Origin: an uncultured Clostridia bacterium
GTDB lineage: Bacteria; Bacillota; Clostridia; Oscillospirales; Ruminococcaceae
Assembly: GCA_947625195.1 (NCBI GenBank)
Contig: CANQNK010000017.1
Span: 1 to 45,678, forward strand
DNA length: 45,678 nucleotides
Direction of reading: 5' to 3'
Below the pieces are notes generated by a model. It ran no database searches, was not told the origin of the DNA, and was given only the letters and a program-made list of their open reading frames with translations. This document shows, one piece after another, positions 1 to 45,678 of the stretch. How positions within the stretch are numbered: position 1 is the first letter of the stretch; each line of letters opens with the position of its first letter. A program made the translations under genes and the position numbers.

Positions 1-70
1 ACAGTAGTTAAGCTCATTTGCGCCGAAGATACTTGGCTGGCGACGGCCCGGGAAAATAGGTGTTGCCGAC
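1..70 (+). rRNA. rrf: 5S ribosomal RNA, 3' part (5' end outside window)
   Basis: The first 70 bases match the 3' half of a bacterial 5S rRNA. They begin at the conserved AGTTAAGCTC element, continue through the loop E/helix IV region, and end in the GGTGTTGCCGAC strand that would close helix I. The 5' part lies upstream of the window. Four tRNA genes follow directly, the usual tail of a Clostridia rRNA operon. The exact 3' end is placed by eye. Confidence 0.85.
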
Positions 71-77
71 TTTATAT

Positions 78-153
78 GCACCATTAGCTCAGTTGGTAGA
101 GCAACTGACTCTTAATCAGTGGGTCCACGGTTCGAGCCCGTGATGGTGTACCA
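78..153 (+). tRNA. tRNA-Lys (anticodon CTT)
   Basis: A 76-nt cloverleaf with an encoded CCA. The acceptor stem is GCACCAT/ATGGTGT with one G-T pair and discriminator A. The D-arm is TTAGCTCAGTTGGTAGAGC, the anticodon loop reads CTCTTAA, and the T-arm contains GGTTCGAGCCC. It is the first tRNA after 5S rRNA. Confidence 0.96.
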
Positions 154-156
154 TTT

Positions 157-231
157 GGCCCGTTGGTCAAGCGGTTAAGACTCCGGCCTCTCACGCCGGC
201 AACGCGAGTTCGATTCTCGCACGGGTCACCA
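157..231 (+). tRNA. tRNA-Glu (anticodon CTC)
   Basis: A 75-nt cloverleaf with encoded CCA. The acceptor is GGCCCGT/ACGGGTC, the anticodon stem CCGGC/GCCGG encloses CTCTCAC with anticodon CTC, and the T-loop is GTTCGATTC. Only three bases separate it from the tRNA-Lys, so the two are co-transcribed. Confidence 0.95.
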
Positions 232-282
232 TTTTTCGCTGCTTGAGCCACGAGCAGCTTTTTATTTTCCCCTTTCATTTGA

Positions 283-359
283 GGGCCATTAGCTCAGTTG
301 GTCAGAGCAACCGGCTCATAACCGGTCGGTCCTGGGTTCGAGTCCCCGATGGCCCACCA
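283..359 (+). tRNA. tRNA with CAT anticodon (elongator Met or Ile2)
   Basis: A 77-nt cloverleaf with encoded CCA, acceptor GGGCCAT/ATGGCCC and an anticodon stem ACCGG/CCGGT around a CTCATAA loop. CAT can be elongator Met or, if the C is converted to lysidine by TilS, tRNA-Ile2. The CGGCTCATAACCG anticodon arm is frequent in Ile2 tRNAs, but I cannot separate the two by eye. An initiator is unlikely because the acceptor is fully paired at position 1-72. Confidence 0.9.
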
Positions 360-363
360 TTTT

Positions 364-439
364 AGGGGCATAGCTCAGTTGGTAGAGCAGCGGTCTCCAA
401 AACCGCGTGCCGAAGGTTCGAGTCCTTCTGCCCCTGCCA
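364..439 (+). tRNA. tRNA-Trp (anticodon CCA)
   Basis: A 76-nt cloverleaf with acceptor AGGGGCA/TGCCCCT, discriminator G and encoded CCA. The anticodon stem GCGGT/ACCGC surrounds CTCCAAA, so the anticodon is CCA (Trp). It closes the tRNA run that follows the 5S rRNA. Confidence 0.95.
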
Positions 440-511
440 AGTGCAGTCTGCAAACTATTCGTTGCAGGCTGATTTTTTTATATTTGATTTTACATTTATG
501 CGTTAATCGAC

Positions 512-540
512 TGGACTTTCTTGATTTTATGTGCTATAAT
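512..540 (+). promoter_or_regulatory. Candidate sigma-A promoter of the bile salt hydrolase gene
   Basis: A perfect -10 TATAAT (535-540) is preceded by TG at 532-533, making it an extended -10. The -35 match TGGACT at 512-517 is weak, with a 17-bp spacer. The ATG of the next gene is 51 bases further on. Confidence 0.6.
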
Positions 541-590
541 TTTCCTAACGGACATTATTATATGAATTGTAAAATATCGGGAGGAAAACT

Positions 591-1562
591 ATGTGCACAG
601 CAGCTACCTATAAGACTAAAGACCACTACTTTGGCCGCAATCTTGACTATGAGTTTGCATACGACCAGACTGTTACCGTAACGCCAAGAAACTATCCGTT
701 TTGTTTCAGACATATGGGTGAGATAAGATCTCACTACGCAATGATCGGAATGGCTTTTGTACAGGAGAATTATCCACTCTACTATGATGCGACAAATGAA
801 AAAGGTCTTAGTGTTGCGGGACTTAATTTCCCAGGAAATGCTGACTATAAGTGCTATGATCCGGAAATGGACAATGTTTCACCGTTTGAGTTTATTCCGT
901 GGATATTATGCCAATGCTCTACGGTCGGCGAGGCAAGACAAAAGCTTTCACGGCTTAATATGCTGAAAGAGGATTTTAGTCCAAAGCTTCCGCTGTCGCC
1001 GCTTCATTGGATGATTTCGGACAGAGAGGAGAGCATAGTAGTAGAGTCTGTTAAAGATGGCTTGAAGGTCTACGACAACCCAGTTGGTGTGATGACGAAC
1101 AATCCAACATTTGATTATCATATGACTAATCTTGTAAACTACATGGGCATTTCGCCCGCTGACCCGGAAAACCGTTTTTCAGATAAGATACGCTTGACGC
1201 CTTACAGCCGTGGAATGGGCAGTTTGGGCCTGCCCGGTGATATGTCATCAGCATCCCGTTTTGTAAAAGCTGCTTTTACTAAACTGAATTCAATCTCAGG
1301 AGATTCTGAGTCCGAAAGTGTCGGTCAGTTTTTCCATATTCTTGCGTCTGTTGAACAACAAAAGGGCTGCTGTAAGGTCGAAAACGGTTATGAATATACG
1401 ATCTACTCTTCTTGCTGCAATACCGACAAGGGTATCTACTATTATACCACTTATGAGAACAGCCGGATCACAGGGGTAGATATGTACCGTGAGGATCTTG
1501 ACAGCGGTAAGCTTAAAAGTTATCCTCTAATTCATACTCAGCAGATCGGAATGCAAAACTGA
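591..1562 (+). CDS. Choloylglycine hydrolase / bile salt hydrolase family (Ntn hydrolase)
   Basis: A 323-residue protein that starts MCTAATYKTKD, so removal of Met1 exposes Cys2, the nucleophile of the choloylglycine hydrolase/penicillin V acylase family. The family's other active-site residues are visible at the expected places: Arg16 and Asp19 (GRNLD), Asn79 (GLNF), Asn171 (TNNP) and Arg223 (SASRF). Length fits the usual 315-330 residues. Known members cleave the amide of glycine- or taurine-conjugated bile acids, or of penicillin V, in the cytoplasm. The BSH-like start and pocket order favour bile salts, but substrate choice cannot be settled by eye. An AGGAGG-like site (GGGAGGA) sits 6-7 bases before the ATG. 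It is monocistronic, between its own promoter and a hairpin at 1574-1606. Confidence 0.88.
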   Translation: MCTAATYKTKDHYFGRNLDYEFAYDQTVTVTPRNYPFCFRHMGEIRSHYAMIGMAFVQENYPLYYDATNEKGLSVAGLNFPGNADYKCYDPEMDNVSPFEFIPWILCQCSTVGEARQKLSRLNMLKEDFSPKLPLSPLHWMISDREESIVVESVKDGLKVYDNPVGVMTNNPTFDYHMTNLVNYMGISPADPENRFSDKIRLTPYSRGMGSLGLPGDMSSASRFVKAAFTKLNSISGDSESESVGQFFHILASVEQQKGCCKVENGYEYTIYSSCCNTDKGIYYYTTYENSRITGVDMYREDLDSGKLKSYPLIHTQQIGMQN

Positions 1563-1573
1563 TTATTAAATAT

Positions 1574-1606
1574 TTGTAAAAAGGATTATGTTCCTTTGCA
1601 AATTTT
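1574..1606 (+). terminator. Rho-independent terminator after bile salt hydrolase
   Basis: AAAGGA (1580-1585) pairs with TCCTTT (1592-1597) and TTTG (1574-1577) with CAAA (1599-1602), followed by a run of T. It lies 12 bases after the stop codon. Confidence 0.6.
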
Positions 1607-1618
1607 TAAAGGAAATGG

Positions 1619-1647
1619 TTGAAAGGTTATCTTTTGCACGATATTAT
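1619..1647 (+). promoter_or_regulatory. Candidate promoter for leader transcript upstream of the ABC exporter
   Basis: TTGAAA (1619-1624) and TATTAT (1642-1647) are separated by exactly 17 bases, with five of six -10 bases matching consensus. A transcript from about 1654 would run through the 45-codon ORF at 1739 and its internal terminator. An inverted repeat ATATTAT/ATAATAT lies between promoter and ORF. Confidence 0.5.
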
Positions 1648-1738
1648 GACATGTCGGATAGCCGATAGTATACAGCAATAATTGTCGCGATAATATATTT
1701 ATCTTTTGACAGAATACCGGCAGACAGGGAGGAAAACT

Positions 1739-1876
1739 ATGAATTGTATCGCCAATGTAAACCGCTCTTCCTTGCAGAGGGCACCCGAACAAGGTGTCCT
1801 TTTTGTTGTGCAAAAATTACTGTATGCGCTTTATGCACCTATAAACGCCTTCTTTCAAGACTCAACTTACAGTTGA
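1739..1876 (+). CDS. Small ORF, candidate leader peptide of the ABC exporter operon
   Basis: A 45-codon ORF beginning MNCIANVNRSS and ending at TGA 1874-1876, with a strong GGGAGGA site correctly spaced from the ATG. The 15 bases GGGAGGAAAACTATG are identical to the start region of the bile salt hydrolase gene, which may be ancestry or chance. A terminator hairpin (1779-1804) lies inside the reading frame and the ORF stops about 100 bases before the exporter. That layout, with the terminator inside a short ORF ahead of a heterodimeric ABC exporter, recalls the bmrB leader of Bacillus subtilis bmrCD. The peptide itself is not recognised and may be a decayed fragment. Confidence 0.4.
   Translation: MNCIANVNRSSLQRAPEQGVLFVVQKLLYALYAPINAFFQDSTYS
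1779..1804 (+). terminator. Intrinsic terminator inside the small leader ORF (attenuator-like)
   Basis: GGGCACC (1779-1785) pairs with GGTGTCC (1793-1799), seven pairs with one G-T, seven-base loop, followed by TTTTT. Just upstream CTCT/AGAG (1765-1779) can form a small competing hairpin that overlaps the base of the terminator. Confidence 0.65.
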
Positions 1877-1897
1877 ACGCGCTCAACAAATAAGTTA

Positions 1898-1926
1898 TTT
1901 ACAAAACCACGGATTTTTGTTTTAAT
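1898..1926 (+). promoter_or_regulatory. Promoter of the ABC exporter pair
   Basis: TTTACA (1898-1903), 17-base spacer, TTTAAT (1921-1926): each box differs from consensus at one base. Start of transcription would be near 1933, giving a leader of about 45 bases before the first exporter gene. Confidence 0.6.
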
Positions 1927-1977
1927 GTTATCATAGAAGTCAGTTAATACCAAGAGATAAGGGGAGAAGAAACGAAA

Positions 1978-3843
1978 ATGAAGAAAGAGAAAAAGAAAAA
2001 CACAAAAAACCGCTTTATCGGCGCTAATATGCTTTATACATACAAGGCTGTCTGGAAAAGCAAAAAATTGTTTGTCATAGCAACATTTCTTGCTTCCATA
2101 GCAATAGCTCTACAAGGGTATATTTGGGAGTTTGCTGTCAAGTTTATAATAGACGATGTTGAGGCGGGCGCACCTCTTGAGAAGCTGTGGCTGACTGTGG
2201 CAATAGCGGGAATAGTAACGGTTATTTTTTTTATAATCGTTGAAATCTATCAGCAGTACGGCAATGCTGTGTTACAGTATGTTCTGTTTCAGTTCAGACG
2301 CAAGTATCAGCGCAAGTTTATGAAAATGGATTATGAAAAGCTTGAAGCCCCCGCTATGCTCGATATGGCTGAAAGAGCCGAAAAGGGGTGTAGCTGGGGC
2401 GGAGGATTGATAGGCGCTTTTTTAATGTCACAGCCGTTTATGTCCAATCTCATAAACTTTACGATCGCTGCGGTAATTATCGCAACGCTGAATCCGTGGC
2501 TTTTGCTGGTGTTTTTGGCAACCGGTGTGCTTAAAGCTGTAATGCAGATAAGGACAAAGACCGAGGACAAGAGAGAATGCTGGGACAAAATGGCGCCGTT
2601 TTACAGAAGGCTGAGGTATTTAGGACAGGTGCAAAGTGATTTTTCCTTTGCAAAGGATGTCCGGCTTTTCGGTATGCGAGGCTTTTTAAAGAATAAGCAC
2701 GAGGGGATAAACAGACTGGCGCACGCTTTGTTCCTTACGCACAAAAACCGCTGGCTAAAGTGGGAGATGAAAAACTATGTTGTATCATTCTTTGAGCATA
2801 TAATACAGTACGGGTACCTTGTGTATTCGTTTATTTACGGAGAACTTGAGATAGGAAACTTTGTTCTGTATGCGTCTGTTATGGGAAACTATTCCGGAAG
2901 CGTAAGGTATATATTTGACAACATTGCCGAGATAAAATACCGCTCAATGGAGATAGACGACTACCGCGCTTTTGTGGACGAGGAGGAACTCTCGGACATA
3001 AAGAAAAAAGACTTTCTGCCTTTGCCGAAATCAGACAAATACAAAATTGAGTTTAAAAATGTGTCCTTTAAGTATAAGGGCGCAAAGGTATATGCGCTTA
3101 GGAACATAAACCTCACGCTTGAGACGGGAAAGAGCCTTGCCGTTGTCGGCTTAAACGGCGCGGGAAAAACGACATTTATAAAGCTTTTATGCCGCCTTTA
3201 CGATGTTACAGAGGGTGAGATACTGTTAAACGGAGTTAATGTGCTTAGCTATGACAGAGAGGAATACTTCAAGCTGTTTTCGCCGGTGTTTCAGAATGTC
3301 GAGTTGTTTGCTCTTACCTTGGGAGAAAATACGGCGATGAAGCCGTATTCACAGGTTGACGAGAAAAAAGCGACAGATGCGCTTTGTGATTCCGGGCTTG
3401 ATAATAAGCTAAACGGGCTCCCGAACAAGCTTAAAACGCAGGTGCTCAAGAACATATACGATGACGGAACTGACTTTTCCGGCGGTGAGCGCCAGAAGCT
3501 TGCGCTTTCCCGCGCACTTTACAAGGACGCTCCTATTATGCTGCTTGACGAGCCGACGGCGGCGCTCGACCCGATTGCCGAGTATGAGCTTTACAAGTCG
3601 TTTGATAGGATAGTCGGCGGAAAAATGGCTGTTTACATATCTCACAGACTGTCCTCAACACGCTTTTGCGACTCTATCGCAATGTTTCAAGACGGCGAGC
3701 TCATAGAAGAGGGTACTCACACAGAGCTTTTAAGAAAAGGCGGAGAATATGCAAAGCTGTTTGAGGTTCAGGCACAGTATTATAAGGAGCGGGAAGAAAG
3801 AGCCGCCGACGGCATCGAGGAGGTGAGCGCCAATGTCGGGTAA
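1978..3843 (+). CDS. ABC exporter half-transporter A (membrane + ATPase)
   Basis: A 621-residue exporter subunit with an N-terminal transmembrane domain (hydrophobic spans roughly at 30-50, 75-95, 150-200 and 270-300) and a C-terminal nucleotide-binding domain. Walker A is GLNGAGKT (391-398), the signature is SGGERQK (from 501), Walker B is LLDEPTAALD with Glu525 as catalytic base, and the H-loop His is 556. These are all the residues needed for ATP hydrolysis. It overlaps the next gene by 11 bases, and the two encode similar but distinct halves, as in heterodimeric multidrug exporters (BmrCD/LmrCD type). Substrate is unknown; candidates are drugs, bile compounds or peptides. The start has a GGGGAGAAG site. 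Confidence 0.88.
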   Translation: MKKEKKKNTKNRFIGANMLYTYKAVWKSKKLFVIATFLASIAIALQGYIWEFAVKFIIDDVEAGAPLEKLWLTVAIAGIVTVIFFIIVEIYQQYGNAVLQYVLFQFRRKYQRKFMKMDYEKLEAPAMLDMAERAEKGCSWGGGLIGAFLMSQPFMSNLINFTIAAVIIATLNPWLLLVFLATGVLKAVMQIRTKTEDKRECWDKMAPFYRRLRYLGQVQSDFSFAKDVRLFGMRGFLKNKHEGINRLAHALFLTHKNRWLKWEMKNYVVSFFEHIIQYGYLVYSFIYGELEIGNFVLYASVMGNYSGSVRYIFDNIAEIKYRSMEIDDYRAFVDEEELSDIKKKDFLPLPKSDKYKIEFKNVSFKYKGAKVYALRNINLTLETGKSLAVVGLNGAGKTTFIKLLCRLYDVTEGEILLNGVNVLSYDREEYFKLFSPVFQNVELFALTLGENTAMKPYSQVDEKKATDALCDSGLDNKLNGLPNKLKTQVLKNIYDDGTDFSGGERQKLALSRALYKDAPIMLLDEPTAALDPIAEYELYKSFDRIVGGKMAVYISHRLSSTRFCDSIAMFQDGELIEEGTHTELLRKGGEYAKLFEVQAQYYKEREERAADGIEEVSANVG

Positions 3844-5647
3844 TGTAAAGGAAAACGGCACAAGCTTTAAAACAATGGCGCTAAGCGTTAAGTATTTTTA
3901 CAAAATAATCTTTAAGAAATTCAGAAGCTATATCGTATACAATCTCCTGTCAGCAGTATTTCAGGCGGCGGCGCCTATTGTGATGATATTTCTGCCGAAG
4001 CTCTTGATAGATGAGTTTTTAGGCGGAAGGGATTATGTAACAATGGCTGTAATAACGCTTGTTTTAGTGTCGGCTTATGTGATCTTGAATGCTGCGGATT
4101 CGTTTTGCACTCAGCAGTACCAGAAGGTGGTAGACAGGTTCAATAGGTATTTTGAAGAGCGCCACAAGCAAAAATGCGCCGAGATGGATTTTGAAAAGAC
4201 AGAAGATCCGGAGATTATGGACCTTTCACAAAAGGCGCTTAACGGGCTTAATTGGTACGGCGGTGTTGACGCTTTTATGAGAAGAGTCTCGACAATAATA
4301 TCGGGCGTCTTGCAGTTAGTTACCACAGGAGCGATACTTTTTACAAGCTCTGTATGGGTGATAGCAATAATCGCTGCAACGATAATACTAAACTTCTTTC
4401 TGACAAAGCTGAGATCTAAGCTTGAGTTTGATCTGAACGGCGGAAAGGATATACTTGACAGAAAGATAGATTACAATTTCTGGCAGACATATGATTTTAA
4501 ATACGGAAAGGATATTCGCCTTTACTCGGCTTCAAAAATGCTTGATGAAAACTGCCGCGAGCTTAATGATGTGTATTACAACCTTGAGCTTAAGTACAGG
4601 AAAAGAATAATGGGCGCAGGCTGTCTTATAAGCATTGTAAATGTATTTAAGCATGCCGGTATGTACGGAGTCCTTGGAGTTATGGCAATTAAAAAACTTA
4701 TTACGCTAGGTAACTTTTCGATGTATACTTCCTCTGCGGTGACTATCTCAGAAGCTCTTCAGAACATTGTTTCGGAGTTCAGCTGGATGATAGTGACATC
4801 TAATTATCTTTATAACTATGTGCGGTTTATGGGGATAAACACGGATACTGCTTTTGGAAACGACCCTGTCAACTTTGAAAAGGAGCATACCATTGAGTTT
4901 AGAAATGTCTGGTTTAAGTACCCGAGAGCAAATGATTATGTGCTAAAGGGCGTAAACATCAAGCTTAATAAGGGTGAAAAGCTGTCGATAGTCGGCTTAA
5001 ACGGCGCAGGTAAAACTACCTTTATAAAGCTGCTTTGTCGCCTCTATAAAGTTGACAAGGGAGAGATACTAATTGACGGCAAGAATATAAACAGCTATGA
5101 TTTTGACGAATACTCAAAGCTGTTTTCGGTAGTCTTTCAGGATTACAAGCTGTTTGCGTTTTCATTCAAGGAGAATATTGCTGTTGACGAAAATCCGGAC
5201 GAGGAAAGGGTTATGAGCCTATCCAAAAAGGTAGGTCTTGACAAAAAGATCGAGGATATGCCAAACGGAATGAATACGGTTATGTTTAAAAGCTTTGACG
5301 AATCGGGCGTTGAGCCATCCGGCGGCGAGCAACAGAAGATGAGCATAGCCCGCGCGCTTTATAAAGACGCTCCGATAGTTATTCTTGACGAGCCGACGGC
5401 GGCGCTCGACCCGGTAGCAGAATATGAGATCTACAGGCAGTTTAATGACTTGGTTGAAGGTAAGACTGCGGTGTATATTTCGCACAGGCTGTCCTCCTGT
5501 AAGTTTTGTGACAATATAGCTGTGTTCAAGGACGGAGTCATAAAGGAATACGGCTGCCACGACGAGCTTTTGAAAATAAGCGGCGGAGAGTACAGAAGAA
5601 TGTTTGACGCACAGGCCAAGTATTATATCAATACCGACGCCGTTTAA
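3833..5647 (+). CDS. ABC exporter half-transporter B (membrane + ATPase)
   Basis: A 604-residue partner of the preceding gene, with the same architecture. Walker A is GLNGAGKT (388-395), the signature is SGGEQQKM (from 496) and Walker B is VILDEPTAALD with Asp519-Glu520. The H-loop His is 551. Unlike many heterodimeric exporters, neither half has an obviously degenerate Walker B glutamate, so both ATP sites may be active. An AGGAGGTGAG site lies inside the end of the upstream gene, so translation is coupled. A terminator follows 28 bases after the stop. Confidence 0.88.
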   Translation: MSGNVKENGTSFKTMALSVKYFYKIIFKKFRSYIVYNLLSAVFQAAAPIVMIFLPKLLIDEFLGGRDYVTMAVITLVLVSAYVILNAADSFCTQQYQKVVDRFNRYFEERHKQKCAEMDFEKTEDPEIMDLSQKALNGLNWYGGVDAFMRRVSTIISGVLQLVTTGAILFTSSVWVIAIIAATIILNFFLTKLRSKLEFDLNGGKDILDRKIDYNFWQTYDFKYGKDIRLYSASKMLDENCRELNDVYYNLELKYRKRIMGAGCLISIVNVFKHAGMYGVLGVMAIKKLITLGNFSMYTSSAVTISEALQNIVSEFSWMIVTSNYLYNYVRFMGINTDTAFGNDPVNFEKEHTIEFRNVWFKYPRANDYVLKGVNIKLNKGEKLSIVGLNGAGKTTFIKLLCRLYKVDKGEILIDGKNINSYDFDEYSKLFSVVFQDYKLFAFSFKENIAVDENPDEERVMSLSKKVGLDKKIEDMPNGMNTVMFKSFDESGVEPSGGEQQKMSIARALYKDAPIVILDEPTAALDPVAEYEIYRQFNDLVEGKTAVYISHRLSSCKFCDNIAVFKDGVIKEYGCHDELLKISGGEYRRMFDAQAKYYINTDAV

Positions 5648-5674
5648 ATGATCGGTCAAAAGTCTTTAATTAGG

Positions 5675-5714
5675 ATAACCCCGGACGACAAAATGTTTTC
5701 GGGGTTATTGTTTT
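5675..5714 (+). terminator. Terminator of ABC exporter operon
   Basis: ATAACCCCG (5675-5683) pairs perfectly with CGGGGTTAT (5700-5708), then TGTTTT. The arm and loop sequence is repeated almost exactly after the VanY gene (see 6804-6848). Confidence 0.85.
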
Positions 5715-5726
5715 ATTCAATTGTAC

Positions 5727-5755
5727 TTGACAAGCAATAGGGAATATGCTAAACT
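5727..5755 (+). promoter_or_regulatory. Sigma-A promoter of the VanY-type gene
   Basis: TTGACA (5727-5732), 17-base spacer, TAAACT (5750-5755). Transcription would begin near 5762, leaving a leader of about 180 bases before the ATG at 5941. Confidence 0.7.
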
Positions 5756-5761
5756 GTACTG

Positions 5762-5940
5762 CATAAATAATACAGCAATTCTGTTAATTACTGATAAAGG
5801 GAAGTCTTAAAGTAAAGGCGCAAGTAACTAATGACCTAAGCTGTTCGTTGAAATACTGGACTATGTCCCTTATTAAATGATTTTCCTGAAAAGGTCAGCG
5901 GTGTAAAAACGATTACTGAAAGGGTGAATACGACTGACTT
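5762..5940 (+). promoter_or_regulatory. Long structured 5' leader of unknown class
   Basis: No other gene fits this stretch. AAGGGA-AGTC (5797-5806) can pair with GACT (5859-5862) and TCCCTT (5866-5871), with a three-base bulge. TGACCT (5832-5837), inside that helix's loop, can pair with AGGTCA (5892-5897) outside it, which is a pseudoknot topology. ACAG/CTGT forms a small hairpin near the 5' end. It does not match the SAM, FMN, c-di-GMP-I, ydaO or ykkC consensus as I know them, so I call it only a candidate cis-regulatory RNA. Confidence 0.35.
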
Positions 5941-6807
5941 ATGAAAAAGAAGATAAAATGGACAGTGCTGTTTTTGGCACTGGTATTACTTGCTGCGGGA
6001 ATTATAGCAACCTGGAAAAATTCTCATTATCTCTATATTTTTGGAGAATACCTTGGTGTAAATTGTAATAAGGTCGAGGTGAATACCTCATCACCTGAAA
6101 ATATGAAAAAAATAAAGCTGAACGAATTAAGAACTGATGATAGGGTGAAATTCGACCAAAGCTTGATGCTTATAAACAAAGAACACCCTTTACAGGATGA
6201 CTTTGTGCCGTCTTTATCCGAATATAAGGATACGGATGTACAATTAAATAAATGTCTGAATCAGGCATATGGGGAGTTATCTGAAGCCGTCTATGAAAAG
6301 ACCGGCAGTGAATTATTTGTCTCAAGCTCCTACCGAACTCAGGAGGAACAGCAAGAATTGTATGAGGAAGACCCGTCTACCGCAAATATTCCCGGTACGA
6401 GTGAACATCAATCAGGTTTGGGACTTGATGTATATGTACAGTATTACGCCGGATTTGGCTTTATAAAAACGGACGCAGGTCAGTTTATAAATTCAAGGTG
6501 CTGGGAATATGGATTTATTATCAGGTATCCTTCTTACGGTAAAGCAAAAACAGATATGAAATATGAGCCTTGGCATATTAGATATGTAGGTAAACCTCAC
6601 GCTAAGGTCATATACAATAATCATCTTACACTGGAAGAATACATAGAATCGCTTAAGAACGGTGTATGGTATAAGGTAGACAATGCTTTAATATCACGGC
6701 AAAAGGCTGACGAAAACGGAAGGCTATCACTGCCTGACAGCTTTAAAAGCGCAGTTATTTCTCCTGATAATACCGGTAGCTATATCATCACTATCACTGG
6801 AGATTAA
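5941..6807 (+). CDS. VanY-type D-Ala-D-Ala carboxypeptidase (peptidase M15B)
   Basis: A 288-residue protein with a short basic N-terminus and one hydrophobic anchor (about 7-24), so the enzyme sits outside the membrane. The M15 zinc site is complete: SEHQSGLGLDV supplies His156 and Asp163, and EPWHIRYVG supplies Glu209 (base) and His212. SSYRTQEEQ with Arg132 is the usual upstream motif. These enzymes trim the terminal D-Ala from peptidoglycan stem peptides. The start is forced: an in-frame TGA lies two codons upstream. The best ribosome site (AAAGGGTG) is 14 bases away, which is loose. No vanS/R/H/A genes are nearby, so a wall-remodelling role is likelier than vancomycin resistance. Confidence 0.88.
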   Translation: MKKKIKWTVLFLALVLLAAGIIATWKNSHYLYIFGEYLGVNCNKVEVNTSSPENMKKIKLNELRTDDRVKFDQSLMLINKEHPLQDDFVPSLSEYKDTDVQLNKCLNQAYGELSEAVYEKTGSELFVSSSYRTQEEQQELYEEDPSTANIPGTSEHQSGLGLDVYVQYYAGFGFIKTDAGQFINSRCWEYGFIIRYPSYGKAKTDMKYEPWHIRYVGKPHAKVIYNNHLTLEEYIESLKNGVWYKVDNALISRQKADENGRLSLPDSFKSAVISPDNTGSYIITITGD

Positions 6808-6848
6808 ACCCCGGACGACAATATGTCTTCGGGGGTTTAATTATTTTA
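6804..6848 (+). terminator. Terminator of the VanY gene, near-copy of the upstream terminator
   Basis: TTAAACCCC (6804-6812) pairs with GGGGTTTAA (6832-6840), followed by TTATTTTA. The gene's TAA stop (6805-6807) lies inside the 5' arm. About 27 bases (AACCCCGGACGACAA... to TTCGGGG) match the terminator at 5675-5714 with only two mismatches. Confidence 0.75.
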
Positions 6849-7069
6849 CTGACTTTTTAGAATATCATATCATATAACTAAAGTGATAAGTATAACACTT
6901 AAGCGTTAAATTTCGGTGCGACGCTGCACAATCAAAATGTCGCAGAGATTAAATGATGCCCGGGATAGTAAAAAAACGAAGTTTGCACTTGCTTTTATAT
7001 AATATTTGTGATATTATATAATATGCTTTTAAGATAGTCATAAATTAAGTCAAGGAGCTGTAAAAGGGT

Positions 7070-8407
7070 ATGGCTGATCTTCTACACCGAAGAAAACCGT
7101 TTTCGTCATTTCAGATAATAATATTCGGATTTGCCGGATTGATAATTCTGGGCACGCTTCTGCTTATGCTTCCGTTTGCGACACGCTCGGGAAACAGCGC
7201 TTCGTTTTCTGACGCAGCTTTTACTTCCACGTCGGCGGCATGCGTAACGGGACTTGTCGTGCAGGATACCGCTGCGTTCTGGTCACCGTTCGGACAGTTT
7301 GTAATAATGATGCTGATACAAATAGGCGGACTGGGAGTTATTACCGTAGCGGCAGCTATATTTATGATAACCAAAAGAAGAATAACTCTTATGCAGCGCA
7401 GCACTATGCAGGAGGCGATCTCAGCTCCCAAGGTTGGAGGGATCGTAAGATTCACCGTATTTATCATAAAGGCTGCTGTCATAATTGAGCTTTGCGGGGC
7501 AGCACTTATGTCTCCGGTGTTTATACGAGACTTCGGTGTACTCAAGGGGATATGGTTTTCGGTATTCCACTCTGTATCCGCCTTTTGTAATGCAGGCTTT
7601 GATCTTATGGGAGCACGGGCTCCGTTTTCGTCGCTGACATCATACAGCACAGAGCCGCTGATAAATCTTACGATAATGATGCTTATTGTCATCGGAGGAA
7701 TCGGCTTTTTAACGTGGGATGATGTAATTAAAAACAGATTTCACCTGAGAAGTTACAGAATGCAGAGCAAGGTAATTCTATGTACTACTACGATTCTGAT
7801 AGTACTGCCGGCGCTTTATTTTTTCTTTAGTGAATTCAGATCTCTTCCGCTTAACGACAGGGTATGGAGCTCGCTTTTCCAGTCGGTAACGCCTAGAACG
7901 GCCGGCTTTAACACGGTTGACTTACGGCTTGTCTCCGACGCGGGCCTCGGGGTTATGATGGTGCTTATGCTTGTGGGAGGCTCGCCCGGCTCTACCGCGG
8001 GGGGAATGAAAACCACCACCTTTGCGGTTTTGTTTATGACCGCCTTGGCTGTATTCAGAAGAAAAGAGCACACAAGCTGCTTTGGCAGACGCTTAAGCGA
8101 CAGTACTCTAAGAAACGCAGCAGCAATATTTATGCTGTACATAGTTCTTTTCCTCGTCGGCGCAATGCTAATCAGCGGAATTGAGGACCTACCTCTGACT
8201 CCGTGCATGTTTGAGACGGCGTCGGCAGTCGGAACGGTAGGGCTTTCGCTCGGCATAACTCACGAGCTTGGGTTGCTTTCAAGGCTGATACTGATGGCGC
8301 TTATGTTTTTTGGAAGAGTAGGCGGGCTGACGCTGATATTTGCGGCAATTTCGGGTACAAAAAAGAATGTATCGCTGCTTCCTGAGGAAAAAATAACGGT
8401 AGGGTAA
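7070..8407 (+). CDS. ktrB: KtrB/TrkH-type potassium transporter, membrane subunit
   Basis: A 445-residue polytopic membrane protein of the Trk/Ktr/HKT superfamily: four MPM repeats, each with a selectivity-filter loop. The loops can be seen as TSTSAACVTGL (near 52), SVSAFCNAGF, SVTPRTAGFN with the following gating-loop region GSPGSTAGGMKTTT, and ETASAVGTVGLS. It forms a dimeric K+ (Na+-dependent) uptake channel gated by the cytosolic KtrA ring encoded 15 bases downstream. The upstream 260 bases hold AT-rich sequence with two TATAAT-like boxes (6998 and 7017) and an inverted repeat TGCGAC/GTCGCA, but I see no c-di-AMP riboswitch. Confidence 0.92.
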   Translation: MADLLHRRKPFSSFQIIIFGFAGLIILGTLLLMLPFATRSGNSASFSDAAFTSTSAACVTGLVVQDTAAFWSPFGQFVIMMLIQIGGLGVITVAAAIFMITKRRITLMQRSTMQEAISAPKVGGIVRFTVFIIKAAVIIELCGAALMSPVFIRDFGVLKGIWFSVFHSVSAFCNAGFDLMGARAPFSSLTSYSTEPLINLTIMMLIVIGGIGFLTWDDVIKNRFHLRSYRMQSKVILCTTTILIVLPALYFFFSEFRSLPLNDRVWSSLFQSVTPRTAGFNTVDLRLVSDAGLGVMMVLMLVGGSPGSTAGGMKTTTFAVLFMTALAVFRRKEHTSCFGRRLSDSTLRNAAAIFMLYIVLFLVGAMLISGIEDLPLTPCMFETASAVGTVGLSLGITHELGLLSRLILMALMFFGRVGGLTLIFAAISGTKKNVSLLPEEKITVG

Positions 8408-8421
8408 AGGAGAAGCTTTTT

Positions 8422-9069
8422 ATGAAAACAATACTATTGATAGGTCTTGGAAGATTTGGCAGGCATATTGCGCGTAATCTTAGGGAACTCAGGCATCAGG
8501 TTATGGCAATAGATATTAAGGAGGACCGTGTTGAAGATACGCTTCCTTACGTTACAAGTGCACAGATAGGCGACAGCACAAACAGGGCGTTTTTGGAATC
8601 TTTGGGTGTGCGTAATTTTGATCTTTGCATAGTGGCAATAGGAAAGGATTTTCAAAGCTCGCTTGAGACTACCTCGCTTCTGAAGGAGCTTGATGCAAAG
8701 TTTGTGGTTTCAAGAGCCTCGCGCGATGTACAGGCGAAATTCCTTTTAAGAAACGGCGCCGATCAGGTTGTATACCCCGAAAAGCAGCTTGCAAAATGGG
8801 TTGCCATACGATACAGCTCCGACCACATTCTCGATTATATACAGCTTGACGAAGAACACGCGATACTCGAGGTTGATGTACCGCAGGATTGGATAGGAAA
8901 GACCATCGATCAGATAGACATAAGAAGAAAATACAACATAAACATTCTCGCAATCAAGGAAGACGGAAAAATGAGTATAAACTTTACTCCTGATACGGTT
9001 TTGTCGAATCAATACACGCTGCTGGTTCTGGGAGAATATAAGGTCATGCAAAAGTGCTTTCACACATAA
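8422..9069 (+). CDS. ktrA: KtrA potassium uptake regulatory subunit (RCK)
   Basis: A 215-residue cytosolic protein with an N-terminal Rossmann RCK_N domain and a C-terminal RCK_C (TrkA_C) domain from about 135. The nucleotide-binding loop is GLGRFGRHIA (8-17) and the acidic residue at the end of strand 2 is Asp31 (AIDI). KtrA forms an octameric ring that binds ATP/ADP or NAD(H) and, in its RCK_C domain in many Firmicutes, c-di-AMP, and so gates KtrB. It has a clear AAAGGAGAAG site, and a strong terminator follows. Confidence 0.92.
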   Translation: MKTILLIGLGRFGRHIARNLRELRHQVMAIDIKEDRVEDTLPYVTSAQIGDSTNRAFLESLGVRNFDLCIVAIGKDFQSSLETTSLLKELDAKFVVSRASRDVQAKFLLRNGADQVVYPEKQLAKWVAIRYSSDHILDYIQLDEEHAILEVDVPQDWIGKTIDQIDIRRKYNINILAIKEDGKMSINFTPDTVLSNQYTLLVLGEYKVMQKCFHT

Positions 9070-9104
9070 CGAGCGAGCCGGCAGAAAACAGTTGGGAACG
9101 ATAA

Positions 9105-9142
9105 GCAGTATCCGAAAGTAAATTCGGGTACTGCCGTTTTTT
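9105..9142 (+). terminator. Terminator of ktrBA
   Basis: GCAGTATCC (9105-9113) pairs with GGGTACTGC (9126-9134), nine pairs with one T-G, followed by TTTTTT. Confidence 0.85.
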
Positions 9143-9239
9143 GGTCTGAATAAAAAACATAAAAAATAAAGGTTTTTTGTAATAAACAAACAATAAAAGC
9201 AAAAAATAATTTTTTAGTTATTTTGCATAAAAACGTCGC

Positions 9240-9268
9240 TTGACAATTATGCAATATTACAGTATAAT
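9240..9268 (+). promoter_or_regulatory. Consensus sigma-A promoter of glycogen phosphorylase
   Basis: Perfect TTGACA (9240-9245) and perfect TATAAT (9263-9268) with a 17-base spacer. This predicts strong constitutive transcription starting near 9275. Confidence 0.88.
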
Positions 9269-9340
9269 TATTGTGTTTAAAAGGTTTTAAGATCGTTTTA
9301 CTTAGTTTCAACGGTATGATAATAAATGGAGGTAATTGAT

Positions 9341-11842
9341 ATGGCAACAGAAAACAATGCAACAAAGGCTGAAGAGAAAAAGCCGTCAGTAAAAAAGACT
9401 GCGGCTAAGAAAACGGCGCCGGCGATAAAGCCGATAAAGCCAACTGTTAAGCTTCCTATAACTGAAAAGGTGTTTGAGGAAAAGCTTATAGACATTCTGT
9501 CGGCAGATTACAGAATCACTCCTGACAAGGCATCTGATAAGCAGATCTATGAAGCGGTTTCAACTATAATTGTGCAGCTTCTTAAGGAAAAGAGAAGGCA
9601 TTTTGTAAACAAGATACACTCCGAGGGCAAAAAGCAGGTATACTATTTGTCTATGGAGTTTTTGATGGGTCGTTCTTTAAAGACGAACCTGTATAACCTT
9701 ATGCTTAACGACATAGTTAAGAGAGTTCTCGACAAATACGGAATAAGCATAGACGGAATTTATGAGTGTGAGCCGGACGCAGGACTCGGCAACGGCGGAC
9801 TCGGACGTCTTGCGGCGTGTTATCTTGACGGACTTGCGACAGACGGATATTCAGGAATGGGATACTCAATCTGCTACGAGTTCGGTATCTTCAAGCAGCG
9901 GCTCGAGGACGGATGGCAGACAGAGCTTCCGGATAACTGGCTTCCCGGCGGAAAATCGTGGCTTGTGGAAAATTACGACAGAGCGATCGAGGTGCATTTT
10001 GACGGTGAGCTCAATGAGTACTGGGACGATCAGTACCACTGTGTAAACCATATAAACTATACGACAGTAAATGCTGTCCCGGTAGATATGTACGTTGCAG
10101 GTTACGACAGCGAAGCGGTATCAATGCTGAGACTGTGGAGAGCGGTTACTCCTTCGTTTGATATGAATATGTTCAATAAGGGCGATTACTCAAAGGCGCT
10201 CGGACAAAATATAATGGCTCAGGCTATATCAAAGGTTTTGTATCCTAACGACAACCACGCAGAGGGCAAGTCTTTAAGACTTCGCCAACAGTATTTTATG
10301 TGTGCTGCGTCTGTGGGAGATATTGTTGACAAGCATATGAGAACCTACGGCACGCTTGACAATCTGCATGAAAAGGTTGCGATACATGTAAACGATACCC
10401 ATCCGACACTGGCGATAGCAGAGCTTATGAGAATACTGCTTGACGACTGCGGATATTCATGGAACAAGGCATGGCATATCGTTACTAACACCTTTGCGTA
10501 CACGAATCACACGGTTATGGCGGAGGCACTTGAAAAGTGGGACTGCAACCTTGTTAGACAGGTTATTCCGAGAATCTTTTCGATAATAGTTGAGATAAAC
10601 AACCGCTACTGTAAGGACCTTTTTGAAAGAACTTCAGATGAGCAGAGAGTATCGAGAATGTCAATTATACAGAACAATCAGGTGAAGATGGCAAACCTCT
10701 GCGTACACGCTTCACACTCTGTAAACGGAGTTGCTAAGATTCACTCCGAGATCATTAAGCAGGACGTTTTTCATGACGAATATATTGACACCCCTAATAA
10801 GTTTAAGAATGTTACCAACGGAATAGCCTTCCGCAGATGGCTTTTGCAGTCAAATCCCGGACTTACAAATCTTTTGAGGGAAAAGATCGGAAACGAGTTT
10901 TTAAAGGATGCATCGCACCTTGCAAAGTTTAATATGTTCAAGGACGACGAAGAGACTCTTGAGCGCCTTGCGTCTATCAAGAAGGAGAATAAGGTAAGGT
11001 TTGCAAAATATGTTAAAAACCGTTACGGCACGGTACTTAACACCGATTCTATCTTTGATGTTCAGGTAAAGCGTTTGCATGAGTACAAGCGTCAGCATCT
11101 GAATGCGCTTAACATTCTGGCTCAGTACAATAATCTTTTGCAGAATCCGGATGCGGACTTCACGCCGAAGACGTACATTTTTGCGGCTAAGGCGGCTCCG
11201 GGATATTATCTTGCAAAGCAGATAATAAAGCTTATCTGGTCAATTGGCGAAGAGCTTAAGAAAAACCCGAAGATAAACGAAAAGCTTTCGGTCGTTTTCC
11301 TTGAGGATTACTGTGTATCGCTTTCTGAGATTCTCATGCCGGCAAGCGAGATCTCAGAGCAAATTTCGCTTGCTGGAACAGAGGCGTCCGGAACTGGCAA
11401 TATGAAGCAGATGCTGAACGGAGCAATAACGCTTGGCACAATGGACGGTGCAAACGTTGAGATCCACGGTGTGGTAGGAGATGAAAACATAATTACCTTC
11501 GGTATGAGCGCCGAGGAGGTAGTTTCAAGGAAGTCAAGCTACAACCCCGAAAAGTACTATAACGAAAACGGAATTATCCGTGCGGCTGTTGACAGAATGA
11601 CGGGCGGTGTAAACGGAAATTCCTTTGAAGAGGTAGCTAATTCCTTAAAACACAGCGATCCGTATATGGTGCTTGCAGATTTTGATTCTTATGCCATAGC
11701 TCAGACATACTCAAGCGAGGTGTATAAGGATCAGAAAAAGTGGCAGAAGATGAGCCTTGCGAATATTGCGGGTGCGGGAATATTCTCGGCAGACCGCTCT
11801 GTTGAGGATTACGCTAGAGACATCTGGGGACTTAAAAAGTAG
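9341..11842 (+). CDS. glgP: Glycogen/starch/alpha-glucan phosphorylase (GT35)
   Basis: An 833-residue GT35 enzyme that releases glucose-1-phosphate from alpha-1,4-glucans using pyridoxal phosphate. The PLP-lysine signature EASGTGNMKQMLNG is present with the lysine at residue 689. Other family blocks include YYLSMEFLMGR, GLGNGGLGRLAACYLD and VKRLHEYKRQ. I choose ATG 9341 over ATG 9326 because the AGGAGG-like GGAGG (9328-9332) overlaps the earlier ATG and is eight bases from the later one. Residues 1 to about 35 form an unusual Lys/Ala/Thr/Pro-rich tail (KKTAAKKTAP, IKPIKPTVK) before the phosphorylase fold. It is monocistronic, between a consensus promoter and a terminator. Confidence 0.96.
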   Translation: MATENNATKAEEKKPSVKKTAAKKTAPAIKPIKPTVKLPITEKVFEEKLIDILSADYRITPDKASDKQIYEAVSTIIVQLLKEKRRHFVNKIHSEGKKQVYYLSMEFLMGRSLKTNLYNLMLNDIVKRVLDKYGISIDGIYECEPDAGLGNGGLGRLAACYLDGLATDGYSGMGYSICYEFGIFKQRLEDGWQTELPDNWLPGGKSWLVENYDRAIEVHFDGELNEYWDDQYHCVNHINYTTVNAVPVDMYVAGYDSEAVSMLRLWRAVTPSFDMNMFNKGDYSKALGQNIMAQAISKVLYPNDNHAEGKSLRLRQQYFMCAASVGDIVDKHMRTYGTLDNLHEKVAIHVNDTHPTLAIAELMRILLDDCGYSWNKAWHIVTNTFAYTNHTVMAEALEKWDCNLVRQVIPRIFSIIVEINNRYCKDLFERTSDEQRVSRMSIIQNNQVKMANLCVHASHSVNGVAKIHSEIIKQDVFHDEYIDTPNKFKNVTNGIAFRRWLLQSNPGLTNLLREKIGNEFLKDASHLAKFNMFKDDEETLERLASIKKENKVRFAKYVKNRYGTVLNTDSIFDVQVKRLHEYKRQHLNALNILAQYNNLLQNPDADFTPKTYIFAAKAAPGYYLAKQIIKLIWSIGEELKKNPKINEKLSVVFLEDYCVSLSEILMPASEISEQISLAGTEASGTGNMKQMLNGAITLGTMDGANVEIHGVVGDENIITFGMSAEEVVSRKSSYNPEKYYNENGIIRAAVDRMTGGVNGNSFEEVANSLKHSDPYMVLADFDSYAIAQTYSSEVYKDQKKWQKMSLANIAGAGIFSADRSVEDYARDIWGLKK

Positions 11843-11860
11843 CATTTATGATATTTTATA

Positions 11861-11887
11861 AAGAGGCGGATTATGCGCCTCTTTTTT
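11861..11887 (+). terminator. Terminator of glgP
   Basis: AGAGGCG (11862-11868) pairs with CGCCTCT (11876-11882), seven-base loop, then TTTTT. Confidence 0.88.
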
Positions 11888-11934
11888 ATTATCAATGCTT
11901 TTAAATTCTTTTAATAAATTTGTGAAAAAATTTG

Positions 11935-11963
11935 TTGACATTTAACAATTTTTAATGTATAAT
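11935..11963 (+). promoter_or_regulatory. Consensus sigma-A promoter of the GH5 cellulase
   Basis: TTGACA (11935-11940) and TATAAT (11958-11963), both perfect, 17-base spacer; transcription would start near 11970. Confidence 0.88.
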
Positions 11964-11974
11964 TAAAATGCACA

Positions 11975-11989
11975 TTGACATTATGTCAA
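11975..11989. promoter_or_regulatory. Perfect 15-bp palindrome, candidate operator of the cellulase gene
   Basis: TTGACAT-T-ATGTCAA, seven-base arms around one central base, lies about 5-20 bases after the predicted start of transcription of the GH5 gene. A dimeric repressor bound here would block a promoter that is otherwise consensus. No matching regulator is encoded next to it. Confidence 0.45.
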
Positions 11990-12011
11990 AAATTATTTAG
12001 GAGGAAATAAA

Positions 12012-13856
12012 ATGTACAAGAAATCTTTACTCAAAAGACTTCTAAGTGGCATCATTGCGGCAGCGGTAACGGCTTCTCTGGCATTTACCGGTTCGGTATT
12101 TGCGGCGGATACTGCCGGCGAGGGTGCTTCTTTTGAAGACTTAAGCCAGAACGAAATAGTTGAAGCTATGGCTCCTGCTTGGAACCTCGGAAATCAGCTT
12201 GAGGCTGTGAGCGGAAGCACCCCTTCAGAAACCGCATGGGGCAACCCGACTATTACTCAAAACACCTTTAAAATGGTAAAGGACGCAGGCTTTAAAGCGG
12301 TAAGAATCCCTGTGTCTTACTTTGCAAGAATAGGCGGCGCACCGAATTATACTATTGATGCTTCATGGCTTACGAGAATCAAAGAAGTTGTTGATATGGC
12401 AATGGCAGAGGGGCTTTATGCTATAATCAATATGCACGGAGACGGATACAACTCAATGGTAAATAACGGCGCGTGGCTTTTGTGCAATGCTCCGGCAGAT
12501 GAGCAGCCTGCGATCAAGGCAAAGTATGAAGCCTGCTGGAAGCAGATCGCAACCACGTTTAAGGATTACGACGAGCATCTTATATTTGAGTCGATGAACG
12601 AGGAGTTTGACGGAGAATACTACGGTCCTCAGCTTGAATACTATCAGAACATAAACGCTTACAACCAGATTTTTGTAGATACCGTTCGTAAGACAAGCGA
12701 AAACAACTCAAAGCGCTGGCTGCTTGTTCCGGGTTGGAATACAGACATAGGCTATACAACAGGAAATTACGGCTTTGAGATACCGACAGATACAAATAGA
12801 GCGTCTTCTATCCCCGCAGATGAGCAGAGGATCATGATCTCCGTTCACTACTACAATCCTTGGAATTTCTGCGGCGAAGGTAATCGTGATAAAGATGGTA
12901 AGTTTACGAGTACTGAGTGGGGAACCGAGGCTGAAGTAAAGTCTCTTCAGGATCTGTTTACAAACTGCTACAATAAGTTTGTTGCTAAAGGCTATCCGGT
13001 TATTATAGGAGAAACAGGAGCGGTTGATAAGGATAATCTTGACAGCAGAGTTAAGTTTTATTCTGAAGTTTGTAAGAATGCAAGAAGCAGGGGAATGGTG
13101 CCTGTTGTTTGGGATAATAACGGACACGGTCAGGGAGCTGACAAGTTCGGACTGTTTAACAGAAGCACATTCGAGGTAACACAGCCTGAGATAATTGACG
13201 CTATTATGAAGGCGTATGAGGGAGATCCCCTTCCTTTTGTACCGTCGGTTCCATATACAAAGGACGAGGCACTTGGGGTTCTTTACTCTGCATCAAAGAA
13301 AGAGGCTACAATGCTTACGACCGGCACAGCCAATGATGAAGTTGCCGGAGCAACTCAGGTAAGATTGACGTTTGACTGCGCGCCCGATGTTTCGTTCAAC
13401 CAGTATTCATATTTATACGTCATCGTAGATGCTGACGGCACACAGGTGTCTGTTCAGGGCGACAGCGACGTAGTTGGAGCTTTGGGATTAAAGGCAACGG
13501 TTGATCTAAAAGAAACGCTGAAAAAAGGTGACAGCTATACAATAAAGGCGTACACTCCGTCCTGGAAAAATAACACGGAGGATTATGTATTCCTTGTAGG
13601 AAAGCTTGAATTTTTGGACGCAGACGGAAATGTTTTAAAAACTGTTGATAAAAATTCAGCGATAGTTAAGGGCGATTTTAATGGCGACGGAACAATCACC
13701 ACTTCCGATGTAGGAGTAGTAAATGCGTTTGCAACGGGTGCACTAAGCCCGACTGCTGAGCAGTTTGATGTTGCAGATATTGACGGTAACGGCCAAATTA
13801 CTACTGCGGACGTAGGAATTGTAAACAGTATAGCAAGAGGCGTATCAGTAGAATAA
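12012..13856 (+). CDS. Secreted GH5 endoglucanase with C-terminal type I dockerin
   Basis: A 614-residue secreted enzyme. It has a signal peptide (basic KKSLLKRLL, hydrophobic core, likely cleavage after VFA near 31) and a GH5 catalytic barrel (about 50-405) with acid/base Glu197 (ESMNEEF), nucleophile Glu334 (IIGETG) and the conserved HY pair (279-280). A beta-rich module follows (about 415-548) that looks like a carbohydrate-binding or immunoglobulin-like domain I cannot name. The C-terminus is a type I dockerin (553-611) with two calcium loops, DFNGDGTITTSD and DIDGNGQITTAD. The NEEF acid/base context and WNLGN start resemble GH5 subfamily 4 (endoglucanase/xyloglucanase). The dockerin implies docking to a cohesin scaffoldin encoded elsewhere. 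Confidence 0.93.
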   Translation: MYKKSLLKRLLSGIIAAAVTASLAFTGSVFAADTAGEGASFEDLSQNEIVEAMAPAWNLGNQLEAVSGSTPSETAWGNPTITQNTFKMVKDAGFKAVRIPVSYFARIGGAPNYTIDASWLTRIKEVVDMAMAEGLYAIINMHGDGYNSMVNNGAWLLCNAPADEQPAIKAKYEACWKQIATTFKDYDEHLIFESMNEEFDGEYYGPQLEYYQNINAYNQIFVDTVRKTSENNSKRWLLVPGWNTDIGYTTGNYGFEIPTDTNRASSIPADEQRIMISVHYYNPWNFCGEGNRDKDGKFTSTEWGTEAEVKSLQDLFTNCYNKFVAKGYPVIIGETGAVDKDNLDSRVKFYSEVCKNARSRGMVPVVWDNNGHGQGADKFGLFNRSTFEVTQPEIIDAIMKAYEGDPLPFVPSVPYTKDEALGVLYSASKKEATMLTTGTANDEVAGATQVRLTFDCAPDVSFNQYSYLYVIVDADGTQVSVQGDSDVVGALGLKATVDLKETLKKGDSYTIKAYTPSWKNNTEDYVFLVGKLEFLDADGNVLKTVDKNSAIVKGDFNGDGTITTSDVGVVNAFATGALSPTAEQFDVADIDGNGQITTADVGIVNSIARGVSVE

Positions 13857-13868
13857 AAGCACAGAATT

Positions 13869-13901
13869 AAGCCCCTACAGGGAAAATCTGCGGGGGCTTT
13901 T
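13869..13901 (+). terminator. Terminator of the GH5 gene
   Basis: AAGCCCC (13869-13875) pairs with GGGGCTT (13893-13899), with inner CAG/CTG pairing and a short T run. Confidence 0.8.
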
Positions 13902-14021
13902 GGCGCTGATCATAACCGTTTAGTGTTACGCCGCGTGGGGTATATTTCAAAAAACACTGCCACCATGCTGGATAAATATAATACAATGTGTAGATTTTAA
14001 CAAGCAAAGCGAGGTAAATAT

Positions 14022-14741
14022 ATGAAGAACAATGTAGTTGCGGTAATAGCAGCGGGCGGAAGAGGAGTCAGAATGGGCGCAGGCATACCGAAGCAGTATA
14101 TAAAAATAGGCGGAAAGCCTGTTGTGATACATACATTGTTAAAGTTTCTGCCGCTTGGTTTTGATAGTATATTGCTGCTTGTGCCCAATGAGTCCGTGCC
14201 GTTCGCCAAAAGAATGCTCAGGGAATACTCAATCAGCGGAGTGGATGTGATCGCTGGCGGAAAGACGAGAAACGATACAATCCTGAATGCTGTAAGCTTT
14301 CTGCGCCAAAGGGATGAGCTTGATGAAAGCACGATTCTAGTCACCCATGACAGTGTCAGACCGTTTGTAAGCGAGAAAACTATACTTGATAGCGTAAAGA
14401 CTTGCCGTGAAAAGGGCATATGTACTGCTGCGATAAAAGCCACAGATACGATTATCAGGGGAAATGCGCGGGTAACTGAGCATTTCGACAGAAGCGAAAT
14501 GCTTCAGGTGCAAACACCTCAGACATTTAACGCAATGCGGTTTGAAAGCCTTTACACATCGCTTGACGAAAGCCGAAAGCTGCTTGCTACCGATTGCACA
14601 CGACTGTTTTCTCTTGCGGGAGACAACGTCTATATTATTGAGGGAGATAAGGAGAACATTAAGCTCACATATGAAAGCGACCTCGCCTTTGCCGAAGGAT
14701 ATTTAATGTATCTTAACGGCAGCCATAAACATACAAATTAA
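14022..14741 (+). CDS. IspD/TarI-family cytidylyltransferase
   Basis: A 239-residue nucleotidyltransferase. The N-terminal AAGGRGVRMGAGIPKQY is the CTP-binding loop shared by IspD (MEP cytidylyltransferase, isoprenoid synthesis) and TarI/Bcs1 (ribitol-5-phosphate cytidylyltransferase, wall teichoic acid or capsule). THDSVRPFV, QTPQTFN and the DCTRLFSLAGDNV block resemble TarI as closely as IspD, so I leave the assignment open. No isoprenoid or teichoic acid gene lies beside it to help. Standalone, ribosome site GAGG eight bases before the ATG, terminator downstream. Confidence 0.8.
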   Translation: MKNNVVAVIAAGGRGVRMGAGIPKQYIKIGGKPVVIHTLLKFLPLGFDSILLLVPNESVPFAKRMLREYSISGVDVIAGGKTRNDTILNAVSFLRQRDELDESTILVTHDSVRPFVSEKTILDSVKTCREKGICTAAIKATDTIIRGNARVTEHFDRSEMLQVQTPQTFNAMRFESLYTSLDESRKLLATDCTRLFSLAGDNVYIIEGDKENIKLTYESDLAFAEGYLMYLNGSHKHTN

Positions 14742-14765
14742 CGGAAATCTTAAAAAATATCAAAT

Positions 14766-14797
14766 GCATCTGTTTTTGGCAGGTGCTTATTTTTTTG
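14766..14797 (+). terminator. Terminator after the cytidylyltransferase gene
   Basis: GCATCT (14766-14771) pairs with AGGTGC (14781-14786), followed by TTATTTTTTT. The stem is only six pairs but the T run is long. Confidence 0.6.
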
Positions 14798-14940
14798 TCC
14801 TTATTTATTATTAAACCTTGTATATTGTAAATAATCTGTTACAAAAAGTAAGATATATTGTTAATAATGCACGTTTGTGTGCAAATTTTGCTGCCAAATA
14901 GCCTATAAGTGAAGGGCTTTTAAAAAGAGACCTTTCAAAA

Positions 14941-14991
14941 CTTTTCCGAAGCGGGCAAAACGGGTACAGCCTGTTCGGAAAAGAGTACCCG
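14941..14991 (+). repeat. Two interleaved perfect inverted repeats upstream of the phage cassette
   Basis: CTTTTCCGAA (14941-14950) is the exact reverse complement of TTCGGAAAAG (14974-14983). CGGGTAC (14961-14967) is the exact reverse complement of GTACCCG (14985-14991). The order is a, b, a', b', which as RNA is a pseudoknot or two mutually exclusive hairpins, and as DNA is a pair of nested dyads. It ends 30 bases before the first terminase gene, where phages often place packaging signals. A further TTGTAA/TTACAA dyad (14825-14844) lies upstream. Confidence 0.6.
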
Positions 14992-15020
14992 AGCGAAACA
15001 AAATCAAAGGAGGAATTCGA

Positions 15021-15374
15021 TTGCGCAATTTTTCAGTAAGGCGTGTTTTAAAGACCGACGCAAAGGACATTGCAAAGTACGGGCTTTATAGAATAATTAC
15101 CTCGTCGCAAAAAGACCTTGCAGCCATTTCTGCGGTAAGCGAAACGTCCTCAGATTTATCAGAGCTTTATAATCTGGCAGAAGTAAAGAGAACGGACAAA
15201 TCCTGTGATGTAAAGAGCTTTGACAAACTCAAGGCGATAGAGCTTATGATAGAGATCGCACGCCTTGAACGGGAGGAGTCCGACAGCGGCGAGAGCTTTT
15301 TTAAAAGCTTTATGCAGTCCTGTGAAAAGCTTGGAGATAAAAGCATTCAGTCGGAGGAAGTGGATAAATCTTGA
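15021..15374 (+). CDS. Probable phage terminase small subunit
   Basis: A 117-residue acidic, helix-rich protein directly upstream of the large terminase, overlapping it by four bases. Its C-terminal half contains SFDKLKAIELMIEI, like the DKLKALELL helix common in PBSX-type small terminases; otherwise I recognise no fold, so the call rests mostly on position. It starts with TTG, seven bases after a perfect AAAGGAGG. Small terminases bind the packaging start site on DNA and recruit the large subunit. The paired dyads at 14941-14991 would be a natural binding site. Confidence 0.6.
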   Translation: MRNFSVRRVLKTDAKDIAKYGLYRIITSSQKDLAAISAVSETSSDLSELYNLAEVKRTDKSCDVKSFDKLKAIELMIEIARLEREESDSGESFFKSFMQSCEKLGDKSIQSEEVDKS

Positions 15375-16612
15375 GCGGGATGTCAGATAAGCAGCTGACG
15401 GTAATGCGGTGGTGGACTACCGACAGTCTCGGCAAAAAGGACGGCATTATCTGCGACGGCGCGGTGAGGTCGGGAAAAACATATGCCATGTCACACTCGT
15501 TTGTGATGTGGTCGATGACAAACTTTTCCTACAAAGACTTTGCATTTTGCGGCAAGACAATATCCTCGCTTCGCCGCAACGTGATAGAGCCATTAATGCT
15601 CAGTCTTGCAAATGACGGTTTCGGTATAAGGGATGTGAAATCGAGAAACTACATTGAAATACGCAGGGGCGATTTCAAAAACCGATATTATCTCTTCGGA
15701 GGAAAGGACGAAGGTTCTGCGGCCTTGATACAGGGAATGACCTTAGCGGGAGTGATGTTCGACGAGGTAGCACTGATGCCGAGGAGCTTTGTCGAGCAGG
15801 CAATAGCCAGATGTTCGACGGATGGCTCAAAGCTGTGGTTCAACTGCAACCCTGACAATCCGTATCACTGGTTCAAGCGGGAGTGGATAGACAAGGCGAG
15901 GGAAAAAAATCTTTTCTATCTCAGGTTTACTTTAGACGACAACCCAAGCCTCTCAGAGTCGATAGTAAACAGGTATAAGACCCTTTTTTGCGGAGCATTT
16001 TATGATAGATTCGTTCTGGGAAGATGGTCAGGGACCTATGGGCTTGTTTATCCGGACTTTAAATCCGCGATTACCGATAAAACTGTCACGGAGTGTGAAA
16101 AGTACGTGGTTTCGTGCGATTACGGCACTGTAAACCCAAGTTCGTTCGGGCTTTGGGGAAAGGACGAGGACGGCGTGTGGACAAGGATAAAAGAGTATTA
16201 TTACGACTCAAAAGCAAAGGGCCTTCAGAAAACCGATGAGGAGCACTACCGCTCGCTTACGGCTCTGCTTGGCGATATAACCCCCGAATGTGTAATAATC
16301 GACCCTTCTGCCGCCTCGTTTATAGAATGTGTAAATCGCCACGGAGAATTCAAGACGGTAAGAGCAAAAAACGACGTCATCTCAGGCATAAGACAGGTAA
16401 GCGACGCCATAAAGCTTGGAAAAATCAAGATACACTCCTTATGTGAGGATTCCATAAGGGAATCCACTCTTTACCGCTGGGACGAAAAAAGCGGCAGAGA
16501 CGCGCCTTTAAAGGAAAATGACCACGCAATGGACGACATCAGATATTTTGTTTCGACCTACCTGTCGGCACATACGGATGATTTTTTCTGTATGTCGCTC
16601 GGCAGGGAATAA
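15371..16612 (+). CDS. terL: Phage terminase large subunit (PBSX family)
   Basis: A 413-residue DNA-packaging motor. The ATPase domain has Walker A GAVRSGKT (30-37) and Walker B VMFDE (Asp131-Glu132). The C-terminal RNase H-like nuclease begins at SCDYGTVNP (Asp250) with further acidic residues at IIDPSAASF and DHAMDDIRY. It would pump DNA into proheads and cut it. All motifs look intact, so the protein should be active. It starts with TTG (TTGAGCGGG) after GGAGGA, overlapping the small subunit gene, although ATG at 15380 is also possible. Confidence 0.92.
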   Translation: MSGMSDKQLTVMRWWTTDSLGKKDGIICDGAVRSGKTYAMSHSFVMWSMTNFSYKDFAFCGKTISSLRRNVIEPLMLSLANDGFGIRDVKSRNYIEIRRGDFKNRYYLFGGKDEGSAALIQGMTLAGVMFDEVALMPRSFVEQAIARCSTDGSKLWFNCNPDNPYHWFKREWIDKAREKNLFYLRFTLDDNPSLSESIVNRYKTLFCGAFYDRFVLGRWSGTYGLVYPDFKSAITDKTVTECEKYVVSCDYGTVNPSSFGLWGKDEDGVWTRIKEYYYDSKAKGLQKTDEEHYRSLTALLGDITPECVIIDPSAASFIECVNRHGEFKTVRAKNDVISGIRQVSDAIKLGKIKIHSLCEDSIRESTLYRWDEKSGRDAPLKENDHAMDDIRYFVSTYLSAHTDDFFCMSLGRE

Positions 16613-16631
16613 ACAGAAAGGAGTGTTTTAT

Positions 16632-17777
16632 ATCAGATTCAAAAAATCCGGAAAGAAAGATGCGTCTTGCATTCCGGCAACATTTTCAAGCCGATGTGAA
16701 GGAAGCACAACAGGACTTAGCACGGTAAGCCGTTTTGAATACGAGCTTTACGAGTCTTTGCGTGCAAACGTGCCTATAGTCGACGCCTGTGTACTTAAGA
16801 TCGTAAGACTTACGGGCGGCTTTAAGCTGATAGCGCGCAACGAGAAATATCAGGCTGAACTCGAGAACTTCCAGAAAAACGTTCCGGTCGGACTCAGCGG
16901 AGTATCCTTAAATGAGTTTATAGATATACATCTGGACTCGATGCTCACCTACGGCAGGGGAATAGGAGAGATACTCATTTCAGACGGAAGCATAATCGGA
17001 CTTTACAATGCCGACCCCACGCTGTTTAAAGTCGCCAGAGGTGAAAATCCATGCGACAGGCGTTTTTACGCCGCAGGAACAAACGAGGATATACCTGTAG
17101 AAAACCCGGAAAGAGTGCTTTTTTCCTGCTTGAATCCCAACCCGAAGAATCCGTTCGGCGTATCTGTTTTCAGAGGGCTCCCTTCTCTGGCGGGTGTGCT
17201 TATGAAGATATACCGCTCTATAGGACATAACTTTGAAAGGGTGGGAAACATTCGATATGCGGTCACCTATAAGCCTCAGAGCGATTCGGATTCTGCCTTT
17301 GCAAAGGAGCGTGCTATGCAGATAGCGCAAGCGTGGTCAGAGGGCATGACCGCCACCCGTAACGGCGTTGTGAAGGACTTTGTAGCCGTAGGGGACGTGG
17401 ATATCAAGGTGATAGGCGCTGATAGCCAGGTGCTTGATACCGAAATACCCGTGCGTCAGCTTATAGAGCAAATGATATCAAAGCTATCCGTTCCGCCGTT
17501 TTTGCTGGGACTTAACTGGAGCTCCACCGAGCGAATGAGCGCTCAGCAGTGCGATATTCTAACCAGCGAGCTTGAGTATTACAGACGCCTTCTTACTCCG
17601 GTTATCTTGCAGGCAGCAAACACCTACCTGCGCTCGATCGGAGCAGATTGTGAAGCCGATGTTGAGTGGAATATGATAAATCTTCAGGACGAAACGGAGC
17701 TTGCAAAGGCAAGGCTTTACAACGCTCAGGCAAAACAGCTTGAAATACAGAATGAAAAGGAGGAGCAAATTGGATAG
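16632..17777 (+). CDS. Phage portal protein (possible ATC start)
   Basis: About 382 residues, SPP1/PBSX-type portal: a dodecameric ring at the capsid vertex through which DNA enters. Recognisable stretches are FEYELYESLRANVPIVDACVLKI near the N-terminus, DPTLFKVARG, and the helical QLIEQMISKLSVPPFLLGL (no more than one loop from the portal crown). The reading frame is open from 16518, inside terL, but the strong AAAGGAG (16617-16623) has no ATG, GTG or TTG in frame at normal distance. The in-frame codon eight bases downstream is ATC (16632). GTG at 16623 overlaps the ribosome site itself. The start is therefore uncertain. Its end overlaps the next gene by eight bases. Confidence 0.82.
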   Translation: MRFKKSGKKDASCIPATFSSRCEGSTTGLSTVSRFEYELYESLRANVPIVDACVLKIVRLTGGFKLIARNEKYQAELENFQKNVPVGLSGVSLNEFIDIHLDSMLTYGRGIGEILISDGSIIGLYNADPTLFKVARGENPCDRRFYAAGTNEDIPVENPERVLFSCLNPNPKNPFGVSVFRGLPSLAGVLMKIYRSIGHNFERVGNIRYAVTYKPQSDSDSAFAKERAMQIAQAWSEGMTATRNGVVKDFVAVGDVDIKVIGADSQVLDTEIPVRQLIEQMISKLSVPPFLLGLNWSSTERMSAQQCDILTSELEYYRRLLTPVILQAANTYLRSIGADCEADVEWNMINLQDETELAKARLYNAQAKQLEIQNEKEEQIG

Positions 17778-18630
17778 CTTTACGCTTAACGAACGGGAAA
17801 TAGAAAAGATAAACAGGCTTACCAGAAGACGATTTAACGCAGACGAGCTTTACGCCTTTCCTATAATCCTGTGCGACAATGAAATAGACCGCGACGGCGA
17901 AAGGTTTTCAATAGCCAGCTTAAATGCGCTTGCAAAGCTATTTGTAGGTAAGACAGGAATTTTTGACCACAACCTAAAGGGGCAGAATCAGACCGCCAGA
18001 ATTTACGACGCAAGGGTTGTAACAGACAGTCAAAGCAAGACCGCTTCTGGCGAGAACTATACTACTCTGGTGGGATACGCCTATATGGTGCGTACCGACA
18101 AAAACGCAGATCTTATAAAGGAAATTGAAGCCGGAATCAAAAAGGAGGTATCTGTAAGCTGCGCCGTGAAGAAGCGCATATGCAGCATTTGCGGACGCGA
18201 TAAGCAGTCAAAAGGCTGTTCACATCAGCCGGGCAGAGTGTATAACTCAAAGCTGTGCTCGATAATTCTTGAAGATGTTTACGACGCATACGAGTTTTCC
18301 TTTGTGGCGGTTCCAGCACAGCCCAAGGCGGGTGTTACAAAAACCTATGGTAGGTCTGGCGGCAATAATGCGGCGATGATACTTAAAACGGATGAGGCCG
18401 TAAGAGCGCTTTCCGAGCGCATAAAAAGGGAGACTACCGCCGCAGTTATGATGGAAATGCCTGCCGTGCCAAAGACGGTAATACTTAAATTCTGCGAAAA
18501 GCTTTCATATGAAGAGCTTGAGGAGATTTTATGTGAGATCAAGAAAAAACGCCGCAAAGTAACGTTTTTGGACGATATAGTCAAAAGCGATAATCAAAGC
18601 GGCAATACAACAGAAAATTTTAAAATGTAA
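17770..18630 (+). CDS. Prohead protease with C-terminal scaffold-like tail
   Basis: A 286-residue protein from a TTG start (17770) preceded by AAGGAGG inside the portal gene. The N-terminal 190 residues look like a phage capsid-maturation protease: DNEIDRDGERFS, FDHNL (His67), a KKEVSVS serine region (128-130) and the family-typical EFSFVAVPAQPKAGVTK. An inserted CSICGRDKQSKGCSH cluster (Cys138, 141, 150, His152) looks like a zinc site. The last 80 residues are charged and helical, like a fused scaffold. It would cleave scaffold and capsid during head assembly. The serine/His assignment is inferred from position, not alignment. Confidence 0.72.
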   Translation: MDSFTLNEREIEKINRLTRRRFNADELYAFPIILCDNEIDRDGERFSIASLNALAKLFVGKTGIFDHNLKGQNQTARIYDARVVTDSQSKTASGENYTTLVGYAYMVRTDKNADLIKEIEAGIKKEVSVSCAVKKRICSICGRDKQSKGCSHQPGRVYNSKLCSIILEDVYDAYEFSFVAVPAQPKAGVTKTYGRSGGNNAAMILKTDEAVRALSERIKRETTAAVMMEMPAVPKTVILKFCEKLSYEELEEILCEIKKKRRKVTFLDDIVKSDNQSGNTTENFKM

Positions 18631-18642
18631 AGGAGATTATTT

Positions 18643-19632
18643 ATGTACAACGATATTAAACTTGAAAAAACACTTTATAACATTTCGGGGAAAAACTTTA
18701 CTCAGGCGCTTACAGAGCTTGATCCCGATGAGGAATACAAAGGCACACCACTTGAGGGACTTGATGCTTATGAAAGACAGCTGAAGAGATTCGATATCAA
18801 GGTGAAGGGTAAGGACTGCGATACGGTGGACAGATTTTTCGCAACTACCGATTCTGCAATTCTGTTTCCTGAGTTTGTAAGACGTCAGGTCGTTCAGGGA
18901 TTCAACGAGACTTTTACCATAGGACAGTATGCCGCGTCTTCCGCAATTATCGACGACACCTACTTTAATTCTCTTATGGTGGTAATCAACAGCGGCACTG
19001 AATCGGTTTCTGAGGGTAAGAATATGCCGACTATGATAGTGAGAAACAATTCCCCGCACGCAACCTTTAAGTTTGCAAGAGAAATGGATATCACCTATGA
19101 GGTGCTGAAAAAGAAGAGAATCGACACATTTGCGGTTATCTTAAAACAGCTCGGAGTGACTATAGCAAGAAGCGCAAACGATCAGCTTGTTCAGACGGTG
19201 AGCGCTGCAACCTCTTACAATATCGACACTACCGCAAGTGAATTCAACTATAGTACTCTTGTTGAACTGTGGAAGAAGATGGACGGCTTTGATATGGACA
19301 CAATGTTCTGCTCAAAAGAAAACTTCGGAAGGATCCTTCAGTTTGATGAGATGAAGAATTTGGTAGCTACCGGAATCTGTGCCGAAAATTCAACAATCGT
19401 TACGCCGTTCGGAATCACAATCAAGGCGGTGCCCGGAATGACTGCAAAGCAAATAGTGGGATTTTCCAGCAAGTACGCTTACGAGCTTGTTTACTGCGGT
19501 GATATGGTGATAGATATCGGAAAGCTTATCAGCACTCAGTATGATCAGATAGGCTCGTCAATAATCATCGGAATATCAAGATTCAACAACCTTGCGGTCA
19601 ACGTAATAAACATTACAGATGGCGCAGACTAA
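18643..19632 (+). CDS. Phage major capsid protein (HK97 fold likely)
   Basis: A 329-residue protein with the composition and position of an HK97-like capsid protein, directly after the protease and before the connector. Segments such as RFFATTDSAILFPEFVRRQVVQGF, the central KFAREMDITYEVLKKKRIDTF and the C-terminal GSSIIIGISRF are typical of Firmicutes capsid proteins. It lacks a long N-terminal delta domain of its own, which fits scaffold being supplied by the protease gene. AAAGGAG lies eight bases before the ATG. Confidence 0.82.
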   Translation: MYNDIKLEKTLYNISGKNFTQALTELDPDEEYKGTPLEGLDAYERQLKRFDIKVKGKDCDTVDRFFATTDSAILFPEFVRRQVVQGFNETFTIGQYAASSAIIDDTYFNSLMVVINSGTESVSEGKNMPTMIVRNNSPHATFKFAREMDITYEVLKKKRIDTFAVILKQLGVTIARSANDQLVQTVSAATSYNIDTTASEFNYSTLVELWKKMDGFDMDTMFCSKENFGRILQFDEMKNLVATGICAENSTIVTPFGITIKAVPGMTAKQIVGFSSKYAYELVYCGDMVIDIGKLISTQYDQIGSSIIIGISRFNNLAVNVINITDGAD

Positions 19633-19652
19633 CGCCGCTTTAAGGAGCTAAA

Positions 19653-20021
19653 ATGGATATTGAAAAAATTGTAACGCTTTTTTGCAGGCTTACAACGCTT
19701 TTAGAATCCTCGCGCGAGCAGTTCATAGACATCGTAAACAACGCATATACCTGCGTGAGCCAAAGGCTTTTAAAGCCTGCGGCTCAATATACGCAGGAAG
19801 AGATTGCAAAGCTTGAATATGCTGTGGGTTGTATTGCGTTTTATGATTATACTGTGGTAGATCTTGCCAGAGAAAGAAGATATCTCTCCAAAACAGGAAG
19901 CTTTGTGGCCGAAAGCGAAAACTCACCAAGAATTAAGGCCGCCGCTCTTTTAAAAAAAGGTGCTTTGGATGAAATAAAAGGTCTGGTTGCCGACGACGGC
20001 TTTTTATTTGTCAACGTCTGA
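19653..20021 (+). CDS. Probable head-tail connector protein
   Basis: A 122-residue, mainly helical protein immediately after the capsid gene. Length, helix content and place match gp6/gp15-type connectors that sit between portal and tail. I see no diagnostic motif, so the name rests on synteny. AGGAG is seven bases before the ATG. Confidence 0.55.
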   Translation: MDIEKIVTLFCRLTTLLESSREQFIDIVNNAYTCVSQRLLKPAAQYTQEEIAKLEYAVGCIAFYDYTVVDLARERRYLSKTGSFVAESENSPRIKAAALLKKGALDEIKGLVADDGFLFVNV

Positions 20022-20033
20022 AGGAGAAATGCT

Positions 20034-20432
20034 ATGACCTCTAATATAATAAGCGCTGTTTTCTATTTGATGTTTCAAAATGGTTTTACATCCTATAAAG
20101 CGTACGACAATACAACATACAAGCAAAGACAGGCAGATAAGTTTTGCACCGTCTCGCCGAAGGAGACAAGGGAGATCTCAAGGGCGGCAAAGAGTGATGG
20201 CAGTATAGTTGTGGGATATGAAACAGATGTTGAGGTTTCGCTTTATTTCGGCGAGAAAATCAGCATAAACGAAATATATACGACCTGCGATGAGATTATA
20301 AAGACGATTACAGGATATCAGGCGATAAATGTAAAAAGCGTGTTTTTAAAAGACATAGCCTATTCAGCTTCTCACCGTATGATAACCAGAGATGTGATTA
20401 TTACGATCACTTATATTGAGGAGGAAAAGTAA
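20034..20432 (+). CDS. Phage head-completion or tail-terminator-like protein
   Basis: A 132-residue alpha/beta protein between the connector and two tail-type genes. In siphoviruses and myoviruses this slot holds tail-terminator or head-closure proteins of 110-140 residues, and its ending RDVIITITYIEEE is similar in style. No motif identifies it. Its stop overlaps the next ATG by one base (TAATG), so the two are translated together. Confidence 0.45.
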   Translation: MTSNIISAVFYLMFQNGFTSYKAYDNTTYKQRQADKFCTVSPKETREISRAAKSDGSIVVGYETDVEVSLYFGEKISINEIYTTCDEIIKTITGYQAINVKSVFLKDIAYSASHRMITRDVIITITYIEEEK

Positions 20433-20785
20433 TGGATGTTTCAAGGTTTTATTTATCGGTTACTCTTTTCGGAGCACCACTTGTCTGCGAGGAAATGCAT
20501 ATTAAACGAGAAGCAGCAGTAGCCCAGATAACAACAGTTTCAAACGGAGTCGTTTCAAGAAAACAGGGTGTTAAAAGACGGGTTATTACCCTCAAGGGAA
20601 AGGTTGTATGCGACGATTTCAGCGCGATTCAGGATGCTCTGGAGCAGGGCCTTAAGACAAAGACTACTGTGACGGTAAACACAACAGAATACGAGAATGC
20701 TGAGATTTACGACTACTCAATAAAACTGAAGGCGGGGGAAAAGCTGGCGGACGTTGAGCTTCAGCTTTATATTGACGATGAATAG
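20432..20785 (+). CDS. Small beta-rich phage tail-associated protein
   Basis: A 117-residue protein, mostly predicted beta strands (VSRKQGVKRRVITLKGKVV, then DVELQLYIDDE). It is too short to be a full tail tube protein, and its place just before an XkdQ-like gene suggests a baseplate or hub accessory. I do not recognise the family. It overlaps the next gene. Confidence 0.42.
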   Translation: MDVSRFYLSVTLFGAPLVCEEMHIKREAAVAQITTVSNGVVSRKQGVKRRVITLKGKVVCDDFSAIQDALEQGLKTKTTVTVNTTEYENAEIYDYSIKLKAGEKLADVELQLYIDDE

Positions 20786-21731
20786 CATACTGGTCAACTT
20801 TTTCGAGGCAAACAGCGGCAGGTTTTTAGGCAGCCGGGACGCGGTTTCAATGAGTTTTGTAAAGGAGTGGTATACTCCCTATACTGCGGTGAGGCTCAAT
20901 ATCATAAGCGAGAATACTATTCCCGATACCTGCGAAGTGCGCGTTTTCATAGACTCCAAGGTGATTCATCAGGGAATTGCTGACAAAATGGAATCAAGAA
21001 AAACCTCTGACGGGCTTTACCACATAAGTCTTTATTCAAGGGGGTACACTGCGGCTCTCGGCGTAAATCAGCCGGTTCCGAAAATAAACAGCAACGTAAA
21101 CCTCAATGATATTTTAACGTCAAACAACATATCGTTCCCGAATATCCCCTGCGAGAAAAACACCAAAACAGTAAATTACGTTTATATTCTCGATAAGGAC
21201 ACGATTTGGGACGCCATAGTGACCTATACGGTGAAGGCTTATAAAAACTATCCGTATATAAGAGGCGCAAACACGGTAATGGTGCAGCCCCCAACAAGTC
21301 CGAGCAGGTTTTCCTATTCTGATAAGGTTCTGGAACTGTACAGCGGAGTTAATCTTTCAAACCTTATATCTCAGATAAATATGAAGGATTACGACGGTAA
21401 TTATGAAAGCTATGAGCTTAAGAACACTTACGCATCTGACAGACAAGTGATAAGGCAGAGCAAAATAAATCTTGACGAGCAGTGGCTTTCTGAACCGCAG
21501 ACTGCGCTTGAAAAGAGAATATACTACGCAAACCGCGCTGCCAGATACAAGGCAGTAAAGGTTGACGGCTACAACGGAGAAGACCTTTTTGATAAAATGA
21601 CTGCAGCCTGTTGGGGAGTGGAAGAAATAACGGACAGGGATATTCATAAAATTGAAATCACAGCTGACAAAAAGGGAGTTTTTACAAAGCTTTACACCTA
21701 TTACGACAGCTATTCGGGAGATATAGCTTAA
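20778..21731 (+). CDS. XkdQ/gpD-like phage tail hub protein
   Basis: About 317 residues from ATG 20778, which overlaps the preceding stop by eight bases; TTG at 20754 in the same frame is an alternative with a GGCGG site. The pattern of an N-terminal FVKEWYTPYTAVRLNI, HQGIADKMES and CNVNLNDILT-like turns, then a C-terminal KLYTYYDSYSGDIA, resembles XkdQ/gpD-type hub proteins that cap the tail and contact the tape measure. No tape-measure gene is present upstream. The stop overlaps an ATG (21731) that opens only a seven-codon frame. Confidence 0.6.
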   Translation: MNSILVNFFEANSGRFLGSRDAVSMSFVKEWYTPYTAVRLNIISENTIPDTCEVRVFIDSKVIHQGIADKMESRKTSDGLYHISLYSRGYTAALGVNQPVPKINSNVNLNDILTSNNISFPNIPCEKNTKTVNYVYILDKDTIWDAIVTYTVKAYKNYPYIRGANTVMVQPPTSPSRFSYSDKVLELYSGVNLSNLISQINMKDYDGNYESYELKNTYASDRQVIRQSKINLDEQWLSEPQTALEKRIYYANRAARYKAVKVDGYNGEDLFDKMTAACWGVEEITDRDIHKIEITADKKGVFTKLYTYYDSYSGDIA

Positions 21732-21751
21732 TGAGATTTTATAAAGCTTGA
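21731..21751 (+). pseudogene. Seven-codon remnant of a following tail gene
   Basis: The XkdQ-like gene ends TAATG, the same coupling used inside the cassette, but the frame it opens reads MRFYKA and stops. A strong terminator follows 35 bases later. The simplest reading is that a downstream tail gene was removed here by deletion; a chance ATG is the alternative. Confidence 0.3.
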
Positions 21752-21785
21752 ATCAATACTTTTTCTGCAACGGTTATGTAATCAG

Positions 21786-21823
21786 ACAAAGCGAAAACAT
21801 AGGCTTTTCGCTTTGTTTTTTTT
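21786..21823 (+). terminator. Strong terminator closing the phage cassette
   Basis: ACAAAGCGAAAA (21786-21797) is perfectly complementary to TTTTCGCTTTGT (21805-21816), with a seven-base loop and eight T. It is among the strongest terminators in the window. Confidence 0.92.
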
Positions 21824-21858
21824 CACCAAATTTTCACCTTTTTTTGCCCGTTTATCGC

Positions 21859-21887
21859 TTAACAGATATTGGCAATAATGATAAAAT
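21859..21887 (+). promoter_or_regulatory. Promoter of the MacB-like ABC gene
   Basis: TTAACA (21859-21864), 17-base spacer, TAAAAT (21882-21887), one mismatch to consensus in each box. Transcription would begin near 21894, about 255 bases before the gene. Confidence 0.55.
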
Positions 21888-21893
21888 CTTTTT

Positions 21894-22148
21894 TGAGCGT
21901 ATTAACGGTTTTGAATAAAGCAATTACCTATTGTACCTTTTATTCAAAGACTGACCTCTTAGTGGTATATTAAGAGGACTTAAGTAAATGAGATTCTTAG
22001 AATTTGGCGGCTGATGTTGTCAGTGTTTGAGGCAAAATCATTTATTTAACGGGTGCGCCCTTATTTATAAGACGATGACGGGGTTTTAAAAGAAAATAGA
22101 TGATAAAATGCAACGGCCCATTTTTTAGTATTTGAAAGGATGATTTTT
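21894..22148 (+). other. Long leader without a recognised gene
   Basis: About 250 bases between the promoter and the ABC gene. CCTCTTA (21955-21961) and TAAGAGG (21971-21977) form a seven-pair hairpin. I see no open reading frame with a ribosome site and no riboswitch consensus; the rest is featureless to me. Confidence 0.4.
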
Positions 22149-25100
22149 ATGCTGGAGCTTAAAGGTATTGTAAAGGACTATCCCACAGGGGTAGACACGG
22201 TTCACGCCCTTAAAGGGATCAGCCTTAAATTCAGGGAAAGCGAGTTTGTATCAGTTTTGGGACCGTCCGGCTGCGGCAAAACAACTATGCTTAATATCAT
22301 AGGCGGTCTGGACCAGTACACCGAGGGCGACCTTATCATAAACGGAAAGTCCACCAAGGATTTTAATGACAGAGATTGGGATACCTACCGAAACCATTCG
22401 ATAGGCTTTGTCTTTCAAAGCTATAACCTTATCCCTCATCAAACGGTGCTTCAGAACGTGGAGCTTGCGCTTACGCTTTCGGGAGTTTCAAAGACTGAAC
22501 GCAGAAAGCGTGCGAAAGAGGCTCTTGAGATGGTGGGGCTCAGTACACAGGAAAACAAAAAACCAGGCGAGATGTCTGGCGGTCAGATGCAGCGTGTTGC
22601 CATTGCAAGGGCAATAGTAAACAACCCGGAAATAGTTTTGGCCGACGAGCCTACCGGCGCGCTTGATACCGAAACGAGCGTTCAGGTTATGGATATTTTA
22701 AAGGAAATAGCCAAGGACAGACTAGTCATAATGGTCACCCACAACCCCGAGCTTGCAAACAGGTATTCGACAAGAATAATCAATATGCTCGACGGTGTTA
22801 TAACCGGGGATTCTGCACCCATTTCAGACGAAGAGAGCGAAGCCGAAAGGCAGAAGGATCTGGTAAAAAGCGAGAAGAATAAAAAGATCAAAAAACCCTC
22901 AATGTCGTTTGCCACGTCGTTTGGACTTTCCTTAAAAAACCTGTTTACAAAAAAGGGCAGGACTGCTTTGACTTCATTTGCGGGAAGCATCGGAATTATT
23001 GGAATTGCGCTTATCCTCGCCGTTTCTCAGGGAACGACCTCGTATATAGATACCTTGCAGGAGGATACACTCTCCTCGTACCCTTTGACTATTGAGGATC
23101 AGAACATAAACCTTTCGTCAGTTATGCAGACATTTATGAATCTCAGTAAATCAGAGCAGAAGCATCAAAATAACGCCGTTTACAAAAAGGCTATGATATA
23201 CGATATGGTCAACTCTCTTAACAATCTTGAGGCGGAGGAGAATGACCTCAAGTCATTTAAGAAGTTTATCGATGAGGAAAGGGATAATACCAAAGGCAAG
23301 CTGGGCCTTGATACAGCAATAAGCGGAGTTCAGTATTCGTATGACCTTGATATGAACGTATACACAAAAAACCTTGACGGCACAGTTATCAAAAGCGATA
23401 CGCAGGAGCTTATGCAGGGTTTCATCAACGAGTATATGGGAATAGATATGTCGGCGGTTACACAGATGAGCGAGAGCTCTTCTACCAGCGGAGTTATGTC
23501 GATGATGACATCAATGTCGCCTATGACCTCTTCCTCTAACAGACTCTGGCAGGAGATGCTTCCCGGAGATAACGGTAAAATCATCAGTCCGCTTCTTGAG
23601 AAGCAGTACGATGTGGTTTATGGCTCGTGGCCGAACAGCTATGACGAGATTGTTCTTGTGCTTGACGAAAATAACGAGCTTGACGACCTGACGCTTTACG
23701 CTCTGGGACTTGAAAAAGAGGAGGAAATAGATGCTATAATGAACGCGGCTATGACCGGAGCTGAGCTTGATGCGGATTTAAAGAGTTGGTCTTATGATGA
23801 GATCTGTGATTTGACATACAGGGTAGCTCTTAACGCAAACAGGTACACTTATGACGAGGCAACCGGCACATACAACGATTTAAGTCTTACCGACGCGGGG
23901 CTTAAGTATATCTATGACAATGGTATAGACCTCAAGGTAACTGGAATCGTCAAACCTAATGCAGATACAGAGCAGGGTATGCTTAACGGCTCGATAGCGT
24001 ATACAAGCGCGCTTACCGAACACATTATAAAAAATTCCAAGGACCTGCCCGCAGTTAAGGCGCAGCTTGGGAATACAGATACGGATATCTTTACCGGAAA
24101 ACCTTTTAAGGAGAACACGGGCGAGCTTACCGACGAGCAGAAGCTTTCAGAGCTGAAAGAGTATCTGTCATCTCTTGATGAAAACGCAAAGGCTGAAGCT
24201 TACATCAAGATTATGGGAATTCCGACAGACGAGCAGGTAAACGAAATGGTTTCTCAGGCAATGTCGGATATGACCAGAGAAAAGATCGAGGAAGCAATGA
24301 TACAGGCGCTTACCTCTCAGATGGGTATGAGCGAGAACGATGTTAAAAGCTACATTGAGAAAATGGAGGACGATGAGCTTCAAAGCATCTATATGCAAAT
24401 GGTATCACAGCAGGTAAAAAGCCAGTACGCTAATCAGGTAAGCGATCAGCTTTCATCCCAAAGTCCGGGCGAGCTTGCAAAGGCTCTTGACGCCGCTCTT
24501 AACGGGTACTCAAAGGAGCAGGCGGCTGTGTATTACGACAGCATAATGGAGTTTTCAGACTCTACCTACGAGGATAATCTTAGAAAACTCGGTTTTATAG
24601 ACATCGACTCTCCTTCGGCGATAAATCTGTATTCGGCCTCCTTTGAGGACAAAGACACAATAGAAGCTGCAATTTCTGAGTACAACAAGGATGTTGACGA
24701 GGTTTCTCAGATAAAATATACCGACTATGTCGGACTCATGATGTCTTCAGTTACATCTATTATAAACGCTATAACCTATGTTCTGATAGCATTTGTTGCG
24801 GTGTCTTTGATAGTTTCTTCAATCATGATAGGCGTTATTACGCTTATATCCGTTCAGGAGAGAACAAAGGAGATTGGAATTCTGCGCGCGATAGGCGCTT
24901 CAAAGAAAAACATATCGGGTATGTTTAACGCCGAAACGATCATCATCGGCTTTACCTCAGGAGCGCTTGGTGTGCTTATAACCTATCTTTTGTGCATTCC
25001 GATAAACATTGTTCTTCACAAACTTACCGATATAAACAGCTTAAGCGCTATGCTGCCGGTTCCTGCGGCGATAATCCTTATAGTGATAAGTATTCTGCTC

Positions 25101-25175
25101 ACACTCGTAGCAGGAATAATCCCGTCAAGAAGTGCGGCTAAAAAAGACCCTGTTGTGGCACTTAGAACCGAGTAG
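22149..25175 (+). CDS. MacB/FtsX-type ABC transporter, fused ATPase and permease
   Basis: A 1008-residue fusion. The LolD/MacB-like ATPase (1 to about 225) has Walker A GPSGCGKT (38-45), signature MSGGQMQR and Walker B VLADEPTGALD. After a charged linker comes the first membrane span (near 275-295, TSFAGSIGIIGIALIL), then roughly 500 extracellular residues rich in acidic and helical segments (MacB periplasmic-type domain), and three C-terminal FtsX spans. Such proteins use ATP to drive extracellular mechanical work: peptide export, antimicrobial-peptide resistance or hydrolase control. I start at 22149 because the GAAAGGA site overlaps the ATG at 22140. It is standalone with its own terminator. 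Confidence 0.88.
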   Translation: MLELKGIVKDYPTGVDTVHALKGISLKFRESEFVSVLGPSGCGKTTMLNIIGGLDQYTEGDLIINGKSTKDFNDRDWDTYRNHSIGFVFQSYNLIPHQTVLQNVELALTLSGVSKTERRKRAKEALEMVGLSTQENKKPGEMSGGQMQRVAIARAIVNNPEIVLADEPTGALDTETSVQVMDILKEIAKDRLVIMVTHNPELANRYSTRIINMLDGVITGDSAPISDEESEAERQKDLVKSEKNKKIKKPSMSFATSFGLSLKNLFTKKGRTALTSFAGSIGIIGIALILAVSQGTTSYIDTLQEDTLSSYPLTIEDQNINLSSVMQTFMNLSKSEQKHQNNAVYKKAMIYDMVNSLNNLEAEENDLKSFKKFIDEERDNTKGKLGLDTAISGVQYSYDLDMNVYTKNLDGTVIKSDTQELMQGFINEYMGIDMSAVTQMSESSSTSGVMSMMTSMSPMTSSSNRLWQEMLPGDNGKIISPLLEKQYDVVYGSWPNSYDEIVLVLDENNELDDLTLYALGLEKEEEIDAIMNAAMTGAELDADLKSWSYDEICDLTYRVALNANRYTYDEATGTYNDLSLTDAGLKYIYDNGIDLKVTGIVKPNADTEQGMLNGSIAYTSALTEHIIKNSKDLPAVKAQLGNTDTDIFTGKPFKENTGELTDEQKLSELKEYLSSLDENAKAEAYIKIMGIPTDEQVNEMVSQAMSDMTREKIEEAMIQALTSQMGMSENDVKSYIEKMEDDELQSIYMQMVSQQVKSQYANQVSDQLSSQSPGELAKALDAALNGYSKEQAAVYYDSIMEFSDSTYEDNLRKLGFIDIDSPSAINLYSASFEDKDTIEAAISEYNKDVDEVSQIKYTDYVGLMMSSVTSIINAITYVLIAFVAVSLIVSSIMIGVITLISVQERTKEIGILRAIGASKKNISGMFNAETIIIGFTSGALGVLITYLLCIPINIVLHKLTDINSLSAMLPVPAAIILIVISILLTLVAGIIPSRSAAKKDPVVALRTE

Positions 25176-25209
25176 AGCAAAAAAGCAAACGTAATAAAAT
25201 ACAGCTCAG

Positions 25210-25255
25210 GCAAGATGTCTTGCGCCGACTGGCAGGCAAGGGCATCTTGCTTTTT
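25210..25255 (+). terminator. Terminator of the MacB-like gene
   Basis: GCAAGATG (25210-25217) pairs with CATCTTGC (25243-25250), with a second smaller hairpin inside the loop, followed by TTTTT. Confidence 0.82.
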
Positions 25256-25332
25256 GAGTATAAGTGCAATGGTTGCAATATTGCCGCGTTTGTGATAAAA
25301 TTAAAAAAACTTCATACGGAGATGACTGAAAG

Positions 25333-26634
25333 ATGAACCATATTATTTCAAAGCTTTTGATATATGCGCCTTCAGAAGGCTCGGTTTTAGCAGAGCTTTC
25401 AAAGATTTTTAAGGATTATGAGAAGGGCGAGGCAGGTAAGGAATCGATTATAATCCGCACATATGCTCAGATAAGGCGCATTCTAAAAATAGCAACCGAT
25501 TACGGCTTTGATAAAAACCTCTGGCAGAACTATCTTACATTTTTTCTTATCACGAACGAAAACCCTTTCAGCATTACCTGCGAAAAAACTGGCGCTAAGA
25601 ACGGCAGCGTAAACGACTTTGCAATAAACGACTGTGCTGCGTTCAAAGAGCTTTTTGACTTTGACTTTTCAAATTTTGAAAAGGCGCTTGGCATCGACTG
25701 CTTTTTAAAAATCACAAACTACAAAGCGATAGTCAAAAAAGAACTTATGTATAACAAAAGCGTAAGCGAAAAGGTTAGGTCGTTAAGTGAAAGTCTTGCT
25801 GATACCTCTGACGGCAGAGAGTTTTTTGAGCGGCTTACCGAATTTTACAAGGCTTACGGCGTTGGAATGTTTGGGCTTAACAAGGCGTTCAGAATAAAAA
25901 GCTTCGCCGACGGAGTTGAGTTTTTGCCGATAAACAATATGGAACAGGTCGTGCTTGACGATCTTGTGGGGTATGAGTATCAAAAGGAAATGCTTGTAAA
26001 AAATACACTTGCCTTTGCTGAGGGCAGAAGAGCAAACAATGTGCTGCTTTATGGCGACAGCGGTACGGGAAAATCGACCAGCATAAAGGCTATTGTCAAC
26101 GAGTTTTATCCAATGGGCCTTAGAATGATAGAGATTTACAAGCACCAGTTCAAGGATCTTTCAAGCGTTATCGCCGCAGTGAAAAAACGAAACTACAGGT
26201 TTATAATATATATGGACGACCTTTCCTTTGAGGAATATGAAACGGAGTATAAATTCTTAAAGGCGGTAATAGAGGGGGGAGTTGAGACCAGACCCGACAA
26301 CATTCTTATTTACGCAACCTCAAACAGGCGGCATCTTATCAGGGAAACGTGGAACGACCGAAACGATATGGAGCACAGCGGTGGAATTCACCGCTCTGAC
26401 ACAGTCGAGGAAAAGCTTTCTTTAGTAAACCGCTTCGGCGTTAAGATAAACTACTCAAAGCCCTCCAGGGCGGAGTATCACGATATAGTTATATCGCTTG
26501 CAAAAAGAAACGGCATTGATATAAACGCTGATGAGCTAATTAAGGCTGCTGACAGATGGGAGATAAGCCACGGCGGCATTTCGGGCAGAACTGCTCAGCA
26601 GTTTATTAACGATCTTTTGTCTGATAAGCAGTAA
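25333..26634 (+). CDS. DUF815-family AAA+ ATPase
   Basis: A 433-residue protein with a helical N-terminal half and a AAA+ domain from about 210. Walker A is YGDSGTGKST, Walker B is IIYMDDLSFEE, and a sensor-like ATSNRRHLI follows with the signature-like HSGGIHRSDTVEEKLSLVNRFG. This order matches the DUF815 family (COG2607), whose role is unknown; it is often grouped with chaperone-like AAA+ proteins. Monocistronic, convergent with the asparaginase-like gene, sharing a bidirectional terminator. Confidence 0.85.
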   Translation: MNHIISKLLIYAPSEGSVLAELSKIFKDYEKGEAGKESIIIRTYAQIRRILKIATDYGFDKNLWQNYLTFFLITNENPFSITCEKTGAKNGSVNDFAINDCAAFKELFDFDFSNFEKALGIDCFLKITNYKAIVKKELMYNKSVSEKVRSLSESLADTSDGREFFERLTEFYKAYGVGMFGLNKAFRIKSFADGVEFLPINNMEQVVLDDLVGYEYQKEMLVKNTLAFAEGRRANNVLLYGDSGTGKSTSIKAIVNEFYPMGLRMIEIYKHQFKDLSSVIAAVKKRNYRFIIYMDDLSFEEYETEYKFLKAVIEGGVETRPDNILIYATSNRRHLIRETWNDRNDMEHSGGIHRSDTVEEKLSLVNRFGVKINYSKPSRAEYHDIVISLAKRNGIDINADELIKAADRWEISHGGISGRTAQQFINDLLSDKQ

Positions 26635-26681
26635 GATTACATATTAAATCTTCTTATTCAGTTTTGAATTATGGAAAAAAT

Positions 26682-26709
26682 AAAACGGCGCTTTGTGAAA
26701 CGCCGTTTT
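26682..26709. terminator. Bidirectional terminator between convergent genes
   Basis: AAAACGGCG (26682-26690) pairs exactly with CGCCGTTTT (26701-26709). A and T runs on both sides allow it to serve the DUF815 gene and the minus-strand asparaginase-like gene. Confidence 0.88.
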
Positions 26710-26724
26710 GTTGTCTTTATAAGC

Positions 26725-27609
26725 TTAAAGTTCTATTCCTAAAGAGAGTGCGGCATATGCGGTTTCAATCGTAAGGTCATACAGAAACCTAACGCCTATA
26801 TCGCTTAGCTGCTTTGTGGTTTCGTAGATGTAGTTGCCGCTAATAAGCGAGGCAGCGTAAACCTTAATTCCGTTTTCTGCGGCCCTCTCGCACAGCTTTT
26901 TTACGCATTCAAAATCTGTAGTTCCTCCGTGGTAAAGCTCAATAAGAACGCAATCGGCGGCGCTTAAATCGACAAAGCCGTAGTCAGCCCCGACGTAGCT
27001 TTTTAACAGGATCACTTTTTTTGTAAAGCCGCTGTAATCTTTTAAGACCACGGGCTTTGAGGGAATAGAGTAAAAATCACTTCCGAGGATCTGCGACTGC
27101 GTTATCTGATAGCCCTTGTGTAAAACAGCATCCTTGCCCTGATTTTTATACGGAACGAATACGCCTGTGTACTTTTTGCAAAGAGCTGCATCTGCCGCAG
27201 CTTTCATATTTATAAGACCGTTTGCTGATTTGTCTCCAAGTACCTTGTCAGAGGATATGATAAAAAAAGGAACGCTTATATTTCCAAAAACTACCGACAG
27301 CATATTTGCAAAATACGCAAGAGTGTCGCTGCCGTGGGCGATAAACACCGCATCATATCGCGAAAGCTCCTTGCTTTTTAATGTTCGCACGATTTTATCC
27401 CAGTCAGAAAAGGTCATATTTTCGCTTAATATGTTAAGCGTGTATTCGCATTCAAACGAAAGCTCATTTTCGTATCCGGGAAATGCGTTTACAAACGCAT
27501 TTACAATACGGCTGTCGGTGCCGACTTGGTGAGAAGCCGGGGAGATGTTTCCAAGGCTTACCGCAGAGGATATGGTGCCACCGGTAAAAAGCATAAAAAT
27601 TTTTATCAT
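26725..27609 (-). CDS. Divergent asparaginase/glutaminase-like protein
   Basis: A 294-residue member of the asparaginase superfamily. The first catalytic loop is FTGGTIS (Thr near 9) and the second is AHGSDTLAY, where the usual THGTDT has Ser in place of its first Thr but keeps the aspartate. The region normally supplying the catalytic lysine is rearranged (ISSDKVLGDKSANGLINM). It is shorter than the usual 320-330 residues and lacks a signal peptide. It may hydrolyse asparagine, another amide, or nothing. Standalone on the minus strand. Confidence 0.75.
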   Translation of the reverse strand: MIKIFMLFTGGTISSAVSLGNISPASHQVGTDSRIVNAFVNAFPGYENELSFECEYTLNILSENMTFSDWDKIVRTLKSKELSRYDAVFIAHGSDTLAYFANMLSVVFGNISVPFFIISSDKVLGDKSANGLINMKAAADAALCKKYTGVFVPYKNQGKDAVLHKGYQITQSQILGSDFYSIPSKPVVLKDYSGFTKKVILLKSYVGADYGFVDLSAADCVLIELYHGGTTDFECVKKLCERAAENGIKVYAASLISGNYIYETTKQLSDIGVRFLYDLTIETAYAALSLGIEL

Positions 27610-27702
27610 AACGGCTTCCTTTCATTTGTGTTTTTACTATTTCAGTTTATCAAACGAGTGTAAAAAAGTCAAACTATTTAAGGCGAAAATGTAATTTATT
27701 TC

Positions 27703-27731
27703 TTTACAAGACGGCTTTTTTATGATATACT
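27703..27731 (+). promoter_or_regulatory. Promoter of purA
   Basis: TTTACA (27703-27708), 17-base spacer, TATACT (27726-27731), each one base from consensus. The start codon is 46 bases further on. I see no PurR box. Confidence 0.7.
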
Positions 27732-27776
27732 TTACTATGTGATTTTTTTCACACTTTAAACATGGAGGAAAAAATA

Positions 27777-29051
27777 ATGGTCAAAGCTATTGTAGGCGCT
27801 AACTGGGGCGACGAGGGCAAGGGCAAGATGACGGATATGCTCGCCTGCGACGCCGACGTTGTAATCAGGTTTCAGGGCGGAGCAAACGCCGGTCACACTA
27901 TAGTGAACGACTACGGCAAATTTGCGCTTCACACGCTGCCGAGCGGTGTGTTCAACTCAAACACCGTAAACATTATCGGTAATGGAGTTGCGCTTAATAT
28001 CCCCGTTTTCTTTAACGAGCTTAAAGAGGTCGTTGGCAGGGGAGTGCCGCAGCCGAAAATCTTGATTTCCGACCGATGTCAGATGGTCATGCCTTATCAT
28101 ATCGCATTTGATGAGTATGAAGAGGAAAGGCTCGGTAAATCGTCCTTCGGCTCGACAAAGTCGGGAATAGCGCCGTTTTATTCGGATAAATATGCGAAAA
28201 TAGGCTTTCAGGTTCAGGAGCTTTTTGATGAGGAATCTTTAAAAGCACACCTTGAAAGAATAGCTCCACAGAAAAATGTACTTTTAAAGCACCTTTACAA
28301 CAAGCCGGAGCTTGACATAAGCGCTCTTATGGAAACCTTGAGAGAATACAGAAAAATGGTTGAGCCTTACGTTTGCGATGTGTCTTTGTATCTTGACAAG
28401 GCGATAAAAGAATGCAGGGATATTCTGCTTGAGGGACAGCTTGGAACGCTTAAGGATCCCGATCACGGAATTTATCCTATGGTCACTTCGTCCTCAACGC
28501 TTGCCGCATACGGAGCTATCGGAGCGGGAATACCGCCGTATGAGATCAAAAAGGTCATTACCGTTTGTAAGGCTTACTCCTCAGCGGTCGGAGCGGGAGC
28601 ATTTGTTTCTGAGATATTCGGAGAGGAAGCAGACGAGCTCAGACGCCGGGGCGGCGACGGAGGCGAGTATGGCGCAACCACTGGCAGACCGAGAAGGATG
28701 GGCTGGTTTGACTGTGTGGCTTCTAAGTACGGATGCAGACTTCAGGGCACGACAGACGTGGCTTTTACGGTGCTTGACGTTCTGGGATACCTTGAAAAGA
28801 TCCCCGTGTGTGTCGGATATGAGATAGACGGAGAGGTAACGACCGATTTTCCTGTCACCGTAAAGCTTGAAAAGGCAAAGCCGGTATATGAAGTTCTTGA
28901 CGGCTGGATGTGTGATATAAGGGGCATCAAGACCTATGAGGAGCTTCCCGAAAACTGCCGCAGATACATAGAGTTTTGTGAAAATCACATCGGATATCCG
29001 ATAACCTATGTTTCAAACGGACCTAAGAGAAGCGATATAATCAAAAGGTAA
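27777..29051 (+). CDS. purA: Adenylosuccinate synthetase
   Basis: A 424-residue enzyme that joins IMP and aspartate with GTP, the first committed step to AMP. The GTP loop GDEGKGK (11-17), NAGHT(I), GRPRRMGWFD and TTGRPRR-type blocks are all present, and length matches bacterial PurA (about 425-430). ATG 27777 is chosen over 27762 because the GGAGG site overlaps the earlier ATG and lies eight bases from the later one. Single gene with promoter and terminator. Confidence 0.96.
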   Translation: MVKAIVGANWGDEGKGKMTDMLACDADVVIRFQGGANAGHTIVNDYGKFALHTLPSGVFNSNTVNIIGNGVALNIPVFFNELKEVVGRGVPQPKILISDRCQMVMPYHIAFDEYEEERLGKSSFGSTKSGIAPFYSDKYAKIGFQVQELFDEESLKAHLERIAPQKNVLLKHLYNKPELDISALMETLREYRKMVEPYVCDVSLYLDKAIKECRDILLEGQLGTLKDPDHGIYPMVTSSSTLAAYGAIGAGIPPYEIKKVITVCKAYSSAVGAGAFVSEIFGEEADELRRRGGDGGEYGATTGRPRRMGWFDCVASKYGCRLQGTTDVAFTVLDVLGYLEKIPVCVGYEIDGEVTTDFPVTVKLEKAKPVYEVLDGWMCDIRGIKTYEELPENCRRYIEFCENHIGYPITYVSNGPKRSDIIKR

Positions 29052-29059
29052 AAACAAAG

Positions 29060-29091
29060 CTGCTTTGCGTAAAACGCGCAAGGCAGTTTTT
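29060..29091 (+). terminator. Terminator of purA
   Basis: CTGCTTTGCG (29060-29069) pairs with CGCAAGGCAG (29077-29086), ten pairs including one T-G, followed by TTTTT. Confidence 0.88.
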
Positions 29092-29092
29092 C

Positions 29093-29121
29093 TTGACATA
29101 TCGTTTTTGTGGGAGTAAAAT
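29093..29121 (+). promoter_or_regulatory. Promoter of the small Lys-rich membrane protein
   Basis: TTGACA (29093-29098), 17-base spacer, TAAAAT (29116-29121). It begins two bases after the purA terminator. Confidence 0.72.
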
Positions 29122-29152
29122 ATTCTTAGAACAAATTTAAGGGGTGCAAGAT

Positions 29153-29563
29153 ATGCCTGTAAATAATGCAAAAAAGCCCACGGCAAAAACTCCGGCGGGA
29201 AAAAATACTGCGGTAAAAAAGTCTTCCCAGGGGACAAAAAAGCCGGCGCAGAGGCAAGCGCCGCAAAGAGCGTCTGCAAAAAGAGGAGAGCCGATAGTAC
29301 TGGCAAGGGTGAGCAGGGAGGAAAGCTGGAAGCCCCTTGCAAAAACTCAGACGAGGTCAAAAGCTTTGAACAGCAGCCGTATGGCACAAAACACTGTTAA
29401 AAGAAATGCAAGACCTGCGGAGAAAAGTAAAAAAAGCAAAAAGAACAACGGCATGACCGATGCCAAGCTTATAAAAATAACGGTTGGCTGTATATTCGGG
29501 GCAATTTTTCTGATTGCTGTACTGGTGTTTTTGTTCAATGCGTTTGAGTTAAAGCTGTGGTAA
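29153..29563 (+). CDS. Small basic protein with one C-terminal membrane span, function unknown
   Basis: 136 residues from ATG 29153, which has AAGGGG eight bases upstream; the GTG at 29144 overlaps that site. Residues 1-105 are Lys/Ala/Pro/Gln-rich and probably disordered (AKKPTAKTPAGK, TKKPAQRQAPQRA), pI very high. One membrane helix (about 110-130, VGCIFGAIFLIAVLVFLF) ends the protein, so the tail would stay in the cytoplasm, able to contact nucleic acid or anionic lipids. Family not recognised. It has a clear promoter, ribosome site and terminator, which argues that it is a real gene. Confidence 0.7.
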   Translation: MPVNNAKKPTAKTPAGKNTAVKKSSQGTKKPAQRQAPQRASAKRGEPIVLARVSREESWKPLAKTQTRSKALNSSRMAQNTVKRNARPAEKSKKSKKNNGMTDAKLIKITVGCIFGAIFLIAVLVFLFNAFELKLW

Positions 29564-29614
29564 ATCCGGTTGACAAAATATTTACAAATATAACACTTTA
29601 AAGATGAAAAAATT

Positions 29615-29643
29615 AACCGACACTGTTTAGGCGTCGGTTTTTG
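29615..29643. terminator. Bidirectional terminator
   Basis: AACCGAC (29615-29621) pairs with GTCGGTT (29633-29639), with T run on the plus side and an A run (T on the minus strand) upstream. It separates the Lys-rich gene from the convergent minus-strand operon. Confidence 0.8.
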
Positions 29644-30280
29644 TATTTTCTACCAACAAGGCAACTTTAATGCTTTCAAAAAGCTCAAGTACCTTTTGAA
29701 TGGCTTTTTTTATCATATTGTCCGTTACAAGCCCGAACGGTTTTATATCTGTAGCTATGAATTTTTCGCCAGTAACAAAGTCACGGGCACGATTGACTTC
29801 ATCGGCAGATACTGTAAGCGAGCAGTCTGCCTTTGCAAGCATAAGCTCTGGTCTTATGCTATTTTTCCATATATCGCTTTTGACTGCAATGCTGTCGTAA
29901 AAGAATAGCTCATCCCACTTTTTTATATTGAGGTCATATTCCGGCACACCCTCCTTCGACATTCTTTCAAAGAGCAGCGGCTGAGAAACCTGATCCCACG
30001 CAATATCGGTTAGAATGTGCGTTAAAAAGCCTGAGAAGTAATCGCGGTGTGAAATAAAAAGGTCTCTGTGGTTTTTTGCATAGTCACATACGTTTTTTAT
30101 CCACTCTGAGAAGTCGGTGCTCCTCAGGTGCGCCTTGTAACGTAACTCCTTATCGGCTTTACCGTTGAGGTTTACCGCGTCCGGAGCAATCGCTCCAAGA
30201 TAGAACTCTCCGTCGCAGGTGATACACAGAGTGCGCCTTATTGAGTAAGCAACGACAAGGTGTATCATAGTAGAGGGCAT
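29627..30280 (-). CDS. Zinc-dependent phospholipase C / metal hydrolase-like protein
   Basis: A 217-residue protein that begins MPSTMIHLVVAYSI and contains GAIAPDAV, HLRSTDFSEW, ISHRDYFSGFLTHILTDIAWD. This spacing of His and Asp is typical of the Zn_dep_PLPC family, whose members bind zinc and are often uncharacterised. It is the last gene of the minus-strand operon, and its ATG follows the ricT TAA with no gap, with GGAGGA inside the end of ricT. Substrate unknown. Confidence 0.72.
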   Translation of the reverse strand: MPSTMIHLVVAYSIRRTLCITCDGEFYLGAIAPDAVNLNGKADKELRYKAHLRSTDFSEWIKNVCDYAKNHRDLFISHRDYFSGFLTHILTDIAWDQVSQPLLFERMSKEGVPEYDLNIKKWDELFFYDSIAVKSDIWKNSIRPELMLAKADCSLTVSADEVNRARDFVTGEKFIATDIKPFGLVTDNMIKKAIQKVLELFESIKVALLVENTKTDA

Positions 30281-31144
30281 TTACTTGTCCTCCAGATCCT
30301 TAAGCGCGTTTATTTCTTCCTTGTTTAACAAAATCTTTGAATCCTTTAAAATCCTTACTTCGTCTTTTGAATAGGTGTTTACAGCCTCGGTGTCGGTATT
30401 TTTTATCCTTAATCGCCCGGTGATAAGATTTGCGTCCTCAACTATGCCGTTCCCGTCCGGCGTTTTTACCAGAGCTCCTACCTTTGGCGTTATCTTCAAA
30501 AGCTCCTCATAGCTGTCCTGCTCATACTTTAAGCAGCACATAAGTCTGCCGCAGGTTCCGCTTATCTTGGCGGGATTCAGCGAAAGGCTCTGCTCCTTAG
30601 CCATTTTTATAGACACCGGCTGAAAGTCTCCAAGAAACGTTTTGCAGCAAAATGATCTTCCGCATACGCCAAGCCCTCCTAAAAGCTTTGCCTCATCGCG
30701 GACGCCTATCTGCCTTAACTCTATCCTTGTACGGAAAACGCTCGCCAAGTCCTTTACAAGCTCTCTGAAATCAACTCTGCTGTCAGAAGTGAAATAAAAC
30801 AAAATTTTGCTGTTGTCAAAGGTGTACTCCACGTCGATAAGATTCATTTTAAGACCGTGCTTAGCGATCTTTTCTTCACAAATCTTAAACGCTTCGCGCT
30901 CTCTTTGTTCCTTTGTGTCTATAGCCTTGATGTCTTGCGGCGTAGCCACTCTGATAACGCTTTTAAGAGGGGAGGTAAGTTCCTCGTCGGGGATAATCTT
31001 TTTGTCGATAGCTACCTCTCCGCACTCAATACCGCGCGTGGTTTCAACTATTACCTTGTCGCCGATGGAAAGGCTTAAACCGTTTGGCGAAAAGTAATAA
31101 ACCTTTCCCGCGCTTTTAAATTTTACTCCTATTATTTCAGCCAT
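30281..31144 (-). CDS. ricT: RicT/YaaT, PSP1-domain regulator of RNA decay
   Basis: A 287-residue protein with the PSP1 C-terminal domain. The cysteine signatures CGRSFCCKTF and CGTCGRLMCCLKYE-type block (CGRLMCC) are intact; in Bacillus these help the RicA-RicF-RicT complex bind iron-sulfur clusters and steer RNase Y cleavage, affecting sporulation, competence and biofilm. It lies directly after holB, the same order as holB-yaaT in Bacillus. Confidence 0.92.
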   Translation of the reverse strand: MAEIIGVKFKSAGKVYYFSPNGLSLSIGDKVIVETTRGIECGEVAIDKKIIPDEELTSPLKSVIRVATPQDIKAIDTKEQREREAFKICEEKIAKHGLKMNLIDVEYTFDNSKILFYFTSDSRVDFRELVKDLASVFRTRIELRQIGVRDEAKLLGGLGVCGRSFCCKTFLGDFQPVSIKMAKEQSLSLNPAKISGTCGRLMCCLKYEQDSYEELLKITPKVGALVKTPDGNGIVEDANLITGRLRIKNTDTEAVNTYSKDEVRILKDSKILLNKEEINALKDLEDK

Positions 31145-31199
31145 TTATTTTTCACCGTTTCCTTATATATTTTACTTTGTACGCCGGATCGCGGCGTTT

Positions 31200-32177
31200 T
31201 TATTGAAGCTTTGCTGTTTCAGCCGCCAATACAGCTGTTAAAACGCTTATGTTTGCAAATCCTTGCGTTTTCTCTTTAGCATCAAGAAGTATTTCGCAAA
31301 GAGAAACTATTCTTGATGCGGGTGCAAAACCGGAAATTTTTCTTGCGCCCTCATTATATGCGCAAAGACACGGCTCGGCTCCGCTTGCGTATTCGACGGC
31401 GCTTGATAAAATCTCTAAAAGAATGTCGATTACGCTGTAAGCCGTTTCACGGTCTGTTATCTGGGAATATGCCTTTAAAATCTCGTACTCGTTTTTCTGA
31501 CAAACAGCGTCGGTTACGCTTCTAGCGATTTTTACCGCGTCAAAAACGTCCTCACCCCTTAAATATTCAAGCTGCTTGCCTATGTTTCCCGGAAACGCCG
31601 ACTGCGCATCCTGCGCCTTTTCGCTGTCAAAGCCGTTTTGCATAACGGCTTTTTTCGCGTCCTCGGGTAAGACGCGCGACATCTCAAACGAAAATACACG
31701 AGACAGTATCGTTTCCAAAACGCTTTGCCTGTTATCCGCCGTTAGAATGAAAACCGATTCTCCGGGCGGCTCTTCAAACACCTTTAGCAGGGCGTTCTGA
31801 CACTCGGTGTTGAGCTTTTGCGCATCGTTTATTATGTAAATTTTCTTTCCGGATTCGTTGGGCGTGACGTAAGCGTCCGAGACAATAGGGCGAATATCCT
31901 CTTTTACCCTGTAAAGCCCCGCCTTTGATGATGGTAGAACATAGGTCACGTCCGGGTGACTGTCGTTTAAAATCATCCGGCAGCTTCTGCACTGAGAGCA
32001 GGGCGAGCCAGAGTGCTTTTCACAGTTGAGCGATGCGGCGATATACTTTGCCATTTCGCTTTTGCCAAGGCCCTTTTCACCGCAGATGAGTATTGATGGA
32101 ATTATTCTGCCCTTTGAAATCATCGTCGAAAGCTTATTCTTAACATATTCATTGCCGTAAATTTTAAAGCAGTTCAT
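31200..32177 (-). CDS. holB: DNA polymerase III delta' subunit
   Basis: A 325-residue clamp-loader subunit. It has the degenerate P-loop GEKGLGKSE, a zinc module CEKHSGSPCSQCRSC (four Cys) and NALLKVFEEPP. The usual SRC arginine-finger motif reads SRV here. It works in the delta'-tau/gamma-delta ring that loads the beta clamp. Length agrees with the family. It sits between the decarboxylase-like gene and ricT. Confidence 0.9.
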   Translation of the reverse strand: MNCFKIYGNEYVKNKLSTMISKGRIIPSILICGEKGLGKSEMAKYIAASLNCEKHSGSPCSQCRSCRMILNDSHPDVTYVLPSSKAGLYRVKEDIRPIVSDAYVTPNESGKKIYIINDAQKLNTECQNALLKVFEEPPGESVFILTADNRQSVLETILSRVFSFEMSRVLPEDAKKAVMQNGFDSEKAQDAQSAFPGNIGKQLEYLRGEDVFDAVKIARSVTDAVCQKNEYEILKAYSQITDRETAYSVIDILLEILSSAVEYASGAEPCLCAYNEGARKISGFAPASRIVSLCEILLDAKEKTQGFANISVLTAVLAAETAKLQ

Positions 32178-32223
32178 AAATAAGTCCTCTCGTTTATAAA
32201 ATCAAAGGCCAACCCTATTTAAT

Positions 32224-33549
32224 TTATTTTACCACACTTACTGTGAAAATTCCATACCTTTTTAGAATTTTTAATGAATTCTCGTCAAAAACTTCTCCGC
32301 TGACAATAATCGGTACGCACGGAGGGCAGACAGTCTTTGAAACGGAGCATATTCTTCCCAATGCGTTTTCTATCGGTACTTCCTCGCTGTCTGAAAAAAA
32401 TGCGTCCTTTATACTCATTTTTTTATAAGGCGGCGTGATTTTTAATTTAAATGATTTGCCGCGTGCTTTGCTCATAAAACGCTCAGCCGACTTAAATGAA
32501 TCATAGACCTTGTCTAAATCCTCGTCTGTGTTCATTGTAGAAAACATAAGCACCACTGCGTTGTCGTCAGCATACTCGGCTGTTATGCCGCTTTTCTCAA
32601 AACAATCCAGCAGCTTTTCAGATGAAATACCCGAGCGGGCAGTATCAACAGTTATCTTAAACGGCTCCTTTGAAATATCGGCAAACCCGAGCGAAGCAAT
32701 CATATATTTAAGACTCTTGATTTTTTTCTCAGCGGCAATAAAGCATTCTTTTTTCTTCGCCAGATACGAATTTGCAATATCCAGCGACGCCATTATAAGA
32801 TACGAAGGCGATGTTGTAGCAAATACACTCATCACGCTTTTTGAAAGCTCAGCAAACCTGGGGCAGGTATCTTTTGATATGTGAAGATACGCACCTGACG
32901 TCAAGACCGGCAGTGTTTTGTGTGCGGAATCGCAGCACATATCCGCACCCAGCGTGATAGGGTGATTATCGTTTTTAATGAACTTAAGGTACGAGCCGTG
33001 GGCGTTATCTATCAGAAGATAAGCGCAGTGCTTTTTGCAGACGGCTGAAATCGCCGGGATATCAAGCATATTTCCAAGGTAGTCGGGACTAGTAAGATAA
33101 ACTGCCCCGCAGTCTGTTGCGTCAAGTGCTTTGTCAATGTACTTTGCAGTATACTCGCCGCCGCTTATGTCTAAAACCTCACCCTCCGGGTAAAGCCAGC
33201 AAACTTCAATATCAAGCAACGCACAGGCGTTTATAAATGAAACGTGCGAATTTCTTGCCGAAAGAATTTTATTTATACCAACCTTTTTTAAAAGCGCTGC
33301 CATAGTCTTTATACAAAGTGAAGAGCCCTCTGTTGAGTAAAGAGTCTTTTCAGTGTTAAAAAGCACGGCTGCGTTTTCCTCGCTCTTTGCTATAATACCT
33401 TTTGGCGAAAACAGAAAGTCCGCGCCGTCTATCTCTGTTATGTCATACTGTGCGGGAATGTCTATGCGGCCCTTATGTCCGGGCATATGCAGCCGCACAC
33501 CATTTTTTTCCGAATAGCTTTTTAAAAAGTCGGCAATTGGCGTATCCAT
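32224..33549 (-). CDS. Orn/Lys/Arg decarboxylase-family PLP enzyme (YaaO-like)
   Basis: A 441-residue fold-type I PLP enzyme. N-terminal MPGHKG is the family signature and CCDSAHKTLPVLTSGAYLH contains the PLP lysine (HKT). It is shorter than the 700-residue inducible lysine/ornithine decarboxylases and matches the compact YaaO/SpeA type, which makes agmatine or cadaverine from basic amino acids. It occupies the yaaO position upstream of holB, as in Bacillus. Substrate cannot be read from the sequence. Confidence 0.85.
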   Translation of the reverse strand: MDTPIADFLKSYSEKNGVRLHMPGHKGRIDIPAQYDITEIDGADFLFSPKGIIAKSEENAAVLFNTEKTLYSTEGSSLCIKTMAALLKKVGINKILSARNSHVSFINACALLDIEVCWLYPEGEVLDISGGEYTAKYIDKALDATDCGAVYLTSPDYLGNMLDIPAISAVCKKHCAYLLIDNAHGSYLKFIKNDNHPITLGADMCCDSAHKTLPVLTSGAYLHISKDTCPRFAELSKSVMSVFATTSPSYLIMASLDIANSYLAKKKECFIAAEKKIKSLKYMIASLGFADISKEPFKITVDTARSGISSEKLLDCFEKSGITAEYADDNAVVLMFSTMNTDEDLDKVYDSFKSAERFMSKARGKSFKLKITPPYKKMSIKDAFFSDSEEVPIENALGRICSVSKTVCPPCVPIIVSGEVFDENSLKILKRYGIFTVSVVK

Positions 33550-33570
33550 AAAAGCTCCTTTTAAGCCGTA

Positions 33571-33852
33571 TCAGATGTATTTTAAAAGACGGAATATGTT
33601 TTTCTTTGCCCTTGCTATCGTCCTTGAAACTGTAGACGGGTTTACTCCGTATCTTTCCGCGATCTGCTTTGGCTTCATTTTATACTTATAATATAAAATG
33701 ATATAGCTTTTTTGAGTTTTTGTCAAATCGTTATTGATTACCTGATACAGCGCCCTTGAAAGCCGTGAGCTTTTGCTTTTATCATCACCGTCAAAATCAA
33801 AAGAATCAACGCACCCTGTTATGTAATCCAGCGGAAGAAAAACTCTTTTCAT
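33571..33852 (-). CDS. Small sigma-70 region 4-like HTH protein
   Basis: 93 residues. The C-terminal half LTKTQKSYIILYYKYKMKPKQIAERYGVNPSTVSRTIARAKKNI is a sigma region-4-like helix-turn-helix with no region 2, so it cannot be a complete sigma factor. It could be a DNA-binding adaptor or a phage-type late regulator. Its ATG overlaps the previous gene's TGA (TGATG), so the pair is translated together. Confidence 0.75.
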   Translation of the reverse strand: MKRVFLPLDYITGCVDSFDFDGDDKSKSSRLSRALYQVINNDLTKTQKSYIILYYKYKMKPKQIAERYGVNPSTVSRTIARAKKNIFRLLKYI

Positions 33853-34094
33853 CAGCAGACATCTCCGAGATCTGACGAGGTGATTTCATTAATCTCGTCT
33901 TCTGTAAGATATTTCTTTATCATTCCCGCATCGCGGATAAGCTCACCGTACTCCGCAGAAAGTACTTCGATCCTCTTGTTCATACTCTTGATTTCGTCAA
34001 CATCGCGAAGAAGTGCTCTTTTCTCTTTCAGCTTTGCAATGTAGCAGTGCAGTTTTCGTGCAGTTTTCAGGTAGTCTAAATACAGTTCTTTCAA
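33852..34094 (-). CDS. Small coiled-coil protein, function unknown
   Basis: 80 residues, mostly charged helix (KTARKLHCYIAKLKEKRALLRDVDEIK) with an acidic end. It is the first gene of the minus-strand operon and is coupled to the sigma-4-like gene, which suggests the two act as a pair. I know no family name for it. The upstream strand carries GGAAAGGA before its ATG. Confidence 0.6.
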   Translation of the reverse strand: MKELYLDYLKTARKLHCYIAKLKEKRALLRDVDEIKSMNKRIEVLSAEYGELIRDAGMIKKYLTEDEINEITSSDLGDVC

Positions 34095-34172
34095 TTTTTA
34101 TCCTTTCCTTTCAGATTTTATACATCTAGTGGCGTTTTGCGCCTTATAAAACATATGTTCTTTACAAGTATT

Positions 34173-34200
34173 ATGATACCATATTTTGGAAATTTGTCAA
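34173..34200 (-). promoter_or_regulatory. Promoter of the minus-strand holB-ricT operon
   Basis: Read on the minus strand, TTGACA (34200-34195) and TATCAT (34178-34173) with a 16-base spacer. It is divergent from the DUF896 promoter. Confidence 0.65.
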
Positions 34201-34251
34201 GTGGTTTTTGATATTTTTTAGAATTGTGGGAATTTTTTTGTACAAAGGCTA

Positions 34252-34280
34252 TTGACAAGTATTTTTTTATCTGTTATAAT
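34252..34280 (+). promoter_or_regulatory. Consensus sigma-A promoter of the DUF896 gene
   Basis: Perfect TTGACA (34252-34257) and TATAAT (34275-34280), 17-base spacer. About 85 bases of leader precede the gene. Confidence 0.88.
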
Positions 34281-34370
34281 ATTCCTGCTACCGTCGATTA
34301 TTAGGCGGATTTTAACGCGCACGCACATAAAATGTAATTTTAACGTAGAATTTTTTTGATGGGGTCAGTT

Positions 34371-34586
34371 ATGGAAAAAGAGAAGCTTGACCGTATTTCC
34401 GAGCTTGCAAGGCTCAGTAAAGAGAGAGAACTGAGCGAGTCGGAAAAGAAAGAACAGAAGATACTGAGAGACGAATACAGAAAAGGCGTTGTAAGTGTCC
34501 TTACAAGTCAGCTTGACAGCACGAGAATTTTGAATCCGGACGGAACGATAATAAACGTTAAGGATCTGAAAAAGCGTGGAAGCTGA
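34371..34586 (+). CDS. DUF896 (YnzC-like) small protein
   Basis: 71 residues from ATG 34371 (MEKEKLDRISELAR), the standard N-terminus of the DUF896 family; the ATG at 34359 and TTG at 34356 in the same frame are unlikely. A helical hairpin followed by LNPDGTIINV is the family pattern. YnzC/YneA-operon proteins in Bacillus are SOS-linked, but function is poorly defined. The ribosome site (GGGG) is weak. Confidence 0.85.
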   Translation: MEKEKLDRISELARLSKERELSESEKKEQKILRDEYRKGVVSVLTSQLDSTRILNPDGTIINVKDLKKRGS

Positions 34587-34614
34587 TTTATAGTATTTGT
34601 CCAAACTTACATTG

Positions 34615-34658
34615 CCTAATCTCAACAAAGCGAAGCTTTATGAAAGGTTAGGTTTTTT
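34615..34658 (+). terminator. Terminator after DUF896 that also covers the next ribosome site
   Basis: CCTAATCT (34615-34622) pairs with AGGTTAGG (34645-34652), with an inner AAAGC/GCTTT stem, followed by TTTTTT. The 3' arm ends nine bases before the next ATG (34662) and holds the only AGG-type ribosome site of that gene. Confidence 0.8.
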
Positions 34659-34661
34659 ATT

Positions 34662-35657
34662 ATGGCAGGAATGTCAAAGCAAAAGCAGAAACTGCTGATT
34701 TTAAAGGAATTGCTTGAAAGCGAGACTGATGAGAACCATTCCCTTACAGTGGCTCAGATAATAAGCAGGCTTGAGAGTATGGGGCTTAAGGCAGAAAGAA
34801 AAACCGTTTACGATGATATTGCTACTCTTCAGGACTTCGGTGTGGACGTTGAGTGTCAGAAGGACGGTCATTCTAACGCGTATTCTATTGTCTCAAGGGA
34901 TTTTGAGCTGGAGGAGCTTTATGTTTTGGTGGACGCAGTTTCCTCTTGCAGATTTTTAACCATTAAAAAGTCAAACGAGCTTATAGATAAGATAAAAAAG
35001 CTTACCTCCAAGTATCTGTCTGAGGGATTGAAAAGAAGCATTTACATAGAAAACAGACCGAGAAGCTCGAATGAAACTGTTTATTATAACATAAACTTTA
35101 TTCACAGGGCGCTCAGTGAAAGAAAAAAAATACGTTTTAAATACTTCACGTATAACGACCGCTGCAAGGAGGTTTTTAAACACGGTGCAGGATACTATAC
35201 CGTTTCTCCACTGCATCTGGTGTGGGAAAACGACAACTACTACTTTATTGCTCACAGTGCGGATGGCGAGGAAAGTAAGATCAAAACCTATCGTGTTGAC
35301 AGAATGAAAGATGTAAAGGTTACTGAAGAGGGCGTAGATGACCTTTCCGGCGATGAGCTTCAGTTTGCAAAGAGCTTAAGAGCTACATTTTCTATGTACG
35401 GGGGAACTGAAGAAGAGTTAACTCTTTCAGTCAAGCCAAACGTATTCAACGCTATTATAGACAAGTTCGGCAAGGGTGTTCACTTTTATCCCTCCGCGGA
35501 CGGATGCTATACGGTTAAGGTAACTGTAAGCGTTAGCCCTACCTTCTGGGGATGGCTTTTCGGTTTTGGTCAGGACGCTAAGGTTATAGCGCCGAAATCT
35601 GTTGTAAACGAGGCGAAGGCTCAGATCAAAATGCTGAGCGGAAATTATGATAAGTAA
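34662..35657 (+). CDS. WYL-domain transcriptional regulator
   Basis: 331 residues: an N-terminal winged HTH (about 5-70, ERKTVYDDIATLQDFG) and a WYL domain (about 135-215, with HRALSERKKIRFKYFTYN and SPLHLVWENDNYYFIAHS). WYL regulators sense nucleic acid or nucleotides and control DNA-damage or defence genes in many bacteria. It overlaps the CLC gene by 11 bases, so the two form an operon. The ribosome site lies in the terminator stem, hinting at low or regulated translation. Confidence 0.88.
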   Translation: MAGMSKQKQKLLILKELLESETDENHSLTVAQIISRLESMGLKAERKTVYDDIATLQDFGVDVECQKDGHSNAYSIVSRDFELEELYVLVDAVSSCRFLTIKKSNELIDKIKKLTSKYLSEGLKRSIYIENRPRSSNETVYYNINFIHRALSERKKIRFKYFTYNDRCKEVFKHGAGYYTVSPLHLVWENDNYYFIAHSADGEESKIKTYRVDRMKDVKVTEEGVDDLSGDELQFAKSLRATFSMYGGTEEELTLSVKPNVFNAIIDKFGKGVHFYPSADGCYTVKVTVSVSPTFWGWLFGFGQDAKVIAPKSVVNEAKAQIKMLSGNYDK

Positions 35658-36921
35658 TCTTAAACAGCATATTACAGGCACCTTTAATTACCGAAGCAAG
35701 CTTTTGCTTCGGTTTTTAAAATGGATAATTATAAGCCTTTTTATAGGTGCGGTTATGAGTGTTGTGGGCTTTTCCTTTCGGGTAATGCTTAGCTTTGTTA
35801 CAGGCTTTCGGGAGAGCCACACGTTTGTGATCTATTTTCTGCCGCTTGCAGGACTGTTTATTGTATTTTGCTATAAAACCCTTGGATTTTATCACGATAA
35901 AGGAACAAATCTGGTTTTGCTTGCCGTCAGAAACAACGAGAAAATGACGCTCAGAACTATGCTGCTCATTTTTTCCAGCACGATAATCACTCATCTGTTC
36001 GGAGGCTCTGCCGGACGCGAGGGCGCGGCGCTTCAGATCGGAGGTTCCTTCGGCGCGTCTGTGGGAAGATTTCTGCGCCTTGACGAAAAGGATATGCGAA
36101 TTATTACTATGTGCGGAATGAGCGCGGGATTTTCCTCAATATTCGGCACACCGATAACAAGCGCTGTATTTTCTATGGAGGTTACAAGCGTTGGAATCAT
36201 GCACTACTCGGCACTTGTTCCTAGTGTGCTTTCCGCAGTTGCAGCACAAAGCCTTACCTCATTTTTCGGCGCGGATTCAGTGGGATTTACCGTTAAGGGG
36301 ATCCCGGACACCGACCTTTTAAGCATTTTAAAGGTGGTTATATTGGCGGCATTATGCGCTGTTATCGCCGAGGTGTTTGTAATAACTCTTAAAGCGTTTC
36401 ATCACATTTTTCAAAGAATTGCACCGAATAAGTTTGTGAGAATAATGATAGGCTCTGCCGTGCTCATTATACTTACTCTGCTTGTTGGCAGTCAAACATA
36501 TAACGGTGCGGGAGTTGATGTTATTAACAGCGCATTTTCCGAAAAAACAGGGTGGCAGGTGTTTTTGTTAAAGCTTCTGTTTACCGCTGTTACGCTTGGC
36601 TGTGGCTTTAAGGGCGGAGAGATCGTTCCTGCGTTTTTCGTTGGCGCGGCGTTCGGGAACTTTATCTCTCCGATATTGGGGCTTGATTACTCATTCGGGG
36701 CGTCTGTCGGGCTTATCGGCGTGTTCTGCGGAGTTACCAACTGTCCGCTTGCGTCTCTTTTTATGAGTGTGGAGTTGTTTGGCATAAAGGGAATTGTGCT
36801 TTATGCGCTTGTCTGCGCGGTGTCCTATATGCTTTCGGGCTACAGAGGGCTTTACAATTCACAGAAGATCGTGTATTCAAAGACAAAGACGGAGTTTATT
36901 GACAAGAGGATAAACGAATAG
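35647..36921 (+). CDS. CLC-family anion/proton exchanger, fluoride-type motifs
   Basis: A 424-residue CLC membrane protein with about 10-12 hydrophobic segments. The three anion-site loops read GTNLVL, GREGAALQ and GFKGGEIVPAFF. Chloride CLCs have GSGIP, GREGP and GIFAP, while the GN(N)LI, GREG(V/T/A) and GFKGGE(V/I)xP pattern is what I recall for fluoride/proton antiporters (CLC-F). I therefore favour fluoride export but without alignment. The glutamate gate (GREG) is present. No fluoride riboswitch is seen, and the gene sits under a WYL regulator. Confidence 0.8.
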   Translation: MISNLKQHITGTFNYRSKLLLRFLKWIIISLFIGAVMSVVGFSFRVMLSFVTGFRESHTFVIYFLPLAGLFIVFCYKTLGFYHDKGTNLVLLAVRNNEKMTLRTMLLIFSSTIITHLFGGSAGREGAALQIGGSFGASVGRFLRLDEKDMRIITMCGMSAGFSSIFGTPITSAVFSMEVTSVGIMHYSALVPSVLSAVAAQSLTSFFGADSVGFTVKGIPDTDLLSILKVVILAALCAVIAEVFVITLKAFHHIFQRIAPNKFVRIMIGSAVLIILTLLVGSQTYNGAGVDVINSAFSEKTGWQVFLLKLLFTAVTLGCGFKGGEIVPAFFVGAAFGNFISPILGLDYSFGASVGLIGVFCGVTNCPLASLFMSVELFGIKGIVLYALVCAVSYMLSGYRGLYNSQKIVYSKTKTEFIDKRINE

Positions 36922-36928
36922 GTTTCGG

Positions 36929-36960
36929 GGAATCGCCGGCAGGCGATTCCTCTTTTTCTT
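36929..36960 (+). terminator. Terminator of the WYL-CLC operon
   Basis: GGAATCGCC (36929-36937) pairs perfectly with GGCGATTCC (36942-36950), four-base loop, T-rich tail. Confidence 0.9.
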
Positions 36961-36976
36961 TATTAGGTATTTACCC

Positions 36977-37005
36977 TTGAAAATAAAGTCAAATGGTGGT
37001 AAAAT
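36977..37005 (+). promoter_or_regulatory. Promoter of the sirtuin-ruvX-nuclease operon
   Basis: TTGAAA (36977-36982), 17-base spacer, TAAAAT (37000-37005). Confidence 0.65.
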
Positions 37006-37023
37006 ATACTATGGGGTGGTACT

Positions 37024-37764
37024 ATGACTGATATTGAAAGACTAAACGAAATGATAAACGATTCAAACAGGATAGTATTTTTCGGCGGTGCGGGGGTCTC
37101 TACCGAAAGCGGCGTGCCGGATTTCAGAAGCGCCGATGGGCTTTACAATCAAAAGTACGATTATCCCCCTGAGGCAATGCTGTCGCACACGTTTTTTGTA
37201 AGGCATCCGGAGGAGTTTTTCCGGTTTTACAAAGACAAGATGCTTATCGACGGCGTTGAGCCTAACGCTGCCCACTATAAGCTTGCGGAGCTTGAGCGGG
37301 CGGGTAAGCTATTAGCTGTTATAACCCAAAACATCGACGGGCTTCATCAGAAAGCGGGCAGTAAAAAAGTGTACGAGCTTCACGGTTCGGTTTACAGAAA
37401 TTACTGTGAGATATGCAAAGAGCCGCATACGATGGAGTATGTTAAAAACAGCATCGGCGTGCCGAAATGTAAAAGGTGCGGCGGTGTGGTCAAGCCTGAT
37501 GTTGTGCTTTACGAGGAGGGGCTTGACGATCAGACGGTATCGGGCGCTGTAAACGCCATAATGCAGGCGGATATGCTTATTATAGGCGGCACGAGCCTTG
37601 CTGTTTATCCGGCGGCGGGACTGGTTACGTATTTTAAAGGAAAGTACCTTGTGCTTATCAACAAAGACCAGACTCAGATGGACTTAAACTGCGACCTTGT
37701 GATAAGAGAGAAAATCGGCGAGGTACTGTCAAGAATTCATCTTGATAGAGAGGACGAAATATGA
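37024..37764 (+). CDS. cobB: NAD-dependent protein deacylase (sirtuin)
   Basis: 246 residues with all sirtuin hallmarks: GAGVSTESGVPDFRS (NAD loop), TQNIDGLHQKAG, catalytic His120 (ELHGS), a zinc site Cys128/131/149/152 and GTSLAVYPAAGL. It removes acetyl groups from lysine, releasing nicotinamide. The ribosome site GGGGTGG is close. It overlaps ruvX by four bases. Confidence 0.95.
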   Translation: MTDIERLNEMINDSNRIVFFGGAGVSTESGVPDFRSADGLYNQKYDYPPEAMLSHTFFVRHPEEFFRFYKDKMLIDGVEPNAAHYKLAELERAGKLLAVITQNIDGLHQKAGSKKVYELHGSVYRNYCEICKEPHTMEYVKNSIGVPKCKRCGGVVKPDVVLYEEGLDDQTVSGAVNAIMQADMLIIGGTSLAVYPAAGLVTYFKGKYLVLINKDQTQMDLNCDLVIREKIGEVLSRIHLDREDEI

Positions 37765-38192
37765 AAATAATGGCGGTGGATTACGGCGACGCAAGAACAG
37801 GGATCGCTGTTTGCGACAGAACGGAATTTTTGGCGTCCCCGGTCGGGACGATTGAGGAAAGACATTTTGAGACGCTTGTACTGAAGGTGGCGCACATTGC
37901 CGCAGAGTATGAGGTAGGCGAGATCGTTGTGGGACTTCCTTTGAATATGAACGGAAGCTTCGGATCGAGGGCACAGGCCTGTAAGGAATTTGCAGATGCT
38001 TTGAATCAGGCGACGGATATACCCGTTAATATGTGGGACGAGCGCTCAACGACAGTTTCGGCTCACGGTATTTTGAATGAGACGAATGTCAGAGGAAAAA
38101 AGCGCAAGGCAGTGGTTGATACCGTTGCGGCGACGATAATCCTTGAAAGCTATCTTGAATTCAGACGAAAGAAAAAGGAAAGGGGAGAGTGA
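37761..38192 (+). CDS. ruvX: RuvX/YqgF Holliday-junction resolvase-like
   Basis: 143 residues of the YqgF/RNase H-like fold. The N-terminal AVDYGDARTGIAV (Asp7) and DERSTTVSAHGIL with GLPLNMNGS are the family landmarks, and D(119)TVAATIIL supplies a later acidic residue. It may process pre-16S rRNA or resolve Holliday junctions. ATGA overlap with the sirtuin gene; the next gene starts three bases after its stop. Confidence 0.93.
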   Translation: MKIMAVDYGDARTGIAVCDRTEFLASPVGTIEERHFETLVLKVAHIAAEYEVGEIVVGLPLNMNGSFGSRAQACKEFADALNQATDIPVNMWDERSTTVSAHGILNETNVRGKKRKAVVDTVAATIILESYLEFRRKKKERGE

Positions 38193-38194
38193 CT

Positions 38195-39052
38195 ATGCCG
38201 GCAATGTTCGGACCAGCGGGAAACAGCGAAAGCTTTTTTGAAAAATACAAGTCGTCTACCGACGCTCCGATGTTTTTAAAGGAGATGGGGCTTGATTCAT
38301 ACGAATATCAGTGCGGCAGGGGAATTAAAATTACGGACAAAACGGCTCAGACTCTTTTTGAAAACGCCCAAAAGTGCGGCATTACGCTTTCTTTGCACGC
38401 ACCGTACTTTATATCTCTATCAAGTGTCGAGGCAGATAAGCGCGACAACAGCATAAATTATATCATTCAAAGTTGCGAAGCCGCAAAGAGAATCGGCGCC
38501 GAAAGGATAGTTATACACTCCGGTTCGTGCGCTAAAATCACAAGGAATGAAGCACTTGAGCTTGCAAAGGACACCATTTTGAGGGCAAGACATATGGCGG
38601 TGGATAACGGTTTTGATAAGATAGTGTTTTGCATTGAAACAATGGGAAAGGTGAATCAGCTGGGTACCTTAGACGAGGTACTTGAGCTGTGCAGTCTTGA
38701 CGACACCTTTTTGCCGTGCGTTGATTTCGGTCATCTTAACGCAAGAGATTTCGGCGCTATAAAGGGAAAGAAAGAATATGAGGATATTTTAAATAAGATA
38801 GAGAATAAGCTTGGTAAAGACAGGCTGAAAATTTTTCACAGCCATTTTTCCAAGATAATGTTTACCGTTCCCGGAGGCGAGAAAAAGCATCTTACGTTTG
38901 ATGACGCACAGGGGTTCGGCCCCGATTATGAGCCACTGATGGAGCTTGTTTATAAGAAAAATCTTGCGCCTGTTTTTATCTGCGAGAGCGCGGGAACTCA
39001 GGCTGAGGACGCACTGAAGATGAAAAAGTGTTATCTTTCTTGCGGTGGTTGA
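38195..39052 (+). CDS. AP endonuclease family 2 (Nfo-like TIM barrel)
   Basis: 285 residues, TIM-barrel AP endonuclease IV family. Zinc-ligand blocks can be seen as LSLHAPYFI, IVIHSGS, FCIETMGK, CVDFGHLNARD, HSHFSKI and FICESAG. Endonuclease IV cuts abasic sites. I start at ATG 38195 because AAGGGGAG is seven bases away; the GTG at 38189 is too close to it. It is co-transcribed with ruvX. Confidence 0.88.
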   Translation: MPAMFGPAGNSESFFEKYKSSTDAPMFLKEMGLDSYEYQCGRGIKITDKTAQTLFENAQKCGITLSLHAPYFISLSSVEADKRDNSINYIIQSCEAAKRIGAERIVIHSGSCAKITRNEALELAKDTILRARHMAVDNGFDKIVFCIETMGKVNQLGTLDEVLELCSLDDTFLPCVDFGHLNARDFGAIKGKKEYEDILNKIENKLGKDRLKIFHSHFSKIMFTVPGGEKKHLTFDDAQGFGPDYEPLMELVYKKNLAPVFICESAGTQAEDALKMKKCYLSCGG

Positions 39053-39091
39053 TATGAGTATGTACGAGGCTGTGATGTATTTTGACTTATC

Positions 39092-39208
39092 GTGCTAAAA
39101 CACATTGACGCATCAGTGCCGTTTAAGGGAACAATATCAAGGCTTTCAGCGGCAAAACGCGATCCGTATACGGAGATTGAAGTTGTTTATTTGAAAAAGG
39201 AGCTATGT
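39092..39208 (+). other. In-frame coding-like stretch upstream of aroQ
   Basis: The aroQ frame stays open back to 39092 (39 codons, including FKGTISRLSAAKRDPYTEIE), but AroQ enzymes start at the later ATG. A 14-codon frame MSMYEAVMYFDLSC (39054-39098) lies just before it in another frame. The two could be pieces of one frameshifted small gene. I do not recognise it, and noncoding sequence by chance is equally possible. Confidence 0.25.
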
Positions 39209-39655
39209 ATGAAAAATGTACTTGTGATCCACGGCCCGAACCTAAACCTTTTGGGAGAGCGGGAGCCGGGAATTTACGGAAACGACGATTTTGATAGTAT
39301 AAACAATGAGATCAATTGCCAAGCTATTAAAAAGGGCTTTATAAAATGCGAAATATTTCAGTCTAACCATGAGGGTGCGATAATCGACAAACTTCACGAG
39401 GCAAGAAAAAGCTTTGACGGTATCGTTTTAAACGCGGGGGCATATACTCACTACAGCTACGCCATAAGAGACGCAATTGCGGCGATAAAGATTCCCGTGG
39501 TGGAGGTACACTTAAGCGATATTCACGCACGCGAAGATTTTCGGGCGGTAAGCGTTATAAAAGATGTATGCATAGCGCAAATCTCAGGCTACGGAAAGGA
39601 AAGCTATTTTATGGGGCTTGACGCACTAATTGAATATGAGGAGAGAAAGAATTGA
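39209..39655 (+). CDS. aroQ: 3-dehydroquinate dehydratase, type II
   Basis: 148 residues from ATG 39209, with AAGGAG six bases upstream. VIHGPNLNLLGEREPGIYG holds the conserved catalytic tyrosine, QSNHEGAIIDK, NAGAYTHYSYAIRDA and VEVHLSDIHARE complete the type II dehydroquinase active site. It carries out step three of the shikimate pathway (dehydroquinate to dehydroshikimate). It is followed by pepP and efp, a common Firmicutes cluster. Confidence 0.95.
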   Translation: MKNVLVIHGPNLNLLGEREPGIYGNDDFDSINNEINCQAIKKGFIKCEIFQSNHEGAIIDKLHEARKSFDGIVLNAGAYTHYSYAIRDAIAAIKIPVVEVHLSDIHAREDFRAVSVIKDVCIAQISGYGKESYFMGLDALIEYEERKN

Positions 39656-40716
39656 ACGGTATTATCAGGCTTCAGGAGTCACTGAGCGAGGGCGAATGCG
39701 CTTTGTTCACCGATGATGTGAACAGAAGATACTTTACAAAAATGAAGTCGTCCGCCGGAGCGGTAATAATTTTTAAGCAGGCGGCATATCTGATAATTGA
39801 CTTCAGATATTACGAGAAGGCGAAAAAACAGGTGACCGACTGTGAGGTTATAGAGCAAGACAGGCTTTATCACCAGATAAACGATCTTATAAAAAAATAC
39901 GGTGCTGTCAGAGTGCTGGTTGATGAAAGCTCAGTAACGCTCTCTGAGTTTTTCTCTTTTAAAGATAATCTTAAGGCGGCAGTTGTGCAAAAAAGCGGGC
40001 TTTGCAAAACGGTATGTTCGCTTCGGGAGATAAAGCGTGAGGACGAAAAGGAAAAAATCATTAAAGCTCAGAGAATCGCCGAAAAGGCTTATGATGAGCT
40101 TTTGAATTTCATAAGTATAGGAAAAAGCGAAAGGGAGATAGCTCTTGAGCTTAACAGGCTTATGTTTTGCTTCGGCGCGGAAGACATATCGTTTGATACC
40201 ATTGCGCTTGGCGGAAAAAACACTTCGGTGCCTCACGGAACACCGAGCGAGTATACGCTTAAATCAGGCGACCTTTTGCTTCTTGACTTCGGCGCGGTTT
40301 ATGACGGCTATCACAGCGATATGACGAGGACGCTTGCAGTCGGTGAGGTTGATGACAAAAAAGCGTTCGCTTACAGCACTGTTTTGTCTGCACAATCAGC
40401 GGCTATTGAAAAAATTATGAGCGGAGTTAAGTGCTCCGATATTGACAAGGCGGCAAGAGATATTATCGATTCCGCCGGTTTTGAAGGACGATTCGGTCAT
40501 TCCTTCGGGCACGGAGTGGGGCTTGAAATTCACGAGTCTCCAAACGTATCTCCAAATAACCAAACACGCCTTAAAAGCGGTATGGTTATAACGGCGGAGC
40601 CGGGTGTTTATTTCGAGGGCGAGTTCGGAATTCGCATTGAGGATTTCGGTATGGTAACCGAATCCGGCTTTGAAAACTTTACAAAGACTGATAAAAGCTT
40701 GACGACCATTAAATAA
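39652..40716 (+). CDS. pepP: Xaa-Pro aminopeptidase family (M24)
   Basis: 354 residues starting with TTG (39652) that overlaps the aroQ stop; GGAGAGAAAG precedes it. The N-terminal creatinase-like domain is followed by the M24 metallopeptidase domain with metal ligands in LLLLDFGAVYDGYHSDMTRT, HSFGHGVGLEIHESP, ITAEPGVYFEG and FGIRIEDFG. It removes N-terminal residues ahead of proline. Placing pepP before efp is typical, since EF-P relieves stalling at proline runs. Confidence 0.9.
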   Translation: MNGIIRLQESLSEGECALFTDDVNRRYFTKMKSSAGAVIIFKQAAYLIIDFRYYEKAKKQVTDCEVIEQDRLYHQINDLIKKYGAVRVLVDESSVTLSEFFSFKDNLKAAVVQKSGLCKTVCSLREIKREDEKEKIIKAQRIAEKAYDELLNFISIGKSEREIALELNRLMFCFGAEDISFDTIALGGKNTSVPHGTPSEYTLKSGDLLLLDFGAVYDGYHSDMTRTLAVGEVDDKKAFAYSTVLSAQSAAIEKIMSGVKCSDIDKAARDIIDSAGFEGRFGHSFGHGVGLEIHESPNVSPNNQTRLKSGMVITAEPGVYFEGEFGIRIEDFGMVTESGFENFTKTDKSLTTIK

Positions 40717-40730
40717 TTTTTAAAAAGTAC

Positions 40731-40759
40731 TTGAAATATTCATCATTTTATAGTACAAT
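40731..40759 (+). promoter_or_regulatory. Promoter of efp
   Basis: TTGAAA (40731-40736), 17-base spacer, TACAAT (40754-40759). Confidence 0.65.
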
Positions 40760-40815
40760 AAATAAGATGTTGGATTAGGCGCTTAGACATTTAAATTTTT
40801 TGGAGGTATATATTT

Positions 40816-41373
40816 ATGGTAACTGCCGGTGATTTCAGAAACGGTATGACATTTGAAGAGGACGGAAACGTAATGCAGATAATCGAGTTTCAGCACGTTA
40901 AACCGGGAAAGGGCGCTGCTTTTGTAAGAGCAAAGGTAAGAAACGTCATTTCAGGCTCTGTTGTTGAAAAGACCTACAATCCGTCTGCAAAGTTCCCGAC
41001 AGCTTTTGTTGAGAGAAAGGATATGGAGTATTCTTATACTGACGGCGATCTTTACTACTTTATGGATCCTGAGACGTATGAGCAGGTTCCTATAAGTCCT
41101 TCTGAGCTTGACGACAACTTCAAGTTCGTTAAGGAACAGATGATATGCAAGGTGCTTTCATATAAGGGTAAGGTTTTCGGCGTTGAGCCTCCGAACTTTG
41201 TCGAGCTTGAGGTCACCAAGACCGATCCCGGCTTTAAGGGCGATACGGCTACTAATGCTACTAAGCCCGCCGTTTTGGAGACGGGAGCTGAGATCAAGGT
41301 TCCTCTTTTTATAGAAGAGGGCGATCGCATCAGAATTGATACAAGAACCGGCGAGTATATGGAAAGAGCGTAA
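40816..41373 (+). CDS. efp: Translation elongation factor P
   Basis: 185 residues, three KOW/OB-like domains, the expected EF-P length. The loop that enters the peptidyl-transferase centre is KPGKGAAF with the usual lysine at residue 32 (KPGKG). The C-terminus [16 protein letters not shown] is diagnostic. It rescues ribosomes stalled at polyproline. The ribosome site is TTGGAGG. It sits just upstream of the FMN riboswitch. Confidence 0.97.
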
Positions 41374-41440
41374 GCTAAGGAGCGCAGCCAAGCGTATCTT
41401 TCTGCTGGTCATGTAAATAAACCCTAACTTAATATTTTTG

Positions 41441-41555
41441 TTTCAGGGCGTGGTGAAAGTCCACACCGGTGGTTATAGTCCACGAGCAGGTCTATAAGAC
41501 TTGCCGATTTGGTGAGATTCCAAAACCGACGGTACAGTCCGGATGGGAGAAACAA
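41441..41555 (+). promoter_or_regulatory. FMN riboswitch (RFN element)
   Basis: The RFN hallmarks appear in order: TTCAGGGCGTGGTGAAAGTCC, ACCGGTGGT, AGTCCACGAGC, TTGGTGAGATTCCAAAACCGAC, and GTACAGTCCGGATGGGAGAAAC. It responds to FMN, with the riboflavin transporter ribU 155 bases downstream. The expression platform is two tandem hairpins ending in T runs. Confidence 0.95.
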
Positions 41556-41562
41556 CATTGCA

Positions 41563-41606
41563 CAGTTTAGATATTGTTTTAAATCTGATTGTGTCCGGTG
41601 CATTTT
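41563..41606 (+). terminator. First terminator of the FMN riboswitch platform
   Basis: GCAC/GTGC outer pairs and CACAGTTTAGAT against ATCTGATTGTG with one bulge, followed by TTTTTAT. Imperfect, but in the right place to be the regulated terminator. Confidence 0.5.
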
Positions 41607-41616
41607 TATGCAGTTT

Positions 41617-41647
41617 ACGTCTCTGAGTTTTACTTGGAGACGTTTTT
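41617..41647 (+). terminator. Second terminator of the FMN riboswitch platform
   Basis: ACGTCTC (41617-41623) pairs exactly with GAGACGT (41637-41643), followed by TTTTT. It lies 60 bases before the ribU ribosome site, and the hairpin would stop transcription when FMN is bound. Confidence 0.8.
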
Positions 41648-41710
41648 ATTTGCTGTTTCTTTCAATGAATACTTTGGTTTGTTAAACAGTATTGAATTGG
41701 AGGATTTATT

Positions 41711-42316
41711 ATGTCAAATGTAAAAGTGTCAAATACGAGGAGACTTGTAGTCATTGCAATGCTCAGTGCAATTGCAATAGTAGTGTATTATTTGGATTTT
41801 AACGTACCGCTTATGCCGGCGTTCATAAAGCTCGATTTATCAAACGTGATATCTCTAATTGCGGCATTTGCTTTAGGTCCTGTTTCAGGTGTTTCGGTAT
41901 GCCTTATAAAAAACCTGGTGCATCTTCTTATTAAGGGGTTGAGCACTACATACGGAATCGGCGATATCTTTGATTTTGTAACAAGCGCCGTTTTCGCTCT
42001 TGTAGCAGGACTTATTTACCTAAGAATGAAGAGTAAAAAGGGCGCTGTTATAAGCTGCTGCATTGGAGCTTTAGCATACACTGTAATAAGCCTTCCGCTT
42101 AATTTATTTATAGTGTATCCGATTTATGCAGTTGCGTTCGGAGGTATGGATGCGATTATAGGAATGTATAAGGAAATTTTGCCCGGTGTAGACAGTCTGT
42201 TTGGTGCGTTGGTGATATTTAATCTGCCGTTTACGCTTATAAAGGGAATACTCTGCTCGGTTGTGACAATTTTAATTTATAAGCCTCTCTCGCCCGTTAT
42301 CAAGGGACGAAAGTAG
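41711..42316 (+). CDS. ribU: Riboflavin ECF transporter substrate-binding protein RibU
   Basis: 201 residues with five or six hydrophobic spans, ECF S-component architecture. The riboflavin-type pattern (LVVIAMLSAIAIVVYYLDFNVPL near the N-terminus, KLDLSNVISLIAAFALGPVSGV and the KNLVHLLIKGLSTTYG loop) fits RibU. FMN-riboswitch control settles the substrate. It needs the shared EcfAA'T module, which is not in this window. GGAGG is nine bases upstream. Confidence 0.93.
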   Translation: MSNVKVSNTRRLVVIAMLSAIAIVVYYLDFNVPLMPAFIKLDLSNVISLIAAFALGPVSGVSVCLIKNLVHLLIKGLSTTYGIGDIFDFVTSAVFALVAGLIYLRMKSKKGAVISCCIGALAYTVISLPLNLFIVYPIYAVAFGGMDAIIGMYKEILPGVDSLFGALVIFNLPFTLIKGILCSVVTILIYKPLSPVIKGRK

Positions 42317-42339
42317 TAGTATATTATTGCGCTCCAAAA

Positions 42340-42380
42340 AATAAGCACTTCAGAATCTTAAATCCTGAAGCGCTTATTTT
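42340..42380. terminator. Bidirectional terminator between ribU and metK
   Basis: AATAAGCACTTCAG (42340-42353) pairs with CTGAAGCGCTTATT (42365-42378), 14 pairs with one mismatch, flanked by A and T runs on both strands. Confidence 0.9.
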
Positions 42381-42409
42381 TATCACTATTTTTAAGCTGC
42401 GAAATTTGC

Positions 42410-43594
42410 TTATTTTGCCAAAGCGGCCTTTAATTCTTCTACTTTATCTGTCTGTTCCCACTTAACTCCCAGATCCTCTCTTCCCATATGTCCGTAAGCG
42501 GCAAGAGGTCTGTACTGAGGCTTCCTTAAATCAAGCGTTTCTATTATCGCAGATGGGCGAAGGTCGAAAACATCTCTGACCGCTCTTGATATTTTCCAGT
42601 TGTCCACCGTTGAGGTGCCAAAAGTGTTTACGTCTACCATCACCGAAACAGGAGACGCAACACCGATAGCGTAAGCAAGCTGTACCTCGCATTTTCTTGC
42701 AAGAGACGCGGCAACGATATTCTTCGCAACATATCTTGCCATATATGCCGCAGAGCGGTCAACCTTTGTGGGGTCTTTTCCGGAAAATGCTCCGCCTCCG
42801 TGACGGCCCATTCCGCCGTAGGTGTCAACTATTATCTTTCGTCCTGTAAGACCTGAGTCGCCCATGGGACCGCCGACAACAAATCTGCCTGTCGGGTTTA
42901 CGAAGTAGTTTGTATTTTTGTCAAGGAACTTATCGGGAATGATATCCTCAATAACGTACTTTAAAATATCATCTCTGATTTTTTCAAGAGATACATCTTC
43001 TGAGTGCTGAGCGGAAATGACTACGGTGTCTACACGCACCGGCTTGCCTGACTCGTCATACTCAACGCTCACCTGACTTTTTCCATCGGGACGAAGATAC
43101 GGCAAGACGCCTGTCTTTCTGACCTGCGTAAGACGCTTTGCAAGCTTGTGAGCAAGGCTTATCGGAAGTGGCATAAGCTCGGGCGTTTCATCACAGGCGT
43201 AGCCGAACATCATACCTTGATCTCCTGCGCCTATGTCGTTTAAGTCATTGTCTCTGCCCTCATAGGCGTTGTCAACACCCATAGCTATATCCGGAGACTG
43301 CTTGTCTATTGTTGTGAAAACCGCACAGGTATTTGCATTAAAGCCGAAGCTGTCATCGGTATAACCGATCTCCGACACTGTTTTGCGAACAACGGCCGGT
43401 ATGTCTATCTGCGCTTTGGTTGAGATCTCACCCATGCACATAATCATTCCGGTAGTGGCAACCGTTTCACAGGCGACCCGCGAATATGGGTCATCTTTTA
43501 ACAGCTCATCCAGCACCGCATCTGATACAGCGTCACAAATTTTATCGGGATGTCCCTCAGTTACAGACTCTGATGTAAAAATATACTTTGACAT
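42410..43594 (-). CDS. metK: S-adenosylmethionine synthetase
   Basis: 394 residues on the minus strand. [48 protein letters not shown] and [16 protein letters not shown] are all present, with the ATP/methionine-binding residues intact. It makes SAM from methionine and ATP. I take ATG 43594 (MSKYIF) rather than 43603, since AGGAGG ends where the earlier ATG begins. A SAM-I riboswitch in the leader gives feedback control. Confidence 0.97.
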
Positions 43595-43621
43595 TTTTAA
43601 CATCCTCCTTTTTCCAAAAAC

Positions 43622-43658
43622 AAATAAAAATCGGCATTTCCCGCAAAAAGAAATGCCG
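43622..43658 (-). terminator. Terminator of the SAM-I riboswitch platform
   Basis: On the minus strand CGGCATTTC (43658-43650) pairs with GAAATGCCG (43640-43632), followed by ATTTTTATTT. This is the OFF-state terminator between the riboswitch and metK. Confidence 0.88.
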
Positions 43659-43675
43659 AAAAATTTCAGTATAAG

Positions 43676-43773
43676 ACCTCATCTTTCGGAAAATTCCGCA
43701 GGATTTAGCACCTTATAATAAATAGGTTGCCGGGCTTCAAAGGACCTGATTCCTCCACCGCTCGTGATAAGGT
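43676..43773 (-). promoter_or_regulatory. SAM-I riboswitch (S-box) upstream of metK
   Basis: Read on the minus strand: ACCTTATCACGAGCGGTGGA, then GGAATCAGGTCCTTTGAAGC, CCGGCAACC, GGTGCTAAATCCTGCGGA and AAGATGAGGT. P1 is ACCTTATC/GATGAGGT with one wobble. This is the standard S-box core. An additional CCCGGCAACC copy lies just outside P1 (43772-43781), which I take as chance. Confidence 0.96.
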
Positions 43774-43800
43774 TGCCGGGTATTTCCGGCGACAAGTAAT

Positions 43801-43829
43801 ATAATATCACATAGGATATATCTTGTCAA
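43801..43829 (-). promoter_or_regulatory. Promoter of metK
   Basis: Minus strand TTGACA (43829-43824), 17-base spacer, TATTAT (43806-43801), 25-30 bases before the riboswitch. Confidence 0.75.
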
Positions 43830-43890
43830 GAGGAGATGAGGTGTGCTTTGACAGATTTTGCAAATAAATGAAAAAAACCAAATTTTTCGG

Positions 43891-43919
43891 TTGACAACTA
43901 AATGTTTTTAGTGTATAAT
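43891..43919 (+). promoter_or_regulatory. Consensus promoter of tRNA-Thr
   Basis: Perfect TTGACA (43891-43896) and TATAAT (43914-43919) with a 17-base spacer, 16 bases before the tRNA. Confidence 0.85.
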
Positions 43920-43935
43920 ATCTAACTGTAAGTTT

Positions 43936-44011
<76 letters not shown>

Positions 44012-44021
44012 GCGGATTCTG

Positions 44022-44060
44022 GTCGGAAACAATGCATTTGTGCGGTTTCCGGCTTTTTTT
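44022..44060 (+). terminator. Terminator of tRNA-Thr
   Basis: GTCGGAAAC (44022-44030) pairs with GTTTCCGGC (44045-44053), nine pairs with one T-G, followed by TTTTTTT. Confidence 0.85.
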
Positions 44061-44061
44061 A

Positions 44062-44089
44062 TTTACAAATGACGCAGATTTTCTATACT
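44062..44089 (+). promoter_or_regulatory. Promoter of tspO with overlapping inverted repeat
   Basis: TTTACA (44062-44067), 16-base spacer, TATACT (44084-44089). ACTTGAGA (44087-44094) and TCTCAAGT (44121-44128), perfect eight-base arms, overlap the end of the -10 and the likely start site. Confidence 0.55.
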
Positions 44090-44171
44090 TGAGATATAAG
44101 GCTAGAGGCGCAATCATAAGTCTCAAGTGAAAGGCATAAAATGTGTTATCAATACTTTAACGGAGGCAGTT

Positions 44172-44645
44172 ATGAAAAAAACAAAAATAACAGACCTACT
44201 TATCTTTATCGTAGGAACAGAGTTAGTTGGTGTATTATCGGGTATTATTGCGGGAAATTCATTCTCTTTTTACAAGGAAATCGTTAGACCGCCTTTTTCT
44301 CCGCCGGGCTGGATATTTCCTATTGTATGGATAATTTTATATGCGCTTATGGGAATATCGGCATATTTTATCTATACCTCCAAGGCGACTGCAAGGCAAA
44401 AGAGTTGTGCACTTACAGTATACGCAATTCAGCTTGTTGTAAACTTTTTATGGAGCATTGTGTTCTTCAGACTTGAAATGGTCGGACTTTCTGTCATTAT
44501 TATTCTTTTGTTACTGTTGCTTATAGTTGTTATGATATGCGTTTTTTACAGAATCCGTCCCGTTGCCGCTTATCTTAATATCCCTTATTTGTTATGGACG
44601 GCGTTTGCATCCTACTTAAATATCGGTGTGTTGATTTTAAACTGA
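44172..44645 (+). CDS. tspO: TspO/MBR family membrane protein
   Basis: 157 residues, five membrane spans. PPFSPPGWIFPIVW, NFLWSIVFF and PYLLWTAFASYLN are TspO/MBR signatures. The family binds porphyrins and may degrade or signal by them. I start at ATG 44172 (MKKTKITD), with GGAGG eight bases upstream; the frame opens earlier at 44127 but without a ribosome site. Monocistronic. Confidence 0.92.
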   Translation: MKKTKITDLLIFIVGTELVGVLSGIIAGNSFSFYKEIVRPPFSPPGWIFPIVWIILYALMGISAYFIYTSKATARQKSCALTVYAIQLVVNFLWSIVFFRLEMVGLSVIIILLLLLLIVVMICVFYRIRPVAAYLNIPYLLWTAFASYLNIGVLILN

Positions 44646-44762
44646 GTTTTTTTAAACTCAAAAAGCGTTTAAGGATCGAAGAAAAATATTTCTAACGTAA
44701 TATTATTAGTATAATTCTTCTAAATATGGAAATAATATCTCACAGAAAAGGAGGTTATTTCT

Positions 44763-45431
44763 ATGTTTAAGCATGAAAAAATGTTGTTCCATCCGGTAGG
44801 TGTGGAAAAGCCTAACCCGCAGTATGCTGCTCTTATGCAGGAACAGCTCGGAGGCGCTAACGGTGAGCTGAAAGCAGCTTTGCAGTATATGTCTCAAAGC
44901 TTTAGAATAAAGGATCCTGAAATCAAGGACTTGTTCCTTGATATTGCCGCTGAGGAGCTGGGTCATTTGGAGATGGTCGCGCAGACTATAAATCTTTTAA
45001 ACGGACACGATGTCGAGGCTGAGACTGTACCGGCAGGAGAAATAGAGTCTCATGTTCTTTTAGGACTGAACCCGGGACTTATAAATGCCTCGGGCTATTC
45101 ATGGACGGGGGATTATGTAACCGTTACAGGAGATCTGTGTGCCGACCTGCTTTCAAATATCGCTTCGGAACAGAGGGCGAAGGTAGTGTATGAATATCTT
45201 TACCGACAAATTGAGGATAAGAGAGTAAGGGAAACCATTGATTTTCTTCTGAACCGAGAAGAAGCGCATAATGCTATGTTCCGTGAAGCATTTAACAAGG
45301 TGCAGAAAACCGGGTCAAACCGCGATTTCGGCACTACAAAAGCGGCTAAAATGTATTTCAGTATGTCTGAACCGTCGCCCGAAGGCAGTAATTTTAAAGA
45401 CACTAATGTTACTCCGCCTTCGTTTAGTTAA
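44763..45431 (+). CDS. Manganese catalase family protein
   Basis: 222 residues, ferritin-like four-helix bundle. Dinuclear manganese ligands are visible: ANGELKAALQYM (Glu35), AEELGHLEM (Glu and His near 66-70), and EEAHNAMF (Glu-Glu-His near 172-175), with ASEQRAKVVYE supplying a further Glu. It is shorter than the 280-residue classical enzymes and resembles CotJC-like spore or general-stress members. It removes hydrogen peroxide in anaerobes that lack haem. AAGGAGG is before the ATG, and TATAAT sits at 44710. Confidence 0.9.
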   Translation: MFKHEKMLFHPVGVEKPNPQYAALMQEQLGGANGELKAALQYMSQSFRIKDPEIKDLFLDIAAEELGHLEMVAQTINLLNGHDVEAETVPAGEIESHVLLGLNPGLINASGYSWTGDYVTVTGDLCADLLSNIASEQRAKVVYEYLYRQIEDKRVRETIDFLLNREEAHNAMFREAFNKVQKTGSNRDFGTTKAAKMYFSMSEPSPEGSNFKDTNVTPPSFS

Positions 45432-45448
45432 CTTAACAACAAATAAGA

Positions 45449-45501
45449 GCGCTGTCTTTGGAGGCTGAGCATCGGGGTTTCGGGATATCCAAAGACAGCG
45501 C
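45449..45501. terminator. Long perfect hairpin after the manganese catalase gene
   Basis: GCGCTGTCTTTGGA (45449-45462) is exactly complementary to TCCAAAGACAGCGC (45488-45501), 14 pairs with a 25-base loop. The following tail CTTTATAC is poor in T, so termination would be weak, or the hairpin may stabilise the mRNA end. Confidence 0.6.
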
Positions 45502-45615
45502 CTTTATACAGTGCAGAATTTACGCAAAGAATGTTTGTCAAGCTGGGTAAATGTAGTGGATTATGAGTAAAATTCACTTTAGAGAAGAATTTTCGACAAA
45601 TTTTTTATTTTTCTA

Positions 45616-45644
45616 TTGACAAGTTTGTGAAAATGTGATAATAT
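45616..45644 (+). promoter_or_regulatory. Promoter of a gene outside the window
   Basis: TTGACA (45616-45621), 17-base spacer, TAATAT (45639-45644). It points out of the window; its gene begins beyond 45678. Confidence 0.7.
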
Positions 45645-45678
45645 ACTCTTGTAACTTATGCTGGAAAGAGTGATCTTT

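What the first reader, a model, noticed from the sequence alone, without database searches (positions are those of the whole stretch)
15021..21731. Compact phage head cassette without integrase, repressor, tape measure or lysis genes
Nine consecutive open genes encode terminase, portal, prohead protease, capsid, connector and three tail-type proteins in 6.7 kb. All motor and capsid motifs I can see look intact (TerL Walker A/B and nuclease acidic residues), and genes overlap tightly. There is nothing for integration, replication, control or release, and no tape measure, although an XkdQ-like hub protein that would contact one is present. It is flanked by ordinary housekeeping genes and closed by a very strong terminator. 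This is either a recently truncated prophage or a domesticated module kept for packaging or capsid function, akin to a gene-transfer agent or satellite. Intact frames argue for selection.
Basis: partly seen in the sequence, partly recalled or inferred. Interest (0 to 1): 0.75.

Follow-up and report, generated by a model that had tools for sequence, protein, structure and literature searches.

The report
Domesticated phage-head operon, likely gene-transfer agent
A nine-gene set of phage head, DNA-packaging and stub-tail genes sits between ordinary bacterial genes and is kept intact across many Ruminococcus-like gut bacteria, so it is probably a tamed virus part that packs bacterial DNA rather than a dying prophage.

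Summary
The cassette is real. Nine intact genes (15021-21731) encode small and large terminase, portal, prohead protease, capsid, two neck-type proteins, a tube-fold protein and a gp27/gp44-type hub. It is not a truncated prophage: of 65 fetched loci with 600 bases on both sides, 49 carry these same nine genes in 6.7-7.7 kb, and two relatives have them at the same ispD/ABC-transporter site. dN/dS is 0.09-0.17 in 14 of 14 pairs; head genes diverge at about a host gene's rate (4 pairs). TerL catalytic acidic residues are invariant in 89 of 89. The window's genome gave no hit to three tape-measure, holin and baseplate Pfam families. In the window's genus the small terminase lacks the N-terminal DNA-recognition region (14 of 14), which 64 of 70 outside it keep, a trait proposed to define gene-transfer-agent (GTA) terminases (PMC6854486). 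The cassette looks derived from a PBSX-like contractile phage. Best explanation: a widespread, mainly vertically inherited GTA-like particle with a stub tail, and a candidate for the 4.6-kb host-DNA packaging reported, without an operon, in Ruminococcus callidus (PMC12946183). DNA content and delivery are untested.

The parts
14941..14991 (+). possible H-type pseudoknot in the leader (stems 14941-14947/14977-14983 and 14961-14967/14985-14991) upstream of the TerS ribosome site
   Evidence: window, L070 and L071 at the same place; both stems fully paired, one two-sided change in each, but 50 of 500 column shuffles reach the score; only 3 sequences, so suggestive; no Rfam match at gathering score
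15021..15374 (+). A: small terminase without the N-terminal helix-turn-helix region (TTG start)
   Evidence: 20 residues before the conserved anchor against a median of 78.5 in 70 TerS outside the genus; window protein has no Terminase_2 match
15371..16612 (+). B: large terminase, PBSX family
   Evidence: D131, E132, D250, D311, D388 in 89 of 89 aligned (92 found, short ones dropped), K36 in 86 of 89
16632..17777 (+). C: portal protein; probable ATC start (open frame begins upstream at 16518)
   Evidence: phrog_30703 E 3.5e-141; start inferred from alignment with L070, L071, L072
17770..18630 (+). D: XkdF-like prohead protease with zinc-knuckle
   Evidence: 40% identity to annotated XkdF-like protease of the Tepidibacter element; H90, S151, C161, C164, C173, H175 in 78 of 78, numbered in the 309-aa frame from 17701
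18643..19632 (+). E: major capsid protein
   Evidence: phrog_3922 E 1.9e-55; 29% to an annotated phage major capsid protein
19653..20021 (+). F: head-tail adaptor-like neck protein (inferred)
   Evidence: position; 2 of 33 family members match phrog_541 head-tail adaptor weakly
20034..20432 (+). G: neck/tail-completion-type protein (inferred from position)
   Evidence: family found in 69 of 96 loci, no informative database match
20432..20785 (+). H: tail-tube-fold protein
20778..21731 (+). I: central tail hub (gp27/gp44/XkdQ type)
   Evidence: AlphaFold pLDDT 94.9; Foldseek 3d37 E 6.6e-18, Mu gp44 1wru E 4.5e-17; 4 of 55 members match phrog_177 baseplate hub
21784..21825 (+). terminator-like stem-loop with T run
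   Evidence: 14-pair stem; similar stem in L070, not in L071

Best explanation
The cassette is a long-domesticated phage module, inherited mainly vertically in the host chromosome, that builds a small DNA-filled head with a stub tail and behaves as a gene-transfer agent. Proposed mechanism: the operon yields HK97-type capsid and portal; the XkdF-like protease matures the prohead; TerL, recruited by a TerS that in this genus has lost its sequence-recognition region, packs host DNA without site preference; F and G close the neck; a ring of H and the gp27-like hub I plug it, giving a tail too short to need a tape measure or sheath. Release and attachment genes must lie elsewhere in the genome or be host functions. 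Shown here: gene content, conserved catalytic residues, purifying selection, mainly vertical inheritance, loss of the TerS region, predicted folds of H and I. Inferred: particle assembly, random packaging, delivery to recipients.
For: Same nine genes in 49 of 65 loci with room on both sides, 6,684-7,704 bp; each family single-copy wherever found. Same site and boundaries in the window, L070 and L071. dN/dS 0.09-0.17 in 14 of 14 pairs. TerL+portal tree matches the main groups of a neighbouring host gene's tree within the genus; head-gene dS is within about 1.75-fold of host-gene dS in 4 of 4 pairs. TerL in 14 of 15 genomes of the genus, own included. Invariant TerL and protease residues. TerS without the recognition region in 14 of 14 genus members, no remnant upstream in 14 of 14 while 3 of 3 controls were found; the same region is also missing in three loci outside the genus not cut by a contig end, L041, L049 and L091. 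Lack of this domain is proposed as the defining trait of GTA-type TerS (PMC6854486, passages). No hit to PF10145, PF05105 or PF04865 in the own genome. Independent report of GTA-like packaging in Ruminococcaceae, including 4.6-kb fragments in R. callidus; the operon search described there used four MAGs, none of R. callidus (PMC12946183, section 9). 4.6 kb is smaller than the 6.7-kb cassette.
Against: No particle, packaged DNA or transfer has been shown for any carrier of this cassette. No receptor-binding, holin or lysin gene is linked; I found no second operon like FpGTA II, but tried few families. Outside the window's genus 64 of 70 TerS keep the N-terminal region, so the GTA-type terminase argument holds for this genus and a few others only. 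Decay occurs: 3 of 68 family portal matches contain a stop and one is a fragment; one of the listed TerL matches has 2 TAG (list cut); G008 lacks TerL and portal. The two trees disagree on the order within L073/L076/L077 with support 82 and 92. The purA tree shares 8 of 27 splits with the cassette tree, and 4 of its 11 splits at 70% support conflict. R. callidus itself could not be examined. The Ruminococcus vesicle DNA was 23-90 kb according to a review (PMC6524685 passage), far above 4.6 kb.
Confidence: 0.6

Rival explanations
1. Recently truncated, decaying prophage: the genes are intact only because decay is young.
For: Phage origin is clear; a full relative with sheath, tape measure and lysis genes exists; some relatives have broken copies.
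Against: Same nine genes in 49 of 65 loci, same site in three species with high or saturated synonymous divergence in several genes, dN/dS 0.09-0.17.
Confidence: 0.03
2. DNA-filled heads are made but not delivered: the particle exports or sequesters DNA, or is released at lysis for another use, as PBSX is said to pack DNA without injecting it.
For: No receptor-binding, baseplate or lysis gene linked, and none of three families found in the own genome; tube and hub may only plug the head. PBSX precedent as stated in PMC12946183.
Against: Hub kept in 54 and tube protein in 49 of 65 adequately long loci; neck-tail genes diverge faster than head genes at synonymous sites in 9 of 11 pairs (Wilcoxon p 0.0024), as expected if they meet variable partners.
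Confidence: 0.17
3. Interference or defence module: resident head or packaging proteins poison or parasitise infecting phages, or form heads that borrow helper tails as capsid-forming satellites do.
For: Head-plus-packaging gene content resembles capsid-forming phage satellites (recalled); fast-changing tail end.
Against: No integrase, regulator or replication gene among the nine, mainly vertical inheritance, own tube and hub, no PADLOC match; TerS without recognition region in this genus.
Confidence: 0.1
4. Killing particle (tailocin) derived from a PBSX-like phage.
For: PBSX-family TerL and contractile-type hub.
Against: No sheath or baseplate wedge in the cassette, while packaging motor and capsid are conserved; a tailocin needs the opposite set.
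Confidence: 0.04

Closest known systems
FpGTA of Faecalibacterium prausnitzii (PMC12946183; abstract, sections 9, 10 and 26 and passages read)
   Same: Compact chromosomal operon of TerS without obvious DNA-binding domain, TerL, portal, capsid and tail-type genes; Ruminococcaceae by that paper; packages random host DNA (8.4-8.9 kb); no visible tail
   Different: No TerL match at E 0.01 in 5 of 5 putative Faecalibacterium genomes. The label is weak: a recalled 16S probe matched one of the five, G391 (six copies); the other four share its genus tag; the probe also hit three genomes of other genera. FpGTA is 10.5 kb, called podovirus-like, with a scaffold gene and a second operon with fibres and lysis genes; here 6.7 kb, a protease, a gp27-type hub, no second operon found
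PBSX of Bacillus subtilis (recalled; mentioned in PMC12946183)
   Same: TerL matches the PBSX-family model TIGR01547 above cut-off; XkdF-like protease and gp44/XkdQ-like hub
   Different: No sheath, tape measure, baseplate or lysis genes in the cassette; stub tail only. PBSX sequences themselves were not compared
Tepidibacter hydrothermalis 38.8-kb phage-like plasmid NZ_CP120734.1
   Same: Portal 41%, protease 40%, capsid 29% identical, hub related by profile (probability 92.6), same gene order for the head apart from one extra gene between protease and capsid
   Different: Complete contractile phage gene set; its TerL gave no match, nor did its F, G and H counterparts
RcGTA of Rhodobacter capsulatus (PMC6854486, abstract and passages)
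   Different: Larger cluster with tape measure and baseplate (recalled); no sequence relation tested
DNA-transferring membrane vesicles of Ruminococcus (Klieve et al. 2005, not read; reported in passages of PMC9569563 and PMC6524685)
   Same: The strain named there, YE71, carries the cassette if it is the same strain as record L003
   Different: Reported DNA 23-90 kb and vesicles, not capsids; a link is only a lead

Membership tests
Gene-transfer agent | phage-like structural and packaging genes fixed in the host chromosome without integration or replication genes | tested here: met
Gene-transfer agent | maintained by purifying selection and inherited vertically | tested here: met
   with one supported disagreement and only partial congruence with purA
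Gene-transfer agent | small terminase lacks the sequence-specific DNA-binding domain (proposed trait, PMC6854486) | tested here: met
   14 of 14 in the window's genus; in the wider group 64 of 70 keep the region
Gene-transfer agent | particles contain random host DNA | not testable with these tools
   no particle data; R. callidus packaging reported without an operon
Gene-transfer agent | DNA is delivered to recipient cells | not testable with these tools
   needs a transfer assay
FpGTA | homologous TerL | tested here: inconclusive
   no match in 5 putative Faecalibacterium genomes at E 0.01, but the label is weak and FpGTA sequences themselves were not available
FpGTA | second operon with fibres, holin and endolysin | tested here: inconclusive
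   PF05105 holin and PF04865 gave no hit in the own genome; other lysis or fibre families not tried
PBSX-like contractile phage particle | PBSX-family large terminase | tested here: met
   TIGR01547 193.9 bits, cut-off 105.05
PBSX-like contractile phage particle | sheath, tape measure and baseplate | tested here: not met
   no such gene among the nine; PF10145 and PF04865 gave no hit in the own genome. Sheath was not searched for genome-wide; a sheath-like gene, below Pfam's cut-off, lies in the relative G018 (L088)
Capsid-forming phage satellite | integrase and own regulation, mobilised with a helper | tested here: inconclusive
   none among the nine genes or the six window neighbours scanned; flanks of relatives were clustered, not annotated
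Encapsulin | HK97-fold shell without portal and terminase | tested here: not met
   portal and TerL present and conserved

The most novel reading that the evidence does not exclude
A contractile-phage head plus one tube ring and a hub was domesticated early in the Ruminococcus lineage and has become a family-wide gene-transfer agent with a minimal tail, small enough that it cannot pack its own operon; its small terminase lost the recognition region more than once; it accounts for the unassigned 4.6-kb host-DNA packaging of Ruminococcus callidus and perhaps for part of the DNA transfer once ascribed to Ruminococcus membrane vesicles.
Probability: 0.4. Interest if true: 0.87.

Novelty: new variant of a known kind. 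Interest (0 to 1): 0.72.

Why it matters
Few GTAs are known outside Alphaproteobacteria (as stated in PMC12946183), and that paper reports widespread GTA-like packaging in gut Ruminococcaceae while naming an operon only for Faecalibacterium. This cassette is a concrete, widely conserved candidate in cultured rumen strains (for example R. flavefaciens ATCC 19208, L026, and Ruminococcus YE71, L003), so the question can be tested directly. It would also give a very small tailed particle and an independent case of a small terminase losing its recognition domain.

Tried and rejected
Recent prophage truncation: rejected. Encapsulin, tailocin and satellite readings: see rivals. Profile searches of the PDB with hub, H, G and F alignments gave nothing significant (best for the hub was 3d37 at E 0.081); capsid phmmer gave nothing. 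Rfam: no match.

Portal search of the phage collection: 6 records, five deposited as 'Bacteriophage sp.' from human faecal samples and one true phage, Microcystis MACPNOA1, at 30% identity. MT835508 is host chromosome around a cassette (ORFs read by eye; its RpoA confirmed). I first took this as packaging evidence, but the same record series holds other host rpoA and phosphorylase genes, so it may be plain contamination.

TerL hits at E 1e-60 in 199 of 396 family genomes overstate the distribution, because real phage TerLs reach 50% identity; portal is the better marker: 68 of 148 family genomes and 3 of 146 class genomes, own included in both. Pseudoknot scan: 10 of 84 loci and 10 of 252 shuffles had some such structure, so only the aligned three-species case is of note, and 50 of 500 shuffles reach its covariation score.

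Rows dropped or faulty: two L070 rows (x6, portal) were artefacts of my ORF walk; rows with saturated dS gave no ratio. In the TerS alignment of 47 rows (of 70 outside the genus) I cut row L052 at a guessed end; it is the one without a Terminase_2 match, so '46 of 47' is not a biological count, and three of the 46 (L041, L049, L091) match only the C-terminal part of that model. I therefore use on all 84 TerS; of its 6 short rows outside the genus, L051, L066 and L083 lie at contig ends. My notes call gene x6 'gyrA/topo'; it is a carbohydrate phosphorylase. Families were collected by iterated HMMER at E 1e-3; G and H were not recovered in several distant loci.
Full report

Conservation. A search with the capsid found 57 loci in genome contigs, 52 of them titled Ruminococcus, and 11 short viral-collection contigs. 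Iterated profiles over the ORFs of 96 loci found each of the nine families as a single copy wherever found: 92 loci for TerL and portal down to 65 for H (recounted). Of 65 loci with at least 600 bases on either side, 49 have all nine genes, in 6,684-7,704 bp: 13 in the window's order and 36 with protease and capsid swapped. Of the other 16, 4 stop close to a contig end (L029, L048, L059, L075), 3 have TerL only, 5 lack recognisable G and H, 2 also lack I, and 2 lack H and I. G001 and G013 carry the cassette at the same ispD/transporter site with the same boundaries; most other genus members carry it beside a carbohydrate phosphorylase gene; further clades have other sites, some shared within a clade. 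In the genus 14 of 15 genomes have TerL; G008 lacks TerL and portal. The portal is found in 68 of 148 genomes of the family and 3 of 146 of the class, own included.

Selection and inheritance. dN/dS over the cassette is 0.09-0.17 in 14 of 14 pairs (nine genes, eight in one pair); window versus G001 gives 0.07 for TerL and 0.055 for capsid against 0.02-0.22 for six flanking genes. Within the genus (13 loci, one of them an outside Ruminococcus) the TerL+portal tree and the tree of the phosphorylase gene agree on the main groups but differ on the order within L073/L076/L077 (supports 92 and 82). Over 29 further genomes plus the window (30 were searched, one gave no purA), cassette and purA trees share 8 of 27 splits (shuffle mean 0.2, at most 2), with 4 of 11 purA splits above 70% in conflict. 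So inheritance is mainly vertical, with noise or some exchange. In four close pairs the head genes have a synonymous divergence similar to the host gene's (0.31/0.26, 0.15/0.26, 0.11/0.17, 0.56/0.45), while the neck-tail genes are higher (0.50-0.89); over 11 pairs tail dS exceeds head dS in 9 (Wilcoxon p 0.0024). This suggests allelic exchange at the tail end, the part that would meet other cells; codon bias is an alternative.

Motor. TerL D131, E132, D250, D311 and D388 are invariant in 89 of 89 aligned sequences, and protease H90, S151 and four zinc-ligand-type residues in 78 of 78; their catalytic roles are assigned from knowledge of the families. TerS is the telling part. In the window's genus all 14 proteins start 19-43 residues before a conserved anchor and none has the AAxxAG-type helix-turn-helix motif; outside the genus 64 of 70 have at least 45 residues there (median 78.5) and 61 of 70 have the motif. 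No remnant was found upstream in the 14 genus members, while 3 of 3 controls were recovered. Three loci outside the genus that are not cut by a contig end, L041, L049 and L091, also lack the region, which hints at repeated loss. Sherlock et al. [quoted passage not shown]

Origin. The nearest full phage-like element found is a 38.8-kb plasmid of Tepidibacter hydrothermalis with portal, protease, capsid and hub related to ours plus sheath, tape measure, baseplate and lysis genes; its TerL gave no match, nor did its F, G and H counterparts. G018 has a sheath-like gene, below Pfam's cut-off, inside its version (L088). So the cassette looks like the head, neck, one tube protein and hub of a PBSX-like contractile phage. 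The own genome gave no hit to PhageMin_Tail, Phage_holin_4_1 or Baseplate_J; of the six genus genomes searched, G014 and G005 had tape-measure hits and G014 holin hits, and Baseplate_J rang only in control genomes.

Meaning. Borodovich et al. (PMC12946183; abstract, sections 9, 10 and 26 and passages read) report GTA-like packaging in Ruminococcaceae, including Ruminococcus callidus with 4.6-kb fragments, and identify an operon only in Faecalibacterium; the four MAGs searched for an operon did not include R. callidus. The present cassette is a candidate for such activity in Ruminococcus. My searches of the held papers listed no paper whose title or abstract start describes it; subscription papers and preprints are not held. 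The vesicle-borne DNA transfer of strain YE71, whose name record L003 bears, is a lead only, since the DNA was said to be 23-90 kb.

Verdict. Domesticated, mainly vertically inherited phage module: about 0.95. GTA-like packaging of host DNA as its function: about 0.6. It is a new variant of a known kind.

Noticed in passing
window 14941-14991; L070 8067-8116; L071 8060-8110: Possible H-type pseudoknot just upstream of the TerS ribosome site; both stems kept in three species, one compensatory change in each stem, but 50 of 500 shuffles reach the score.
   Followed up: partly
window 16620-16634; L070, L071, L072: Portal gene seems to start at ATC (ATA in L071) behind a good ribosome site where other relatives have ATG; a GTG nine bases upstream is ruled out as a common start by a stop in L070.
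   Followed up: partly
L041 7277-7582, L049 7216-7599, L091 8190-8504: Small terminases outside the window's genus that also lack the N-terminal recognition region and are not cut by a contig end, hinting at independent losses.
   Followed up: partly
cassette genes F-I in close pairs such as L079/L080, L076/L077, L008/L016, L026/L036: Synonymous divergence jumps at the neck-tail genes relative to head genes, suggesting recombination at the tail end.
   Followed up: partly
L090 (MT835508.1): A record deposited as bacteriophage is a bacterial chromosome segment (ribosomal-protein-like ORFs, rpoA) carrying this cassette.
   Followed up: partly
L085 12141-13637: Extra 498-residue protein between protease and capsid in one genus; perhaps a decoration or fibre protein.
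   Followed up: no
window 12012-13856: GH5 cellulase with dockerin domain next to ispD, pointing to a fibre-degrading host.
   Followed up: no
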